A stretch of DNA of 64,000 bases from Leeuwenhoekiella blandensis MED217 (GTDB lineage Bacteria > Bacteroidota > Bacteroidia > Flavobacteriales > Flavobacteriaceae), in NCBI RefSeq assembly GCF_000152985.1, contig NZ_CH672395.1:3321823-3385822 (forward strand), given 5' to 3'. Both the position numbers and the translations under genes were made by a program. Numbering within the stretch: position 1 is the stretch's first letter; each line of letters begins with the position of its first letter. Below are positions 1 through 64,000 of this stretch, one piece after another. The notes under the pieces were generated by a model. The model was not told where the DNA came from, did not search any database, and saw only the letters and a list, made by a program, of their open reading frames with translations.

Positions 1-126
1 TTCGCCAAGTTCTTGCTCATAAAGTTCTCCTGTTTTCTGAATCTCCTGAGCAAAATCTCTAAGCCCGGAAGCCTTATAGGAAGTTCCGTTAAGTTGAAAT
101 TCTGGGTGTACAGGATATTTAGACAT
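1..126 (-). CDS. menE: O-succinylbenzoate--CoA ligase (MenE), N-terminal fragment
   Basis: Only the first 42 codons lie in the window; the rest runs off the left edge. The peptide starts MSKYPVHPEFQLNG, and an opening of this kind (HPxFxLNG) is what I remember for flavobacterial MenE. No adenylation motif is reached, so the call rests mostly on context: it is the last visible gene of an operon with menA and menC, 10 bases after the CPBP protease gene. MenE would activate o-succinylbenzoate with CoA in menaquinone synthesis. Another AMP-binding enzyme is possible. Confidence 0.6.
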   Translation of the reverse strand, partial: MSKYPVHPEFQLNGTSYKASGLRDFAQEIQKTGELYEQELGE

Positions 127-136
127 CACTTTAAAT

Positions 137-1120
137 TTAATCAGGCACTAAATTATCGTCAAGCTGTAATTCTTTTGGCTTGTCAACCGGACCAAAGAGT
201 TTTTCCTTCCAGCCGGTCCATTTATACTTATAAGCCAAAATCCCTAAAAAGATAGGATAAATTATAAAAACGGGCAATACGTCTACAATTCCGGCAGTAG
301 GATCTGAGATATCTTTAAAAATAGAATAAGTTTGAAATGCGGTCCAATCAGCGGTAACTAATAAGGCTGAAATTAAATTGTTTGCTGCGTGAAAGCCTAG
401 AGCAAGCTCCATTCCTTCATCCATCAAGGTCATAATTCCCAGAAGTAAACCGGTACCAAAATAGAATACCATTACAATGTCACCCATAGCACCGATTTCC
501 GGATTAAAATAATGTAATCCTCCAAAAATAAAGGAAGTCATCACCAAGGGAAACCATCTGTTTTTTGCCAAAATACCAAAACCCTGCATCAGGTATCCTC
601 GAAACACAAATTCTTCCACACTGGTTTGAATGGGCACAAAAAGAATGGCAACCACACACAAAATTAAAAACGGAATCAAATTGAAGGTAACTTCAAATTC
701 TTCCGGAGCCATAAAATAGGAGAGCAATGTAGTTCCTATGGTGTAAATGGTAATCATTATAAAAGCAAACCAAACGCGTCCCCAATCAAATTTCTTTCGA
801 GTGGTAATGATGTCTTTCATCTTCTGTTGATGTAAATATTTTACAGCAAGAAAAACTCCGCCAAGAGCAAAAACAAAAGACAATAGCATAAGGAACAAAG
901 TCAAGTTTTTATCCAATACCCCCATCAACGTAGCTTGATCGAGGCTGCCCATTGCGTCTCCTAATTCTTCAGGATTGCCGTCATTATCCATCCATAGTTT
1001 TCCCAGAATGGCAAGTGTAAGTGGTATTTGACCAATTACTGATGCGATAATAATAAGAACCGAGCCCACCAGATACCTCCAAAACTCGTGCAACGCTTTA
1101 TACGCCTGTGCTATAAACAT
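137..1120 (-). CDS. CPBP-family intramembrane metalloprotease
   Basis: Predicted multi-spanning membrane protein of 327 residues with the CPBP (Abi/CAAX protease-like) motifs: EEFVFR at 169-174, a histidine in the GLHYFNP segment (H203) and FHAANN (H244). These would bind the catalytic metal inside the membrane. Hydrophobic segments lie near 17-40, 73-95, 115-137, 147-167, 190-202, 215-232 and the C-terminal third. The substrate is unknown. It sits 3 bases after menC and 10 bases before menE, so it is co-transcribed with menaquinone genes, but nothing in the sequence shows a direct role in the pathway. Confidence 0.85.
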   Translation of the reverse strand: MFIAQAYKALHEFWRYLVGSVLIIIASVIGQIPLTLAILGKLWMDNDGNPEELGDAMGSLDQATLMGVLDKNLTLFLMLLSFVFALGGVFLAVKYLHQQKMKDIITTRKKFDWGRVWFAFIMITIYTIGTTLLSYFMAPEEFEVTFNLIPFLILCVVAILFVPIQTSVEEFVFRGYLMQGFGILAKNRWFPLVMTSFIFGGLHYFNPEIGAMGDIVMVFYFGTGLLLGIMTLMDEGMELALGFHAANNLISALLVTADWTAFQTYSIFKDISDPTAGIVDVLPVFIIYPIFLGILAYKYKWTGWKEKLFGPVDKPKELQLDDNLVPD

Positions 1121-1123
1121 AAA

Positions 1124-2158
1124 TTAAAATTGAAAACTCCAGCGATTCTCCGGTACGTACCACAATTCACCGTGTTTAATTTCTAAAGGGGAAGATACAT
1201 TATTTGTATATAACGCGCCAGTACCCAATCCTTGCGGAATTGTGGTTTGTTTTGAATAGGTGTACTGCGCAATGGCATTGAGGCCAATATTACTTTCTAA
1301 TGCTGAAGTAATCCACCATCCTATGCCCTGCTCTTCTGCAAGTTGAATCCAGGTATCGCATCCGCGGAAGCCACCAACTAAACTGGGTTTCAAAATAATG
1401 TATTGTGGCTTTATTTTTTGCAGTAATTCTTTTTTCTTGGCATAACCAAAAACACCGATTAACTCTTCATCCAGCGCAATAGGCAAAGGTGTTTTTGCAC
1501 ACAACTGCGCCATCTCATTTTCCTGATGTTGTTTGATAGGCTGCTCGATAGAATGCAAATCTAATACTGCAAGACGTTCTAATTTCTGTAACGCTTCGTC
1601 TGGAGCAAAAGCACCATTGGCATCAACGCGGAGTGTTATTTCCTCTTCTGGAAAACGGTCTCGTATTCCTTGAAGCAATTCAATTTCAGCATCAAAATCT
1701 ATCGCACCGATTTTCATCTTTATACAATCAAATCCGGCGGTAAGTTTGTCGCTTATTTGCTCCTGCATAAAATCGGGTTCTCCCATCCAGATGAGTCCGT
1801 TAATGGCTATTCCTTCTTTTCCCTGAGTAAATGCTGAAGGAAAAAGTTCAAAAGGATTTTGAGCACGAAAAGACCTAAACGCCATTTCTACCCCAAACTG
1901 AATGCTCGGGAAATCGGTAAGCCGCTCATAAAGGGTTTCTTCTCCAAGATGAATGTTATCGCAAACCCATTTTAGCGTTTCTTCATAGTCAGGACGGTCG
2001 TCAATACTGAGTCCGCGTAGGATTCCACATTCTCCAAAACCAACCTTACCCAGTTCTTCAATTTTGATAAACCAGGTCTCCTTTACATTCATAACGCCCC
2101 GCGAAGTCCCGCTGGGGCGTTTAAAATTTAAAACGAATTTTTTATAAGATGCTGTCAA
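1124..2158 (-). CDS. menC: o-Succinylbenzoate synthase (enolase superfamily)
   Basis: Enolase-superfamily enzyme of 344 residues. The barrel shows the KxK catalytic lysines (KMK, 147-149), metal ligands in DANGAF (D179), EQP (E205) and DEE (D230/E231), and the second-side lysine in ILKPS (K257). MenC dehydrates SHCHC to o-succinylbenzoate. The first in-frame start is TTG at 2158; the next ATG (codon 23) would cut into the N-terminal domain, so TTG is preferred. Flanking menA and menE support MenC over other superfamily members such as dipeptide epimerases. Confidence 0.88.
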   Translation of the reverse strand: MTASYKKFVLNFKRPSGTSRGVMNVKETWFIKIEELGKVGFGECGILRGLSIDDRPDYEETLKWVCDNIHLGEETLYERLTDFPSIQFGVEMAFRSFRAQNPFELFPSAFTQGKEGIAINGLIWMGEPDFMQEQISDKLTAGFDCIKMKIGAIDFDAEIELLQGIRDRFPEEEITLRVDANGAFAPDEALQKLERLAVLDLHSIEQPIKQHQENEMAQLCAKTPLPIALDEELIGVFGYAKKKELLQKIKPQYIILKPSLVGGFRGCDTWIQLAEEQGIGWWITSALESNIGLNAIAQYTYSKQTTIPQGLGTGALYTNNVSSPLEIKHGELWYVPENRWSFQF

Positions 2159-2169
2159 AAATGGTGTGT

Positions 2170-2850
2170 TTAGAGTTCGTACGAACTACCAATTTCTAAA
2201 AGTGTAAGTTGCTTTTCAACTGCATCGAAGGCTTTGATCGCACCTTCGTGATCAATCTCAATGTAGCCAAAGGTATCATAGTGACACCCGATGATATTTT
2301 TACATTCGACAAAATCACTTGCTAGAACAGCGTCTTTGATTCCCATAGTAAAGTTGTCACCTATAGGCAAAATCGCAAGGTCAAGATCAAACTCCATCGG
2401 GATGAGCTTCATGTCCATTGTAAGGGCGGTATCCCCTGCCATATAAATAGTTTTTCCGTCGATACTGAAAATAAATCCGCCCGGCTGACCACCATAACTT
2501 CCGTCGGGAAATGAACTCGTATGAATCGCATTTACATACTTTACTTTTCCGAAAGGAAATGACCAACTCCCGCCGTGATTCATAGGATGCGTTTCGATCC
2601 CTTTTTCACCGTAATGATTTGCGATCTCAAAATTGCTCACTATAACAGCATCAGCTTGTTTGGCAATAGCTTCAGCATCTAAGGTATGATCTTGATGCGC
2701 ATGTGTCAAAAAGATATAATCTGGATTTAAGGTTGAAATGTCAACTTTGTCTTTGGCTAGTTCGTTTCCGGTAATAAACGGATCTGTAAGAATCGTTGCT
2801 TTTTCAGTTTCAAAGGCAAAACAATTTTGTCCGTAGTAGGTAATTTTCAT
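2170..2850 (-). CDS. UPF0173-type metal-dependent hydrolase (metallo-beta-lactamase fold)
   Basis: Metallo-beta-lactamase-fold protein with the HxHxDH motif (THAHQDH) about 50 residues from the start and later metal-site residues in AGDTA and GCHYDTF. The length of about 226 residues matches the UPF0173 family, whose substrate is not known. The start MKITYYGQNCF at 2850 is chosen because the family normally begins there; an ATG 18 bases upstream adds only six residues. It lies between menA and menC, so a link to quinone metabolism is possible but not shown. Confidence 0.82.
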   Translation of the reverse strand: MKITYYGQNCFAFETEKATILTDPFITGNELAKDKVDISTLNPDYIFLTHAHQDHTLDAEAIAKQADAVIVSNFEIANHYGEKGIETHPMNHGGSWSFPFGKVKYVNAIHTSSFPDGSYGGQPGGFIFSIDGKTIYMAGDTALTMDMKLIPMEFDLDLAILPIGDNFTMGIKDAVLASDFVECKNIIGCHYDTFGYIEIDHEGAIKAFDAVEKQLTLLEIGSSYEL

Positions 2851-2933
2851 AATTGTGAATTTTTGCAACTAAATTTCGTCAAGCAGAAGCACATCAAAAA
2901 ATCCTTTACTATAAGTTTTCGTTAAAAAAAGAT

Positions 2934-3836
2934 TTAAAACAGAAAACCCAACGTAAACAAGACCGAAAAGAAGAAAGTAGCCAATGCCACTTTTTTGAGT
3001 TCAGGATCAAGCAAGGCAGGGTTTTCATTTTTTGAAACATGGATCAAATGCTTCCCTAACGGAATAAAAACCACAAATGCGATTGCAGACCACAAGAATG
3101 TGTTTGTGAGATAAAAGAAGAGTAAACTCGCTAAAAAAGCACCCAGGATCAAAGAATAATGATAATACTTGACCTTAGTTGCTCCTAAAAATACGGCGAG
3201 CGTATTTTTATTTGCTCGTGTATCGCTAAGACGATCTCTCATATTATTAAGATTGAGCACCGCAATACTTAAAAACCCAATCGTTAATGCGGGTAGAAAA
3301 ACCGTCCAATCCAGATGTAGCGCGTAGAGGTAATAGCTTCCCACAACTGCGACCAGACCAAAAAATATAAAAACAAACAAATCGCCTAGACCACGATAGC
3401 CATAAGCGCCTTTGCCTACGGTATATTTTATTGCAGCCAAAATCGCTAAAACTCCTAAAACAAAGAACAGTGTAGACTCTAAGAAGCGCTCCCAACCAAA
3501 GGCCGTGTAAATAAGCGCAATACTTATTAAAAGAGTGAGAGTCGCGGTAAAAATCATTCCGTTTTTTAATTGCTTGGCCGTTAAAAGACCGCTTTGCATC
3601 GCCCGCGCCGGACCTATGCGCTCGTGATTATCAGTTCCTTTTACTCCATCGCCATAATCATTTGCAAAATTAGAAAGTACTTGAAACCCTAAAGTCGCCA
3701 GCAAAGCCAGAATACAAATATCCCACCTAAAAACTCCCGCGTGGTAAGCAAGCGCGCTACCTACAATTATTCCTGAAACCGAAAGCGGCAGTGTACGCAA
3801 GCGGGCTGCTGAAATCCATACTTGAACTGGTGTCAT
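2934..3836 (-). CDS. menA: 1,4-dihydroxy-2-naphthoate polyprenyltransferase
   Basis: UbiA-superfamily membrane prenyltransferase of 300 residues with about eight hydrophobic segments. The first aspartate-rich motif is NDYGDGVKGTDN (about 59-70); the second is in the NNMRDRLSDT segment (about 197-206). These bind Mg-diphosphate of the polyprenyl donor. MenA prenylates DHNA, the membrane step of menaquinone synthesis, the respiratory quinone of most Bacteroidota. It is the first gene of the minus-strand operon and is divergent from the GH13 gene. Confidence 0.92.
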   Translation of the reverse strand: MTPVQVWISAARLRTLPLSVSGIIVGSALAYHAGVFRWDICILALLATLGFQVLSNFANDYGDGVKGTDNHERIGPARAMQSGLLTAKQLKNGMIFTATLTLLISIALIYTAFGWERFLESTLFFVLGVLAILAAIKYTVGKGAYGYRGLGDLFVFIFFGLVAVVGSYYLYALHLDWTVFLPALTIGFLSIAVLNLNNMRDRLSDTRANKNTLAVFLGATKVKYYHYSLILGAFLASLLFFYLTNTFLWSAIAFVVFIPLGKHLIHVSKNENPALLDPELKKVALATFFFSVLFTLGFLF

Positions 3837-3852
3837 AGTTACATATTTACAA

Positions 3853-3887
3853 CAAAAATAAACTTATAAAAGCGTTTAGGAAACAAA
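3853..3887 (-). promoter_or_regulatory. Possible Bacteroidota promoter for the men operon
   Basis: On the minus strand TATTTTTG (3853-3860) matches the TAnnTTTG -7 element, and TTTG (3884-3887) could be the -33 element. The 23-base spacer is at the long end of what is accepted. The -7 box ends about 16 bases before the menA ATG. Confidence 0.4.
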
Positions 3888-4043
3888 CCAATATAATTTA
3901 CGAGCTGCATAAAAAAAGAAACGAAAGCGTTGTAGTGATCTTTTAAATCGCTATTTTAACCATAAGATTGGGTCATACCCTATTCAAGAACAAATACTTA
4001 GAAAAGACCAAATTCTACCTATCACCATATTAACACCAGAACA

Positions 4044-5792
4044 ATGAAAAAAATTTTACTTCTGAGTTTAATCAGTCTGACACTCTACAGCTGTGCCGAA
4101 AAGAAAAAAGAGCCAATCCCTACCCGTGAAGAAGAACAGTCTATTGATAAAAAATGGTGGAAAGAAGCCATAGTTTATCAAATCTACCCTAGAAGTTTTC
4201 AGGATACAGATGGTGACGGTGTAGGAGATCTACAAGGTATCATCAACCGGCTAGACTATGTAAAAGATCTTGGAGTTACTGCCGTATGGCTCAACCCGAT
4301 TTACAGTTCGCCCAACGATGATAATGGCTACGATGTGAGCGATTATAGAAATATTATGAGTGATTTTGGCACTATGCAAGATTTTGACACGATGCTTTCT
4401 GAGATGCACGCAAGAGATATTAAACTTGTGATGGACATTGTGGTAAATCACAGCAGCGATGAGCACCCGTGGTTTAAAGAAAGTCGTAGTTCAAGAGACA
4501 ATCCCTATCGTGATTATTACCACTGGTGGCCCGCAGAAAAAGGAGCCCCCCCTTATCGCTATAGCCTTTTTGATGCTGAAGGAAATGCCTGGAAATATGA
4601 TGAGAAAACCGATGCATATTACCTGCATTATTTCTCTCAAAAACAGCCCGATCTAAACTGGGAGAATCCTAAAGTGCGCCAAGAAGTTTATGATATTATG
4701 ACCTTTTGGGCTGAGAAAGGCGTTGACGGCTTTAGACTTGATGCATTTCAATTTGCAGCAAAAGACACTACATTTCCTGAGTTTCCCGAGGGTTTTGAGA
4801 AAAACTTCATTCAGTATTATGCGATGCAAGATGGCTTGCACGAGTATCTAAAAGAAATGAATGAGCAGGTTCTTAGTAAATATGATGTGATGAGTGTTGC
4901 CGAAGGCGCAGGAAGAACGCTGGAAGAGGCGCACGAACTCGTAGATGCTGATCGTAAGGAGATCAATATGGCATACGCCTTTGACGGGGTTGACATTCCT
5001 AAAGTAGACGGTTACAAACTTTCAACTTTCAAAGAAACCTTTTCAAAATGGGATAGTGCTTTTGCCGATAAAGGCTGGATCTCTATTTTCTTATCCAATC
5101 ACGACCAAGCCCGTATGGTGAGCAGGTATGCTAATGATAGTCTGCCCTATCGCGCTCCGTCTGCAAAAATGCTCAACACATTTATCTTGACTATGCGTGG
5201 AACACCTTATTGCTATTTTGGAGACGAACTAGGAATGACCAACAACCCAAAACTTCAAAACATTGAAGACTATCAGGATATCGCTGCAATAAACGGATAC
5301 AAAAAGGCAAAAAGTCAAGATGAAGATATGGAAGCATTTATGCGGAATTTACGCTTTGGCTCCCGTGACCACGGCAGAACACCGATGCAATGGGACGCTT
5401 CAGAAAATGCAGGTTTTACCACTGGAAATCCGTGGTTACCGTTAAATCCTAATTATGCTGAAATCAATACTCAGGCTGAAGAAGCCGATGAGAATTCGGT
5501 ATTAAATCATTTTAAAAAACTGACTGCTTTGAGAAAAAATGCAGACGCTTTGATTTATGGAGATTACGAACTCTTGATTCCAGAGCATCCGCAAGTGTAT
5601 GCGTACACACGTAGTTTAGGCGACGAGCAGTTTCTAATCGTACTCAACTTTAGCCAAGAGCAAACTTCAGTAGAATTAGAAGGTCTCAGCAGCTTTTCAG
5701 AACTAAAAATCAACAATTATTCTAATCTGAAAAAGACTGCCAAAACACTAAGCCTTGCCCCCTATCAAGCGGTGATTTTGGCAAAGTCTTAG
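4044..5792 (+). CDS. GH13 alpha-glucosidase/alpha-amylase family lipoprotein
   Basis: Glycoside hydrolase family 13 enzyme of 582 residues. A lipoprotein signal ends in LYSC (Cys17), so it is probably anchored in an envelope membrane. The catalytic (beta/alpha)8 barrel starts near residue 40 (WWKEAIVYQIYPRSF), followed by a calcium-loop-like DTDGDGVGD. Conserved region I is DIVVNH (131-136), the nucleophile is in GFRLDAF (D233), the acid/base in SVAEGAG (E287) and the transition-state aspartate in SNHDQ (D354). The layout resembles oligo-1,6-glucosidase/alpha-glucosidase rather than long-chain amylases. Exact linkage specificity cannot be read from the sequence. No SusC/SusD pair is nearby. 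Confidence 0.9.
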   Translation: MKKILLLSLISLTLYSCAEKKKEPIPTREEEQSIDKKWWKEAIVYQIYPRSFQDTDGDGVGDLQGIINRLDYVKDLGVTAVWLNPIYSSPNDDNGYDVSDYRNIMSDFGTMQDFDTMLSEMHARDIKLVMDIVVNHSSDEHPWFKESRSSRDNPYRDYYHWWPAEKGAPPYRYSLFDAEGNAWKYDEKTDAYYLHYFSQKQPDLNWENPKVRQEVYDIMTFWAEKGVDGFRLDAFQFAAKDTTFPEFPEGFEKNFIQYYAMQDGLHEYLKEMNEQVLSKYDVMSVAEGAGRTLEEAHELVDADRKEINMAYAFDGVDIPKVDGYKLSTFKETFSKWDSAFADKGWISIFLSNHDQARMVSRYANDSLPYRAPSAKMLNTFILTMRGTPYCYFGDELGMTNNPKLQNIEDYQDIAAINGYKKAKSQDEDMEAFMRNLRFGSRDHGRTPMQWDASENAGFTTGNPWLPLNPNYAEINTQAEEADENSVLNHFKKLTALRKNADALIYGDYELLIPEHPQVYAYTRSLGDEQFLIVLNFSQEQTSVELEGLSSFSELKINNYSNLKKTAKTLSLAPYQAVILAKS

Positions 5793-5882
5793 CTACACTT
5801 TAGTGATTATTTAATAGGTAACAAGACTTTTAAAAAGGTTTGTATATGTAACTTCAAAATCAACCTAACCAAAATACAACCT

Positions 5883-6419
5883 ATGGAAACCTCTTACTTT
5901 TTTAAAAATCTAAATATGGTCCCCGAAGTCTTTTTGGGGACTCTTTTTATTTTTCTGCTTGTGGTTATTCTTACCCGCATTTTTGGGTTGAAGAGTTTTA
6001 GTAAAATGACCGGTTTTGACTTTGTCATCACAGTGGCCATTGGTAATATTATTGGGATGAGCATCAATTCTAGTAAACCGGCAATTCTTCTGGGCGCCTT
6101 CATACTACTTGCGCTTTTTTCCTTAAACTATGCAGTAACCCTATTGCGCTTCAAGTCTAAAAAAGCCGAAGATCTAATAGACAACGATCCTCTATTATTA
6201 ATGGAAAACGGTGAGGTTCTAGAAGAGAACATGAAAGCCAGTAAAGTCACCCAAGCTGAACTGCAATCTAAATTACGAGAAGCAAATGTGATCAGACTCA
6301 ATCAGGTAAAAGCGGTTATCTTAGAAACCACAGGAGAAATAAGTGTCCTTCACACCAATGACGCTAATATTACCATTGAAGACTATATTCTAGGTGATGT
6401 GGCGAGAAGTCGCTCCTAA
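5883..6419 (+). CDS. YetF-like (DUF421) membrane protein
   Basis: 178 residues. Three hydrophobic helices (about 14-35, 45-60, 65-88) precede a soluble domain with DPLLLMENGEVLEENMKASKVTQAEL and a C-terminal part with ILETTGEISVL. This is the DUF421/YetF arrangement: short membrane region, then a small cytoplasmic domain. The function is not established. It follows the GH13 gene by 90 bases on the same strand. Confidence 0.8.
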   Translation: METSYFFKNLNMVPEVFLGTLFIFLLVVILTRIFGLKSFSKMTGFDFVITVAIGNIIGMSINSSKPAILLGAFILLALFSLNYAVTLLRFKSKKAEDLIDNDPLLLMENGEVLEENMKASKVTQAELQSKLREANVIRLNQVKAVILETTGEISVLHTNDANITIEDYILGDVARSRS

Positions 6420-6626
6420 TCCTTCTAAAACTCAATTATACAGTAAAGGACCGGTCAAACACTCAGTTAAACGTTTTAGCAATCCACTGAAAATCAAACC
6501 GCTTCAAGCAGGATAGCACAGGGTAGCTTTTAAAAAATCCTTCCCTAATTTTACAAATATTTAAGATTTTACATGTTTTGCGATATCGATTTCGCTAATT
6601 TAAGTTCATTTTAATAATTGTAACAT

Positions 6627-7850
6627 ATGAAGTTATCATTACGTTTTAACACTTTGCTGGTTTTCAGTTTCTTTCTAATTACTGCTTTGGGTATACTCTC
6701 GTGTGATTCAGATGACACCTTACCGGTAAGACCTGAAGAAACCAGCGTAGCTCAACTGCAGGCATTTTCAGCTAAATCTGGTAAGAACAGAGTACTCATT
6801 GAGGGTACCATTCCCGCAAACTCTAATATCACCGAAGTCACCATTTATTGGAATGACAAAGCAGATGCTAAAAGCATTTCTGTAAGCTCTAGCAGTGAAG
6901 AGCAACATATCGCTACCTTTATCGAAGACTTAGAAGAAGGCTTTTATACATTTGAAGCGCAAACGATTGATGCCTCAGGCAACGGATCGGTAATTCTAAC
7001 CGGAGGATCTGAGGTTTACGGCGATCCTTACATAAGCACGCTATTTAACAGACCTGTAGACACCAATTATTTAAGCCGAAATGAACTAGAAATCGTTTAT
7101 GGAGGAATGGATCTTACCACAGGTGTGATTGGTACCGAAATCATGTATGAGAATACAGACGGTGAGATGGAAACTGTTTATCTACCTATTGAAAATGATC
7201 AAGTACGTATAGAAAATTTCAAGAGAAATGCTTCTTACAGCTATCGCAGCCTATTTATTCCTTCTCCTGTATCAATAGATACGTTTTATACAGACTATAC
7301 CAGTTTTAAACCAGAGCCGCCGTTCCCAACCCTAGTTAATGCAGCAGTACCTTTCCTTGCTTCTTCGGTGCAAGGTAGATGGGGAATTCTACAAGACTGG
7401 ACTACTACAGAACCTGTACGCGTGCACGCCGGAGGTCACGGTGGATGGGATGAGTGGAATAATAATATTTTCAATATTGAATCAGGATGGGGAGCTCCCG
7501 CCATTACCAACGGAAAAATCTATCAAACGGTAGAGGCTAAACCCGGTGAATATGCGTTAGAAGTTTCGGTACGTGACAGTAACCATAGCGAGAGTGACGA
7601 AGGAGGATCGTACTTTGTAGTTGCCAAAGGTATGACCTTACCAGATGTAGCCGATGTGACCACGGCTTCAGAAGTTTTGGTTTATGAACGCATTCACACA
7701 ACCGCCGTAAGCAACCCAGAAACCTATAGACTCGAATTTTCTGTTGATGAAATTTCTGACATAACCATTGGACAAATCACTACACAATGGGGACAAACCC
7801 CTGGGCGTTTCTGTAACATTTTCTCTTTTGAAATTGTTGCCAATGAATAA
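6627..7850 (+). CDS. DUF4998-type surface lipoprotein
   Basis: Lipoprotein of 407 residues with lipobox LGILSC (Cys26). After a short linker an N-terminal region with the YWNDKADAKSI motif resembles DUF4998. A middle beta-rich segment follows. From about 235 on, a discoidin/jelly-roll-like domain is suggested by RWGILQDWTT, WDEWNN and a GRFCNIFSFEIV ending. Proteins of this type are usually exposed on the cell surface and often linked to glycan use in Bacteroidota, but no binding residue can be named here. A strong terminator follows directly. Confidence 0.65.
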   Translation: MKLSLRFNTLLVFSFFLITALGILSCDSDDTLPVRPEETSVAQLQAFSAKSGKNRVLIEGTIPANSNITEVTIYWNDKADAKSISVSSSSEEQHIATFIEDLEEGFYTFEAQTIDASGNGSVILTGGSEVYGDPYISTLFNRPVDTNYLSRNELEIVYGGMDLTTGVIGTEIMYENTDGEMETVYLPIENDQVRIENFKRNASYSYRSLFIPSPVSIDTFYTDYTSFKPEPPFPTLVNAAVPFLASSVQGRWGILQDWTTTEPVRVHAGGHGGWDEWNNNIFNIESGWGAPAITNGKIYQTVEAKPGEYALEVSVRDSNHSESDEGGSYFVVAKGMTLPDVADVTTASEVLVYERIHTTAVSNPETYRLEFSVDEISDITIGQITTQWGQTPGRFCNIFSFEIVANE

Positions 7851-7873
7851 TTTATTTATTTGAACTAGCCTTC

Positions 7874-7916
7874 AAATAGAAAGGGGAACTTTTAATAAAA
7901 GTTCCCCTTTCTATTT
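7874..7916. terminator. Bidirectional intrinsic terminator between convergent genes
   Basis: Perfect 19-bp inverted repeat (7874-7892 with 7898-7916) and a 5-base loop, GGGGAAC in the stem and T/A-rich flanks on both sides. It lies between the convergent DUF4998 gene and aldo/keto reductase gene and can serve both. Confidence 0.92.
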
Positions 7917-7934
7917 TTTAACAAGTCATAAAAC

Positions 7935-8884
7935 TTACTTACTCGCCTGATCTAACGCATCAAGATCTTCTTTATCTAAGGTTAATTTGGGCGCTTCAAA
8001 AATGGTTTTTAATTGCTTCTCACTCGTTGCGCTTGCAATAGGAGCACCTATATGCGGCTGCGCCATCAACCAAGCCAAAGAAACTGTAGCTTGTGACGTA
8101 TTATGTTTATTAGAGACTTGATCTAATGCTTTCAACACCGCTAAACCTTTTTGATCTAAATATTTTTTCACACTGTCTCCACGTACACTTTTATTAAGGT
8201 CTTCCTCAGAGCGGTATTTCCCGGTCAAAAATCCTGAAGCCAATGACCAATATGGGAAAACCGTGAGCTCATAGTTTTCGGCTAAAGCTGCATAGTTGCT
8301 CTCGTAGCCTTCACGTTCAACTAAATTGTAATGCGGTTGTAAGGCTTGATATTTGGGTAAATTATACTTTTCTGAAGCTGCGAAAGAGGCTTCTAAACGT
8401 TCTGGTGAAATGTTTGATGCAGCAATATAACGGACTTTTCCTGCTTTTATAATTTCATTATAGGCTTCAAGCGTCTCTTCTACAGGAGTTTTTTCATCAT
8501 CAAAATGCGTATAATACAAGTCAATATAATCGGTTTGTAAGTGCTTAAGTGATTTATCAACCGCTTCCAGAATGTGTTTTTTACTCGTATCAACAGGATG
8601 TTTTCCGGTTTCTCCACCTACTTTAGTCGCCATGATGATTTGATCTCTCTATTTCCGCGAGATTTCATCCATTTTCCTAAAATGGTTTCAGATTGACCAC
8701 CTTCTTTTCCGTCAACCCAGTACGAGTACATATCTGCGGTATCAATAAAATTGAAGCCGTGATCTACAAAGGAATCAAGAATTTCAAAGGATTCTTTTTC
8801 ATCTAAGGTCCAACCAAAAACATTTCCACCTAAATTAATAGGTGCCACGTTTAAGTCAGTTGTACCAATTTGTATCTTTTTCAT
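7935..8884 (-). pseudogene. Aldo/keto reductase, frameshifted
   Basis: Two overlapping frames together encode one aldo/keto reductase of about 315 residues. The first piece (8884 to about 8640) carries MKKIQIGTTDLNVAPINLGGN and FIDTADMYS with the catalytic Asp and Tyr. The second piece (from about 8635 to 7935) carries ATKVGG, YIDLYYTH with the substrate-site His, and the C-terminal NADPH-binding part. The break is in AGAGAG near 8645-8650: removing two bases restores NRDQIIMATKV. As read, the first frame ends in WRLK and stop. Either a real inactivating slip or a sequencing error. It lies in a row with the SDR and DoxX genes. Confidence 0.85.
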
Positions 8885-8902
8885 TATCCAGTTATTTTAG
8901 CA

Positions 8903-9697
8903 TTATACAATATAGTTTGCCACACCACCATCTACTCGTAATGCTGCTCCGTTTGTTGCTGCCGAAAGCGGACTCGCAACATATACGACCATATTGGCAA
9001 CTTCCTCAGTTTCTGCAAATCTTTGAATTAAAGAAGTTGGTCTGCGCTCTTCAAAAAACGCTTCAACAACTTTTTCTACCGAAGTATTTTGTTCTTTGGC
9101 AGTTTCTTTTAGGTCGTTGGCATTAGCTCTACTCATTGTTGGTCCCGGCAATACGCTGTTTACGGTGACATTGGTTCCCTTACTCAGTCTTGCCAGACCT
9201 CTTGAGATCGCAAGCTGTGCGGTTTTACTAAAGCCATAATGCACCATTTCAGTAGGAATATTAAGCGCAGATTCACTCGAGATGAAAATGATGCGTCCTT
9301 CATCCTTTTTAAGCATTTTAGGAAAGTAATGTCTGGCTAGACGTACGCCGCTCATCACATTTACTTCAAACATTTCAAACCACTGCTCATCAGTGATATT
9401 CTCAAAATCTACTTGATTAAAAATTCCAACGTTATTCACGAGAATATCAACTTCCGGAATTTCTTCAAGCAGATGATCTATGTGCTCCTTCTTAGCAAAG
9501 TCGGCAACGATTCCTGTAATCTCCTCGTTGCCTGTCTCCTTCTTCAATTGTTTAATGACCTCTGCGATGTCATCTGCTTTTCTTCCATTTATGATAACGT
9601 GTGCGCCTTCTTGCGCAAGTCCTTTTGCAATGGCTTTTCCTATACCGGCTGTTGAACCGGTTACCAATGCAGATTTTCCTTTTAACTTTAAATCCAT
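8903..9697 (-). CDS. SDR family NAD(P)-dependent oxidoreductase
   Basis: Classical short-chain dehydrogenase of 264 residues. The cofactor motif TGSTAGIG is at 13-20, NNVG at 88-91, catalytic Ser in IFISSES (140/141), and YGFSK gives Tyr154 and Lys158. NGR (38-40) after beta-2 suggests NADP preference. The substrate is unknown. It stands between the DoxX gene and the broken aldo/keto reductase, all three divergent from an AraC-type regulator, which suggests a stress- or xenobiotic-responsive group. Confidence 0.9.
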   Translation of the reverse strand: MDLKLKGKSALVTGSTAGIGKAIAKGLAQEGAHVIINGRKADDIAEVIKQLKKETGNEEITGIVADFAKKEHIDHLLEEIPEVDILVNNVGIFNQVDFENITDEQWFEMFEVNVMSGVRLARHYFPKMLKKDEGRIIFISSESALNIPTEMVHYGFSKTAQLAISRGLARLSKGTNVTVNSVLPGPTMSRANANDLKETAKEQNTSVEKVVEAFFEERRPTSLIQRFAETEEVANMVVYVASPLSAATNGAALRVDGGVANYIV

Positions 9698-9706
9698 AGC
9701 TTTTGT

Positions 9707-9723
9707 TAGTTGTTAGTTGTTAG
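9707..9723 (+). repeat. Short heptad array (TAGTTGT)
   Basis: Three TAG triplets at 9707, 9714 and 9721 are spaced exactly 7 bases apart, two of the units being identical (TAGTTGT). The array fills most of the gap between the SDR start and the DoxX stop. It is the smallest clear example of the heptad arrays seen elsewhere in the window. Confidence 0.75.
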
Positions 9724-10112
9724 TTGCTTTTGCTAAATAGTCCTTGATTGTATTCTGAAAACAAAAAGAGTATCGCCAGATATAGACCATAAAACAGTTG
9801 AATACCAATAGCCGACCAATTCTCTTGAAATGAGCATCCAAAAATGAGAACACAAATGAGTAAAATACCCACAGCAGCCGTCTCTTTTGCTTTAAAACCA
9901 ATGATTAGCGCGATTCCTAATAGTAATTCTACAAAAGGAAGTATAAGGGCAAAAGGCTTAACGAGTTCAACCGGCAAATAAGTTTCGGCAAAAGAGTTTG
10001 TCATGCCCTGAGCAAAAGCGCTTAGTTTAGGAATACGTATAAACCCGTGTCCCAAAAAACTAAAGCCAATGGGTAATCGGGCTAAGGTATATGCTGCGTG
10101 TTTATTTTTCAT
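9720..10112 (-). CDS. DoxX family membrane protein
   Basis: About 130 residues starting MKNKHAAYTLARLPIGFSFLGHG, with four hydrophobic helices and the DoxX-typical LPFVELLLGIALIIG segment. Members are small integral membrane proteins, some linked to quinone or redox chemistry; the role here is unknown. The ATG at 10112 is preferred over an upstream TTG at 10130. It precedes the SDR gene by 22 bases on the same strand. Confidence 0.8.
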   Translation of the reverse strand: MKNKHAAYTLARLPIGFSFLGHGFIRIPKLSAFAQGMTNSFAETYLPVELVKPFALILPFVELLLGIALIIGFKAKETAAVGILLICVLIFGCSFQENWSAIGIQLFYGLYLAILFLFSEYNQGLFSKSN

Positions 10113-10265
10113 AGCCTTTAAGTGATCCAAGCATATTCAATTTTGAAACAATCGATAGATTATCTAAATATTTAAACAAAAGTTTTTCTTTTTCTACTAC
10201 GAAATAACAACAGATTAACACACAAGCCCTTGTAAAAACATATCATTAAACTGTAATTTTACATC

Positions 10266-11123
10266 ATGAAACGTTATACTCAGTTTAACAGATTAATCGT
10301 TGACGACTTTACCACCGATGTTTGGGAGCATCCATTGCATAACCACAATCATTACGAAGTCATCTTTATCAGGTCGGGCTCTGGTATTCATCATTTAAAT
10401 AATAGTTTGGTACCCTATCACGCGGGACACTTGTATTTATTAGGCCCTGAAGACGAACACGAATTCATCATTGAGGAGCCTACAAACTTTGTATACTTCA
10501 AGTTTACCAAACTCTACTTCGATACGTTTGACGGTGAAAATCCTGCTGTATGGAATCAACATATTGATAAATTGCTCAGTAAAAAATGGAGTCGAAAGCG
10601 CAATCTGCTGAAAAACAAAGAAGACATAAACATCGTTGATGATCTCTTTAAACTTATTGTAACTGAATATGAACGAAATGCATTATTGAGCAAAAAATTG
10701 GTCAACCATCATTTCAAAGCGATTTTACTAGTACTGAACAGAAACGGCCCCAATTGCGATAAAAAACAAAAACGAAGAGCAGATTCTGACATCACTGAGG
10801 CCCTGCTAGAATACATCGAACTCAATATTTACGATCCAAAAAGTGTATCGCAAAAAGAGATCGCTCGGTATTTTCACTATTCTCCAAATTATATCGGTAT
10901 CCTCTTCAAGAAAAATATTGGCACTTCACTTAAAAAATACATACAAGATTATCGTTATAATCTTTTAAAACAACGACTCAAACACGGTCATCAGAGTACC
11001 AAACAACTCAGTCTTGATTTTGGGTTTACAGACGAAAGTCACTTGCACAAATTTGTAAAAACACAGTCAGGAAAAAGTCTTATAAGCTTAAAAAAAGAAC
11101 TCGTTCCTGAAATGATTTTGTAA
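10266..11123 (+). CDS. AraC family transcriptional regulator
   Basis: 285 residues. The N-terminal half is a cupin-like sensing domain (HNHYEVIFIRSGSG and PYHAGHLYLLGPEDEHEF, about 25-75). The C-terminal 100 residues hold the two helix-turn-helix units of AraC/XylS regulators (SQKEIARYFHYSPNYIGILFKK, then LSLDFGFTDESHLHKFVK). It is divergent from the DoxX-SDR-reductase group and is its likely regulator by position. The inducer cannot be inferred. Confidence 0.9.
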   Translation: MKRYTQFNRLIVDDFTTDVWEHPLHNHNHYEVIFIRSGSGIHHLNNSLVPYHAGHLYLLGPEDEHEFIIEEPTNFVYFKFTKLYFDTFDGENPAVWNQHIDKLLSKKWSRKRNLLKNKEDINIVDDLFKLIVTEYERNALLSKKLVNHHFKAILLVLNRNGPNCDKKQKRRADSDITEALLEYIELNIYDPKSVSQKEIARYFHYSPNYIGILFKKNIGTSLKKYIQDYRYNLLKQRLKHGHQSTKQLSLDFGFTDESHLHKFVKTQSGKSLISLKKELVPEMIL

Positions 11124-11368
11124 AAATTCCCGTAGCTCACCTGAAAAGTAAAGTGCTTTGCTTCAGTTTTAACAGCTCATACTAAAAACGTCGACAATAG
11201 ATTTCAAAAAAACTAATTATCAAGTATTTAAAATTATAAATTATGTGAATTTTTAGATTTTCAGATTAACATTGCTTAACAGAACCGCTGTTTTTTTAAT
11301 ATTTCTTAAGCAGCGACGTGTAGTTTATAGCCCTAGCTTAGTACTAAACATTTAAAAAATCTAAAAAG

Positions 11369-11959
11369 ATGAAACGTTTATTTATATATACCAGCACAGC
11401 ACTTTTATCACTAGCATTATTTGCTTGTAATACTAACACGGCTAAGAAAGATTTGGCACAAAATGAAGTCGTAGAGCAACAACTGGAAAAACCCGAGCCA
11501 CCCAAGGTTGTAGTTCCCGAAGGTTATGATTTATACAAAAGCCCGAACCTTATGAACGGGTGGAAACTAAATTTTCTGCATCCGGAGCACGCATCAGTTG
11601 AAGGCAAAGGAAATCAATTGACAATTCGATATACGGGTGAAGACAATTCATTTTACGGTGGACTAACCGACGGATTTATTGTTTCTATGACGATGAGTAC
11701 TGATGAAGCTTTGGAGCAAAGGATTGAAAATAATACTCCTGAGAAAATGGGTGATTATGAAGTATATTCTTACCGTGCATTGAACAGTATAGGTTCCGCA
11801 CAAGTAGATCACTATTTAATTCAATTGACTGAAGCCGGAGACTCTCAACCGGTTTATGCCGATTTCTCAATGGCCGTAAAAGGTAATTCTGAAAAGGAGT
11901 ATAATGCTTTAATTAAAGCCATCTTTGAGTCGATGTCTTGGACAAAGACAACGGTTTAA
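11369..11959 (+). CDS. Hypothetical lipoprotein
   Basis: 196 residues with a lipoprotein signal ending LFAC (Cys20), an acidic/proline linker (about 30-50) and one compact soluble domain (about 55-195) with no motif I recognise. The domain ends in ALIKAIFESMSW, a pattern common in small envelope proteins that resemble stress-response lipoproteins. No operon partner: 245 bases of AT-rich sequence precede it and a terminator follows. Confidence 0.75.
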   Translation: MKRLFIYTSTALLSLALFACNTNTAKKDLAQNEVVEQQLEKPEPPKVVVPEGYDLYKSPNLMNGWKLNFLHPEHASVEGKGNQLTIRYTGEDNSFYGGLTDGFIVSMTMSTDEALEQRIENNTPEKMGDYEVYSYRALNSIGSAQVDHYLIQLTEAGDSQPVYADFSMAVKGNSEKEYNALIKAIFESMSWTKTTV

Positions 11960-11981
11960 ATACCTATAACTAACTAATTAA

Positions 11982-12002
11982 AAAGGCGCCGATGGCGCCT
12001 TT
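11982..12002. terminator. Intrinsic terminator
   Basis: GC-rich 9-bp stem AAAGGCGCC/GGCGCCTTT with a 3-base loop, 22 bases after the lipoprotein stop and just before the stop of the convergent flavin oxidoreductase gene. T-rich on the plus side and A-rich on the other, so it may serve both. Confidence 0.85.
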
Positions 12003-12007
12003 CTTAT

Positions 12008-12940
12008 TTATAACTGCGGAAGTTTTATCGCTTTAAATTCGGTAATGATTTCGGCGACTACTTCTGCTGCGGGTTTAATTTCGTGAATGAGTCCGGCGAT
12101 TTGACCTATTTCTAGTTCGCCCTCTTCAAGATCGCCCTCAAACATTCCCTTTTTTGCTCTTCCACGTCCTAATAGCGCGCTCAATTCTTCTTTGGTCGGC
12201 GTGCTTTCATAAAGACGCTTTACGTCTGTGTAGAACTTATTCTTCAGTAATCTTACGGGAGCAAGCTCTTTTAAAGTAAGTTCGGTAGCGCCTTCTTTAG
12301 CCTCTACTACCAAATCTTTAAAAGCTTGATGACTGCTTGCTTCAGGTGTAGCGACAAATCTGCTACCTATTTGTACACCATCCGCTCCCAAAATCATCGC
12401 AGCAAACATTCCCTTTCCTGTTGCAATACCACCTGCGGCAATTAAAGGAATTTCTAGCTGCTCTTTCACCATGGGAATCAACGTAAAAGTCGTCGTCTCC
12501 TCGCGACCATTATGGCCTCCTGCTTCAAAACCTTCAGCGACCACAGCATCAACGCTTGCATCCTGGGCTTTCAACGCAAACTTTACACTGCTTACTACGT
12601 GCACGACTTTTATACCGTGATCTTTCAAATGCGTCGTCCAGGTTTTAGGATTTCCGGCGCTGGTAAATACAATTTGAACTCCTTCTTCGATAATGATTTG
12701 CATCAGTTTATCGATATCCGGATACAGCAATGGTACATTTACGCCAAAAGGCTTTGTAGTTGCTGCTTTACATTTTTGAATATGTTCACGCAGTACTTCG
12801 GGATACATAGAACCCGCACCTATAAGTCCCAGACCGCCGGCATTACTCACTGCACTGGCAAGTTTCCAACCGCTGTTCCACACCATTCCGGCTTGAATGA
12901 GTGGATATTCAATATCAAAAAGTGCTGTGATTCTATTCAA
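12008..12940 (-). CDS. NAD(P)H-dependent flavin oxidoreductase (nitronate monooxygenase family)
   Basis: 310-residue TIM-barrel FMN enzyme. Visible motifs: PLIQAGMVW (13-21), the family histidine in EAGGHNGR (139-146) and the phosphate-binding segments AAGGIA (168-173) and GADGVQIGSRF (185-195). The family includes nitronate monooxygenase and FabK-type enoyl-ACP reductase; which one applies is open. The start is TTG at 12940, because the next ATG would remove the first barrel strand. It begins 9 bases after the mnmA stop, suggesting co-transcription. Confidence 0.85.
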   Translation of the reverse strand: MNRITALFDIEYPLIQAGMVWNSGWKLASAVSNAGGLGLIGAGSMYPEVLREHIQKCKAATTKPFGVNVPLLYPDIDKLMQIIIEEGVQIVFTSAGNPKTWTTHLKDHGIKVVHVVSSVKFALKAQDASVDAVVAEGFEAGGHNGREETTTFTLIPMVKEQLEIPLIAAGGIATGKGMFAAMILGADGVQIGSRFVATPEASSHQAFKDLVVEAKEGATELTLKELAPVRLLKNKFYTDVKRLYESTPTKEELSALLGRGRAKKGMFEGDLEEGELEIGQIAGLIHEIKPAAEVVAEIITEFKAIKLPQL

Positions 12941-12949
12941 AATAAAAGT

Positions 12950-14149
12950 TTATGAGATTACGCCACTACCTAAGCATTCGTCGCCATCATACCAAGCTAC
13001 AAATTGTCCTTCACTAATCGCAGATTGTGGATTTTCAAAAGAAACAAAAAGCCCATCTTCCACTTTATGCAACCAGGCTTTTTCAAGCGGCTGTCGGTAA
13101 CGAATGCGTGCTTTAGTTTCTACAACTTCTCCTTCCTGAAGTTTTAGATCTTCTCTGATATAATGTACCTCATCCTCTTGCACAAACAACGCGCTGCGCA
13201 ACAATCCCGGATGGTTTTTCCCTTGACCGGTATAGATCACATTTTCTTCAACGTCTGTATCTATCACAAAAAGCGGTTCTGGCGTACCCCCTACGGCAAG
13301 ACCTTTGCGCTGCCCTTTTGTAAAATAATGCGCCCCTTGATGCTTGCCTACAACCTTACCTTCGGCAATGCTGTACTTTGGTTTTTTAGCTAATACAGCA
13401 ACATCAGTCACGGCGACATCAGAATCATTAGCTTCTTGAAAATCGTTAATTTTTTCCTGAGCGCGTTCCGCAGGAATTTCTACAATCACGCCCTCTTTCG
13501 GCTTTAATTTTTGCTGAAGAAAATCAGGTAAGCGTACTTTCCCGATAAAGCATAAACCTTGAGAATCTTTCTTTTCTGCAGTCACCAAATCTTGTGCTTT
13601 TGCTATTTTACGCACTTCGCTTTTCTGCAAATGCCCAATAGGAAATAAGGTTTTGGCAAGCTGTTCTTGAGATAACTGACATAAGAAATACGACTGATCT
13701 TTATTAGCATCCGCTCCGGCTAGCAATTGATATACAGGCTTCCCATCAATTTCGGTCTCACCTCGCTGACAATAATGTCCTGTAGCCACATAATCTGCTC
13801 CGAGATCGAGCGCAATTTTCATAAAAACATCAAACTTGATCTCACGGTTGCACAACACATCAGGATTAGGTGTGCGTCCCATCTCATATTCCCAAAACAT
13901 ATAATCTACAATACGCTCTTTATATTGCTCGCTCAAATCTACCGTTTGAAAGGGAATCCCAAGTTTTTCTGCAACGAGCATGGCATCATTACTATCATCG
14001 AGCCAGGGGCATTCATCTGAAATGGTCACCGAATCATCGTGCCAGTTTTTCATAAACAAACCAATCACATTATAACCGGCCTCCTTCAACAAATATGCTG
14101 AGACGCTACTATCTACACCACCACTAAGGCCTACTACTACGGTTTTCAT
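12950..14149 (-). CDS. mnmA: tRNA-specific 2-thiouridylase
   Basis: 399 residues. The PP-loop SGGVDSS (9-15) binds ATP. The catalytic cysteines are in [16 protein letters not shown] (Cys100) and GLCFIGK (Cys200). The enzyme thiolates U34 of Lys, Glu and Gln tRNAs. The ATG at 14149 is used; the in-frame TTG nine bases upstream adds only three residues. A good -7 promoter element lies about 40 bases upstream. Confidence 0.95.
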
Positions 14150-14186
14150 ACAGTTCAATTTGAATGCTAAGTCGAATACTTTTGTG

Positions 14187-14194
14187 CAAAATTA
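14187..14194 (-). promoter_or_regulatory. -7 promoter element for mnmA
   Basis: TAATTTTG followed by CA on the minus strand fits the Bacteroidota TAnnTTTG -7 box and lies about 38 bases before the mnmA ATG. The -33 element is weak (a T-rich TTTTTTAG about 20 bases upstream). Confidence 0.55.
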
Positions 14195-14223
14195 CGAAAA
14201 CAAAGAGCGTATTTCTAAAAAAC

Positions 14224-14254
14224 GAAAAGCTTCAGTAAGGTACTGAAGCTTTTC
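14224..14254 (-). terminator. Intrinsic terminator after yidC
   Basis: 14-bp perfect inverted repeat around a 3-base loop (stem with AAGCTTCAGTA), followed on the minus strand by GTTTTTTAG. It lies 24 bases after the yidC stop and ends the pyrG-yidC unit. Confidence 0.88.
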
Positions 14255-14277
14255 AATTTGTGGTGGGACAAAAAAGA

Positions 14278-16143
14278 TTATTTATTGCGCTGCTGTTTTT
14301 CAGCTTGCTCCATCATTTCAGAAAACTTCTGAGAGAATTTGCTCTTCTTTTTTGGCTTTGCCTTAGCTGTAGCGATCTTCGCGTGAATTTTATCTTCATC
14401 TAAAATAAAATTCTTGATCACTAGCATAATTCCGATGGTAATCAGGTTTGAAATAAAGTAATACAAACTCAATCCACTCGCATAGTTGTTGAAGAAAAAC
14501 AACATCATAATTGGTGATAAATACATCAGGAATTTCATATTCGGCATTCCCGGCTGCTGTGTTTGCTGCATACTTTGACCCGTTGTCATCGTCATATAAA
14601 TAAAGATTGCAATAGATGCCAAAATCGGGAATAAACTCACGTGATCTCCGTAAAACGGAATATGGAACGGCAAGTCTGCAATTTTATCATAGCTCGATAA
14701 ATCGTCTGCCCAAAGGAAGCTCTTATGTCTTAATGCAAATGCCGAAGGGAAAAAGGTAAACAAGGCATAGAACACAGGAATCTGAAGCAATCCGGGAATA
14801 CAACCACTCAAGGGGCTGGCACCGGCTTTACTATAAAGCTTCATCGTTTCCTGCTGCTTCTTCATCGGGTTATCTGCATACTTCTCGTTGATCTCATTGA
14901 TCTCCGGTCTTAAAACCTTCATCTTTCCTTGAGATAAGTACTGCTTGTACTGCACCGGAGAAAGCAATAATTTGATCGAGATCGTCAATAAAATAATGGC
15001 AATTCCTGCAGGGAAATAAGCGATCAAGAAATTAAAGAACGGGATGATCAAGTATTTGTTGATCACACCAAAAATCCCCCAACCTAACGGCATCGCTTCG
15101 TCAATATCTCGATCGTAGTTGTTTAAGATCTGATAATCGGTTGGACCATAATAGAAGTCCATCGCATAGTTAAGCTCGCCATTTACCGGCTTCAGCGTCA
15201 TATTGGCTGCATACTGCTTGGTATATACGGTATCAACTTCTTCATCTTCAACCAAATTTTTAGAAGAAAAACGCACCTCATCAAAAGGTTGATCGGTTAA
15301 TAATATAGAGCTGAAGAAATGCTGTCTAAAGTTAAACCAGTCTACATCGGTCTCGATCGCATCATCATCACCGGTCTGGTCTAATTTGTCGTGGTCTCCT
15401 TCTTCATATTCATAAGTTAAACGCGTATAACGGTTTTCATAAGTAATACTTTTTGCGTGACGATAACCCTTCAGTTGCCAATCTAAATTGATAGGCTGCG
15501 AAGTATTAACTACATTTTGTAATCCTACTGTTTTGATGCCGAAGCCCATCATATAGTCATCTGGCGTCAGCGTATAGCGGTATTCTAAATATTCTGAATC
15601 TGAAACTTTAAGTTTCATAGACAGCACTTGATTTTCTCCTTCTTTTGAAAGTGAAGGTTCAAAGTACAAGTTCTCACTGTTCAAGGTGCGATTATCTGTA
15701 GTGCTGAAGGTAAGATTGAATCGGCTGTTTCCATCTTTAATTAGGTAAACAGGAACAGAATCATAACTCTTGAAATTCTTCAAACGTGCTTCAGTAATAA
15801 AACCACCTTTGTTGCTCACTTTAAGCGCAAGCACATCGTTTTCCAGCTCGGTAACATCATCTGTCGCTGAAGGTAAAGTCGCTGAGTACGCAAAACTTCC
15901 TAAAGTAGCTTTGTAGCGCTCTAATGCCAAAGAGTCATTTTGCGGCGTGGTGCTTTCAACTACAGCATCGGTTTGCGATGCTTTTTCTGCAGCTGCTTCC
16001 TGAGCTTCAACCTGCTCTTCTTGTGCTTTTTGCGCAGCAAGTTCTTCTTCAGTTGGCTGGTTTTGCCAAAGCATAAATAATAAAATAGCTCCTATTAAAA
16101 GGAACCCAATCATTGACTGTTTGTCAAATTTCTTTTCTTCCAT
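14278..16143 (-). CDS. yidC: Membrane protein insertase YidC
   Basis: About 621 residues. An N-terminal membrane anchor (MIGFLLIGAILLFMLW) is followed by a Glu/Ala/Gln-rich linker, the periplasmic beta-supersandwich domain (to about 345) and the conserved insertase core with PVQYKQYLSQGKMKVLRPEI, GCIPGLLQIPVFYALF and a basic C-tail (KAKPKKKSK). It inserts and folds inner-membrane proteins with or without SecYEG. ATG at 16143 is chosen (MEEKKFDKQ); another ATG is two codons upstream. It follows pyrG by 97 bases. Confidence 0.95.
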   Translation of the reverse strand: MEEKKFDKQSMIGFLLIGAILLFMLWQNQPTEEELAAQKAQEEQVEAQEAAAEKASQTDAVVESTTPQNDSLALERYKATLGSFAYSATLPSATDDVTELENDVLALKVSNKGGFITEARLKNFKSYDSVPVYLIKDGNSRFNLTFSTTDNRTLNSENLYFEPSLSKEGENQVLSMKLKVSDSEYLEYRYTLTPDDYMMGFGIKTVGLQNVVNTSQPINLDWQLKGYRHAKSITYENRYTRLTYEYEEGDHDKLDQTGDDDAIETDVDWFNFRQHFFSSILLTDQPFDEVRFSSKNLVEDEEVDTVYTKQYAANMTLKPVNGELNYAMDFYYGPTDYQILNNYDRDIDEAMPLGWGIFGVINKYLIIPFFNFLIAYFPAGIAIILLTISIKLLLSPVQYKQYLSQGKMKVLRPEINEINEKYADNPMKKQQETMKLYSKAGASPLSGCIPGLLQIPVFYALFTFFPSAFALRHKSFLWADDLSSYDKIADLPFHIPFYGDHVSLFPILASIAIFIYMTMTTGQSMQQTQQPGMPNMKFLMYLSPIMMLFFFNNYASGLSLYYFISNLITIGIMLVIKNFILDEDKIHAKIATAKAKPKKKSKFSQKFSEMMEQAEKQQRNK

Positions 16144-16240
16144 AATCATCGAGGCTCACGCCTTATTGTATTCGTATGTAATTTAGTTTACGGGAAACCC
16201 GGCTAAGTTAAGTGGCTAGAAGCAATAACAATCCCACAGA

Positions 16241-17899
<1,659 letters not shown>

Positions 17900-17938
17900 T
17901 TAAGCTCTTTTTAACATGAAGAGCGCGTCTACGGGATG

Positions 17939-17970
17939 CAAAGATAGCGATTTATTGACGAACCTTTTAA
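17939..17970 (-). promoter_or_regulatory. Bacteroidota-type promoter for pyrG-yidC
   Basis: TATCTTTG followed by CA (17939-17946, minus strand) is a classic -7 box; a TTA at 17968-17970 stands 21 bases upstream as a partial -33 element. The predicted start leaves an untranslated leader of about 50 bases. Confidence 0.7.
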
Positions 17971-17989
17971 GTGGTTTTTAGGATAATTT

Positions 17990-18238
17990 TTAAGGTTTTC
18001 TTTTAGGCTGAGGCGCTGGGTATTGCCGTTTGATTTTAAAAATAAGCTCTTCTAACCCATTGATTTTGATCTCGTGCATTTGCTGCATCATAAAACCCAG
18101 TTTTCCCTCAGGAAAGCCTTTTTGCTTAAACCACCCAAAATAGTACTCCGGGATTTCTACCAAATAACGGTCTTTGTATTTGCCAAAAGGCATTTTGTAA
18201 TAGGCAAGTTCGATAAGGCTTTCCGGGTTCAAGATCAA
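17990..18238 (-). CDS. DUF3820 family protein
   Basis: 82 residues with MPFGKYKDRYLVEIPEYYFGWF, the signature of the small DUF3820 family, and a basic C-terminus. Function unknown. The start codon is TTG at 18238, overlapping the TGA stop of the pentapeptide gene, so the two are translationally linked. The next ATG is codon 16, inside the conserved block, so it is less likely. Confidence 0.8.
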   Translation of the reverse strand: MILNPESLIELAYYKMPFGKYKDRYLVEIPEYYFGWFKQKGFPEGKLGFMMQQMHEIKINGLEELIFKIKRQYPAPQPKRKP

Positions 18239-18801
18239 ACAATTTTAATGTGATAACTACGGAGTAATCCGGCTAAACCTCCTTTGTTGAAGATCGCTCC
18301 GCGTATTTTATTTTCATCAGGATTGAGCTCATAATGTACCGCCGAAGAAAAATCGGTTTGTTCCAGATTGGTTTGGTCAAAAGTGGCTCCTGCAAGATTG
18401 CATTCGTCTAGAAAGACGCCTGAAAGATTAGCTTCAGTAAAATCGGCTTCTTTTAATTGACATTGACTGAATTGAGACGAACTCAAATCAACTTGATAAA
18501 AACTGCTAAAATCAAGCGTACATTGCGAACAATATACCTGAAACAGAAAGCTGTTACAAGCTTCAAAGGCAATACCTAGCATTTTGCACGCTGAAAATTC
18601 ACACTCTTGAAAGGCCGTCTGTACCAATTTGGCTCCACTCAAATCGCAATTTTCAAACGTACAATTGGTAAACGTAAGCTTTGAAAGATTGGCTTTCGCA
18701 AAAACACAACTCCTGAATACACAATCTTCAAAATCTGCAACGAATGGGTTTTCAGCAAAATTGTGATTTTCAAAAATTTGGTCTGTGAGGAGTTCGTTCA
18801 T
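18235..18801 (-). CDS. Pentapeptide-repeat protein, Qnr/McbG-like
   Basis: 188 residues, nearly all A(D/N)Lxx- or CxFxx-type pentapeptide repeats that would form a right-handed quadrilateral beta helix. A break with GIAFEACNSFLFQVY after about residue 75 resembles the loop region of Qnr-type DNA-gyrase-protecting proteins. Chromosomal relatives are common in Bacteroidota and mostly untested. It begins 2 bases after the MATE exporter gene, so the pair is co-transcribed. Confidence 0.83.
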   Translation of the reverse strand: MNELLTDQIFENHNFAENPFVADFEDCVFRSCVFAKANLSKLTFTNCTFENCDLSGAKLVQTAFQECEFSACKMLGIAFEACNSFLFQVYCSQCTLDFSSFYQVDLSSSQFSQCQLKEADFTEANLSGVFLDECNLAGATFDQTNLEQTDFSSAVHYELNPDENKIRGAIFNKGGLAGLLRSYHIKIV

Positions 18802-18803
18802 AA

Positions 18804-20171
18804 TTAGCCTGCTGTAGTTTTTCCTTCGGAAACCTGATGAATCAGTTTTCGGCTTAAATAATTAAAACGAATATACAACAACACCGCCGAAGCACTAAGC
18901 CCCGCAAGCAAACCATACCAAATTCCCTGACTTGCCATTTGATCTTCCTGACCAAAATACCAAGCCACCGGAAACCCAACCAGCCAATACGCGATAAAAC
19001 AAATAAACGTGGGAATATTTACATCTTGCAATCCCCGCAATGCCCCCAGAATAACCACCTGCAAACCATCACTCAATTGAAAAAGTGCCGCCACAATAAG
19101 CAACTGCGCAGCAAGTAGGATCACTTCAACATTATCAATATAAAATGTGGGGAGGATATCTTTGAGAAGTATAAACCCAACGGCAAAAACCGCTTCGATC
19201 AAAAACACCTGTAAAAACAGCGAGAATGCAATGCGACGCATATTCTCAAAATCGGCTTTTCCTTTTTGATTGCCCACTCTAATGGTTGCGGTAACCCCAA
19301 GTCCCACTGCGATCATAAACGTCATCGCCGCAAGATTGAGCGCGATCTGATTTGCAGCCTGGGCGTTGGTTCCTAAAATTCCAGATAAGAAAATGCAAGA
19401 AGTAAAAAGCGACACTTCAAACAACATTTGCATTGCCGTTGGAAAGCCCAGATCAAAAAGCTTTTTAAAAATAGGAAGCTGAAACGCTTTGCGACGCGTC
19501 CACACAAAATACGGTTGAAACTTCTTTTTTCGGCTTAAAATATAATACAGCATCCACAGCATAAAGAAACGCGAGATCAAGGTTCCATAGGCGGCACCAA
19601 CAAGCTCCAGACGCGGGAAGATCCAAAAGCCGTAAATAAGAATAAAATTGAAAAACACGTTAACCACATTTGAAACCAAAGTAGCATACATCGCATATCT
19701 TGTGTTTGACAAGCCGTCTGCAAATTGTTTAAATGCCTGAAACACCATCAACGGGATCAATGAAAATGCTACAATATCCATATACGGGATAGCGAGTTCA
19801 ACCACCTCAACAGGCTGATCGAGATAGTATAAGATAGGTTTGGCCAGCAGTAATAAGACAAAAAGTAAAATACCATTTAAAGCACACATCACGATCCCGT
19901 GGTGAAAATAATTGCGCCCGGTTTGTGTATCATTTGCACCATCGGCTTCAGCAACTAAAGGCGTGATCGCAAAAGAAAAACCAATTCCCAAGCTTAGTGC
20001 AATAAAGATAAGACTGTTACCCAAAGAGACTGCGGCGAGTTGTGCAGCTCCCAAACGCCCTACCATAAGATTATCGGCTAAAGCAACAAGAATATGGCCC
20101 AACTGCCCCAACATCACCGGGTAAGCAATCTTTAAATTTTGTCGAAATTCTTTAGTATAATTTGATAGCAC
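18804..20171 (-). CDS. MATE family efflux transporter (NorM-like)
   Basis: 455 residues, 12 predicted membrane helices, with the MATE opening KIAYPVMLGQLGHILVALADNLMVGRLG and the mirrored half starting near residue 235 (PTAMQMLFEVSLF). It exports cationic drugs by Na+ or H+ antiport. The start codon is GTG; a promoter with its -7 box about 25 bases upstream supports it. First gene of a unit with the pentapeptide and DUF3820 genes. Confidence 0.9.
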   Translation of the reverse strand: MLSNYTKEFRQNLKIAYPVMLGQLGHILVALADNLMVGRLGAAQLAAVSLGNSLIFIALSLGIGFSFAITPLVAEADGANDTQTGRNYFHHGIVMCALNGILLFVLLLLAKPILYYLDQPVEVVELAIPYMDIVAFSLIPLMVFQAFKQFADGLSNTRYAMYATLVSNVVNVFFNFILIYGFWIFPRLELVGAAYGTLISRFFMLWMLYYILSRKKKFQPYFVWTRRKAFQLPIFKKLFDLGFPTAMQMLFEVSLFTSCIFLSGILGTNAQAANQIALNLAAMTFMIAVGLGVTATIRVGNQKGKADFENMRRIAFSLFLQVFLIEAVFAVGFILLKDILPTFYIDNVEVILLAAQLLIVAALFQLSDGLQVVILGALRGLQDVNIPTFICFIAYWLVGFPVAWYFGQEDQMASQGIWYGLLAGLSASAVLLYIRFNYLSRKLIHQVSEGKTTAG

Positions 20172-20193
20172 AACGGTATTTTTTTGCGGACTG

Positions 20194-20221
20194 CAAAAGT
20201 AAGATTTAAGTTCAACAACAA
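20194..20221 (-). promoter_or_regulatory. Promoter for the MATE operon
   Basis: Minus strand TACTTTTG (20194-20201) with TTG 17 bases upstream (20219-20221) fits the Bacteroidota -7/-33 pattern. The leader would be only about 15-20 bases, consistent with the GTG start at 20171. Confidence 0.6.
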
Positions 20222-20320
20222 GTTTACTTGAGACGAACCTTATTTTAAATTTAACCTGAGCTGCATTTTAAAAACTAATTAACAGCTGAAGGCTTGCGCT
20301 ATGCGTAATTTTACCAAGCT

Positions 20321-20878
20321 ATGCACAACGATCACGAACTCAAAAACAAAGAAATACCTGAACGCATTTCGCACGAAATAAAAATAGCGCTCTCGTATTA
20401 CCCTGAACTTGCAGAAACGCCTATTGCTTTTCGATTTAAGAAAGACATAAAGAAGTCTACCATGCAGGCGCAACCTGCTTTCAAATCCTTGCTAAAACCA
20501 AGAAAGAAAAGGTCGTATGTGATTTTCATCAGTAAAAAAATAAAGATCGAATCTGAGTCTTTTAAGATCACTGATATTCCTTCAGATGTTTTGATTGGAT
20601 GGATAGGCCACGAGTTGGGACATATTATGGATTATCGCGATCGCAGCAGTTTAGATTTAATTTGGTTTGGTATTAAATATTTGTATTTCCCTAAATTCAT
20701 CAGGGAAGCAGAGCGTGCGGCAGACACATTCGCTGTCTCGCACGGTATGGGAAAATACATTTTGGTTACCAAAGACTTCATCCTCAATCACGCGCATATT
20801 TCAGCAAAGTATAAAGCGCGTATCAAAAAACTTTATTTGTCCCCGGAAGAGATTATGATACTGATTAACAAGGAGTAA
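20321..20878 (+). CDS. Putative zinc metallopeptidase (HExxH)
   Basis: 185 residues. IGHELGHIMDY gives the zinc-binding HExxH, and EAERAADTFA about 35 residues later could supply the third ligand, as in gluzincin-type peptidases. There is no signal peptide and no clear membrane segment, so it is probably cytoplasmic. The substrate is unknown. It stands alone, convergent with a small membrane protein gene. Confidence 0.7.
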   Translation: MHNDHELKNKEIPERISHEIKIALSYYPELAETPIAFRFKKDIKKSTMQAQPAFKSLLKPRKKRSYVIFISKKIKIESESFKITDIPSDVLIGWIGHELGHIMDYRDRSSLDLIWFGIKYLYFPKFIREAERAADTFAVSHGMGKYILVTKDFILNHAHISAKYKARIKKLYLSPEEIMILINKE

Positions 20879-20894
20879 TTTCTAATTAGAAATT
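20877..20894. repeat. 18-bp AT-rich perfect palindrome between convergent stops
   Basis: AATTTCTAATTAGAAATT is fully palindromic and spans the 15-base gap between the stops of the convergent metallopeptidase and membrane-protein genes. It could act as a weak bidirectional terminator, but the stem has only two GC pairs. Confidence 0.5.
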
Positions 20895-21409
20895 CAATTA
20901 ATTTCTTCAAAGAAAATCTCATTGTTATTTATAAACTGAATGTTAAAGGTGTTTAATCTCGTTACAGTATAAATCGTATCACTCATTCTATTATATGAAT
21001 GATGACTACTTATTTTATAGTTTTGCTTGACTAAATCATACTTTATTTTATCGTATTCATTTTGTCTATCAATTTTAATAGTAAAGTATGTATAAGAGTC
21101 GTTAAATCCCCTATCTGCTTTTTTTGATATTATAACTCCCGAACTAGGATATTTTAATTTAAATGAATTTTCAAAAGTTCCTATTAATTCGGAATCAGAA
21201 GGATATACAATCCTATAAGAAAGATAGAAAGATGAAATAATTGAAATTGCAAATAGTGTTGCTGAAGATTTCAGCAATATATTTTTCACATTCCAATTCC
21301 TGAAAAAGCGCTTACTCAGTAAATTTAAAATAGGTTTTAATAAAAGGACTACTATAAATGAACATAAGAGTATTATGGTAAAAGAGAAAACAAATACGAA
21401 ATATTCCAT
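20894..21409 (-). CDS. Hypothetical membrane protein
   Basis: 171 residues with two strong membrane helices (about 3-25 and 47-68) joined by a basic loop, then a polar domain rich in Tyr, Ser and Asn (RGFNDSYTYFTIKID). No family recognised. Base composition is more AT-rich than its neighbours. It starts 26 bases after the GH3 gene on the same strand. Confidence 0.65.
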   Translation of the reverse strand: MEYFVFVFSFTIILLCSFIVVLLLKPILNLLSKRFFRNWNVKNILLKSSATLFAISIISSFYLSYRIVYPSDSELIGTFENSFKLKYPSSGVIISKKADRGFNDSYTYFTIKIDRQNEYDKIKYDLVKQNYKISSHHSYNRMSDTIYTVTRLNTFNIQFINNNEIFFEEIN

Positions 21410-21435
21410 TCCAATTTAAATTCTAGCAACTAGCT

Positions 21436-22971
21436 TTAATTAGTTAATTGCTTCTGCACAAATTCCTCCCACTCGGCAAACTTTTCTTCGTTCATCACTT
21501 TTTCCATTTTTACTTGTCCGCCTTTTTTCTTGTTGGCACCACTCCATTCATAAAAAATCTCGGGGTTCACCGTATTTACAAACACACCTTTTAGCGCTTT
21601 ACTGCGTGCGACACCATAATTCTTATTGGCTTCCTGCAAACTTTTATCTAAAGCATCTGCCAGTTCTTCATTAGAAACTGAAGTTTCGGTCCCTAAATAC
21701 CAATAGTGGTAAAACTCATCATCTTCGGGATTACGTTTTGCCGCAATAGTAAATTCCGGGATTTTAATATCGAATTGTTCTTCGAGTTCCTGTACCGCAG
21801 CTTCCATTTTATTAACCGAAAGTTGCGACCCCACCGTGTTCAAAAAGAATTTAGTTCTTCCCGTGATCTTGATCTCTGCGCGCTCTTTGTTGGTAAAAGC
21901 AATCGTGTCCCCGATCAAGTAACGCCACGCTCCCGAAACGGTAGAAATGATCAAAATATAATCGGTTTCTTCTTCTACATCTGCCAGACTTATTACCGGC
22001 GCATCTTGTACCAGAGAACCATCCTGGTTGATATAATCCGGGTTCATAGGCACAAACTCAAAGTAAATACCGTTATCAGTGACCAATTTCATCGCGTCTG
22101 TTCCTGGTCTTGCCTGAAATGCGATAAACCCTTCTGAAGCGAGATAAGTATCAATCACCGTAATGGGTTTCCCAAGAAGTGCATTAAAACTCTTTTCATA
22201 CGGCTGAAACGCTACACCTCCTGAAGTATATACCTGAAGGTTAGGCCAGATCTCATGAATATTATTCAAGTTGTGATACTCGATAACTTTTTCTAACATC
22301 AACTCGATCCAGCTTGGAATTCCGCTTAGGGCACCTATATCCCACTCTTCGGCTTTCTCTGCAATGTGTTGTACACGCTCATCCCAATCTTCAATCTTGG
22401 CAATATCTTCTCCCGGCTTGTAATAGCCTCTAAACCAAAACGGGATATTACTTGCGCTAATTCCGCTTATTTCTCCTTCCTCGTGGCCATTTCGCTTTGC
22501 GAGATCTGTAGAACTACCCAACATCATGATTTCCTTTTCAAAAAAGTCAGGTTCTAGATCAAAGTGGGCCAAAGCCCCCACTTGCTTGATCCCAGCCATA
22601 CGAATGGCATCAACCATTTCATCGGTCACCGGAATGCGCTTGCTGCTTTTTCCTGTGGTCCCGCTACTCAAAGCGAAATAATGCGGAGTTCCCGGCCAAG
22701 TGACATCAGTCTCCCCTTCGTGCAATTTTGACCACCAGGCTTCATTGATACTGTTGTAATCAAAATACGGAAGCTTTTCTGCAAACAAGGTTGCCGGATT
22801 TTCTGATTCTAAAATCGCATTAAAATCATAGTGCTTTCCAAACTGGGTGTCTTTGGCTTTTTCTAATAAAGATTTTAAGACCTCTTCCTGTTCTTCAAGC
22901 GGATTGGATTCTGGAATTACTTTATCTGAAATATCGATAATCCCTTTTATGATGGAGCCTAATATTGCCAT
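21436..22971 (-). CDS. GH3-family adenylate-forming protein
   Basis: 511 residues, the length of the GH3 family known from plant auxin-amido synthetases and also widespread in Bacteroidota. The ATP-binding loop is SSGTTGKSSKRIP (about 105-117). Later motifs are TSGGVAFQPYE, a TYLASEG nucleotide segment and WRYLIGDTIAF. It would adenylate a carboxylic acid and pass it to an amine or thiol; the bacterial substrate is unknown. It starts after a strong terminator, so is transcribed separately from the M28 peptidase gene. Confidence 0.88.
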   Translation of the reverse strand: MAILGSIIKGIIDISDKVIPESNPLEEQEEVLKSLLEKAKDTQFGKHYDFNAILESENPATLFAEKLPYFDYNSINEAWWSKLHEGETDVTWPGTPHYFALSSGTTGKSSKRIPVTDEMVDAIRMAGIKQVGALAHFDLEPDFFEKEIMMLGSSTDLAKRNGHEEGEISGISASNIPFWFRGYYKPGEDIAKIEDWDERVQHIAEKAEEWDIGALSGIPSWIELMLEKVIEYHNLNNIHEIWPNLQVYTSGGVAFQPYEKSFNALLGKPITVIDTYLASEGFIAFQARPGTDAMKLVTDNGIYFEFVPMNPDYINQDGSLVQDAPVISLADVEEETDYILIISTVSGAWRYLIGDTIAFTNKERAEIKITGRTKFFLNTVGSQLSVNKMEAAVQELEEQFDIKIPEFTIAAKRNPEDDEFYHYWYLGTETSVSNEELADALDKSLQEANKNYGVARSKALKGVFVNTVNPEIFYEWSGANKKKGGQVKMEKVMNEEKFAEWEEFVQKQLTN

Positions 22972-23005
22972 GATTTAGTTGTTAGTTTGGTTTGCTATAA
23001 AATTA

Positions 23006-23031
23006 AAAGACCTCGTGAAAACGAGGTCTTT
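23006..23031 (-). terminator. Intrinsic terminator after the M28 peptidase gene
   Basis: Perfect 11-bp stem AAAGACCTCGT/ACGAGGTCTTT with a 4-base loop, 25 bases after the peptidase stop on the minus strand and followed by a T-rich stretch. Confidence 0.9.
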
Positions 23032-23056
23032 ACTTAGTAGAAGTTTAACAACAATC

Positions 23057-24472
23057 TTAGTCTTTAAGCGGCTTCTCATTAGTTATTGGAGGAATCACGC
23101 CGTACGTATCAAAAAGATAAACCAAGCTGGTCATTGTCGCCGCGCCCAGCTCTAATTCTCTTTTATTTACCGCGTCAAACGTATCATTAGAAGCGTGGTG
23201 ATGATCAAAATAACGCTGCGAATCAGGACGTAGTCCTGCAAGAACAGTTCCTTCTTCTTTTAACGGACCAACATCTGCCCCGCTACCTCCTAATTCAAAA
23301 AAGTGAATCAAGTACGGCTTAAACAACGGAATCCAGCTTTGTACCTGCTCAAAATTGGCCTTATCAGCGTCAAAAGAAAATCCGCGAGGTGTGAAGCCAC
23401 CGGCGTCGCTTTCTAAACCAAAAACGTGTTTCTCTCCTTCTTGCTTCGCCACTTTTGCATATTCTGTACCGCCGCGCAGGCCGTTTTCTTCATTCATAAA
23501 AAGTACAACACGTATGCTGTGCTTCGGTTTATAATTTGCAGCTTTCATCAAGCGCAACACTTCCATACTTTGTACCACACCGGCACCGTCATCGTGGCTT
23601 CCGTCTCCCAGATCCCACGAATCTAAGTGACCACCTACAACCATAAATTCGTTAGGTTTTTCGCTTCCGGTAATTTCACCAATCACATTAAACGAAGGCA
23701 CATCTTCTTCATAATTCTTGCAATTCATTTTAAGATAGAATTGCGTGCTCTTGTCTTTTTTAAGCATTTTGCTCAACAGCGCTGCTCCATTAGTGCTTAT
23801 GGCAGCTGCTGGAATACGCTTGTCGTTAGGCAAGTCTCCGTAAGACATCGAACCGGTGTGTGGAAGATCGTCCATTCTTAAATTCATCGAACGCACAATA
23901 ACACCCACAGCACCATATTTTGCAGCTTCCATAGCACCTGCATAACGCTGATCTACACAACCGCCATAAGCAGAAAACGTCTGGATCAAATCGGCCTGCA
24001 TTGGGCGATTATAAAAAACGATTTTACCTTTCAATTGGTCTTCGCCATATTTTGCTAGATCATCAAGACCTTGCACTTCAACAACCTCTGCAGTAACCCC
24101 AGAAGGCGCCGTAGCAATAGAACCACCCAAAGCACAAACAGGAACGTCTATGCTTCCGTCAGGACCTTCAATATGTGCTTTTTCCGGTGCGCCTCGCTCC
24201 CATTTGGGAACCATTACCGGTTGTAGCCACACTTTATCAAGTCCGATTGATTCAAGTTCTTTTTTTGCCCATTGCACTGCTTTTTCTGCGCCGGTGCTTC
24301 CGCTAAGACGCGGACCTATATCATTTGATAGTTCGTCAAGCCACTGATAGCTGTTCCCGTTCAATAAGGACAAATCGTAAAAATTACGCAGTTGTAAGGA
24401 GTCTTTAGTTGTTTGAGCAGAAACCAAATTGAATCCTGCAAACAACATGACGAAGAGGAAAATTCTTTTCAA
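23057..24472 (-). CDS. M28 family zinc aminopeptidase (carboxypeptidase Q-like), secreted
   Basis: 471 residues. A signal peptide (MKRIFLFVMLFAGFNLVSAQ) is followed by a lid/PA-like insert (about 115-250) and the M28 catalytic domain: GGHLDSWD (H282, D284), HDDGAG (D294), NEENG (E328/E329) and a late histidine in RYFDHHH. Two zinc ions would be bound; the enzyme trims peptides outside the cytoplasm. The start is TTG at 24472; without it the basic n-region of the signal peptide is lost. Confidence 0.9.
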   Translation of the reverse strand: MKRIFLFVMLFAGFNLVSAQTTKDSLQLRNFYDLSLLNGNSYQWLDELSNDIGPRLSGSTGAEKAVQWAKKELESIGLDKVWLQPVMVPKWERGAPEKAHIEGPDGSIDVPVCALGGSIATAPSGVTAEVVEVQGLDDLAKYGEDQLKGKIVFYNRPMQADLIQTFSAYGGCVDQRYAGAMEAAKYGAVGVIVRSMNLRMDDLPHTGSMSYGDLPNDKRIPAAAISTNGAALLSKMLKKDKSTQFYLKMNCKNYEEDVPSFNVIGEITGSEKPNEFMVVGGHLDSWDLGDGSHDDGAGVVQSMEVLRLMKAANYKPKHSIRVVLFMNEENGLRGGTEYAKVAKQEGEKHVFGLESDAGGFTPRGFSFDADKANFEQVQSWIPLFKPYLIHFFELGGSGADVGPLKEEGTVLAGLRPDSQRYFDHHHASNDTFDAVNKRELELGAATMTSLVYLFDTYGVIPPITNEKPLKD

Positions 24473-24538
24473 AATTAGTTGTGTTTTAGATGAGTCCTAA
24501 AAATAATATTCTCTTGCGGTATTTACGCCATTAAACAG

Positions 24539-24566
24539 AAAAATCGCCACTTCCGTGCCGATTTTT
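24539..24566 (-). terminator. Terminator-like hairpin after ppk2
   Basis: AAAAATCG/CGATTTTT arms (8 bp) plus CAC/GTG across a C-C mismatch and a 4-base loop. It lies 47 bases after the ppk2 stop in its direction of transcription and closes the six-gene operon. Confidence 0.7.
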
Positions 24567-24612
24567 GATAGTTTCATTAAATGTAATGCTGAAATTATAA
24601 AGTTCTCAACTA

Positions 24613-25479
24613 TTATTCTGATTCCAACTGTTTGCGATACGCATCAATATTACTTTTAGTCTTCTCATCGAGTTCCGGCTCTTTAATGTCTTTGTAAGAC
24701 GAAAGCTTTTCTAGAAGAATATTAGCTAAAATCAACCGCGCGGTAGGTTTATCGTCTGCCGGAACGATATACCAAGGTGCGTGAAATTTTGAAGTTTTAT
24801 TAATCGCATCTTCGTAACACTGCTGATACTCATCCCACAAGGCGCGCTCTTTAAGATCGCCTGCGGAAAACTTCCAGTTTTTATTCGGTTTATTTAATCT
24901 TCTAAGCAAACGATTCTTTTGCTCTTCTTTAGAGAGATGTAGAAAAAATTTGAAGATGATCGTTCCGTTATCGGCGATGTGCTTTTCAAAATTATTGATC
25001 TGCTCAAAACGATTTTCCCAAAAGGCTTCATCAATATCTGAAACTTCATTGATCCCAGGAATGTTTTCATTCAGTATATATTCAGGATGCACGCGCGTCA
25101 CCAAAACATTCTCGTAATGCGTTCTATTAAAAACACCCACTTTACCTCTAGCCGGCAATGCGATGTAATGACGCCACAAATAATCGTGCCCCAATTCTAA
25201 AGACGTTGGCGTTTTAAAACTGTGCACCACCACACCCCGAGCATTAAAGTTTTTAAAAACCTCGCGAATCAGACTATCCTTTCCGGCAGTGTCCATACCT
25301 TGAATGCAGATAAGCGCAGCATATTTCCCATGCGCGTACATCGCATTTTGAATATCGGCAATCTTTTTACTTACCTCATCCAACTCTTGCTCGAGTTCTT
25401 TGGTCTTCCCAAAATCCTCGTGGGTTTTACGTTCTGAAAGTTTTACGGGTCCCGTAATTTGATAGTCTGAAGCTTTCAT
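24613..25479 (-). CDS. ppk2: Polyphosphate kinase 2 family protein
   Basis: 288 residues with the PPK2 core: Walker A GMDTAGKD (61-68), lid-type segment RGVVVHSFKTPT, and Walker B region FNRTHYENVL (118-127). PPK2 enzymes transfer phosphate between polyphosphate and NMP/NDP. The single-domain length fits class I or III; a subclass is not assigned. Last gene of the operon, 21 bases after the sigma-54 regulator, which would tie polyphosphate use to envelope or osmotic stress by position. Confidence 0.92.
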   Translation of the reverse strand: MKASDYQITGPVKLSERKTHEDFGKTKELEQELDEVSKKIADIQNAMYAHGKYAALICIQGMDTAGKDSLIREVFKNFNARGVVVHSFKTPTSLELGHDYLWRHYIALPARGKVGVFNRTHYENVLVTRVHPEYILNENIPGINEVSDIDEAFWENRFEQINNFEKHIADNGTIIFKFFLHLSKEEQKNRLLRRLNKPNKNWKFSAGDLKERALWDEYQQCYEDAINKTSKFHAPWYIVPADDKPTARLILANILLEKLSSYKDIKEPELDEKTKSNIDAYRKQLESE

Positions 25480-25500
25480 AAGCCTAAATTTTTATGCTGA

Positions 25501-26664
25501 TTATTTACTAGCGAAGAGTTTCACATCTTCTTCAGAAACTTCGCTACCACCCAAAATAATTAGACGCTCTACGACATTGCGCAGTTCGCGTATGTTTCCC
25601 GTCCAATCGTATTCTTGTAGCTTTTCGACCGCTTTATCTGTAAAGTTCTTGACCGCTGTACCTTGTTCGCCGGCAACCTTATTGGCAAAATGAGTTACCA
25701 AAAGCGGAATATCATCTCTGCGGTCATTAAGAGCCGGTACCGCAATTAGAATAACTGCAAGACGATGGTACAAGTCCTCTCTAAACTTACCGTCTGCAAT
25801 TTCCTTTTTCAGGTCTTTATTGGTTGCTGCAAGCACGCGCACGTCCACTTTAATATCTTTATCGCTACCTACGCGAGACACTCTGCTTTCTTGCAAAGCA
25901 CGTAAGACCTTAGCTTGCGCCGAAAGACTCATATCGCCAATTTCGTCTAAGAAGATCGTTCCGCCATTTGCGGCTTCAAACTTCCCGGCACGGTCTTTAT
26001 TTGCTGAAGTAAAGGCTCCTTTTACGTGGCCAAAAAGTTCGCTCTCGATCAACTCAGAAGGGATCGCTGCACAGTTCACTTCAACCATTGGTCCTTTTGC
26101 ACGATCACTTTTTTCGTGCAGCCAATGCGCAACAAGTTCTTTACCGGTACCGTTGGGACCGGTGATCAAAACACGCGCTTCGGTTGGCGCTACTTTTTCA
26201 ATAATATCTTTGATCTTGGTGATGGGATCGCTCTCCCCGATCATCTCGTACTGCTTGCTTACTTTTTTCTTAAGTCGCGTATTTTCTACAACCAAGTTCT
26301 TTCGGTCTAAAGCATTACGCACGGTGTTAAGCAGTCTGTTTAAATCGGGTGGTTTTGAAATGTAATCAAATGCTCCTAATCGCATTGTATTTACGGCTGT
26401 ATCAAGATCTCCGTGACCAGAAATCATAACCATCGGGATTTCGGGCTTTACTTTTTTGGTCGCCTCAAGTACTTCAACACCATCCATTTTAGGCATTTTG
26501 ATGTCGCAAAGCACAAGATCATAATCGTTGTCTTTGATCTTTTCCATTCCGGCGAGACCGTCTTCAGCCTCCTCAACCTGATACGCCTTATTTTCTTCGG
26601 TTAAAATTTTGACGAGCACGCGACGAATTGCCGCCTCATCCTCTATGATTAAAATCTTTGACAT
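25501..26664 (-). CDS. Sigma-54-activator-type response regulator without DNA-binding domain
   Basis: 387 residues. The receiver domain has acidic residues E8/D9 and the phospho-acceptor D54 (VLCDIKMPKMDG). The AAA+ domain has Walker A GPNGTGKE (169-176), the sigma-54 contact loop as GAFTSA (216-221) rather than GAFTGA, and Walker B GGTIFLDE (234-241). The protein ends about 10 residues after the AAA+ domain (GGSEVSEEDVKLFASK), with no Fis-type helix-turn-helix. No partner histidine kinase is in the window. It is 2 bases after the DUF6268 gene. Confidence 0.92.
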   Translation of the reverse strand: MSKILIIEDEAAIRRVLVKILTEENKAYQVEEAEDGLAGMEKIKDNDYDLVLCDIKMPKMDGVEVLEATKKVKPEIPMVMISGHGDLDTAVNTMRLGAFDYISKPPDLNRLLNTVRNALDRKNLVVENTRLKKKVSKQYEMIGESDPITKIKDIIEKVAPTEARVLITGPNGTGKELVAHWLHEKSDRAKGPMVEVNCAAIPSELIESELFGHVKGAFTSANKDRAGKFEAANGGTIFLDEIGDMSLSAQAKVLRALQESRVSRVGSDKDIKVDVRVLAATNKDLKKEIADGKFREDLYHRLAVILIAVPALNDRRDDIPLLVTHFANKVAGEQGTAVKNFTDKAVEKLQEYDWTGNIRELRNVVERLIILGGSEVSEEDVKLFASK

Positions 26665-26666
26665 AC

Positions 26667-27554
26667 TTAAAATTTAAATTTCACACCCGTTCTAAAATAA
26701 AACGTGTTGTCACTATTTATCGTGTAAATATCATCCCGGTTATTATTCCGCAATCTAAAATCATTGCTTACAGAATGCGTTGCGTAGGCATAATATAGTA
26801 AATGATCTGTAAAAAAATGTTCGTAACCCAGACCCGCCAGAATAATGGTCATCGAAATATTTTCAGCCGTGCGCCCATCGATAACCATATTGTTCTGAAT
26901 GTTTGCAAAAATGTTATCTAAGGTTGCAAAAGCCTGCAGTGCATCTTTATGTGAGTCATTCAAATAATGACGCACATTGGTTTTGGGCACACCCAAGGTG
27001 TATGTCCAATTGGGATGAAATTCTCTATAGTAATTTACTAGCGGAAGCGGAAAATTACGCCCCGGAGTTGTAGAATAATCCAAACCAAAAATCCAGCGAT
27101 ACGGTTTTGTCGGAGAATTTTTCTTTCTATCATTTATCGCGTAGACAGAAGCCGTATAAATCCAATCATCAGGAACTAAAGTGCCCGCGATATTGGAGTT
27201 GATTCGGGCGCCGGCTTTTACACCAAAAACCCAATTTTCTTTAAACCGCCACACATATCCGGCATAAGCCGAAATACGATGTAGCGTGCTCACATCGTGA
27301 ATATTGAAACCATCTGGAACCGCATCTTTGATATCAATATTGATGTTTCGATATTGAAAACCGGCTACCAGCATATTATTGAGCTCTTTATCTAACGGAA
27401 TAGGAACTTGCAAAAGTGCTCTGAATCGTCCTACCGAATTGTTAGAATTACTAAACGGAATGTGCATATATTCTACCCTGGCGATATCTGTGGTTTGCGA
27501 TCGCATCGTAAACATCACAAAAAGCAATACAGGTACCAGAATATATTTTGACAT
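26667..27554 (-). CDS. DUF6268-type outer-membrane beta-barrel protein
   Basis: 295 residues with a signal peptide (MSKYILVPVLLFVMFTMRSQ) and alternating aromatic/polar strands ending in FYFRTGVKFKF, the usual terminal strand of an outer-membrane barrel. The family assignment DUF6268 is from memory of similar flavobacterial proteins. Function unknown. It lies between the MscS channel and the response regulator, with gaps of 11 and 2 bases. Confidence 0.65.
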   Translation of the reverse strand: MSKYILVPVLLFVMFTMRSQTTDIARVEYMHIPFSNSNNSVGRFRALLQVPIPLDKELNNMLVAGFQYRNINIDIKDAVPDGFNIHDVSTLHRISAYAGYVWRFKENWVFGVKAGARINSNIAGTLVPDDWIYTASVYAINDRKKNSPTKPYRWIFGLDYSTTPGRNFPLPLVNYYREFHPNWTYTLGVPKTNVRHYLNDSHKDALQAFATLDNIFANIQNNMVIDGRTAENISMTIILAGLGYEHFFTDHLLYYAYATHSVSNDFRLRNNNRDDIYTINSDNTFYFRTGVKFKF

Positions 27555-27565
27555 AAAAGGTTTTC

Positions 27566-28483
27566 TTATTTATTTTCGGTTGGAAAAAAGTGTACATCCC
27601 GCTGTGGAAAGGGAATGGTAATATTATTCTTTCTAAACTCTTCGTCAATTCTAAAACGAATTTCACTCTTGATCCGCGGATCTGAAAAGCTGTCATTGAT
27701 GAAGAAATAAACGCCAAAATTCAACGAAGAATCTCCAAAATCTTCAAAGAGCACTGTAGGCTTCGGGGTCTTGAGCACACCATTTTGTTTATTGGCGCAG
27801 TCTAACAAAATCTTACGAACGAGCTGTGTATCGCTTCCATAGGCGACACCTACTTTCACGGTTTCCCGAGTGGTTTTATGATTCTGAGTGTAATTGTAAA
27901 CAATCTCATTGATAAAGTGATGATTAGGTATTATGATGACTTTATCATCTCGGGTAAGCGCACGTGTGGTACGCAGTTTAATTTCAAAAACACGACCTAC
28001 TTTACCGTCGATCTCGATCACATCTCCTACCGAAAGTGATTTATCGACCATAATGAAAATTCCGCCAATGATATCTGTAAATAAATCCTGTAACGCGAGA
28101 CCTAAACCAACAAATAAAGCAGCTGAAGCAGTAAGTAATACGGTGACGTCAATTCCCGAAGCGCTTAAAGTAATCACCACGACAATGACATAAACGATGT
28201 ACCTGATGAACTTGAAAATGCTTTTGAACTTGAGTTCATTTTCAAGATCCATATTACGCGTGATAAAACTTCGTATCAGGCGCAAAGCAGCGGTAGCCAC
28301 AATAAATGCTAGAATCACGAGTAGTAAATGACCAACCGTAAAATCTATCGGCGTATTTCCCGTTTTAAAGTGAATACCCAGATTAAGAAAATCCTGAATG
28401 GTTCCCCATACATTTTCTTCGATGACGTCCTTTACTTTTTCGGCGCCTTCTTTTACTGTTTCTTTTACATCCTCCTGAATCAT
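27566..28483 (-). CDS. Small-conductance mechanosensitive channel (MscS family)
   Basis: 305 residues. Transmembrane helices near 45-65, 90-112 and the pore helix TM3 (LLTASAALFVGLGLALQDLF, about 115-135) are followed by the beta domain GDVIEIDGKVGRVFEIKLRTT and the cytoplasmic cage. It releases solutes on hypo-osmotic shock. It starts 1 base after the ABC permease stop, so it is in the same operon. Confidence 0.92.
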   Translation of the reverse strand: MIQEDVKETVKEGAEKVKDVIEENVWGTIQDFLNLGIHFKTGNTPIDFTVGHLLLVILAFIVATAALRLIRSFITRNMDLENELKFKSIFKFIRYIVYVIVVVITLSASGIDVTVLLTASAALFVGLGLALQDLFTDIIGGIFIMVDKSLSVGDVIEIDGKVGRVFEIKLRTTRALTRDDKVIIIPNHHFINEIVYNYTQNHKTTRETVKVGVAYGSDTQLVRKILLDCANKQNGVLKTPKPTVLFEDFGDSSLNFGVYFFINDSFSDPRIKSEIRFRIDEEFRKNNITIPFPQRDVHFFPTENK

Positions 28484-28484
28484 G

Positions 28485-29774
28485 CTAGTACTTCATCCAC
28501 TTTAAAATTTCCTTATAGGTAGGCTTTTTACCATACATAAGAATTCCCACTCGATATATTTTTGAACCGAACCAAACCGTAAAAAGGAAGGTTGCGATCA
28601 AAATACTCACAGAGAGTGCCAACTGCCACCACGGCACTCCAAAAGGAATGCGCATCAACATCACGATAGGTGAGGTCAACGGGATCATAGAAAATATGGT
28701 CGCGATAGAACCGTCTGGATTTTCGATCACAGCAAAGAAGCCAACGTAAATCGCTAGCATCAACGGCATTATAATAGGCAACATAAATTGTTGCGTGTCG
28801 GTCTCACTATCAACCGCAGCTCCAATGGCCGCATAGATCGAACTGTATAAAAAGTAGCCCCCAATAAAGTAGATCAGGAAGAAACACGCCAGCTTTAGAA
28901 GTGGCAGATTAAGTACATCCAGAAGAATCAATTCGATTTTGTCTAAATCTGTTGTGGCCATATTGCCCACCGCGGCATTGGGCGCACCGCCCTCTAAGCC
29001 CAGATACAGACTTAAAAAGGTAAGTAAACCACCGCCAATCAGCAGCCAGATCATAAACTGCGTAATTCCTGCAAGCGTGGTACCCATAATTTTACCCATC
29101 ATTAATTTGAAAGGTTTTACCGAAGAAATGATCACCTCGATAATACGATTGGTCTTTTCTTCAATCACAGAGCGCATCACCATATTGCCGTAAATGATGA
29201 TAAACATCATCAAAAGATAACCGGCACCACCTCCAAAACCGGCTTTAATCCAGTTTGAAATTTTTGAAGTACGCTCTCCGGCAAAATCTTCAATAGTTAT
29301 ACTTATTTGGGTTTCTGAAGCATCTATCAGATCAAGATCAACCCCGCGGTCTAGTAATTTCTCATTGGTCAGTTTGGTTTCAATTTGCTCTTCAATCCCT
29401 TCAATTGTAGAAATTCCCGGCGCTTCATTGCCGTAAAAGCGAACGCCAGAGGTATTTTTCTTAACGTTTTCAGGAATATATAGTAAACCGAAGTATTTAT
29501 TTTCTTCCACCAAATCTTTTGCGGTTTCCAACCCTTGCGGAGAAAGATCGAGATAATCTATGTTGGCAGTGCTTTCAAATTCCTTATAAAAATATCCACT
29601 CTCATCAACCACCACAATGGTTTGCTTTCCGGCTTGATTAAGTTGCGTGAGATACGTGATTAACATAATCATCCCGACCACGATCAACGGACTCAGAAAA
29701 GTCATGATAATAAACGAGCGATTGCTTACGCGGGCTTTATATTCTCTCTTGATTATTAATGCTAAAGACCCCAT
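28485..29774 (-). CDS. ABC-2 type transporter permease (NatB-like)
   Basis: 429 residues. An N-terminal helix (FIIMTFLSPLIVVGMIMLITYL) is followed by a large periplasmic domain (about 50-185) and five or six C-terminal helices with SVIEEKTNRIIEVIISSVKPFKLMMGK, typical of ABC2_membrane_3/NatB permeases. It overlaps the ATPase stop by one base (TAATG). The exported substrate is unknown. Confidence 0.88.
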   Translation of the reverse strand: MGSLALIIKREYKARVSNRSFIIMTFLSPLIVVGMIMLITYLTQLNQAGKQTIVVVDESGYFYKEFESTANIDYLDLSPQGLETAKDLVEENKYFGLLYIPENVKKNTSGVRFYGNEAPGISTIEGIEEQIETKLTNEKLLDRGVDLDLIDASETQISITIEDFAGERTSKISNWIKAGFGGGAGYLLMMFIIIYGNMVMRSVIEEKTNRIIEVIISSVKPFKLMMGKIMGTTLAGITQFMIWLLIGGGLLTFLSLYLGLEGGAPNAAVGNMATTDLDKIELILLDVLNLPLLKLACFFLIYFIGGYFLYSSIYAAIGAAVDSETDTQQFMLPIIMPLMLAIYVGFFAVIENPDGSIATIFSMIPLTSPIVMLMRIPFGVPWWQLALSVSILIATFLFTVWFGSKIYRVGILMYGKKPTYKEILKWMKY

Positions 29775-30730
29775 TAATTTGCGTTTATAGTTTGAATGAA
29801 AATATCATTTGCTGTGGGCACTACCTCCACAAAATGGTTGATCGTCCCTTTGTTTGCAAGGAAGCCTAAAAGATCATTAGGGCTTAAGCCATCTGGAATT
29901 TTTACTTGAAGTTTGAGATCGTTCTCGTTGATCGTTTTAAACTGTGCCGCATTAAGCTGCCAATCATCGCTTGCGCTCTCGAGTACATTTTTCTTAAGTG
30001 TTTCAAGACTTTGAACACTATCATCTCCTGTTTGAATCCCAACCTCAAAGGTATTTGTGCGGTATGCTCTTTTAATATCTGAAAGACGACCGTCAAGCAC
30101 CTTATTACTCTTATGCATCAATGCAATATGATCGCACATCTGCTCCACAGATTCCATACGATGCGTAGAAAATAATATTGTCGCACCGTCATCTCTTAAT
30201 TTCAGGATTTCATCTTTGATCAACGTGGCATTGATAGGGTCAAAACCACTGAAGGGCTCGTCGAAAATAAGCAATTTCGGTTTGTGCAAAACCGTAACAA
30301 TAAACTGCACCTTTTGCGCTTGACCTTTTGAAAGCTCCTGAATTTTTTTATTCCACCAGTCCATCATCCCAAGACGGTTAAACCAGTAGGCACTACGTTC
30401 TTTAGCTTCAGCTTTAGTCAGTCCTTTAAGACGGGCCAAATAAATAACCTGCTCTCCCACCTTCATCGACTTATACAAGCCACGCTCTTCGGGCATATAA
30501 CCTATATTGATGATATGCTTTTGATCTAGCGCTTCGCCATCTAGATACACCTTACCGGTATCTGGCATTGTGATTTGGTTAATAATACGAATGAGCGTCG
30601 TTTTACCCGCGCCATTAGGTCCTAAAAGTCCAAAAACACTTCCTTTAGGAACTTGGATAGAAAGATCGTTCAGAGCGGTATATTTCCCGTATTTTTTATG
30701 AATATGGTCAGCGACTAAAAGGTCTGTCAT
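29774..30730 (-). CDS. ABC transporter ATP-binding protein (NatA-like)
   Basis: 318 residues from MTDLLVADHIHKKYG. Walker A GPNGAGKT (37-44), signature LSKGQAQKV and Walker B LLIFDEP are present, and a C-terminal accessory domain of about 90 residues follows. The frame is open for 33 further codons upstream, but that part overlaps a dispersed repeat and has no family resemblance, so the ATG at 30730 is used. First gene of a six-gene operon. Confidence 0.9.
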   Translation of the reverse strand: MTDLLVADHIHKKYGKYTALNDLSIQVPKGSVFGLLGPNGAGKTTLIRIINQITMPDTGKVYLDGEALDQKHIINIGYMPEERGLYKSMKVGEQVIYLARLKGLTKAEAKERSAYWFNRLGMMDWWNKKIQELSKGQAQKVQFIVTVLHKPKLLIFDEPFSGFDPINATLIKDEILKLRDDGATILFSTHRMESVEQMCDHIALMHKSNKVLDGRLSDIKRAYRTNTFEVGIQTGDDSVQSLETLKKNVLESASDDWQLNAAQFKTINENDLKLQVKIPDGLSPNDLLGFLANKGTINHFVEVVPTANDIFIQTINAN

Positions 30731-30743
30731 AGAAGTTTGTAGT

Positions 30744-30857
30744 AAACTACCTCGGGGCAAGCCCATAAGGCATTCGTTGCGAACAAATTTTAATTTTGTA
30801 TCATCCTGATAGCTATCGGGATGGGGCATTACACCCTTTGGCTATGCCAATAAAAGC
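30744..30857 (+). repeat. Dispersed intergenic repeat, copy A (divergent)
   Basis: Begins AAACTACCTCGGGGCAAGCC and ends ACCCTTTGGCTATGCCAATAAA, matching the beginning and end of copies at 33677-33804 and 59999-60126. The middle differs and holds a near-perfect palindrome (30802-30823, core GATAGCTATC). It lies directly upstream of the ABC ATPase gene, so it sits in its 5' leader or promoter region. Confidence 0.75.
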
Positions 30858-30944
30858 TAAAGATATTGAAAACCATAGACCTCAAAGGCCAGTTAAGAAT
30901 TATTTAGTATCAAAAACCGGTATACCAAGGCCCTAAAACAAAAA

Positions 30945-30972
30945 CCCACCCTTAATGTGAATCAAGGATGGG
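30945..30972 (-). terminator. Intrinsic terminator after dnaJ (distal)
   Basis: Minus-strand stem CCCATCCTT/AAGGGTGGG (one G-U pair) with a 10-base loop, followed by TTTTTGTTTT. It ends transcription from grpE-dnaJ before the ABC operon. Confidence 0.8.
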
Positions 30973-30996
30973 AAAAAAATTGCTATGAAAAAGAAA

Positions 30997-31025
30997 AATA
31001 TCACTAACTAGTGATTAGTGATATT
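30997..31025 (-). terminator. AT-rich hairpin after dnaJ (proximal)
   Basis: Perfect 11-bp inverted repeat AATATCACTAA/TTAGTGATATT with a 7-base loop, followed on the minus strand by TTTCTTTTTC. It is the first of two tandem hairpins after dnaJ. Confidence 0.65.
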
Positions 31026-31061
31026 CAAATATACACTTTTTTCTTAATAACATCTTAAAAT

Positions 31062-32186
31062 TTAAGAAAACATGTCTTTTACCTTTTCAAAGAAGGATTT
31101 GTCCTCCTGTTGTGGCTGCGGTGAGAAGTGCTCATCGTCTAACATATTTTCAAAAAATTCACGTTGTTCTTTCTTAAGGTTTTTTGGTGTCCACACATTT
31201 ACGTGTACCAGTAAATCTCCTTTACCATAACCGTTAATTGAAGGAATACCTTTTCCACGTAAGCGTAATATTTTTCCGCTTTGCGCGCCTTCTTCGATCT
31301 TGATGCGCACTTTTCCGGTAACGGTATCAATCTCTTTGCTGGTACCCAATACAGCTTCTGGGATACTGATGTACAAGTCATAATGCAGGTTATCACCCTC
31401 ACGGCTTAAGGTCTCGTGTTCTGCTTCTTCAATAACCACAAGAAGATCTCCCGCGATTCCGTTGTTTCCTGGAGCTTCATTACCTTTTCCGGTAACTTTC
31501 AATTGCATCCCATCTACTACTCCGGCAGGAATTTTAATAGAAACCGTTTCTTCTTCGGTCTTCATTCCTTGCGCGTCAGCATCGCTTGGTTTAGAATCTA
31601 TCATCTGACCGCTACCACCACAGGCTGTACACGGCGAAGCGGTTTGCATTCTACCTAAAATAGTATTGGTAACTCGTGTTACCTGCCCGGTTCCGTTACA
31701 CGTAGAACAGGTTTTGTAAGTAGTTCCGCTAGCTTGCTTTTTACGCTTAACTTTGATTTTCTTTTCGGCACCGTTGGCAATTTCCTCAAGGGTTAGCTTC
31801 ACGCGAATGCGCAGGTTGCTGCCCTTAGTTCTGCGTTGACCACCAAAGCCACCGCCAAAACCACCAAAGCCGCCGCCGCCGCCAAAAGCACTTCCGAAAA
31901 TATCACCAAACTGACTGAAGATATCGTCCATATTCATACCTCCGCCACCGCCGAAGCCACCGCCTTCAAAGGCTTGATGACCATATTGGTCGTAGCGCGC
32001 ACGCTTGTTCTCATCTCCTAAGACTTCGTAGGCCTCTGCTGCTTTTTTAAACATATCTTCTGCCTCAGAATCTCCCGGATTTTTATCTGGGTGATACTTG
32101 ATGGCTTTCTTACGATACGCTTTTTTAATCTCTGCAGCAGTCGCATTCTTGCTTATGCCTAGTATGTCGTAATAATCTTCTTTCAT
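31062..32186 (-). CDS. dnaJ: Chaperone DnaJ (shortened zinc-finger form)
   Basis: 374 residues. The J domain has HPD at 32-34, followed by a Gly/Phe-rich region (74-117). The zinc domain has only two CxxCxGxG motifs (CSTCNGTG at 160-167 and CTACGGSG at 186-193) instead of four. The C-terminal substrate-binding domain follows ([27 protein letters not shown]). It stimulates DnaK ATPase and delivers unfolded proteins. It is co-transcribed with grpE, 37 bases upstream. I recall the two-motif form as usual in Flavobacteriaceae. Confidence 0.95.
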
Positions 32187-32223
32187 CCCTATCTCTTCTT
32201 CAATCTTTAAAATTCATCTACAA

Positions 32224-32799
32224 TTACTGGCCTACAACCACTTTAGGATAACGTATGATACGCTCCCCAAGCTCGTAGCCTTTCTCTACCACATCAACGA
32301 TCTTTCCTTTAAGATCTTCCTGCGGTGCAGGAATTTGAGTGATCGCCTCGTGTACATCTGCATCAAATGCATCACCAGCTTGTACCTCCATTTGCTTAAG
32401 ACCTTTTGTCTTAAGGGTTTCTCTCAACTTATTACTTATAAGCTCAACACCCTTAACAAGATTCTTGTCTTTTGCTTTTTCAATCTCAACCATCGCGCGA
32501 TCAAAATCGTCTAAAACAGGTAACATCGCCTGCATCACTTCTTGACCGGCAGTTTTAAACAGTTCAACACGTTCTTTACTTGTGCGACGCTTATAGTTTT
32601 CAAACTCAGCAAAAAGACGCAAGAATTTATCTTTTTCCTTCTCTAAATCGGCTTGATATTTTGCCAACTCATCTTCGTTGGTCTCGGCAGCTTCAGCACT
32701 AGAAGCATTGTCTTCAGCTTCATGTTCAGCGCTTTGCACATCTTGTGCTTTATGTTCTTCGTTCTCGTGAAGTGTTTCTTCTTTATTTTCTGAACTCAT
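32224..32799 (-). CDS. grpE: Nucleotide exchange factor GrpE
   Basis: 191 residues from MSSENKEETL. An acidic, disordered N-terminus precedes a long coiled coil (about 50-100, with the FENYKRRTSKER motif) and the C-terminal beta domain (VDVVEKGYELGERIIRYPKVVV). It exchanges ADP on DnaK. The upstream in-frame ATG at 32841 is rejected because the promoter -7 box (32827-32834) would then lie inside the gene. Confidence 0.94.
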   Translation of the reverse strand: MSSENKEETLHENEEHKAQDVQSAEHEAEDNASSAEAAETNEDELAKYQADLEKEKDKFLRLFAEFENYKRRTSKERVELFKTAGQEVMQAMLPVLDDFDRAMVEIEKAKDKNLVKGVELISNKLRETLKTKGLKQMEVQAGDAFDADVHEAITQIPAPQEDLKGKIVDVVEKGYELGERIIRYPKVVVGQ

Positions 32800-32826
32800 T
32801 GTTTTTCTAATTTGCTTTGCAAACGG

Positions 32827-32858
32827 CAAAAGTACTGCCAATTCTACAAAAATGTCAA
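32827..32858 (-). promoter_or_regulatory. Promoter for grpE-dnaJ
   Basis: TACTTTTG (32827-32834) and TTG (32856-32858) on the minus strand, 21 bases apart, fit the Bacteroidota housekeeping promoter. The predicted transcript starts about 20 bases before the grpE ATG. No CIRCE-like inverted repeat was seen. Confidence 0.65.
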
Positions 32859-32912
32859 AATGTCACCGATATATTTTATAGTTTATTTAAGAGGTAAAAC
32901 CAATTCTTCTGT

Positions 32913-32920
32913 TAATTTTG
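32913..32920 (+). promoter_or_regulatory. -7 element for the YceI gene
   Basis: TAATTTTG matches TAnnTTTG and lies 33 bases before the chosen ATG. No convincing -33 TTG at the right distance. It supports the ATG at 32954 over the one at 32918, which lies within the -7 region. Confidence 0.45.
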
Positions 32921-32953
32921 AGCTCTCAATTAACACTAAAAAAGGTAAATAGA

Positions 32954-33628
32954 ATGAAAACTAAATTTTTAACGCTTTTTACTATGGCTGCGATGGTTAC
33001 AGCTTTAGTATCTTGTAAAGACGAAAAGAAAAACGAAACTGAAGCTGCTGAAGCTGAAGCTGCTGTTGAGGCAACTGCAGAAGCAACCAAATATATGGTT
33101 GACAAAGAAGCTTCTGAAATAAAATGGTTAGGTGAAAAACCAACCGGAACACACGATGGTATTGTAGGTCTTGAATCTGGAGTTGTACGTGTTGAAGGTG
33201 ATCAAATAAGCGGAAGCTTTCTTATCGATATGACTTCTATCACGGTTCAAGATTTAGAAGGAGATCAAAAAGCAAGTCTTGAAGATCACTTAAAAGGAAC
33301 TGTTGAAGGTAAAGAAGGTGACTTCTTTAATGTTCAAAAATATCCAACAGCTGCATTTGAAATCACAGGAATCACTGAAGGTGAAGACGGAAAGAAAATG
33401 ATGGCAGGTAACTTGACTTTAAAAGAAACTAAAAAGAACATTGAATTTCCTGTAACTTATGAAGTTTCTGGTAACACAATGACTTTAAAGTCTGAGCCAT
33501 TCACTATCGATCGTACAGATTGGGATGTAAACTACGGTTCTAAATCTGTTTTTGATAACCTTGGTGACAAATTCATCAACGATGATATCGAATTAGAAAT
33601 TTCTATTGTTGCTAATCAGCAAATGTAA
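32954..33628 (+). CDS. YceI-family lipoprotein
   Basis: 224 residues. A lipobox-like LVSC (Cys21) is followed by a Glu/Ala-rich linker and a YceI lipocalin-like domain (SEIKWLGEKPTGTHDGIVGLESG ... ending DIELEISIVANQ). YceI proteins bind isoprenoid chains in a beta barrel; in this phylum the exact role is unknown. Divergent from grpE. The upstream ATG at 32918 would add 12 residues ahead of the signal peptide. Confidence 0.9.
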   Translation: MKTKFLTLFTMAAMVTALVSCKDEKKNETEAAEAEAAVEATAEATKYMVDKEASEIKWLGEKPTGTHDGIVGLESGVVRVEGDQISGSFLIDMTSITVQDLEGDQKASLEDHLKGTVEGKEGDFFNVQKYPTAAFEITGITEGEDGKKMMAGNLTLKETKKNIEFPVTYEVSGNTMTLKSEPFTIDRTDWDVNYGSKSVFDNLGDKFINDDIELEISIVANQQM

Positions 33629-33648
33629 TTTGCAACAATATCATATTT

Positions 33649-33673
33649 AAAAACCGGCTTGAAGCCGGTTTTT
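33649..33673 (+). terminator. Intrinsic terminator after the YceI gene
   Basis: Stem AAAAACCGGC/GCCGGTTTTT around a 5-base loop, running into seven or more T residues, 20 bases after the stop. Confidence 0.93.
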
Positions 33674-33676
33674 TTA

Positions 33677-33804
33677 TGCGCTTTATTGGCACCGCTAAAG
33701 GTTTTAATACTCCAAGACTTGCCTCGAAATTGAAAATTCGTTTCCGTGCAATGCCTCATGAGCCTGCCTTTGTCGGCAGACAGGCTTGACCTGAGGTAGT
33801 TTAC
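33677..33804 (-). repeat. Dispersed intergenic repeat, copy B
   Basis: Read on the minus strand it runs from AAACTACCTCAGGTCAAGCC to GGTGCCAATAAAGCGCA and differs from copy C (59999-60126) at about 11 positions over roughly 125 bases. It contains a hairpin-forming GCCTGTCTGCC...GGCAGGC segment and the near-palindrome CGAATTTTCAATTTCG. It lies between the YceI terminator and the stop of the epimerase gene. Confidence 0.88.
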
Positions 33805-33819
33805 TTTCTGCAAAGCGTA

Positions 33820-34725
33820 TTAAGCAAGTAAATCCTTCAATGCTTGATTGAGTTGCGTGTATTTAAAAGAATAGCCTTGATGTTCTATTTTTTGGGAACT
33901 TACTTTCTGGCTTTCTAAAACCACTGCGGCCATTTCGCCTAAAATCAATTTGAGCATAAAGGCAGGAACTTTAGGGAAAATAAGAGGCTTGTTTAAGATC
34001 AAAGCCGCTTCTTTTGTCAAGGTTTCGTTAGTAACCGGCGCAGGCGCAACCGCATTATAAACTCCATTATTTTTGTTTAAAATCACTTCTTTAAAAATCC
34101 CGGCAAGATCTTCGAGATGAATCCAGGATTGCCATTGTTGCCCATCGCCTAACGGACTCCCTACATAATATTTTATAGGCTGAATCAACTTTTCTAAAGC
34201 TCCGCCATTTTTTGCCAGAACTACACCAACACGCACTTTGGCAACTTCAAGTCCTAAGGTCTCAAATTGATCTGCTGCTTTTTCCCAGGCTTCAACGACC
34301 GCACCTAAAAATCCCGGATTGTACTTTTCAAAAGACTCCGTATATAGTTGTGTTTTAGACGAAGCATATGCCCCAATAGCACTCGCTGAAACAAACTGCT
34401 CTACCTCGTGATCTGTTTCTTTTAAAGCACGCAAAAGGAGGTTTGCAGTCTCCGTTCTACTTTCTAAGATTGTTTTTTTATAGGCTTCGGTCCAACGCTC
34501 GGCAATACTTGCCCCGGCTAAATGTACGATGGTACTAACGCCATCTAGGCAAGCCTTATCAATTTCGCCTTTGGCCGTATTCCAAAGAAATCCTTTATAA
34601 TTAGATTTGGTTTCAATTTTATTCGGGCTTGTAGTCAAGTAGTACACCTCGTGACCGGCTCCGTGCAATTGCCTCGTAAGCTCTTGCCCTACCAAACCGG
34701 TAGCACCTGTAATAAGAATTCGCAT
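33820..34725 (-). CDS. TIGR01777-family NAD(P)-dependent epimerase-like protein
   Basis: 301 residues from MRILITGATGLVGQEL, with an N-terminal Rossmann motif and the family's WNTAKGEID, HLAGASIAERWT and GVVLAKNGGALEKL segments, then a C-terminal DUF1731-like tail. Extended-SDR fold; the activity is not established for this family. The upstream ATG at 34752 adds nine residues without resemblance, so it is not used. Confidence 0.88.
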   Translation of the reverse strand: MRILITGATGLVGQELTRQLHGAGHEVYYLTTSPNKIETKSNYKGFLWNTAKGEIDKACLDGVSTIVHLAGASIAERWTEAYKKTILESRTETANLLLRALKETDHEVEQFVSASAIGAYASSKTQLYTESFEKYNPGFLGAVVEAWEKAADQFETLGLEVAKVRVGVVLAKNGGALEKLIQPIKYYVGSPLGDGQQWQSWIHLEDLAGIFKEVILNKNNGVYNAVAPAPVTNETLTKEAALILNKPLIFPKVPAFMLKLILGEMAAVVLESQKVSSQKIEHQGYSFKYTQLNQALKDLLA

Positions 34726-34873
34726 TTTTGGTTTTTGTCCTAAGTTAGCCACAATTCAAAAAGTGCAGGACGCCTTTTAAATAGGTTTAACACAATGGCG
34801 TATATATTTTCAGCTCTGCTTTTACGTTATAAATTGAGGTTACTGTAACTTGCTTCAGTCTTAGAAACTGTTT

Positions 34874-36475
34874 ATGAAAAACTTTTTATTGGCACTTGCT
34901 ACTGGATTATTACTAGCTTTAGCCTGGCCGACTTATGGATTTCCGTTGCTTTTGTTTTTTGGGTTTGTTCCTCTGCTGTTAGCTACACACAATCTCAACA
35001 CTAAAGCAGCAAAAAGCCCAAAACTCAAAATTTTTGGGCTCGCTTACGTCGCTTTTTTCACCTTCAATATCATCACCACGTGGTGGCTTTATAATTCTAC
35101 TCCTTTCGGGATGTGGTTTGCCGTGCTGGCAAATGCATTGCTTATGACTTTTGTATGGATGCTTTATGTGCGCATAAGCAAACGCTTTTCTAACCGTCTA
35201 AGCCTTGTCTTTCTCGTAGCCCTGTGGATGCTGTATGAATTTATGCATCTCAACTGGGAATTTGCCTGGCCTTGGCTCAACTTAGGCAATGCTTTTGCAA
35301 CCTACACGGGCTGGATTCAATGGTATGAATACACCGGGACTTTTGGCGGAACACTTTGGGTTTGGGTATTGAATGCACTACTTTTTCAAGCACTTTTAGC
35401 CTTTAAGGAAACTAAAAAAATAAAGCAGCTAAGCATCCAAATAGCTATTGCCTTCGGAATCATTTTAATTCCTATTGGAATCAGTCAGCTTATTTTAGCG
35501 AATTACATCGAAACTGAAAACCCCGTTGAAATTGTACTGCTTCAACCCAACATTGACCCGTACACCGAAAAATACAATACGACAAACGAGCGCATTGCAG
35601 ATCTACTTTTTGAGGAAGCTTTCAAGACGCTTACCCCTTCAACAGATTATCTTATCGCTCCCGAAACCGTACTTGCTGAAGGTGCCGGGGTTGATCTTCG
35701 TAATTTTGAATTTAGTACGGAAAAGGAAAAAGCAACGAGTTTTTTAAGTAACTATCCCAACCTAAATTATCTCGCAGGAATACAATTTTACCGCGTGTAC
35801 AACGACAAAGCCGCTACCTTACCTACCTCAAATTACGTAGGCAAAGATCGCATAGGGAATCCTATTTGGGCAGACTTTTTCAATTCGGCTTTTCTTTTAA
35901 ACGCTTCTGACAGCACGCAGATTTATCATAAAAGTAAACTCGTAGTTGGCGTTGAAAACTTTCCGTATCAAAGTATTTTAAAACCTGTATTGGGTGATGT
36001 GATGCTTGATCTGGGCGGCACGGTTTCTATGAAAACAACGCAAGAAAATCGTGTTGCTTTTACCGGAACTGATGGTACAAAAGTAGGTCCCGTGATTTGT
36101 TATGAATCTGTTTACGGTGACTTTGTTACCGGTTATGTTCAAGAAGGTGCCCAGTTTCTCGCGATCATCACCAATGATGCGTGGTGGGGCAACACCCAGG
36201 GACACAAACAGCACCTTAATTATGCACGATTACGAGCCATTGAAACCCGTCGCAGTATTGCACGCAGTGCAAACACGGGAATTTCGGCTTTTATCGATCA
36301 AAAAGGAGCAATTACAAAAGAATTGGGCTACGGTTTACGCGGAAGTTTAAAAGGCACGATCAATACTAATGACCGCCTTACATTTTACGTACGTTATGGG
36401 GATTATCTTGCTAAACTTGCCTTTATACCGGCAAGTATCTTGCTTCTACTTTCCTTTTTCAAAAAAGCAAAATAG
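34874..36475 (+). CDS. lnt: Apolipoprotein N-acyltransferase
   Basis: 533 residues. About seven membrane helices (to residue 210) precede the nitrilase-like catalytic domain with the triad Glu264 (IAPETV), Lys355 (YHKSKLVVG) and Cys409 (VICYES), and a final membrane helix anchors the C-terminus. It adds the third acyl chain to lipoproteins at the inner membrane, consistent with the many lipoproteins in the window. It converges with the glycosylphosphotransferase gene with a 1-base gap and no visible terminator. Confidence 0.94.
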   Translation: MKNFLLALATGLLLALAWPTYGFPLLLFFGFVPLLLATHNLNTKAAKSPKLKIFGLAYVAFFTFNIITTWWLYNSTPFGMWFAVLANALLMTFVWMLYVRISKRFSNRLSLVFLVALWMLYEFMHLNWEFAWPWLNLGNAFATYTGWIQWYEYTGTFGGTLWVWVLNALLFQALLAFKETKKIKQLSIQIAIAFGIILIPIGISQLILANYIETENPVEIVLLQPNIDPYTEKYNTTNERIADLLFEEAFKTLTPSTDYLIAPETVLAEGAGVDLRNFEFSTEKEKATSFLSNYPNLNYLAGIQFYRVYNDKAATLPTSNYVGKDRIGNPIWADFFNSAFLLNASDSTQIYHKSKLVVGVENFPYQSILKPVLGDVMLDLGGTVSMKTTQENRVAFTGTDGTKVGPVICYESVYGDFVTGYVQEGAQFLAIITNDAWWGNTQGHKQHLNYARLRAIETRRSIARSANTGISAFIDQKGAITKELGYGLRGSLKGTINTNDRLTFYVRYGDYLAKLAFIPASILLLLSFFKKAK

Positions 36476-36476
36476 C

Positions 36477-37865
36477 TTATTGCCCGCGATAGTATACTAC
36501 CGTACTGATGGTTTTCAGCAAGATATTTAGATCAAGAAAGAGATTGCGGTGTTTGATATAGAATAGGTCGTACTGCAATTTTTCGAGCGTATCATCTACA
36601 GATTCGGCATACCGGCCGCGCACTTGTGCCCAACCTGTAAGTCCCGGCTTCACCGCGTGTCTGATCTCGTAAAACGGTATTTTTTCTGAAAGTTCTTTTA
36701 CAAAAACGGGACGTTCTGGCCGGGGACCAATAAGACTCATTTCGCCTTTTAAAATATTGATACATTGCGGAATTTCATCAATACGTAAATTGCGTAGAAT
36801 TTTACCAAAAGGAGTGATACGCCTGTCGGTTTTACTCGCATACTGCGCACCTCCTGCTTCGGCATCAACGATCATCGTACGCAATTTGATGATATTAAAC
36901 GGCTTCCCATTAAGTCCAACACGCTCTTGGGTGTAAAAAAGCGGACCGCGATTTGCGATTAAATTCCCGAGAAAGACAAGCGGAAAAATAAAAAGACTCA
37001 AAAAGACTACACATAATGCAAAAATCGCATTAAACAACCTGCTGATAAAAAGATAGAATCGGTTTTTATTGCTTCGGCTAAATGGGAAATATTTATAAAA
37101 ATCACGCTCTACGTGCTGCACCGGAACCCGATGTGTAATTTCTTCATAAACCTGAGTGTACTCCCGTATAGGAAAACCACGCTCCAACAACACAAGCAAC
37201 TTATTATACAGATCAACCCCAACCCCTTTCGCCGAACTTGCCACGACAATTTCAGAAACTGTATAGCGCTTGATGGCTTTGATCAAATTATGTACTTCGA
37301 TGGCTTTAAGTCGTTTATCAAAATCTTCGGGATGCACCTCATCGGTATTTACAAAACCGATCACGCGATAATTAGGGTCGGCTCTGTGTAAATTGGCCGC
37401 GATAAGGTTGATATCAAAGCTATTTCCCACTACTAAAATACGTTTATTAAAACGTGGGGCTGACACCAGTTTGATATAGGCATATCTCCAAAAGAGTATC
37501 CCTGCCACCATTGAACCAAAAAACATAAGTATTTGCAATCGGTTGTCTGGTAAAACCGGTGTGACAAATGGCGTTAGTATAAAAAACAAAACCGTTGTAG
37601 AAACGGTAAGTAGAACATTCTTGAGTGTCGTTTGAAAAGATGCAGCTTTTTGTAAATCATACAGCTCAAAAATCGCTGCAAAAACCGTGTAGTAAAGCCA
37701 TAATACTAAAATCCATCCCCACCTGCTATACCTGATCTTCAAATAATCAAAATGAAATAAACTGTAGACAAGAATAAGCATCAAGGTAATCGAAGCCAAA
37801 TCGAAGACGCGTAATAAAATTTTACGCTCAGAAATTTCAAAATGAATTTTGGGTATCCAAGACAT
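36477..37865 (-). CDS. Polyprenyl-phosphate sugar phosphotransferase (WcaJ/WbaP-like)
   Basis: About 462 residues. Four N-terminal membrane helices, a CoA-binding-like Rossmann domain (ILVVGNSFDINLIAANL) and the C-terminal bacterial sugar-transferase domain (KLRTMIVDAE, DEIPQCINILKGEMSLIGPRPE, KPGLTGWAQV). It would load the first sugar phosphate onto undecaprenyl phosphate and so start the polysaccharide. Start ATG at 37865 is preferred over an upstream TTG. It is the last gene of the minus-strand cluster. Confidence 0.92.
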   Translation of the reverse strand: MSWIPKIHFEISERKILLRVFDLASITLMLILVYSLFHFDYLKIRYSRWGWILVLWLYYTVFAAIFELYDLQKAASFQTTLKNVLLTVSTTVLFFILTPFVTPVLPDNRLQILMFFGSMVAGILFWRYAYIKLVSAPRFNKRILVVGNSFDINLIAANLHRADPNYRVIGFVNTDEVHPEDFDKRLKAIEVHNLIKAIKRYTVSEIVVASSAKGVGVDLYNKLLVLLERGFPIREYTQVYEEITHRVPVQHVERDFYKYFPFSRSNKNRFYLFISRLFNAIFALCVVFLSLFIFPLVFLGNLIANRGPLFYTQERVGLNGKPFNIIKLRTMIVDAEAGGAQYASKTDRRITPFGKILRNLRIDEIPQCINILKGEMSLIGPRPERPVFVKELSEKIPFYEIRHAVKPGLTGWAQVRGRYAESVDDTLEKLQYDLFYIKHRNLFLDLNILLKTISTVVYYRGQ

Positions 37866-37901
37866 GAAGGGGGCTGTTTGGTGCCTCAAATATAACCTAT
37901 T

Positions 37902-38915
37902 TTAAGACAATAACTTATGCCACTGTAATTTTACCTGTTTCCAGGCAAAACCTACAGCTGTTGCTCTTCCTGATTCAGAAAGACAATAAGCTAATTTTGG
38001 ATCACGCAATAAATGATTTATAGAATGAATAAATGCCTGCGCATCTCCGTCAGGAACAAGAAGTCCGTTCTCCTGATGACGGATTAAATAAGGAATCCCA
38101 CCTACTTCAGTAGAAATGACCGGTAGTCCTAGCACCATAGCTTCAATAAGACTTACCGGTGTATTGTCGTAATGTGTCGTATTGATAAAGATATCATATT
38201 CCGCAGCCATAGAACACCAAGCTTCACGGGATAATTTTCCCGGAAACTGCACCTGAACACCAAGTTTTTCAGCGTGTTCTTTACACTTTTTTAGCGATCC
38301 ATCCTTATCAGGACCTATCATACACAGCTGGGCTTCAGGATACTGTTGCTTTAGTTTATGAACTAATTCTACCGCCAAAATGGGATTATAGATCTCTGCA
38401 AAGGAACGCACCCATAGCAATTTGGGCTTAAGATTAGACCGCTGCTTAAATTCATATAAACTTAAATCAATAGCATTGGGAATTAATTTGACATTCTGAT
38501 AAGCCTTTTCTTGAAAACTTCGTTTGAGATATAAAGAGGGTGCTACATTAGTATAGGACTTCCCAAATATACGTCTGGATGCTTTCGGGCTTTTTTCTAA
38601 GCGTTGCGGAAGATTTCCACCGTGAAGAATAGGAATATACTTTAAGCTGAATAATTTACAAAGACGAGCCGCGAGATAGGCATACCAAAAGCTTTGCGTA
38701 CTATAGGTGTCGATCAAAACATAATCAGCCCAATGACGACTTTTGAACACCTCAACCAGCATATCAAAAAGCCTAAGAAATTTAGAACTTTTGCTACTTG
38801 CATAACGTAACGAAAACCTCTCTTGCTCCAGCCTCAACCCCAAAGTATCGACACCTGTTGGGGTATAGCCTTTATGGGCTAATTTGTTGCCGAGATAAAG
38901 TATTTTTTTTCTCAT
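37902..38915 (-). CDS. GT4 family glycosyltransferase
   Basis: 337 residues, GT-B fold. The N-terminal domain has YLGNKLAHKGYTPTGVD, the nucleotide-sugar side has a KLLWVRSFAEIYNP start strand, and the C-terminal donor site has NTPVSLIEAMVLGLPVIST. The sugar is not predictable. Its start overlaps the end of the O-antigen ligase-like gene by 44 bases, so translation is probably coupled. Confidence 0.88.
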   Translation of the reverse strand: MRKKILYLGNKLAHKGYTPTGVDTLGLRLEQERFSLRYASSKSSKFLRLFDMLVEVFKSRHWADYVLIDTYSTQSFWYAYLAARLCKLFSLKYIPILHGGNLPQRLEKSPKASRRIFGKSYTNVAPSLYLKRSFQEKAYQNVKLIPNAIDLSLYEFKQRSNLKPKLLWVRSFAEIYNPILAVELVHKLKQQYPEAQLCMIGPDKDGSLKKCKEHAEKLGVQVQFPGKLSREAWCSMAAEYDIFINTTHYDNTPVSLIEAMVLGLPVISTEVGGIPYLIRHQENGLLVPDGDAQAFIHSINHLLRDPKLAYCLSESGRATAVGFAWKQVKLQWHKLLS

Positions 38916-40242
38916 TAATTACGTTTAAAAGCGCCAGCGCGTAAATAAATGCCGGAGCCGCGACCCGCATAGAGGAATGATTTATGGTCAAAAACCAAAA
39001 TCCATAAAAAGAATAGAACAAATAATTGTTTCTATTTCCTATTCTAAAAAACAATGGGGTTAATACTAAAATAAAAAGAGCAAGTAACCCAAACACGCCA
39101 TGTTCTGACAACAGCCTACTGATCTCATTGTGAGAAGCAGCCAGTATATCGAGTTTTTCTTCGCGGTATTCTTTAGTCTTCCCTACACCGATCCCTAGTA
39201 TTGGGTTGTTGACAAAAAACGTGAGTTCTGAAGTAATAAGTTCTTCTCTTCCTGTAGACAGATCTTCTTTAATGCGTCCTGCTGCATCCTTGTTGGCATA
39301 ACGCAAATCGATAAGCCCCATCGTGCGGACGGAGGAGATCAACCAAGTGATGGCGATTGCGCCTCCGATGATCACTAAGTAAAATGAAATAGCATTTCGC
39401 TTTCTCCCGGAAACCCCTTGAAAATACATCACGATAAAAGCGATACTTATAAGCGCAGCCGTTAACACACCGCCTCGAGAAAAAGTGATAATTCCACGAT
39501 AGGCCAAAAACATAAGCAATCCAAGATTGATAAAAAAGATGAGCTTATTGCGGCTGTTGACAAAGAGTTGAACGACTAAGGCAAACATTCCAATACCTAG
39601 GGCGGTGGACACTTGGTTAGGACCATACCCCCCGGAAAGTGCAAAATTAGATTGCGTTCCGTTAAGTACGTCCCGGGTATCGGGTGTAAAGAATAATAAA
39701 TAGATCGAAAGTGCGATCACGGGCATTAAAAGACACCAAACCACATTATGCAACTGTTTACGGGTAATTCTACGGTCATAGCAATACAGCGCGGAAATCC
39801 CCAAACAAAATGGACCACTTAAATTGAAAATAACAGCCTTCCGCACATTCGTATCAAAATTCAGGGTTTCGGCAGCATAGATAACCCCCGGAATAAGCAA
39901 GATTAAATAGAGCCAGTAGGGTGCTGATTTCCGCGAAGTTCCACTAAAAAACAAGCCGATAAGAATGAAACAGATCACAGAATACTTCCCCGCTTCCCAA
40001 GGAATAATACTCCCACCGGTCATTCTAAAAAACACCTCACCTGCAGTCATATAAGCTGCCGCAAGTAAAGCCTGATTATTTTTATTTTTTGTCTGAAATG
40101 TCCATATCACAAAAAAAACGATAGACCCTAGAAAATAGAACAAACCTAAAAACCGAAATAAATAGATTGCAAAGCCTATAGCAGCATGAAGCCCTATAAG
40201 TTGCAAATACCGCTTATTATAGTTTTTAAATAATTTGATCAT
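38872..40242 (-). CDS. O-antigen ligase/polymerase-like membrane protein (Wzy/WaaL type)
   Basis: About 456 residues and at least ten membrane helices. The Wzy_C/ligase signature is the extracytoplasmic loop with NNPILGIGVGKTKEYREE and SHNEISRLLSEHGVFGL. It either polymerises repeat units or ligates the finished glycan to a lipid. Start ATG at 40242 (MIKLFKNYNKRY) is preferred to the TTG three codons upstream; it overlaps the GT4 gene before it by 17 bases. Confidence 0.87.
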   Translation of the reverse strand: MIKLFKNYNKRYLQLIGLHAAIGFAIYLFRFLGLFYFLGSIVFFVIWTFQTKNKNNQALLAAAYMTAGEVFFRMTGGSIIPWEAGKYSVICFILIGLFFSGTSRKSAPYWLYLILLIPGVIYAAETLNFDTNVRKAVIFNLSGPFCLGISALYCYDRRITRKQLHNVVWCLLMPVIALSIYLLFFTPDTRDVLNGTQSNFALSGGYGPNQVSTALGIGMFALVVQLFVNSRNKLIFFINLGLLMFLAYRGIITFSRGGVLTAALISIAFIVMYFQGVSGRKRNAISFYLVIIGGAIAITWLISSVRTMGLIDLRYANKDAAGRIKEDLSTGREELITSELTFFVNNPILGIGVGKTKEYREEKLDILAASHNEISRLLSEHGVFGLLALFILVLTPLFFRIGNRNNYLFYSFYGFWFLTINHSSMRVAAPAFIYALALLNVINEKKNTLSRQQISP

Positions 40243-41296
40243 ATATACCAATTACCTTCTTTACGATCTCCTGTGCGCCGTAGTGCTCTAGAACGCGTTT
40301 CTGAAAATGTATTGCATTGATTTCCGCTTCGTTTTTAGTATCCCTTAAACTCAGCAGCGCCGAAGTTAAAATTTCCGTATCATTCGCAGGAACACAAGAT
40401 CCAAAACCGGCGAGCACTTCCTTGCACTGCCCCACATCTGTTGCTACTATGAGAAGTCCGGCTTGCCCATACTCTAACAATGCTAGAGGTAAGCCTTCTG
40501 AAGCTGAAGCGAGTACCCCGATATCGAAATGCGGTAAAATCGCCGACATTTTTAAATAAACCCCGTGATAGAAAACCGACTTTTTAACGGGGAATTGTGC
40601 GATGCGTGCTAAAAGCGAAGTTGCGTAGGAAGTGTTTGGTGCCTCTCCAAATAAATGCAAGGTATACTCAGAATCTGTTTCAAGTAACTTTTCAAAAGCA
40701 TCTAAGAGCAAATGATGATTTTTTTGCCCTCGCAAATTAGCAACACAAACAATTCGCTTCCCTTTAATTCCTGCAAACTTCTTGGAGCTTTCTAAAGGAA
40801 ATGCCTCTGCAATGAAATTACGCACATAGAAAGCATTACTAACTTTTAATGTACGTTGTGCCCAAAGTTTTAAATTCTCATTTACCGCAAAAACAGCATC
40901 AAAAGTTTTACTGCTCCATTTTAAAAATCCAACAGCTCGGTTTTCTAAATACTCACTATTCCCGTAATGATCGTGCCAAATCAATTTAAGTCCCGGGGTG
41001 ATCATTTTAACTAAAGAAGCTATAAAATAACTGCTTCCGTGGGCTTGAAGGATTTGAATTTTATGCTCTCTTATAAAACGTCTCAACCGAAGCAGTGCAG
41101 CTATATCTACAGTTTTTGTTCGCTTTAAAAATAAATACGGCACCTCATCACACAACAATTCCTTTAGCGCACCCTCCTTTCGTGTAACCCCTAAAGCTGA
41201 AAACTCTATACAGTCATACAAGGCATTGGCATAATTGACCGCCACGCGTTCGGCACCACCGGTATCTAGACTGTCTATGAGTTGTAAAATACGCAC
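40226..41296 (-). CDS. GT4 family glycosyltransferase
   Basis: 356 residues beginning RILQLIDSLDTGGAERVAVNYANAL, the classic GT4 glycine-rich acceptor-side loop. The donor domain starts near KRIVCVANLRGQKNH, and the conserved ASEGLPLALLEYGQAGLLIVAT is near 270. The start is GTG at 41296, four bases after the stop of the gene before it. The sugar is not predictable. Confidence 0.9.
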   Translation of the reverse strand: MRILQLIDSLDTGGAERVAVNYANALYDCIEFSALGVTRKEGALKELLCDEVPYLFLKRTKTVDIAALLRLRRFIREHKIQILQAHGSSYFIASLVKMITPGLKLIWHDHYGNSEYLENRAVGFLKWSSKTFDAVFAVNENLKLWAQRTLKVSNAFYVRNFIAEAFPLESSKKFAGIKGKRIVCVANLRGQKNHHLLLDAFEKLLETDSEYTLHLFGEAPNTSYATSLLARIAQFPVKKSVFYHGVYLKMSAILPHFDIGVLASASEGLPLALLEYGQAGLLIVATDVGQCKEVLAGFGSCVPANDTEILTSALLSLRDTKNEAEINAIHFQKRVLEHYGAQEIVKKVIGIYDQII

Positions 41297-41299
41297 GGT

Positions 41300-42412
41300 T
41301 TACAGGAGCTTTTTAAGTTCAGCTTCAAACAAATCTAAAGTATACGTACGTGACCATATGGAAGCTTTTTGTGCCATGTATCTCAGTCGGGCTTTATCCT
41401 TTAAAAGTGCTTCTAATTTGGTTATATCAGATTCAAGCTCAGCGTTGACCAAAACACCGCGATCACCATGGTCCAACATCCACGGCACGCAAGAAATTGA
41501 AGTAGCTATAGGAATAACACCCCACCACATGGCTTCTGCAATGGCTTTTGGCCAGCCTTCGCTTTTAGAAGGAAGTATTAAAAAATGACTTTTCGTGTAG
41601 GCTTCACCTAGCACAGAAGCGGATTGATTTCCGTGAAGAAAAGCACTTTTTTCTAGATGCTGCTCCGTGATAAAATCGAGAAGCATTTCCTTTAAGGGTC
41701 CGTCACCATAAAAATGAAGTTCTGCCGGAAAACCTTTGGAGATGAGTTCGTTTACTAGCTCTAAAGCATACAACGGTCGCTTACCCGGAACCAAAGATCC
41801 TACAAAGAGAAAACGCAAAGGCAAATCATATTTACGCTGAGGAAGCGCTTTCTTATCGGCTTCGGTATAGGTCGCGGTAAAAAAGGACTTAATATTTTTG
41901 CTTTGATGAGGCCAATCTCCGTAAACCAAAACCTGCATATTTTTGGTCAAAAAACGGTTGCTTAATATCCATTTTTGCAGATTATAACTCCAGGGCTGCT
42001 TCGCCTTAGGATCCCAGTTTCCCGCATACTTTGCCGTCTTTGTCTTCTTTGGAAAAAATAGCTGAACAAGTGCACCGAGCAAACCCATATTTCCGGGACA
42101 ACGCAGATGAATGTGATCTGCACCCGACATTGCCCAATAAATTTTCTTAATTATTACCGGCAGCACCAAAAGTGCTCGCCCTACCTGAGCAATACCGGTA
42201 ATGTCAAACGAAGGGACTTTGATCAATCGTAAACTTTTAGCTTTATAAGCTAAGTCTATACTTCCAGGATTTTTTGAGCTGAACGTACCTACTACATCAA
42301 CTTCATCTACGTCTTTGAACCACAAATTCATTTCACGAACATATGGGCCATAGGAATAAAAATCTCCATCCTTTTCAAAATGCTCAATATGTGTAATTAC
42401 TGCAAATTTCAT
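41300..42412 (-). CDS. GT4 family glycosyltransferase
   Basis: 370 residues. The N-terminal domain is less typical (MKFAVITHIEHFEKDGDFYSYGPYVREMN). The GT4 donor domain has RFLFVGSLVPGKRP and PSKSEGWPKAIAEAMWWGVIPIAT. ATGA overlap with the upstream GT2 gene shows coupling. The substrate is unknown. Confidence 0.87.
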   Translation of the reverse strand: MKFAVITHIEHFEKDGDFYSYGPYVREMNLWFKDVDEVDVVGTFSSKNPGSIDLAYKAKSLRLIKVPSFDITGIAQVGRALLVLPVIIKKIYWAMSGADHIHLRCPGNMGLLGALVQLFFPKKTKTAKYAGNWDPKAKQPWSYNLQKWILSNRFLTKNMQVLVYGDWPHQSKNIKSFFTATYTEADKKALPQRKYDLPLRFLFVGSLVPGKRPLYALELVNELISKGFPAELHFYGDGPLKEMLLDFITEQHLEKSAFLHGNQSASVLGEAYTKSHFLILPSKSEGWPKAIAEAMWWGVIPIATSISCVPWMLDHGDRGVLVNAELESDITKLEALLKDKARLRYMAQKASIWSRTYTLDLFEAELKKLL

Positions 42413-43404
42413 TGAGGCTTTGGCTTATTAAAAAGCAAACTCCACCATCCCGCGACCCTACCAGCAGCTTCATTAAATGCTCCTTTTTTATCTACAGCTG
42501 TAAGCACATTTGTAACTCTAATGAGAGTAAGTAATAATGCAGTCGCATTCCATTTAAAGCGTGCTTTTAAATTCGGATTTGGATATTTAACCCGCCACAC
42601 ATACCAACCATTTCGAATCACCATTTTCCCGTATTTATAGAGATCAGGCCTTCCTGAAGGATCGTGATAATGTGACAATTGTGCCCTGGTGTTGATCCAC
42701 AAAGAACCCAACTTCGAAGCTCTCAAGCTAAAATCGGCATCTTCATACAAGCCATAACCTTCAAAATAGCTGGAAAAACTAAGTTTCTCAAACAAGGATT
42801 TCCTATAAGCTGCCACACCTCCCATTAGTTGCTCTACTGGGTATGTTTTTCCGGAAGGGGGTAAAAAACTAATAGATCGTCCATGTCCAAAATTAGGCAT
42901 AAATCCGGGAGCAGCATCAGGCTGTAATCCAAATAACGCACGCAATTGAAACCGACTACCTTCTTTCCGTTGATACCCATCAAAACCAAACCAACTTGCT
43001 CGTGGCTCATTTTGATCGGATTCCCAAGCTACTTCATTGATAATATAACCTCCCACCCCAACAGCATTAGGTTTTTCATGAAAAGTATGAAGAATTTGCT
43101 CAAAATAATCAGGCTCAAGGACCACATCATCATCCAAGAAACACACAATTTCAGACTTGGGATTAAGCTTCTCTATCCCAAAATTCCGCTGAAGGGTAAG
43201 TCCACGATCCTGCTTTTCAACCTTAAAATACTTTAGATTTTTAATAACCTCCTTTATAAGCACATTTTCAGTTTGGTTATCTATCGAACCATCGATCACT
43301 AAGATTTCATCGGGATAAAGCCTCTGCTTTTGAACCGATTTTAACAAGGTTACTAATGCTTGTGAGCGCTGATAGGTGCATATAATTAAGGAAAAAATGG
43401 GCAT
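42409..43404 (-). CDS. GT2 family glycosyltransferase
   Basis: 331 residues, GT-A fold: FSLIICTYQRSQALVTLL at the start, LVIDGS at the second strand, and the metal-binding CFLDDDVVLEPDYF near 95. GYGLYEDADFSLRA near 220 is the acceptor-side acidic motif typical of rhamnosyltransferase-like GT2 enzymes. Starts 11 bases after the upstream gene. Confidence 0.89.
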   Translation of the reverse strand: MPIFSLIICTYQRSQALVTLLKSVQKQRLYPDEILVIDGSIDNQTENVLIKEVIKNLKYFKVEKQDRGLTLQRNFGIEKLNPKSEIVCFLDDDVVLEPDYFEQILHTFHEKPNAVGVGGYIINEVAWESDQNEPRASWFGFDGYQRKEGSRFQLRALFGLQPDAAPGFMPNFGHGRSISFLPPSGKTYPVEQLMGGVAAYRKSLFEKLSFSSYFEGYGLYEDADFSLRASKLGSLWINTRAQLSHYHDPSGRPDLYKYGKMVIRNGWYVWRVKYPNPNLKARFKWNATALLLTLIRVTNVLTAVDKKGAFNEAAGRVAGWWSLLFNKPKPQ

Positions 43405-43415
43405 AAACTAAAAGG

Positions 43416-44924
43416 CTATTTATAACGTTCTCCAAGTGCGATCAAGCGTTGTGCATACCATTTCGAAAGTCTATACTGCTTCAACTTCTTTGGAACATTA
43501 AGCAACCGCTTCAGTACTAAATAGGATTTACCATTAACCAAATTCAATATAAAATGCTTGTATTTATATTCTTTCTGCTGACTTGGAGTAAAATGCTTTA
43601 AGGTATAATAGAGTATTGTTGGACTTGGCACAGGTTTTAACATTCCTACAGGTGCATTCAACTCCCAAGGTTTTGAAGTTGGTTTTTCTTGCCCCCAAAA
43701 TCTATATCCACCCGCTGGTGGCTTTAAGTGCAAATTAACCGAAAACGGATTATACATTACTACAGCTCCTTCTTTTAATAGACGCAGGCCAAAATCGCTA
43801 TCCTCTCCGTACCCACCATCATAGTTAACATCATTCCCGATCAGCTTTTTGACCCATTGCATTCTTACACAACTATTAGCATTACTAAATTGATGCGCTA
43901 CTCCGGCTTTTTGCAAACTTGTTGGAGACCGTTTTAAAAAAGCATCCAAATCAGTCAAATCATTTGTATAATGCGCAGCCCTAATATCTCTTCCATTACA
44001 AGCATCTGCCTGATAGGTTTCTAAAAAACGAATATGATTTTCAACAAAATCCGGAGGTATTCTAATATCATCATCTCCAAAAATGATATAATCCCCTTTA
44101 CAATATTCTAAAGCCTCATTACGAGCACGACAACTCCCGGTAGATTCTTGCCAAATTAATTGGAATTCATACGGTAAGTCTAGATTATAAAGGGCTACAT
44201 TTCTGAATTCTTCTGGAGTTGCATCTATTACAATGACTTTTATAGGTAAAATACTTTGCGCTGCATAATCCTTTAAAAGCTGTACAGTATATTCCTGTCG
44301 AAACATAGTAGGGATTACCACAGAAACTTTGGGAGCCTCTATAGTGACTAAAGTTTTTAAAGGCAATGTTACTAAGTTCGATGTAGCTGATTGATGGGTA
44401 GCGGATTCAATAAAATAATACAGCTCAGAAAACCACTTAGAAAGAGGCTGCCTGAGCATCATATAAATACTATGCCCAGTTTTGAAATGTTTACGATAAA
44501 ATGCATACCTGTCTTCAGTCTCAATGTTTGCGCTATTTGCACTTAATGCGTATAAGCCTTTGACGTAAATGGGAACTCCCCCAAGTTCTCTTAAAAGCGT
44601 GTAGCCAAGATCAATCCCTTGCATTATTTCGCTATTATACCGTGCATCAAAGCCATTAAGCAACTTCCAAACGTTCTCTCGAATTACAAAACAGCTTGCA
44701 TTTACGCGCCAATTTATACAACTCGTAGTATTTTCAAAATCATTGATAAACCACCAGAATGTAGCTGTTTGATAAACGATTTCCGGGAAACAATTTTTAA
44801 AACCTTGATCATAACTGGAATGCCAAAGATCCCCTGGTCCCTTAGCCAACTGATCTAGCATATTTAAATCAGGAGCACCCGTGTATAACAAGATTTCTCC
44901 TGTATCAGTTATATAGCGATTCAT
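43416..44924 (-). CDS. Two-part GT2 glycosyltransferase
   Basis: 502 residues. The C-terminal 300 residues are a full GT2 domain (KVSVVIPTMFRQEYTVQLL, FGDDDIRIPPDF, GGYGEDSDFGLRLL). The first 190 residues look like the C-terminal half of another GT2/galactosyltransferase (CINWRVNASCFVIRENVWKLLNGFD, QGIDLGYTLL) without its nucleotide-binding half. Either a fusion, a truncated bifunctional enzyme, or a domain kept for acceptor binding. ATGA overlap with the preceding GT4 gene. Confidence 0.82.
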   Translation of the reverse strand: MNRYITDTGEILLYTGAPDLNMLDQLAKGPGDLWHSSYDQGFKNCFPEIVYQTATFWWFINDFENTTSCINWRVNASCFVIRENVWKLLNGFDARYNSEIMQGIDLGYTLLRELGGVPIYVKGLYALSANSANIETEDRYAFYRKHFKTGHSIYMMLRQPLSKWFSELYYFIESATHQSATSNLVTLPLKTLVTIEAPKVSVVIPTMFRQEYTVQLLKDYAAQSILPIKVIVIDATPEEFRNVALYNLDLPYEFQLIWQESTGSCRARNEALEYCKGDYIIFGDDDIRIPPDFVENHIRFLETYQADACNGRDIRAAHYTNDLTDLDAFLKRSPTSLQKAGVAHQFSNANSCVRMQWVKKLIGNDVNYDGGYGEDSDFGLRLLKEGAVVMYNPFSVNLHLKPPAGGYRFWGQEKPTSKPWELNAPVGMLKPVPSPTILYYTLKHFTPSQQKEYKYKHFILNLVNGKSYLVLKRLLNVPKKLKQYRLSKWYAQRLIALGERYK

Positions 44925-46060
44925 TCGTTGATAACAGTTTTATAAAATGCTACATTTTGTTCTACCACAACCTCAGTCGCAAAATTCAGTTTCAGATGTG
45001 CTCGTGCTTTCTTACCCATTTTTAAACGAAGTTTGGAATTTTCTAACAGTTCCTGAATGCTATTGGCAAACTGTTGATGTTCTTTTGGATTTACCGTATA
45101 CCCGGTTTCACCATCGATCATCACCTCGTTTGCCCAACCAATATCAGAAGTTACAAGTGCCTTTTCCATCGCCATGGCTTCAATCCAGGTCATGGGTAAG
45201 GCTTCAGCAAAACTAGGTAGCACAACCACACTAGCTCGTGCAAGTTCATGTTCAATTTCAGCATAGGGCAATACTCCCACAAACTGCACTTGACTATGAT
45301 ATTCCGCCTGAAGCTGTTCTAAAAAAAGAGTTTTAGTAGAACGGTTCACTAGTACATCGATTGTATCTTTTCCTGCTAAAATGAGTTTGACCGCTTTAGT
45401 CTTTTGAAAAAGCAAATTGCAAATTTTTGCCAATTCCAACACTCCTTTCTTACGAATCAAGGTTCCAAAATATAGGATTCGATGAGCTTCAGCCTCAACT
45501 TTTGAAGGCTTAAAGAGTTCTGTGTCGATTGAATTAGGAATTACTTGTATTTCCTTTTTCAGTCCAAAAATTTCTTTGGTCAGTTTTGCGGTAAAAGCAC
45601 TTACTGCAAGAATATGATCGGCATTTTTAAGTGCTAGTTGTTCAAACCAGCGATTCTTAGTTTTTTGTGTGCGTTGCTCCAAATGACAAAAATAGGCATC
45701 GGTCCCATGAAGTCGAATAACCAACGGACATTTAAAACGCATCAAAGCCGTAATTCCGGTCCAATCCGGTGCTTCGAGAACATTTATTCCCTCTAGAAGA
45801 ATAAATTTATTAATATAACGCTGTAAAAATTTACGATGCAAATACCAGCCTGCAAGTTTATACTTCCGCTTAGCGATGCTGTGAATTTTGATTCCCTGAT
45901 CTTCAAATTCCCTATCTTCCGCCTGACTGTACACAAAAACCGTAACGCGTTCCCCGGCCTGAATCAAACTTGCTGCCAGATTTTTAATACTGCTTCCTAA
46001 ACCGGCAGACCCCTTAAGATCTTTATGAGGGTACTCGGGTGTTAAAAAAGCAATGTGCAT
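44921..46060 (-). CDS. GT4 family glycosyltransferase
   Basis: 379 residues. FLTPEYPHKDLKGSAGLGSSIKNLA at the start and RLHGTDAYFC near 120 mark the acceptor domain; RILYFGTLIRKKGVLELAK and PSFAEALPMTWIEAMAMEKALVTSD mark the donor domain. Start overlaps the preceding stop by one base (TGATG). The sugar is not predictable. Confidence 0.9.
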   Translation of the reverse strand: MHIAFLTPEYPHKDLKGSAGLGSSIKNLAASLIQAGERVTVFVYSQAEDREFEDQGIKIHSIAKRKYKLAGWYLHRKFLQRYINKFILLEGINVLEAPDWTGITALMRFKCPLVIRLHGTDAYFCHLEQRTQKTKNRWFEQLALKNADHILAVSAFTAKLTKEIFGLKKEIQVIPNSIDTELFKPSKVEAEAHRILYFGTLIRKKGVLELAKICNLLFQKTKAVKLILAGKDTIDVLVNRSTKTLFLEQLQAEYHSQVQFVGVLPYAEIEHELARASVVVLPSFAEALPMTWIEAMAMEKALVTSDIGWANEVMIDGETGYTVNPKEHQQFANSIQELLENSKLRLKMGKKARAHLKLNFATEVVVEQNVAFYKTVINE

Positions 46061-47151
46061 CAGTCCAGTAAATTAATATGTTCTGCAACCATACGGTCTA
46101 GTGAATATTCCTTTTCAATTAAAGCCGAAGTATCTTCAGTTATTTTTCGACCTCCATTTACTACTTCTTCAATAATAGTTGCAAGAGCCCGTTTATTCTT
46201 TGGTTGAAATAAAAACCCATTCACATCCTCTTTAATAATCTCAGGATTGCCGCCAACTGTTGTAGTAATAACAGGAACATTTGCTGATAAACTCTCTAGG
46301 ATGGAGAGACTGAAGCATTCCATATACGTTGGTTGAATGAGGTACTCATAATCGGCCAGAAGTTGTGGAATCCCTGAAGAACTTCCTTTAAAGCTTAGTA
46401 ACCTATCGACCTCATTGTCTCTAGCCTGTTGCTTTAAACCTTCTTCCAGCGGGCCTTCCCCATAAATGCTGATGTGTAGACGTTTTTTTATAGCTTCTGA
46501 CAAATAACCCAAAGCATCAATCAAATCCTGTATACCTTTAGACTCCCTAAGATGAGAAACCACAACAAACTGAACTTTACGTTCTGGATTCAGATCTTGA
46601 TTTTCTCTCTTTTTAAATACAGAAGTATCAATCCCGTTATAGATCACCCCGGTCTTTTTAGCCACTACCGGCCCCAGATCTTCTACAATATTCCGGGCAG
46701 TATAGCTACTCACTCCTATAAACCGGTCTATAGCCTTATGATGTAAGTAGCCCTTGAGACGGTTCTTCAACCGTTTTTTAATAGGGAAACCATTTAAAGG
46801 ACGTGGATTGTGATCTACTGCTATAATGGTTTCAATGCTTCCGGCAACTTTTGCTTTCTTATAAAAAGGGCTGCATAGTTCGGTAAAATGCGTAACCAGT
46901 GCGGTATAGGTTTTTTCATTTTCCTGAAGGTAGTTGAGAAAAAAGGCTTCCACACTTGAATTTCCTTCCGCAGAAAAAAGGGCAACACCCTCGTAAAATG
47001 TTTTATCCACCACATCCGGGAAAAACCAATCTACCTCATAGGCCTTAGCTTTCGCTGCTTTATCATAAGTCACAAAAAAACGGTCCATCCCGCCGATGCG
47101 ATCGGCTCGAAGAACATAATTACAAACTACCGCTAATCTTTTGGTGCTCAT
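46060..47151 (-). CDS. GT4 family glycosyltransferase
   Basis: 363 residues from MSTKRLAVVCNYVLRADRIGGMDRFF. Donor domain with VQFVVVSHLRESKGIQDLIDAL, IYGEGPLEEGL and PTYMECFSLSILESLSANVPVITTTVGGNPE. The ATG at 47151 overlaps the upstream stop (ATGA), which makes it better than the open upstream extension. Confidence 0.9.
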   Translation of the reverse strand: MSTKRLAVVCNYVLRADRIGGMDRFFVTYDKAAKAKAYEVDWFFPDVVDKTFYEGVALFSAEGNSSVEAFFLNYLQENEKTYTALVTHFTELCSPFYKKAKVAGSIETIIAVDHNPRPLNGFPIKKRLKNRLKGYLHHKAIDRFIGVSSYTARNIVEDLGPVVAKKTGVIYNGIDTSVFKKRENQDLNPERKVQFVVVSHLRESKGIQDLIDALGYLSEAIKKRLHISIYGEGPLEEGLKQQARDNEVDRLLSFKGSSSGIPQLLADYEYLIQPTYMECFSLSILESLSANVPVITTTVGGNPEIIKEDVNGFLFQPKNKRALATIIEEVVNGGRKITEDTSALIEKEYSLDRMVAEHINLLD

Positions 47152-48554
47152 AAAGTATTTTTTAAAGCTTGTACACAAGCTTGAGTGGTTTCGTCAAGAG
47201 GTTTTCCCACCTGCATATCGATAAGCTTCCTGCGATTTTCCAGATCCAGATTGGAATTACGCAGGTATGCGTTTACAGCAGCATACAATTCTTCTGCATT
47301 TTTTGCGATTTTAACCGCACCACTTTTAACCACATTGTCATAATGCTCATACTGTAAAAAGCGCTGATCATTATAAAGTCCGTTCTCCACGTTACCAAAA
47401 ACGGTGTTGACCACAGGTTTATCAAACAACATAAAATCAAGGCTCATCGTTGAAAGCATATTGACGTTTAAGTCGCAATAGTTTAAAATTGCTTTAAGCA
47501 TAGACAAATCGGCAACTGTTGGTACCCGCTGAGACCAGGGCTCGGGATGCCCTTCACGGGTAAGCTCCCATTTAGGATGATTCCATTTGATCTCGGGGTA
47601 TTTTGTTTTGGTTTCTGCGAATCGCTGCTCGTCTTCAGCCGGTGAAGTTCGTACCAAAAGCTGGCACAAATCGATTGCTCCTGAACGAATCCCCTCTACC
47701 AAAGTAGCAATTACCAAAGGATCATTTGCTCCAATAGAAGCATCAGCACAACTGTAACAGATGATTTTTTCTTTAGAATTTAAATCTAAAGTCTTGTAAA
47801 ACTTCCTTTCGGAAAGGTCAAATTGGGGTAACACATAAGGTTCAAACTGAGGTGTACCTACAACTGAAATAGCTTTTGCTCTGGTGTATGGGTAGAACCG
47901 AAGCAATTCGTGTTTCATCAAATCGCTCCAGACCAGAAAGTAATCAAAAGTCGCAGCCATCCTCCCTTTTGAAGCCAGATTATCCCAACTAAAAATAAAC
48001 GAGGCGGTAGGAATCTGTAACTTTTTCGCCCAAAAAACTAGAGTAGCAATAAAGGGTGGTCGCTGATGCGTAAAAAACAACAGATCTGGCTTATGATCCC
48101 TTAAAATTTCACCATATTTAGCTACAGTTGCGTCTTTTGCAAAGCTCTGCTCCTGAAGCGTTTCATACTTGAGTATATTCTTTTCACTATAAAATACTGA
48201 ACTAACGGTATAAACCAGGCGAACCAAAAGCCCGTGCGGGCTCCAGCTTTTTGCCTTATTCATCTCATAATTATCTGCAATACCCGGATTGGATTTATGT
48301 TTCTGCAGGTGTGCTACTTCTTTCAGTTTACGCCAAAACCAGTTCTTTTTAGTTTCAGTAAAAACAGGAAGTTCAACGATCGTAAAAACAGTTTTATCAA
48401 GCTCAGGAAATGCTGAAGAAGGAAGCCCTGAAAATATAATTACTTTTTTAAAAGAACGGGCTGCTTCAGTCATGAAAGTGCTCAGCACAAAGTTGCGAAA
48501 ACCAACCCCATCTGTAATGACAATTCCTAAGGCCTTTTGAGATTCTAAATTCAA
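47148..48554 (-). CDS. Putative GT-B fold transferase (glycerophosphotransferase-like)
   Basis: Up to 468 residues. The C-terminal half resembles CDP-glycerol glycerophosphotransferase and related GT-B enzymes: FLVWSDLMKHEL, SVVGTPQFEPY and LSTMSLDFMLFDKPVVNTVFG. The N-terminal half (LGIVITDGVGFRNFVLSTFM) is a family I do not recognise. No ATG begins the frame: TTG at 48554 is the nominal start and lies inside a heptad array, and the first ATG is codon 28. The start is therefore uncertain. Confidence 0.65.
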   Translation of the reverse strand: MNLESQKALGIVITDGVGFRNFVLSTFMTEAARSFKKVIIFSGLPSSAFPELDKTVFTIVELPVFTETKKNWFWRKLKEVAHLQKHKSNPGIADNYEMNKAKSWSPHGLLVRLVYTVSSVFYSEKNILKYETLQEQSFAKDATVAKYGEILRDHKPDLLFFTHQRPPFIATLVFWAKKLQIPTASFIFSWDNLASKGRMAATFDYFLVWSDLMKHELLRFYPYTRAKAISVVGTPQFEPYVLPQFDLSERKFYKTLDLNSKEKIICYSCADASIGANDPLVIATLVEGIRSGAIDLCQLLVRTSPAEDEQRFAETKTKYPEIKWNHPKWELTREGHPEPWSQRVPTVADLSMLKAILNYCDLNVNMLSTMSLDFMLFDKPVVNTVFGNVENGLYNDQRFLQYEHYDNVVKSGAVKIAKNAEELYAAVNAYLRNSNLDLENRRKLIDMQVGKPLDETTQACVQALKNTL

Positions 48555-48608
48555 GATTTTAGATTCAAAGTTAGAAGTTTAAAATGCATATTTCATTTTT
48601 CAAAATTA
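48543..48608 (-). repeat. Heptad array of GAA/TAA type
   Basis: On the plus strand TTC or TTN recurs every 7 bases at 48543, 48550, 48557, 48564, 48571, 48578, (48585 TGC), 48592, 48599 and 48606. On the minus strand this is (nnnnGAA)n, in register with the neuC stop codon (48606-48608) and reaching the nominal start of the next gene. Five of the ten units keep the exact triplet. Confidence 0.72.
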
Positions 48609-49730
48609 AAGATCTCGAAACTGCTTTTGATGGTCTATTTTCCAAAAGGCTTCGGTTCTTAAGGCTTCCAGAAATCCAGAAGCTGCTGTTTTAGTACTTT
48701 TTGTCCCTTTTGGATTGACCTTTAGCGCTTTCGCGGAAGCGATACCTTTTAAAATAGCTGCTTTAGCATTATCCACGTGAATGATACTGTCAGTCTGCAA
48801 GTCGCGATTTTCTTGACGTCTGCCTACATTTACTGTGGGAATACCCAGATAGGGAGCCTCGTGAATACCGGCACTGCTGTTTCCTATTAAGAACGCCGCG
48901 TTTTTGAGCAAGGTAATAAAATACTCAAACCTCAAGGACGGAAAAAGCCGGAATCGCTGATGCTTTTCAAATTTACGATAGGCCTCCAAAATAGCCGAAG
49001 AACCTAGGTCGCTATTGGGGTAAATCACCACATAGTTTTGATTATCTTCCAATAGCGCCTGTACAAAATCATCTGCGTGCTTGGCAGTTTCCTGATGAGC
49101 TGTGGTTACGGAATGAAATAAAACTACCGCATAGCTTTCAAACGGAATGTTGTAATAAGTTTTTACAGTTTTGAGATTGGGTAAAGTTTCACTGAACAAC
49201 ACATCTAAATCAGCCGAACCGATGTTAAAAATACTGCTTTCGAGTTCGCCCATTTGTACCAAACGCTTAGCTGCCGTCCCATGAGAGACGAAATGAATAT
49301 GACTCAATTTACTCACCGAATGCCTAATGAGTTCGTCAACCGTTCCTGAAAGTTCGCCACCTTCAATGTGACCAACTAGAATATTATTCAATGAACCCAC
49401 GATTGCACCGGCCAAGGCTTCGACCCGGTCGCCATGAACGATTATTAAATCTGGCTGAAATGCTTTCACATAGGCCGAAAAACCTTCAATAGTTCTAGCC
49501 AGAGTGAGGTCCATAGTGGCTTCAGAGGTATAATTCGAGTAGCGCTCAATATTTTGAAAACCTGCTTTTTCAATTTCAATAACAGTGAGCCCATATTGCT
49601 CGAGCAGATGCATTCCGGTTGCAAAAATTCCATATTCAAAGTCAGTTGAATCGTGAATTGCCTGAATAAGCGATTTCAGTTTCCCAAAATCTGCCCGAGT
49701 GCCGGTAAGAAAAGCTATTTTTTTAATCAC
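48606..49730 (-). CDS. neuC: UDP-N-acetylglucosamine 2-epimerase, hydrolysing (NeuC/LegG family)
   Basis: 374 residues beginning [16 protein letters not shown]. Other family features are [28 protein letters not shown] and [24 protein letters not shown]. It releases UDP and forms ManNAc (sialic acid route) or the 2,4-diacetamido sugar (legionaminic route). GTG start, overlapping neuB by four bases (GTGA). Pathway choice is open because the legionaminic dehydratase and aminotransferase are not in the window. Confidence 0.9.
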
Positions 49731-50767
49731 AGCACGTCACTTGCTTTCAACTGTTCATCTTCTGCAATAGTTCTTGCTGCCTTTTTCCCTAAAATATCTT
49801 CAAACTGCTCAGCTAAAATTTCCCCGGTTCCGGGACGCTTCACCCAAATATTTTTTTCGGTAAAGACCTCACCCTCCTTTATGGGGACTATGGTACAAAC
49901 GGTTGCAAATGCAAAATCTATGGTTACCTGTTCTTCCCTAGCCGGGGCTTTTTCGCCACCGCGCATGAGCCAGATTTCTTTACTTGACTGAATGAGTTCA
50001 GCGCAGGCTTCTTCATCCATACTGCAGACAATGTCCGGACCTGTACGCTGCATATGATCGGTAAAATGCCGCTCTAAAATAGAAGCTCCTAAAGCTACTG
50101 CGCCCAAACAGGCATTATTGTTCAAGGTATGATCTGATAAGCCGAAAGGCACATCCGGAAAAGCATGATGCAGTTGAGTCATCGCGCCCAACCGCACTAA
50201 ATGAGTAGGTGTTGGATATAAGTTAGTCGTATGCAGCAATGCGAAAGGTGTACCGGCGTCCTTAAAAATCTGTACAGCCTTAGAAACACTTTCAAGTGTA
50301 TTCATCCCGGTACTAAGAATAACCGGTTTACCAAAACCTGCGATATGCTTAAGCAAGGGATAATTATTGCATTCTCCGGAACCGATTTTATAAGCCGAAA
50401 CATTCATGGTGTTTAGACGATTTGCTGCTGCACGCGAAAAAGGAGTTGAGATAAATAGCATCCCTTTTTTCTCTACATAGTTTTTCAGAGCAACTTCATC
50501 CGCTTCATCAAGCGCACAACGCTTCATAATCTCATAAATAGAAATAGCTGCATTTCCCGGAATCACTTTCTTCGCTGCACCACTCATTTCATCTTCTACA
50601 ATATGCGTCTGATGTTTAACCACTTCCGCTCCTGCGCGGTGGGCTGCATCCACCATTTCCTTAGCCACTTCTAGAGATCCTTCATGGTTAATACCAATCT
50701 CAGCGATGACAAGCGGTGGGTAATCTGGTCCTATTTTTCGGTTTTCGATCTGTATGTATGGGTTCAA
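49727..50767 (-). CDS. neuB: N-acetylneuraminate (nonulosonate) synthase
   Basis: 346 residues. The NeuB TIM barrel ([55 protein letters not shown]) is followed by a C-terminal SAF/antifreeze-like domain ([20 protein letters not shown]). It condenses phosphoenolpyruvate with ManNAc or a 6-deoxy diamino analogue. The start is TTG at 50767; no ATG fits the conserved N-terminus. Confidence 0.92.
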
Positions 50768-50783
50768 AAGTCTGTGTTTAGTC

Positions 50784-51446
50784 TTAATTAGTATAATGCT
50801 TCAAATACAACTCAGCCTTTTTAAAATCAGCTTCTGTATCAATATCGATCTCGGCAAAAGGATGATCCACAATCAAAGGGTAGTTTTTTGCTCCAAGAAG
50901 CTTTCCTTGCTTTAATAGTTCCGTTTTAAAAATATAAAGCAAACCATTTTCATAAAACAAAGGCTCGAGATCCTGACTGCGCTGCCCCATTTGATAATTA
51001 TATGGGATAAACTGATGATTAGAAATGGTTCCCAATTTATGTTCGCTTCGGGAAACGGTCATCAGACTGTCGCAACCCTCTTGCTCAAAAACCGAAACAG
51101 CCTCATTAAGAAGACCTTCTGGTCTCAACGGATTTGTAGGCTGCAATAAAATAACCGCATCGTATTTTTTTTGTAATTGATCTACCGCGTGTTGCAAAGC
51201 GGTTACAACAGGTTCTTCATTACCTGCTAAGGCATCCGGTCTTTTAATAACTTCAACACCTACTTCTTTTGCATATTCAAGAACACGTGCATCATTAGAA
51301 GTGACTACCATATTACTAAAACCATTATCTTGAGCGTATGCTAAACTATGCCCCACCAACGGTTTATCTCCTAATTGCCGCATATTTTTTCCGGGAAGGC
51401 GTTGCGAACCGGCACGGGCGGGGATTAGGACAAGGTAATTCTTCAT
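50784..51446 (-). CDS. neuA: CMP-nonulosonate (acylneuraminate) cytidylyltransferase
   Basis: 220 residues from [22 protein letters not shown], the CTP-binding loop of the family. [10 protein letters not shown] and the metal-site [11 protein letters not shown] follow. It activates the nonulosonic acid with CMP for transfer. ATG at 51446 avoids an overlap with the upstream GT2 gene; an ATG six codons earlier exists. Together with neuB and neuC it forms a complete core synthesis-activation cassette. Confidence 0.93.
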
Positions 51447-51453
51447 TTGGAAT

Positions 51454-52428
51454 CTAATAAACATTTATTTTTTTGAGCAACTTGTCCCAAGGAAGAAAAT
51501 TTATATTAAATAATTTATTACACTTAATCATTCTCCTTAAAATATGAGAGGCTATTACTCCTCTTCGAGTGGCTTTTAAATTATCCATAAGCCCTCTATA
51601 AATAACTTCAATATTGCTGCTATGATTATTAGCTATTGCCTTGTATAATAAATTGATCAATAAACGATAAGAACTGTTTGCTACAGTAGTATTTGAATAT
51701 GCTATAGATCGCTTAAAATTTTCTAAAACAGTGAAGGCTTCAGACTCCTTAAAATCAGCATTATACCCCTGATTTAACGAGGTTTTTGATGAAGGATGTG
51801 ATCTGTATAAAAACAATTCCGCTTCTATAATACAGTATGATTCAAAACTTAAGTCAACAAAAAATCTTGTAAAGAATTCAAACTCCTGACTTTTTTTTAA
51901 GGTACTATTAAAAAGCGTTTTACTGGTTAAGAAGCTTTTCTTAAAAGCAACAGAAGCTGTAGTAAGTTTTAACTTCCACAAAAAATAATCTGTATATAAT
52001 TCTTGTGTCTGGAATATCTGCATCGACTTTTTATTTTCTAACAGTTCGTTTGTGAAAAAGCCAGAACTTATCACAAGTTTTACACCCTTCTTAAAAGCTT
52101 GTATTTTAGTTTCAATAAATTCAGGAAGCATATAATCATCCGCATCAAACCAGTTAACAATACTTCCGGAGGTTTGATCAAAACCAAAATTTCGGCAACT
52201 ATTCGCTCCTTTAGGTAAGCCATTTGGCCGTTGAAAAATTTTAAACCGGTTATCCTGTAAAGCAAAAAGCTCTGCAATACTTACACTTGAATCCGTAGAG
52301 CCATCGTCGACAACTATACACTCCCAGTTAAAATAACTTTGCTTTTGTACACTGGTCAATGCTTCTTTCAAATACTTTTCACCATTGTATACCGGAATAA
52401 CTATAGAAAATTTAGCATCTGAAATCAT
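51454..52428 (-). CDS. GT2 family glycosyltransferase
   Basis: 324 residues: FSIVIPVYNGEKYLKEALTSVQ, CIVVDDGSTDSSV, and NWFDADDYMLPEF near 95 give the GT-A core with a DxD-type metal site. The acceptor-side half is variable. ATGA overlap with the preceding GT4 gene. The sugar is not predictable; its place next to neuA makes it a candidate user of the nonulosonic acid, but by position only. Confidence 0.88.
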   Translation of the reverse strand: MISDAKFSIVIPVYNGEKYLKEALTSVQKQSYFNWECIVVDDGSTDSSVSIAELFALQDNRFKIFQRPNGLPKGANSCRNFGFDQTSGSIVNWFDADDYMLPEFIETKIQAFKKGVKLVISSGFFTNELLENKKSMQIFQTQELYTDYFLWKLKLTTASVAFKKSFLTSKTLFNSTLKKSQEFEFFTRFFVDLSFESYCIIEAELFLYRSHPSSKTSLNQGYNADFKESEAFTVLENFKRSIAYSNTTVANSSYRLLINLLYKAIANNHSSNIEVIYRGLMDNLKATRRGVIASHILRRMIKCNKLFNINFLPWDKLLKKINVY

Positions 52429-53663
52429 TTGGATATGAGTTCAATTAAAGTTGCTCTTAAATACGCAGGTGAAAAATAATTATGAAGTTTTACATCTAAA
52501 TTAAAAACTGTATGATTTTTCCATTGATCATACAACTCTTTAAGTCTAAATGCTATAAGCTTAACATCATTAGCTTCAGCAACAAATGGATAATTTTCAC
52601 CTAAAAGCTGACGCACTTCACTATGTTTTGGCCCCAGATGTAATACCGGACGATTAGCTTGAACAAGGTTCGGAAATTTAGCCGGTAAAAACGGACTCAC
52701 TTCAGCTGCTGCTTCCAAAACGATATTCACGGCACTATGCTGCTCCAACAAACGCACCTGTTCATAATCCATAGATCCGGAATAGCGATAAATAGTTTCT
52801 GTTCCACTACAAACTTTAGACAGTTCTGGTTCATGATAAGCTCCCGGACCTATTAATAAGAGTTTGGCTTGCGCTTCAGCTTCGGGGTGCTGCGCTAAAA
52901 ACAGATTCCAGGCCTGTATTAATGGAAACGGATTCCGTTGTTTTAATAAGTTTCCTGCATGCAATACATTAAAATGAACAGGATTAAAAAACTCAGGCAA
53001 AACCTTTTCTACAAAAACAGCTTCACTGGCTTGGTGCGGTAGTACGATCCCTTTGGTTTTAAAATTAGCTTCAAAAGTTCCCATCCAGTCTTGCAGACAC
53101 TGGGAAGGATAGCCCAGCCATTTTGCCTTTTGAGCTACCCTTTTAAAAAAGGCTTCCTTCTGTACGCTTCCGGGTTGTTGCCAATCATAGGGTTTTGGGT
53201 ACCAGTGAAAAGGATAAGGATCGTGTATATAGGCCAACCATTTAGCCTGCCATTCAGGCAATTTTAACAAAGCAGCATGCGTACGGTAACTCGCCCCTTT
53301 ACTCAATGTGAGTACCAAATCATAATCCTTTATATGTAATGGCTTTAAAGCCGCCACCATACTATTGACATCATTAAAGAAGGTAAAAGAAAATCCAAAC
53401 CTGTTCTCTAAAGACTTAGAAAAATTCCTTTGGGTAATGCGTTGCAAAACCCGCTGTCCCCGACTTAGCCAGTAATTTAAATCTGTTTTTCGTTCTTGAA
53501 TTAAGATCGGTTTAACTCCAGCTAAGTGTATCTCCTTATAGGTATAATGATAGACGGTGATTTCAAAGCCGGCTGTTAACAAAGATTTTATAAAGGCATA
53601 ATTGGCTTTCCCGGCACTACTACCTGCTATATCTAGGGTTTCTGCTAAAACTAAAATTCTCAA
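52425..53663 (-). CDS. GT4-like glycosyltransferase
   Basis: 412 residues beginning RILVLAETLDIAGSSAGKANYAFIKSL. The central WLAYIHDPYPFHWYP and the donor-side VLHAGNLLKQRNPFPLI and VLEAAAEVSPFLPAKFP are compatible with a GT-B enzyme, although the usual ExxxxxxxE segment is weak. TTG start. A decayed copy of its first 22 codons lies at 54718-54790. Confidence 0.78.
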   Translation of the reverse strand: MRILVLAETLDIAGSSAGKANYAFIKSLLTAGFEITVYHYTYKEIHLAGVKPILIQERKTDLNYWLSRGQRVLQRITQRNFSKSLENRFGFSFTFFNDVNSMVAALKPLHIKDYDLVLTLSKGASYRTHAALLKLPEWQAKWLAYIHDPYPFHWYPKPYDWQQPGSVQKEAFFKRVAQKAKWLGYPSQCLQDWMGTFEANFKTKGIVLPHQASEAVFVEKVLPEFFNPVHFNVLHAGNLLKQRNPFPLIQAWNLFLAQHPEAEAQAKLLLIGPGAYHEPELSKVCSGTETIYRYSGSMDYEQVRLLEQHSAVNIVLEAAAEVSPFLPAKFPNLVQANRPVLHLGPKHSEVRQLLGENYPFVAEANDVKLIAFRLKELYDQWKNHTVFNLDVKLHNYFSPAYLRATLIELISK

Positions 53664-53666
53664 ATT

Positions 53667-54662
53667 TTAGTTTTTATAGGCTTTTGGCACATAAAACTTA
53701 AAAAGCTCTTTTATGAGTTTTTTCCTAAGTTGAAACTGTAATCTATTTTTAGACCTAGGGTATTTCATATTTACATCTAGTTTCAAAATAAGGCTTTCTG
53801 ATTTGTAGGATAAATGATTTAACTTATCATACATCCAAGCTTCGGGGGAATTGCCCATATGAAAAGCCTTGTACTTATTAAGGGACAATCTGAAAAAACC
53901 AAAAACATCAATTGGTAAATCAACATAATTTTCTTCAGAGTGGTTCCCTACTTTGATATAAGAAGGTTCAAATGGGACTGTATTAAATAATATGTCCCTG
54001 CGCAAAGTAAGAACTTGATGATCGCTTCCAACTACAGCTTTAACGTTTCCGACATTTAATATGGGCCAAAGTGCATTTTGATTTATTTCCTTCTGCCAAT
54101 TTATACTTTCCAAAAACATATTATAGTTTTCAAAATTTTCGGGAATTGGTTTAAACTCTAGCTTATATTTTCTTTTAAGAATTGCCTCTTGGACAGAAAA
54201 GGTCGCATATGTTAATGATCTACGACTAGGGTAAGGCGCAACAGAACCAGTCTTGGGAATTGTATTGAAAACCTTAATAGTTTCTTGAACCCAATCTATG
54301 TCAAATAATATGTCACAATCTGTAAGTGTTATTAATGGCTCTCTTGACATTCTGGCTGCACCTATTTGAGCATCAATTTTACCAATATTATCTGCTAATA
54401 AAATTAAGCTTTCTATCTTTCCGGCTTTATGCAATTCAATCTGATAGTTCTTCACTTCTTCACAAGAACTATTATCCACAAGTGTAATTGCTGATGTTTT
54501 CGGGAGTGTTTTTATTAAAGACTCGATCGATAATTTAAAAACTTCAAACATTTTTGCATAATAACCTCTAAACTCAGGAATGTACACAACCATGATTACC
54601 CTATGGTTATAGGTGCACGCTACCAGAGCATCCTTTTTTTGGGGATTTAAACCATCACGCAT
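53667..54662 (-). CDS. GT2-like glycosyltransferase
   Basis: 331 residues. The start MRDGLNPQKKDALVACTYNHRVIMVVYIPEF is of a kind I recall from flavobacterial GT2 relatives, so the outer ATG is kept. SAITLVDNSSCEEV, ADNIGKIDAQIGAA and TLTDCDILFDIDW supply the GT-A core with a DxD variant. The C-terminal part is of a type without named function. Confidence 0.78.
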   Translation of the reverse strand: MRDGLNPQKKDALVACTYNHRVIMVVYIPEFRGYYAKMFEVFKLSIESLIKTLPKTSAITLVDNSSCEEVKNYQIELHKAGKIESLILLADNIGKIDAQIGAARMSREPLITLTDCDILFDIDWVQETIKVFNTIPKTGSVAPYPSRRSLTYATFSVQEAILKRKYKLEFKPIPENFENYNMFLESINWQKEINQNALWPILNVGNVKAVVGSDHQVLTLRRDILFNTVPFEPSYIKVGNHSEENYVDLPIDVFGFFRLSLNKYKAFHMGNSPEAWMYDKLNHLSYKSESLILKLDVNMKYPRSKNRLQFQLRKKLIKELFKFYVPKAYKN

Positions 54663-54717
54663 CGTTTTTCATTTTGAAATTGGTTCAATTAAAAAACCTA
54701 ACTACTATTTAGAGATC

Positions 54718-54790
54718 ACAAAAAAGAATAATTAGCTTTCCAAGCACTGCTACCTTTCACAGCCAATATTTCGGAAAGAATTAAATGTTT
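54718..54790 (-). pseudogene. Remnant of a GT4 gene 5' end
   Basis: Read on the minus strand, 22 codons (VKHLILSEILAVKGSSAWKA and on) align without gaps to the first residues of the intact gene at 52425-53663, with GSSA, KANY and F kept. The frame then reaches TGA and no further similarity follows. It is a decayed stub between two GT2 genes, about 1 kb from its intact relative, which suggests an old duplication or recombination junction. Confidence 0.75.
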
Positions 54791-54800
54791 GACAATACTG

Positions 54801-55733
54801 CTAGATTATATTTTTAACTACCAGCCTTTTCTTAAATCTCATTAAAATGAGTACTACTGGACTCAAATAATACACTAAAGCCGTTTTTGATGTCGTGTAA
54901 TAATCAATCGATGAGTGTTTGTCTAAATATTTATACAGAGACTTACTTTCCAACAAAACAGCCATCCAAGCAAAATACTTAAAAAGCCGTGAAGTCATTA
55001 GTTTTTTCTTATTGAGTATATCTATTATGCTTTTCGCTGCCTTAATGTGTGATTGAACTCTTAAAGGTTTACCTCTATAAAACTCACCCGTATTGGACTG
55101 AGCATGTTTTCGCCCATAATAGAGTGTTTTATCTATTGAAATACCATTATTCCCTTCGGTAAGTATATTAGTATAACACTCCCACTCTTCAGCATACAGG
55201 AGTTCTTCATTAAAACGGATATCTTTGAAACACTCTTTTCGCCATAATACAGAACAAGAATTAAATGGTAATTCTTGTGTAATTAACTTTGAATAGTCTT
55301 TTAAGCCTTGAATAGAAAAGCTTTCTAACTTCTGAGAAGTGTCAAAAACCTTATCAAACTTCCCTTCGAAAACTTCCCGTCTATACCTACAAAACATTAA
55401 ATCTGGGCGGGAGTGTATTTGATCTATTGCTATTTGCAAGTTTAGCGGATGAACAATATCATCATCATCAAAAAAGATAATAAATTCTCCTTTAGAAAGA
55501 TCTATCCCCATATTTCTGCAACCCGGAAGTCCCTTTTTATAGTTATCATCTCTTTGAATATAACGTATTCTGGGATCTTGTAAATAGGGTATTAAAATTT
55601 GCAAAGTATTATCCTCGCTTCCGTCATCTACTATTAATAATTCCCAACTTTTATAAACTTGATTAAGTATACTTTGTATAGTTTCCTCAATGAAATGGGC
55701 TCTGTTGTAGGTTGCCATTATAATAGAAACCAT
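54801..55733 (-). CDS. GT2 family glycosyltransferase
   Basis: 310 residues: MVSIIMATYNRAHFIEETIQ, LLIVDDGSEDNTL, GCRNMGIDLSKGEFIIFFDDDDIVHPL and a C-terminal hydrophobic patch (TALVYYLSPVVLILMRFKKR) that may associate with the membrane. Noticeably AT-rich. Starts one base after the preceding gene's stop. The sugar is unknown. Confidence 0.88.
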   Translation of the reverse strand: MVSIIMATYNRAHFIEETIQSILNQVYKSWELLIVDDGSEDNTLQILIPYLQDPRIRYIQRDDNYKKGLPGCRNMGIDLSKGEFIIFFDDDDIVHPLNLQIAIDQIHSRPDLMFCRYRREVFEGKFDKVFDTSQKLESFSIQGLKDYSKLITQELPFNSCSVLWRKECFKDIRFNEELLYAEEWECYTNILTEGNNGISIDKTLYYGRKHAQSNTGEFYRGKPLRVQSHIKAAKSIIDILNKKKLMTSRLFKYFAWMAVLLESKSLYKYLDKHSSIDYYTTSKTALVYYLSPVVLILMRFKKRLVVKNII

Positions 55734-55734
55734 T

Positions 55735-56730
55735 CTATTTAAGATTTCCTTTTAAACATTTATATAAAATGTTTAGGGTTGTTCTATTACTGAAATTTGT
55801 ATCAAATAAAATTTCTGGAGTTTGAAATATAATTCTAAAAAGAATCCGAACATTTTGTAATTCTTTTTTAGAAAGTATTACTTCTCTAATTCTCTTAATT
55901 AAAAAATATTGCGTCAGTTTGAAATCTTGATTACTTCTCCTACAATATGTACTAAAGTTTTTTAAAACTGATTTTTTATTTTCCCAATAAAAAAAAACTG
56001 ATTTACTATCAGCTATTGTTAGATAGACTAAAAAAACTCCAATATTGTTAGGCCAGTTATGTAATCTTGTTAAACTTGAGAACATTTGCGAAAGATTTTT
56101 ATCATATTCGGATAAATAATCTTTATTGTTTTGAATAGCACTACTAAGACTTCTTTTATGAATTCTATATTTATATAAGCTATGATTAACGTGTCCCATC
56201 CTAAATCTTGCAGAAGCTCTTAACCAAAAATCATAATCTTCGAGTAAAAAGAAAGATTCATTATAGGGCTCTAAATAACTATAGCATTTACGTGTATAAA
56301 GAAATGAGCAGCCGATAACATTTCCAAATAGAAGGTTTTCAACGGGCCCAGTTTTCATATACCTTACATCGTATCCGTCTTGATTTATTATGTTATAATC
56401 GGAAAAAACTATATCTAGCCCCTCCTTATTTATTTCAGTCAGCAAAACCTCCAAACAATTGGATTTTAAAACATTATCATGAGAGGTCCATGTGATATAG
56501 TTACCTGTTGCCATTTTATGACCTAGATTTAAAGAAGCTGGCAACTGAAGATTTCTAGTATTATTTATAACTTTAATTCTATTATCTTCTTTAGAATTTG
56601 CCTCTAAAATTTCTTGAGTTTTATCTGAAGAAAAATCATTTACACAAATCAACTCAAAATTTTGATGTGACTGCATAATTACACTGTCAAGAGCTTCCTG
56701 TAAGTAACTCTCGCCATTATATATAGGCAT
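55735..56730 (-). CDS. GT2 family glycosyltransferase with unusual start
   Basis: 331 residues from the first ATG (MPIYNGESYLQEALDS), which cuts off the first beta strand. In frame upstream the codons read IKKTDLISII between the preceding TAA and this ATG, restoring the normal GT2 start, but the first codon is ATA in place of ATG. Core motifs LICVNDFSSDKTQ and YITWTSHDNVLKSN are present; the metal motif is SHDN rather than DDD. Very AT-rich. Confidence 0.78.
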   Translation of the reverse strand: MPIYNGESYLQEALDSVIMQSHQNFELICVNDFSSDKTQEILEANSKEDNRIKVINNTRNLQLPASLNLGHKMATGNYITWTSHDNVLKSNCLEVLLTEINKEGLDIVFSDYNIINQDGYDVRYMKTGPVENLLFGNVIGCSFLYTRKCYSYLEPYNESFFLLEDYDFWLRASARFRMGHVNHSLYKYRIHKRSLSSAIQNNKDYLSEYDKNLSQMFSSLTRLHNWPNNIGVFLVYLTIADSKSVFFYWENKKSVLKNFSTYCRRSNQDFKLTQYFLIKRIREVILSKKELQNVRILFRIIFQTPEILFDTNFSNRTTLNILYKCLKGNLK

Positions 56731-56763
56731 TATTATACTAATTAAATCTGTTTTTTTTATAAC

Positions 56764-57906
56764 TTAACCTTTTAAAGACAACTTTAATTCCTTTACCACT
56801 TTTAGCATAGAAATACCAAACTCTTGATCAGGTTCAAGATAGTTACCTTCTGCCCATTCGTTCCATGATTTAATAATTATTATTTGCGGGTTTTCTGGTT
56901 TGCTTTTTAAAACCTCTATTGTATGTTTTAAATGTTCTTTCCAAGCGTTTGGTGTGGCATTCTTAAATATAAGAGATTTCTTTCCTGATCTTGGAGAGTT
57001 ATCCCAATTTGGAAAAACGCAGGGAATATATTTTTTATGAGGTATATTTTGAGACAATAATCTTGCCCCTTTTTTGTAATCAAATATTAAGGGGCGTTTC
57101 CTCTCGCCTATTTTATTAGTATGTCCAATGAGGCTTTTATACTTCATTTCAATTTTATTTAAAAATGAGCCATTTTTAAACCAAGTATCTTGGTTATATC
57201 TCATCCTTCTAAATATATCAATACCTACTTGGCCAAAAATAAGTTCATTAGATTTAATTATTTCTAAATCGTTAACAATTGTAGCGATAAAATGAACTCC
57301 ATTGAATCCTTCTTGAATAGCCCAGAAATTAAAAAGCTCTAAAAAATACTTAAAATTTGGAATATCTTCTATCCGGTAGATATGAAACATTGGTTTATTT
57401 TCAACCTTTATATAGCGCTCATCCCTAAAAAAGGGCAATAAATAATCAAAATACCGTCTATAATCTGCTTCATCTCCATACTCCTGTTTCACGATTGTAT
57501 CTGGACTATCAACCCCATGCCATATTCCTTTCCAGGTCTCATTTGCCCAACAAAAACAAAAAGGAATTTTAACCTTTTTGTTTTCTAACATTTGTTCCGC
57601 CGGACGTTCAAGTAAATATTTATTTCCTCCAAACCAATATTGATAATAGATAAAACCATCTACACCGTTATCCAATGCTAGCTCTGATTGTTCCTCTTGA
57701 ATTTCAGGGAGCCTTAAATCATAAAAACCCAAATCCGCAGGTAATTTGGGTTGTTTATGTCCTCGAAATAATGGTTTTGCCTTTGTCACGTTAGTCCATT
57801 CAGTGAAACCTTTCCCCCACCATTTATCGTTTTCTGGAATTGGATGGTATTGAGGCAGATAGTACGCTAGAAAATGTATTTTACTCACTTTTATGTAATT
57901 TGTCAT
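56764..57906 (-). CDS. WbsX-like protein (GH99-like domain)
   Basis: 380 residues with HFLAYYLPQYHPIPENDKWW, GFTEWTNV, PFCFCWANETW and IIKSWNEWAEGNYLEPD, the hallmarks of the WbsX family often found in O-antigen and capsule loci. The fold relates to GH99 endo-mannosidases; members are thought to act as glycosyltransferases or glycan-trimming enzymes. The end of the preceding GT2 gene overlaps its start by 26 bases. Confidence 0.88.
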   Translation of the reverse strand: MTNYIKVSKIHFLAYYLPQYHPIPENDKWWGKGFTEWTNVTKAKPLFRGHKQPKLPADLGFYDLRLPEIQEEQSELALDNGVDGFIYYQYWFGGNKYLLERPAEQMLENKKVKIPFCFCWANETWKGIWHGVDSPDTIVKQEYGDEADYRRYFDYLLPFFRDERYIKVENKPMFHIYRIEDIPNFKYFLELFNFWAIQEGFNGVHFIATIVNDLEIIKSNELIFGQVGIDIFRRMRYNQDTWFKNGSFLNKIEMKYKSLIGHTNKIGERKRPLIFDYKKGARLLSQNIPHKKYIPCVFPNWDNSPRSGKKSLIFKNATPNAWKEHLKHTIEVLKSKPENPQIIIIKSWNEWAEGNYLEPDQEFGISMLKVVKELKLSLKG

Positions 57907-58723
57907 ACTTAGAAAATAGAGCTAGGTGCAAAAATTTTCTAAAAAATAGATCCAAAACAAATCTCTTGCTGCTAAATAATCTAAATTGTCTATCTTCTAA
58001 ATTGAATATAGTTTCTTCTAGTTTTTTAAACGAACCGTAATGCCTAACAAAAAAATCTGCGTGTTTTATGCTTAAATAATTTAAAGAGTACTCCATATGC
58101 TTTTTTGTCATTGCATTCAACATGGAGTTTTCCTTTTTTCTATAATAAAACAAGACCTCTTTAATTTGAAAAACTCTTCCCCCTCCCTTAAGTAAGCCTA
58201 TCCAAAAATCCCAATCTTCCCAGCCGTAGATAAGATTGTCGTCATACCCTCCAACTTCAACCCAGTCCTCCTTTTTAAATACTGCTGTACAGGGAATAAT
58301 ATTATTTCTACTTAATTGTTTTTGAGAGTACGATGGTAATTTCCAAACACCTTGAATATTACCAAAAAATTCAGTTAAAGTATAAACCAACTTTATATCT
58401 GGATTATTCGAGAGAACCTCAAATGATTTGGATATAAAATTTTTATCAATTCGATCATCCGCATCTAAGGGTAGTATGTATTTTCCTGTCGCTAAAGCAA
58501 TACCGATGTTACGCGCAGTACTTAGCCCCTTATTTTCTTGATTAATGAGAACAAAACGATTATCATTAGCTATTTCCTCCTCAATTACTATTTTAGAGTA
58601 ATCAGTGCTCCCGTCATTGATAACTATACACTCCCAATCCGTGTAAGACTGATTTTTAACAGACTTTATGCAATCACTTATAAATTCTCCTTGATTATAA
58701 CAGGGTATTATTATACTTATCAC
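57881..58723 (-). CDS. GT2 family glycosyltransferase
   Basis: About 280 residues from a GTG codon (VISIIIPCYNQGEFISDCI). ECIVINDGSTDYSK, GKYILPLDADDRIDKNF and YGWEDWDFWIGLLKGG mark the GT-A core. An ATG at 58789 is open but overlaps the preceding GT2 gene by 64 bases in another frame and adds 22 residues without resemblance; the GTG lies two bases after that gene's TAA and is preferred. Confidence 0.85.
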   Translation of the reverse strand: MISIIIPCYNQGEFISDCIKSVKNQSYTDWECIVINDGSTDYSKIVIEEEIANDNRFVLINQENKGLSTARNIGIALATGKYILPLDADDRIDKNFISKSFEVLSNNPDIKLVYTLTEFFGNIQGVWKLPSYSQKQLSRNNIIPCTAVFKKEDWVEVGGYDDNLIYGWEDWDFWIGLLKGGGRVFQIKEVLFYYRKKENSMLNAMTKKHMEYSLNYLSIKHADFFVRHYGSFKKLEETIFNLEDRQFRLFSSKRFVLDLFFRKFLHLALFSKYDKLHKSE

Positions 58724-58725
58724 TT

Positions 58726-59691
58726 TTATATAAGTATCTTTAAAGGTTTCAGATAAATAGATTTTTTTGTAATTGTTCCTAAAAACCACTTTACAGACGC
58801 TAATAGCTTTGACTGTAACGGATTATTAACGTATATTAAACTTCTTATTACATATGAATAAGTTTTCATCCGAGTCCCAAGATCCTGAGAACCAACAGAT
58901 TTTAAAAAATATTGATAAAGTATTGTAAATAGATAGCGTTTAGTTTCCTGACTTATTAGGTGATTGTAGTTCTTTAGTACCAAAAACCTCACAATTACAT
59001 TTGATAAAAATTTGTGATGGTTGTCCACAATACTATTTGACATGTTCTTTTCATGTTCACGAATCATAACTCCAATTCTATCAGAAGTTTTATATGACTC
59101 TCCTAATGCTAGGATTCGAATATGATAATCATAATCTTGGGATTGATATAACTTTTCATTGAAATAAATTTTATTCTTTATTAAAAATTTTTTTTTCCAA
59201 AGTGGTGCTCCTGTTAACCAGAAGATTTTAAATTGTATATAATCATTAAGTGGATTTTGAGACACTAACTTTTGACATCTTAATCCTTTAGTTCTGTTTT
59301 CTTTCAAACTATACATTTCTGATTGGCAAATCATAAAATTGAACAATCCCTTTTCTAGTTCTTTTACACCTTCATGTAATTTATGACTTAACATCAAATC
59401 ATCATCATCAAACCAATTCACATACTCTCCTTCACTCAATTCGAATCCATAATTCCTACACGCATTAGCCCCCTTAGGTCGATTGTTGGGTCGATGATGA
59501 TATTGAAATCTAGAATCCTTCTCTACATAAGCTGCAAGAACATCATCAGTTGTATCCGTGCTTCCATCATCCACTACAATACATTCCCAGTTGGTATAAG
59601 TTTGCGCTAATACAGAATCAAGGGTCTCCCCGATCAGATTTGCCCGGTTATAGGTTGGGATGATTATAGAAACTAAGGGATGTTCTTGCAT
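58726..59691 (-). CDS. GT2 family glycosyltransferase
   Basis: 321 residues: HPLVSIIIPTYNRANLIGE, CIVVDDGSTDTTDD, GANACRNYGFELSEGEYVNWFDDDDLM and SQDYDYHIRILALG. Similar in layout to the GT2 at 51454. First gene of the AT-rich block after a 455-base gap with no strong gene, so a promoter may lie in that gap, though none was recognised. Confidence 0.89.
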   Translation of the reverse strand: MQEHPLVSIIIPTYNRANLIGETLDSVLAQTYTNWECIVVDDGSTDTTDDVLAAYVEKDSRFQYHHRPNNRPKGANACRNYGFELSEGEYVNWFDDDDLMLSHKLHEGVKELEKGLFNFMICQSEMYSLKENRTKGLRCQKLVSQNPLNDYIQFKIFWLTGAPLWKKKFLIKNKIYFNEKLYQSQDYDYHIRILALGESYKTSDRIGVMIREHEKNMSNSIVDNHHKFLSNVIVRFLVLKNYNHLISQETKRYLFTILYQYFLKSVGSQDLGTRMKTYSYVIRSLIYVNNPLQSKLLASVKWFLGTITKKSIYLKPLKILI

Positions 59692-59731
59692 AACTTAAAA
59701 CTTCTAAAATCATTTTTTTAGAGATACATTG

Positions 59732-59944
59732 TTAGTCTTCTCCATAGTACTTGACAACGCCGTAGCTCATCCGTAGCAAAGGCGCAGATAAAGCGTAGGT
59801 AAAGCGTGCTAGACCTCCATTAAAAAAACACCTGATTCCGGCAGAATCGGCAATAACGGCAAAATCGGCAGGAATGACCACTCCCAATTGCCTTAACCTA
59901 AAAAGCAGCTTAATTTCGGCGTTATAAGTTTGCTTTAGCTGCAT
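59732..59944 (-). CDS. Doubtful small ORF, 70 residues
   Basis: An ATG-started frame (MQLKQTYNAEIKLLFRLRQL...) of no recognised family. The DNA contains short repeated words (AATCGGCA, AAAGCGTAG), so it may be a degraded remnant rather than a gene. It lies just before dispersed repeat copy C. Confidence 0.22.
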   Translation of the reverse strand: MQLKQTYNAEIKLLFRLRQLGVVIPADFAVIADSAGIRCFFNGGLARFTYALSAPLLRMSYGVVKYYGED

Positions 59945-59998
59945 ATTCCTAAGAAGTCACCAACAGGTTAGACCTGCTGTACTTAAGAAACAAGAATT

Positions 59999-60126
59999 AA
60001 ACTACCTCAGGGCAAGCCTGTCTGCCGACAAAGGCAGGCCCATGAGGCATTGCTTGGAAACGAATTTTCAATTTCGAGGCAAGCCTCTGACTATTAAACC
60101 CTTTGGCGGTGCCAATAAACGCATTT
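59999..60126 (+). repeat. Dispersed intergenic repeat, copy C
   Basis: Runs from AAACTACCTCAGGGCAAGCC to GGTGCCAATAAACGCAT, closely matching copy B in inverted orientation and the ends of copy A. It occupies most of the 5' flank of the plus-strand gene at 60147, ending about 20 bases before its ATG. Contains the GCCTGTCTGCC...GGCAGGC hairpin segment. Confidence 0.88.
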
Positions 60127-60146
60127 AATTTAACACACATATCAGT

Positions 60147-60893
60147 ATGGCTGTACTCAAAGGCTTAATTAAAATTGAAGGTACGCTCGACGACTTAACC
60201 TTCTACAAAGGAAAAAACGGCTACTTCATTCGCACCAAAGGCGGTATCAGTAAAGAGCGTATTCAAAACGACCCGGCATTTATACGTACTCGGGAAAACG
60301 CCAAAGAATTTGGCTTAGCAGCAACCGCAGGTAAAATACTTCGGCGCGCGCTCTACGTACTATTTTGTAATTCTAAAGACAACACCTTGCCTTCAAGACT
60401 TATGAGCACAATGATGCTGATCAAAAATCAGGACACAATCTCTTCAAGAGGTTTACGGAATCCTGCGGTGGGCCTGACCACTCCCGAAGGCAAAGCACTC
60501 TTACAAAATTTTGATTGTAATGAAAATGCAATTCTGGCGCAAGTGCTTCGTGCCGACTATACCGTGAACACAACCACCGGTGAGATCAGTATTCTCGACT
60601 TTATTCCCGGCACCCAGTTGGTTGCTCCCCCGGGAGCTACCCATGTCACCTTGCAATCGGCCTTCTTAAATTTAGATTTCACAACCGAAGTCATGGATTT
60701 ACAACTGAGCGATCCGGTGAATCTACCCATCAACCTGACATCAGATAACGTGACACTTGCTCCGGCTGCGGTTACAGGGGCCGGCATCACGATGATGCTG
60801 CTACAACTCTCCTTTTTTCAGGAAATGAACGGAGTACAATACCACCTCAACAATGGGGCGTTCAATACTTTGAACATCGTACGTGTAGTCTAA
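60147..60893 (+). CDS. Conserved hypothetical protein
   Basis: 248 residues, MAVLKGLIKIEGTLDDLTFYKGKNGYFIRTKGG followed by SKERIQNDPAFIRTRENAKEFG. I recall similar openings in many Bacteroidota proteins of unknown function. A beta-rich second half (about 125-248) has no catalytic motif. No signal peptide. It is the only plus-strand gene inside the polysaccharide cluster and has its own terminator, so it looks like an independent insertion. Confidence 0.75.
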   Translation: MAVLKGLIKIEGTLDDLTFYKGKNGYFIRTKGGISKERIQNDPAFIRTRENAKEFGLAATAGKILRRALYVLFCNSKDNTLPSRLMSTMMLIKNQDTISSRGLRNPAVGLTTPEGKALLQNFDCNENAILAQVLRADYTVNTTTGEISILDFIPGTQLVAPPGATHVTLQSAFLNLDFTTEVMDLQLSDPVNLPINLTSDNVTLAPAAVTGAGITMMLLQLSFFQEMNGVQYHLNNGAFNTLNIVRVV

Positions 60894-60906
60894 ACTATGC
60901 GTTAAG

Positions 60907-60934
60907 AAAGCCGGTTAAACACTTAATCGGCTTT
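60907..60934 (+). terminator. Intrinsic terminator of the plus-strand hypothetical gene
   Basis: 12-bp stem AAAGCCGGTTAA/TTAATCGGCTTT with one G-U pair and a 4-base loop, then a T run. It ends just before the stop of the convergent methyltransferase gene and could act in both directions. Confidence 0.88.
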
Positions 60935-60936
60935 TT

Positions 60937-61680
60937 TTATTGAAAAGCATATGGACTAGCATCAAATTTAGATGCAGAAGCCATAACCCCATACCGCTTA
61001 TATAAACTAACGTTTAAATTACTCTTGGCTTGCCAGGTTTGTATAATTTCACGCTCCATAGGTCTGCCGGTATCATCAAGAAACCATACCGTGTCTGTAT
61101 GACTATGATCTTTCAAAAAAGGATAAGCACTGTATCGCGCATAAGGCGTACTTCCTCCAAAGGGTCCATCGACCAAAACAAAATCAAAAATAGCAGCTCC
61201 TATCTCATTGCTTAGCACCTTGGTGTCATACCACGTTTGTTGCTCCTTATATAAAAGCTCCTTTGAAACGCGAACTATCGGGCAATGTACTAGGCTAACA
61301 TAAGTATCAAGGCCCAACACTTCAAGTTGTTTTTCTATAGCTGCTTTCCAATCTAAGTCAGACTCTACAGAATAAAATGTAGCATCCACACCTTGATTTT
61401 TAAGAATTTGAGCGATATAGATGGTACTTGCTCCACTGCCAAACTCAATAATAGTGGTAGCTTTTTGAATTTGGATGATATTCAAACAATGCAATAAGGC
61501 TTTTGGTGTCATAGACCATCCGGTCTCAGGTATAAAATGAGACTTTGGCAAAATAGCACTCAATTTATTGGACGCATAAACTTGCTCTTGTGCGTATCGA
61601 TTTTTTTCTTGAGCAGCTAAAGTCTTCCTCTGATTGACTCTAAGTTCATTAACAATACGCTTTATTTTTTTAAACATCAT
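60937..61680 (-). CDS. Class I SAM-dependent methyltransferase
   Basis: 247 residues. The SAM-binding loop is IIEFGSGASTIYIA (about 73-86), with YSVESD at the second acidic position and FVLVDGPFGG as the motif IV equivalent. A helical N-terminus (KKIKRIVNELRVNQRKTLAAQEKN) precedes it. Probably an O-methyltransferase acting on a sugar or a glycan end; in ABC-exported O-antigens, methylation can cap chains recognised by Wzt. Its start overlaps the wzt stop by 11 bases. Confidence 0.82.
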   Translation of the reverse strand: MMFKKIKRIVNELRVNQRKTLAAQEKNRYAQEQVYASNKLSAILPKSHFIPETGWSMTPKALLHCLNIIQIQKATTIIEFGSGASTIYIAQILKNQGVDATFYSVESDLDWKAAIEKQLEVLGLDTYVSLVHCPIVRVSKELLYKEQQTWYDTKVLSNEIGAAIFDFVLVDGPFGGSTPYARYSAYPFLKDHSHTDTVWFLDDTGRPMEREIIQTWQAKSNLNVSLYKRYGVMASASKFDASPYAFQ

Positions 61681-62950
61681 AAGACACCTTATAGTCGACT
61701 AAAATCTTACTCTGACTGGAAGCTACCTCTTTATAACCTTTGTAGAAAAACCCTTCAGCCACTTCAAATTGAAAAGCATTTTTAGCCCAGTCTGTAACTT
61801 CTCCTTTATAAGTCAAATGCGTAGTCACCCAATAAGAACCGGAATTAAGCGGTAATTTATCAAGACTAAAAACGATTGTATTTGAAGTAGTTGAACTTCC
61901 GTCTTCACCTTGCATTTTGGTACTAAACCATAGCAACCTGTTACCGGTAATATCATCTATGCGAAAGTCAAGCCTCACATCTTTTATTTGATAAGCAATA
62001 GCACTTTCTAGGTGAAAGCAAATATCTAAAGGCTTTCCGGTCGTTGGTTTCTGATACTGACCGCCATTTAAAAAGCGAACAGAATTTATTTTTACCATAC
62101 CGGTTCCGCTTCGTTCATAATCACTTATTGAGATGCGGTCTGATGTATTCCTTTGGACTCCCAAACTCAAATAATGTCCAACAGTATCATCCACACTTCC
62201 ATCAAAAATAGAAGTTCCATGCTCCAGTAAAAGTCCGCGTGTACACAGATTGCGAACACTTTCCATATTATGACTAACAAACAATACAGTTCTCCCTTCT
62301 CCCTGAGATATATCCTGCATCTTTCCAATAGCTTTCTTTTGAAATTCAGCATCTCCCACCGCAAGCACCTCATCCACAACAAGGATCTCAGGTTCCAAAT
62401 GCGCAGCCACCGCAAAGGCCAGACGTACGGTCATCCCACTGCTATAGCGCTTGGTGGGCGTATCGATATAACGTTCACACCCGGAGAAAGCAATGATCTC
62501 ATCGAGCTTTCGGGTGATCTCCGCTTTTTGCATCCCAAGTATGGCCCCATTTAAATAGATATTTTCACGCCCGGTCAATTCATGATGAAAACCCGTACCT
62601 ACTTCAAGTAAAGAGGCAATCCGGCCCCGGCTTTTAATAACTCCGGTACTTGGTGCAGTAACACGGGAAAGAATTTTAAGTAAAGTAGATTTTCCTGCTC
62701 CATTTTTCCCTATAATTCCTAAAACCTCCCCTTGTTTAACCTCAAAGTTGATGTCTTGCAATGCCCATACATAGTCCTCGGTCGATTGCTGACTGCGATC
62801 ATTTACCGCACCTACTTTCAAAAAAGGATCTTCCTTACCTAGTAAACGTGCCCAATTCCGCTTAAGATCATCCCGCAACGTACCCGTCCCTACCGTTCCC
62901 AGTCGGTATTGTTTAGAAATATTTTCGGCTTTGAGGATAATATCTGACAT
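61670..62950 (-). CDS. wzt: Polysaccharide ABC transporter ATPase with carbohydrate-binding domain (Wzt)
   Basis: 426 residues. The ATPase domain has Walker A GKNGAGKST (81-89), YSSGMTVRLAFA signature and ILVVDEVLAVGD Walker B. A C-terminal beta domain (from about 265, with GSYWVTTHLTYKGEVTDW) resembles the Wzt carbohydrate-binding module that recognises the glycan to be exported. It pairs with the membrane subunit at 63549. The region between them holds the four-helix-bundle pseudogene and two heptad arrays. Confidence 0.92.
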   Translation of the reverse strand: MSDIILKAENISKQYRLGTVGTGTLRDDLKRNWARLLGKEDPFLKVGAVNDRSQQSTEDYVWALQDINFEVKQGEVLGIIGKNGAGKSTLLKILSRVTAPSTGVIKSRGRIASLLEVGTGFHHELTGRENIYLNGAILGMQKAEITRKLDEIIAFSGCERYIDTPTKRYSSGMTVRLAFAVAAHLEPEILVVDEVLAVGDAEFQKKAIGKMQDISQGEGRTVLFVSHNMESVRNLCTRGLLLEHGTSIFDGSVDDTVGHYLSLGVQRNTSDRISISDYERSGTGMVKINSVRFLNGGQYQKPTTGKPLDICFHLESAIAYQIKDVRLDFRIDDITGNRLLWFSTKMQGEDGSSTTSNTIVFSLDKLPLNSGSYWVTTHLTYKGEVTDWAKNAFQFEVAEGFFYKGYKEVASSQSKILVDYKVSYDV

Positions 62951-62966
62951 ATTTTATATTGGGAAT

Positions 62967-62997
62967 TAGGCTGTAGCTAATAGGTTATAGTCGATAG
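62967..62997 (+). repeat. Heptad array TAGnnnn, plus orientation
   Basis: TAG recurs exactly every 7 bases at 62967, 62974, 62981, 62988 and 62995, with the sixth position TTG. The four bases between vary (GCTG, CTAA, GTTA, TCGA, TCAG). It lies between the wzt start and an oppositely oriented array; 22-base arms of the two (62976-62997 and 63025-63046) are complementary at 18 positions. Confidence 0.85.
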
Positions 62998-63017
62998 TCA
63001 GTTGGTAATATTAAAAG

Positions 63018-63055
63018 CTAAGAGCTATCGCCTATTACCTAACAGCTAAAAGCTA
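63018..63055 (-). repeat. Heptad array TAGnnnn, minus orientation
   Basis: On the minus strand TAG recurs at exact 7-base steps at 63053, 63046, 63039, 63032, 63025 and 63018 (lowest coordinate of each triplet), with TAA next at 63011. The first TAG is the stop codon of the four-helix-bundle gene, so the array starts in register with that stop. Confidence 0.87.
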
Positions 63056-63418
63056 TCCTTCTTTTAAAAACCGTTGCAGCCCAGCAATCATTTTCAATAA
63101 CTCCGCTAGCTGCTGGCGATTGTCCAAATCCTTTGACTTTTTAATATAACCCTGCCTAAAAGCAATTGTGGAACACACCACACATTCTTTCGCCGAATTC
63201 TTAGCAATATTTAAAAACCTGTTGAATTGCGCATTACTATCGCCTTTACCTTCCGCAATGTTCAACGATATGGAACAGGCTGCTCTGATAAATTGAGAGC
63301 TGAGTCCGTAAAGCTCCTACTTCGGAAATGATTCTGTTTGTTTATATACTTCATCAATAAAATCCAGCGCTTTCTGATAAACGCTCAATCCCTCAAAATC
63401 AAAACTAACCTCCTTCAT
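63053..63418 (-). pseudogene. Four-helix-bundle (23S rRNA-intervening-sequence type) protein with in-frame stop
   Basis: Reading from ATG at 63418 gives 121 codons: MKEVSFDFEGLSVYQKALDF ... ESFPK, then TAG (63317-63319), then ELYGLSSQFIRAACSISLNIAEGKG to the end. The second part, with SLNIAEG, is the family signature; the first is the normal first helix. One base change at codon 34 would restore the gene. Such proteins are small and helical, with no firm function. Flanked on both sides by heptad arrays, between wzm and wzt. Confidence 0.85.
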
Positions 63419-63443
63419 AATGCACTCCTTATTTTAAAAAAAC

Positions 63444-63551
63444 CTACGGACTAAGACCTAAAAGCTATAGACTATAAGCTACCGACTAACCACTATCTCC
63501 TTCAAGCTACCAACTACCAGCTATCGACTAAAACCTATCGACTTTCAGTTA
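63444..63551 (-). repeat. Long heptad array TAGnnnn
   Basis: Over 108 bases, the minus-strand triplet TAG occurs at every seventh base from 63444 to 63535 with one exception, and the register continues through 63542 (AAG) to 63549 (TAA), the stop of the ABC permease gene. Thirteen of 16 triplets are exactly TAG. Spacer tetramers vary (TCGA, GTTT, CTGG, TTGG, CTTA and others). No indel breaks the phase. Confidence 0.9.
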
Positions 63552-64000
63552 TATCGTATCAATAAAATTCCTCCCGGTTCGGTTAAAAACGATCAAGCCA
63601 ATAAAAAATACCGCTAGGCTAAGCACCCCGCAATATCCCAAAAGTCCCCAATCAAAAAGCCCTTCTTGAAGACTCATAGACCGAAAGGCCTCAATAAGGA
63701 TCGCAATAGGATTCAGTTCGATCAACCAGGCATATGCACTTAAACTGTTACTATTTTTCACTTCAGCAATAGGATACATCACCGCAGAGACATACATCAA
63801 CAAGGTCGTCGCAAACCCGATCAGGATTCTAAAATCCCGGTACTTCGTGGTCAACGAACTGATCAACATCCCTAAACCTAAGCCTAAAACGGCCAGGATT
63901 CCCAACACCACCGGAAACAACCACAGCGTAACATCAGGTTGTAATGCGTAGCCCTTCAACACAAAATACACATAAAAACAAGCAAAGATGAGCAACTGTA
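63549..64000 (-). CDS. wzm: Polysaccharide ABC exporter membrane subunit (Wzm), C-terminal part
   Basis: The frame is open to the right edge, so the N-terminal part is outside the window; the visible 150 residues hold four membrane helices and the ABC-2 pattern TTKYRDFRILIGFATTLLMYVSAVMYP and LNPIAILIEAFRSM near the end. This is the Wzm/TagG/KpsM type. It would form the channel for the Wzt ATPase encoded downstream. Confidence 0.88.
   Translation of the reverse strand, partial: QLLIFACFYVYFVLKGYALQPDVTLWLFPVVLGILAVLGLGLGMLISSLTTKYRDFRILIGFATTLLMYVSAVMYPIAEVKNSNSLSAYAWLIELNPIAILIEAFRSMSLQEGLFDWGLLGYCGVLSLAVFFIGLIVFNRTGRNFIDTI

Follow-up and report, generated by a model that had tools for sequence, protein, structure and literature searches.

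Among the described systems closest to the locus reported here is the 23S rRNA IVS of Leptospira and Coxiella with its S23p/IVP open reading frame, in which a gene of protein family PF05635 likewise lies within complementary, stem-forming ends (PMC4990558); unlike it, the element described below sits at a junction in a protein-coding operon, between the sugar-export genes wzm and wzt, and its ends are phased heptad arrays. Intergenic 7-base units have been reported as GGGAATC heptamers in Xanthomonas, with 70-75 convergent inverted pairs per genome, and as GGGGA(C/T)T heptamers in Nostoc, and the parts of PMC4692102 that deal with them treat them purely as repeats and make no connection to IVP. 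Like these and the cyanobacterial heptameric STRR, the wzm-wzt array is intergenic with a 7-base period, but the units of the known repeats are more uniform than TAGnnnn. Direct repeats of TAACTGA in Beggiatoaceae, Cyanobacteria and some Bacteroidetes resemble the heptad arrays in their 7-base period, intergenic position, patchy spread and admixture of other heptamers, yet they consist of a fixed heptamer and stand mostly directly before start codons, and no PF05635 partner gene is named for them (PMC4679880). In REP/RAYT systems, as in the case of IVP and its heptads, one gene family is tied to dispersed non-coding repeats and to gene-less inverted pairs. RAYT, however, belongs to the Y1 transposases and its REPs are palindromic, whereas the repeats that go with IVP are phased arrays, and we know of no catalytic site in IVP. 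The ORF of the 23S rRNA IVS was reportedly described in 1993, and to our knowledge no function has been established for PF05635 (S23p) since then.

The window, i.e., the whole 64,000-nt stretch of the Leeuwenhoekiella blandensis MED217 genome that was analyzed, contains an array that had been predicted from the sequence as strictly phased TAGnnnn heptads anchored on the stop codon of wzm. Its existence is confirmed: 16 units run from 63551 to 63444 of the minus strand without a single indel, 13 of them beginning with TAG, two with AAG and one with TAA, and the TAA of unit 1 is the wzm stop codon (63549-63551). Read from 63551, units 1-8 are TAACTGA, AAGTCGA, TAGGTTT, TAGTCGA, TAGCTGG, TAGTTGG, TAGCTTG and AAGGAGA, and units 9-16 are TAGTGGT, TAGTCGG, TAGCTTA, TAGTCTA, TAGCTTT, TAGGTCT, TAGTCCG and TAG. 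The window has 20 matches to a pattern of four in-phase TAGs (with at most one mismatch), far more than the 0.21 that dinucleotide-shuffled sequence would yield, and all 20 matches are confined to 62960-63055 or 63444-63544. Self-matches of at least 55% over 70-base stretches of the window occurred at lags 7 and 14 only, among lags 4 to 15. A uniform heptamer unit was not found at this locus, where four of seven bases vary, although uniform heptamer arrays are present elsewhere in the genus; a tandem 7-base period in intergenic DNA was found.

The original prediction treated the array as a single feature, which holds as far as its existence goes but is incomplete, as the array forms one side of an element that also has a gene and, beyond it, an opposing arm (Table 1). 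Two further arrays lie 400-600 bp from the left arm, one running on the minus strand and one on the plus strand, with the IVP gene between. It is nearly certain that the wzm-wzt array belongs to an IVP element as one of its arms.

Table 1. Parts of the IVP insertion between wzm and wzt (positions in the window).
Feature	Position	Strand	Remarks
Left (upstream) arm	63444..63551	-	16 phased heptads TAGnnnn/AAGnnnn, unit 1 on wzm stop
PF05635 gene (23S_rRNA_IVP / TIGR02436 four helix bundle), 121 codons	63053..63418	-	104 bits, whole domain
Second heptad array, left-arm orientation, 6 phased TAG units	63011..63055	-	Begins on the TAG stop of the IVP gene
Inverted heptad array (right arm), directly before wzt	62967..63000	+	Complementary to left arm and second array
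Entire inserted segment, ~600 bp	62951..63548	-	Missing in three congeners
wzm 3' part, ABC-2 membrane protein, PF01061	63549..64000	-	Extends past the window end
wzt, ABC ATPase, PF00005 and Wzt_C domain PF14524	61670..62950	-	

ORFs and neighbors were called by simple rules. No further ORF of at least 60 aa was found within the inserted segment, and only the PF05635 gene lies between the arms, with no transposase, including the Y1 (TnpA_REP) type, no nuclease and no reverse transcriptase; neither a transposase nor a parent element with one, as in insertion sequences or MITEs, was thus found. The BrickBuilt MITE of P. gingivalis (PMC4596501), with its 23-bp repeats, showed no relation. An in-frame TAG interrupts the local IVP gene at codon 34 (63317-63319), so that this copy is probably an inactive pseudogene. 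As in the 23S IVS, the PF05635/S23p ORF (here with its one in-frame TAG) stands within complementary ends, but the insertion site is not a 23S rRNA gene. In the predicted minimum-energy fold of the 601-nt segment from the wzm stop to the wzt start, the left arm is base-paired to the inverted array at the other terminus, with 34 of its bases in pairs with the right end. A DNA hairpin at 62960-63058 folds better than 199 of 200 shuffles (z = -3.2). No Rfam match was obtained within 62800-63700. Avd of diversity-generating retroelements is a four-helix bundle of distant kinship (NF033474, E = 1.4e-4; a consensus-like relative reached 22 bits, well short of the cut-off of 80), but the IVP element has neither a reverse transcriptase nor a template repeat.

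Comparison within the genus showed the same junction in different states. In three sister genomes (G001, G002, with a 93% identical wzt, and G007) the wzm-wzt site is empty, the stop and start codons overlapping as TAATG with nothing inserted. No clear target-site duplication was seen when filled and empty wzm-wzt sites were compared by eye. A fourth genome, G003, carries the same insertion with IVP mostly deleted and with 18 phased heptads starting from the wzm stop, so the phase is kept in a relative, as the original prediction demanded. Aligned gap-free from the right end, the 16 units shared by G003 and the window differ at none of the 32 AG positions, at 3 of 16 first bases and at 25 of 64 of the other four bases. 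The ffh-folD junction, too, varies within this genus: it was found filled, decayed, with a solo arm, with inverted arms but no ORF, and free of arrays. Elsewhere in the source genome, 21 bases identical to the window's arm occur at genome position 3178363, within an array cluster that lacks an IVP gene. This non-coding region (L002 1286-1783, genome 3178.3-3178.8 kb) follows a Wzc-like gene and contains several short TAG-heptad arrays, which have units in common with the window's arm, mixed with AACAAAC-like heptads.

Arms of this kind are common at other IVP genes. The source genome has seven PF05635 genes, the genus ~57 matches spread over 12 of 13 genomes, and 113 of 149 Flavobacteriaceae genomes have IVP, in up to 16 copies each. 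Genome contigs were scanned with a single protein. In the flanks of 123 Flavobacteriaceae IVP loci, the lag-7 self-match was 0.48 upstream (z 19) and 0.49 downstream (z 18), compared with 0.32-0.33 in shuffles; further peaks were seen at lags 14 and 21, lag 8 was weakly raised downstream, and the remaining lags from 2 to 20 were not clearly raised. Lag 7 was the best of lags 3-9 in 65% and 62% of the loci for the two flanks, where ~14% is expected by chance. Results for lag 7 were alike in other Bacteroidota and in 21 loci from further phyla, some of them with period 8, and lag-7 peaks were frequent at the ends of IVP genes. At some IVP genes the arms are weak or absent, and some arms have period 6 or 8. 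The units vary between elements, yet both flanks of one IVP gene are complementary to each other: the local score of the upstream arm against the reverse complement of the downstream arm was 15.8 for true partners and 8.6 for swapped ones, compared with 8.7 and 7.5, respectively, in the same-strand control. The kinship with cyanobacterial heptameric repeats that had been suggested for the wzm-wzt array was borne out on cyanobacterial plasmids, where most of the 10 IVP copies inspected have inverted heptamer-like arms, AGTAGGG, GGGAACA and TTGGCTT among them. We found no published description of IVP genes with heptad flanks in a search that covered few subscription journals, and tblastn with an XCC0516 segment gave no IVP match in phages.

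The arms also travel with the protein. Arm likeness grows with the closeness of the IVP proteins, at unrelated sites too, the share of common 6-mers rising from 0.076 at 40-50% protein identity to 0.19 at 60-70% and 0.32 above 70% (n = 6 pairs). For IVP pairs at least 55% identical and located at unrelated sites, arms share 14.4% of 6-mers compared with 8.3% after permutation (maximum of 500 permutations, 10.0%). The median dN/dS of 98 same-site IVP pairs, which are not independent of each other, was 0.12, indicating that the protein is kept by purifying selection.

The prediction that array starts share the phase of stop codons beyond chance was upheld in a set of 221 related loci. After a TAG stop of the upstream gene (98 loci), AG follows at +8, +15 and +22 in 49, 46 and 44% of loci, respectively, and at the offsets in between in 2-15%; no AG phase was seen after TAA or TGA stops, so the array often provides the stop codon of the upstream gene. 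The lag-7 signal climbs at the upstream stop: in the 195 loci whose spacer is 35 bases or longer, it is 0.28 within the gene and 0.44-0.53 over the 24 bases that follow the stop. Among 222 IVP loci, and with a cut-off of 160 codons, the upstream neighbor lies on the same strand in 191 cases and on the other strand in 14, and the downstream neighbor in 206 and 16 cases, respectively. Some cyanobacterial IVP genes are oriented opposite to both neighbors.

Arrays are not restricted to the vicinity of IVP genes. A 1.26-Mb sample of the source genome contained 18 intergenic arrays at lag 7, three at lag 11 and none at lags 5, 6, 8, 9, 10 or 12. Three of the 18 lie beside an IVP gene and 15 have no adjoining IVP, so action in cis alone is insufficient as an explanation. 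Several arrays without IVP (L026, L020, L036, L027, L037, L001 and L024, at ~1480-1600), composed of TAGACGT, TAGACTT or mixed units, are located after the stop codon of a gene and ahead of its terminator hairpin; where two genes converge, the hairpin has such arrays on both sides. As with REP/RAYT, the number of dispersed repeats tracks one gene family. The pattern (DAGnnnn)x6, for which overlapping matches within one array are counted several times and whose AG core comes from the wzm-wzt locus, with arrays of other units undercounted, was searched in 149 Flavobacteriaceae genomes of 148 genera. On average it matched 0.3 times in the 36 genomes without IVP, 9.8 times with 1-2 copies, 24 with 3-5, 57 with 6-9 and 47 with at least 10 (p = 1e-25 for a Spearman correlation of 0.73, uncorrected for phylogeny). 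In genomes of at least 2.8 Mb, three or more matches were present in 1 of 18 without IVP and in 70 of 95 with IVP (p = 5e-8). In a phylum-wide sample the correlation was 0.54 (Spearman, uncorrected for phylogeny), with five IVP-free genomes as exceptions that have arrays, with at most 61 matches; three genomes (G167, G251, G172) have no PF05635 match and 20-61 pattern matches. A period-8 pattern was found in 37 of 149 genomes versus 99 of 149 for period 7, and in at least one case (G119:C13) a period-8 pair flanks an IVP gene. One genome of the family sample (G035) has many arrays of 8-base units (TAGAAAAT/GAGGAAAT), with 131 pattern matches, as a period-8 counterpart of the heptads.

Beyond the anatomy of the locus, IVP probably recognizes the heptad arms and drives their spread. 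The element consists of one PF05635 four-helix-bundle gene within mutually inverted 7-base arrays at a junction of co-directional genes, its first unit coinciding with the stop codon of the upstream gene. IVP, whose solved relatives are pentamers (XCC0516, 2gsc, and a reference quoted in PMC3936711), would recognize the phased AG-containing units or the hairpin of the paired arms, and with a host enzyme as partner the element and the array pairs lacking IVP would be copied or inserted into spacers beside stop codons, the arms spreading in cis and in trans as REPs do through RAYT. Arrays may then grow and shrink by whole units, in the course of which the four free bases would change while the period and the AG core stay. 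Recognition and spread of heptad arrays by IVP is the simplest account of the traveling arms, the tracking of copy number and the ORF-less inverted arms, as judged from comparative sequence data; binding, present-day mobility and the partner enzyme are what we infer from it.

Alternatively, the element may act at the RNA level as in 23S rRNA, the arms pairing in the operon mRNA and RNase III cutting the stem, so that the IVP segment is removed or the mRNA is split, with the heptads only maintaining a renewable stem. We consider this unlikely, even though the protein family and the layout are those of the 23S IVS, where RNase III cleaves the stem formed by the two complementary ends (PMC4990558), the predicted fold pairs the left arm with the terminal inverted array and IVP genes are mostly co-directional with both neighbors. 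It leaves the arrays far from IVP genes unexplained, and the cyanobacterial genes opposite to both neighbors speak against it. Mismatches between arms that would be tolerated as G.U pairs on the sense strand are not in excess (114 versus 202 of the opposite kind), a comparison confounded by composition and hence uninformative because upstream arms are A-rich and T-poor.

IVP as an RNA- or DNA-binding regulator is a doubtful explanation. The arrays would then be its sites after stop codons, like those of TRAP on (G/U)AG repeats, and its own arms would serve autoregulation. The AG core with its fixed spacing would fit, as would arrays that begin on stop codons with and without IVP, several of the latter lying before a terminator hairpin, but the IVP gene moves with its arms and has empty sites like an inserting element, and the neighboring genes show no common function.

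It is improbable, too, that the arrays are slippage-prone microsatellites, with IVP genes merely happening to share their neutral spacers and the complementarity of the arms maintained by template switching. The change from 16 to 18 units between sister genomes with the phase kept and the many exact tandem heptamers without an IVP gene are as expected from slippage; strong enrichment at lag 7 only, among the lags tested, the near absence of arrays from the IVP-free genomes among the 149 Flavobacteriaceae, the fixed AG next to changing bases in G003 and arms that follow the IVP protein between unrelated sites are not. The proposal of an all-frame translation stop cassette after wzm is scarcely credible: TAG does occur in all three frames of the minus strand, but this was not borne out as a purpose, since the opposing arm is inverted and gives no TAG series on the coding strand, and stop-free units (GCAGGTT, GGGAACA, GGGGTCA) make up same-kind arms at many other IVP genes, which contradicts such a general function and makes the stop content a by-product of the local heptad.

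These data bring together two formerly separate puzzles, the function of PF05635 and the heptamer repeats, by linking seven-base repeats of a type noticed long ago with a single protein family. With slightly less than even odds, PF05635 genes may make up a widespread class of minimal mobile elements, in which a lone pentameric four-helix-bundle protein would recognize and propagate phased 7-base arrays, in cis as its inverted arms and in trans as dispersed arrays without IVP. It would then have left the heptamer repeats reported earlier from cyanobacteria, Xanthomonas and Bacteroidota as footprints, and the 23S rRNA IVS would be one special landing place.

IVP appears among the cas-locus proteins listed in PMC3936711. 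Each of the three cas-locus copies inspected is bordered on one side or both by repeat arms like those of other IVP genes, which points to insertion rather than a CRISPR role and bears on claims of guilt by association. These IVP genes (L307, L311, L314) lie in CRISPR operons of cyanobacterial plasmids, in the orders cas6-IVP-cas4 and cas10-IVP-cmr3. In the window itself, a weak 7-base periodicity (AGATTTTAGATTCAAAG) was also noticed at 48520-48625, in a spacer without an IVP gene between two genes, one of which apparently encodes a UDP-GlcNAc 2-epimerase.
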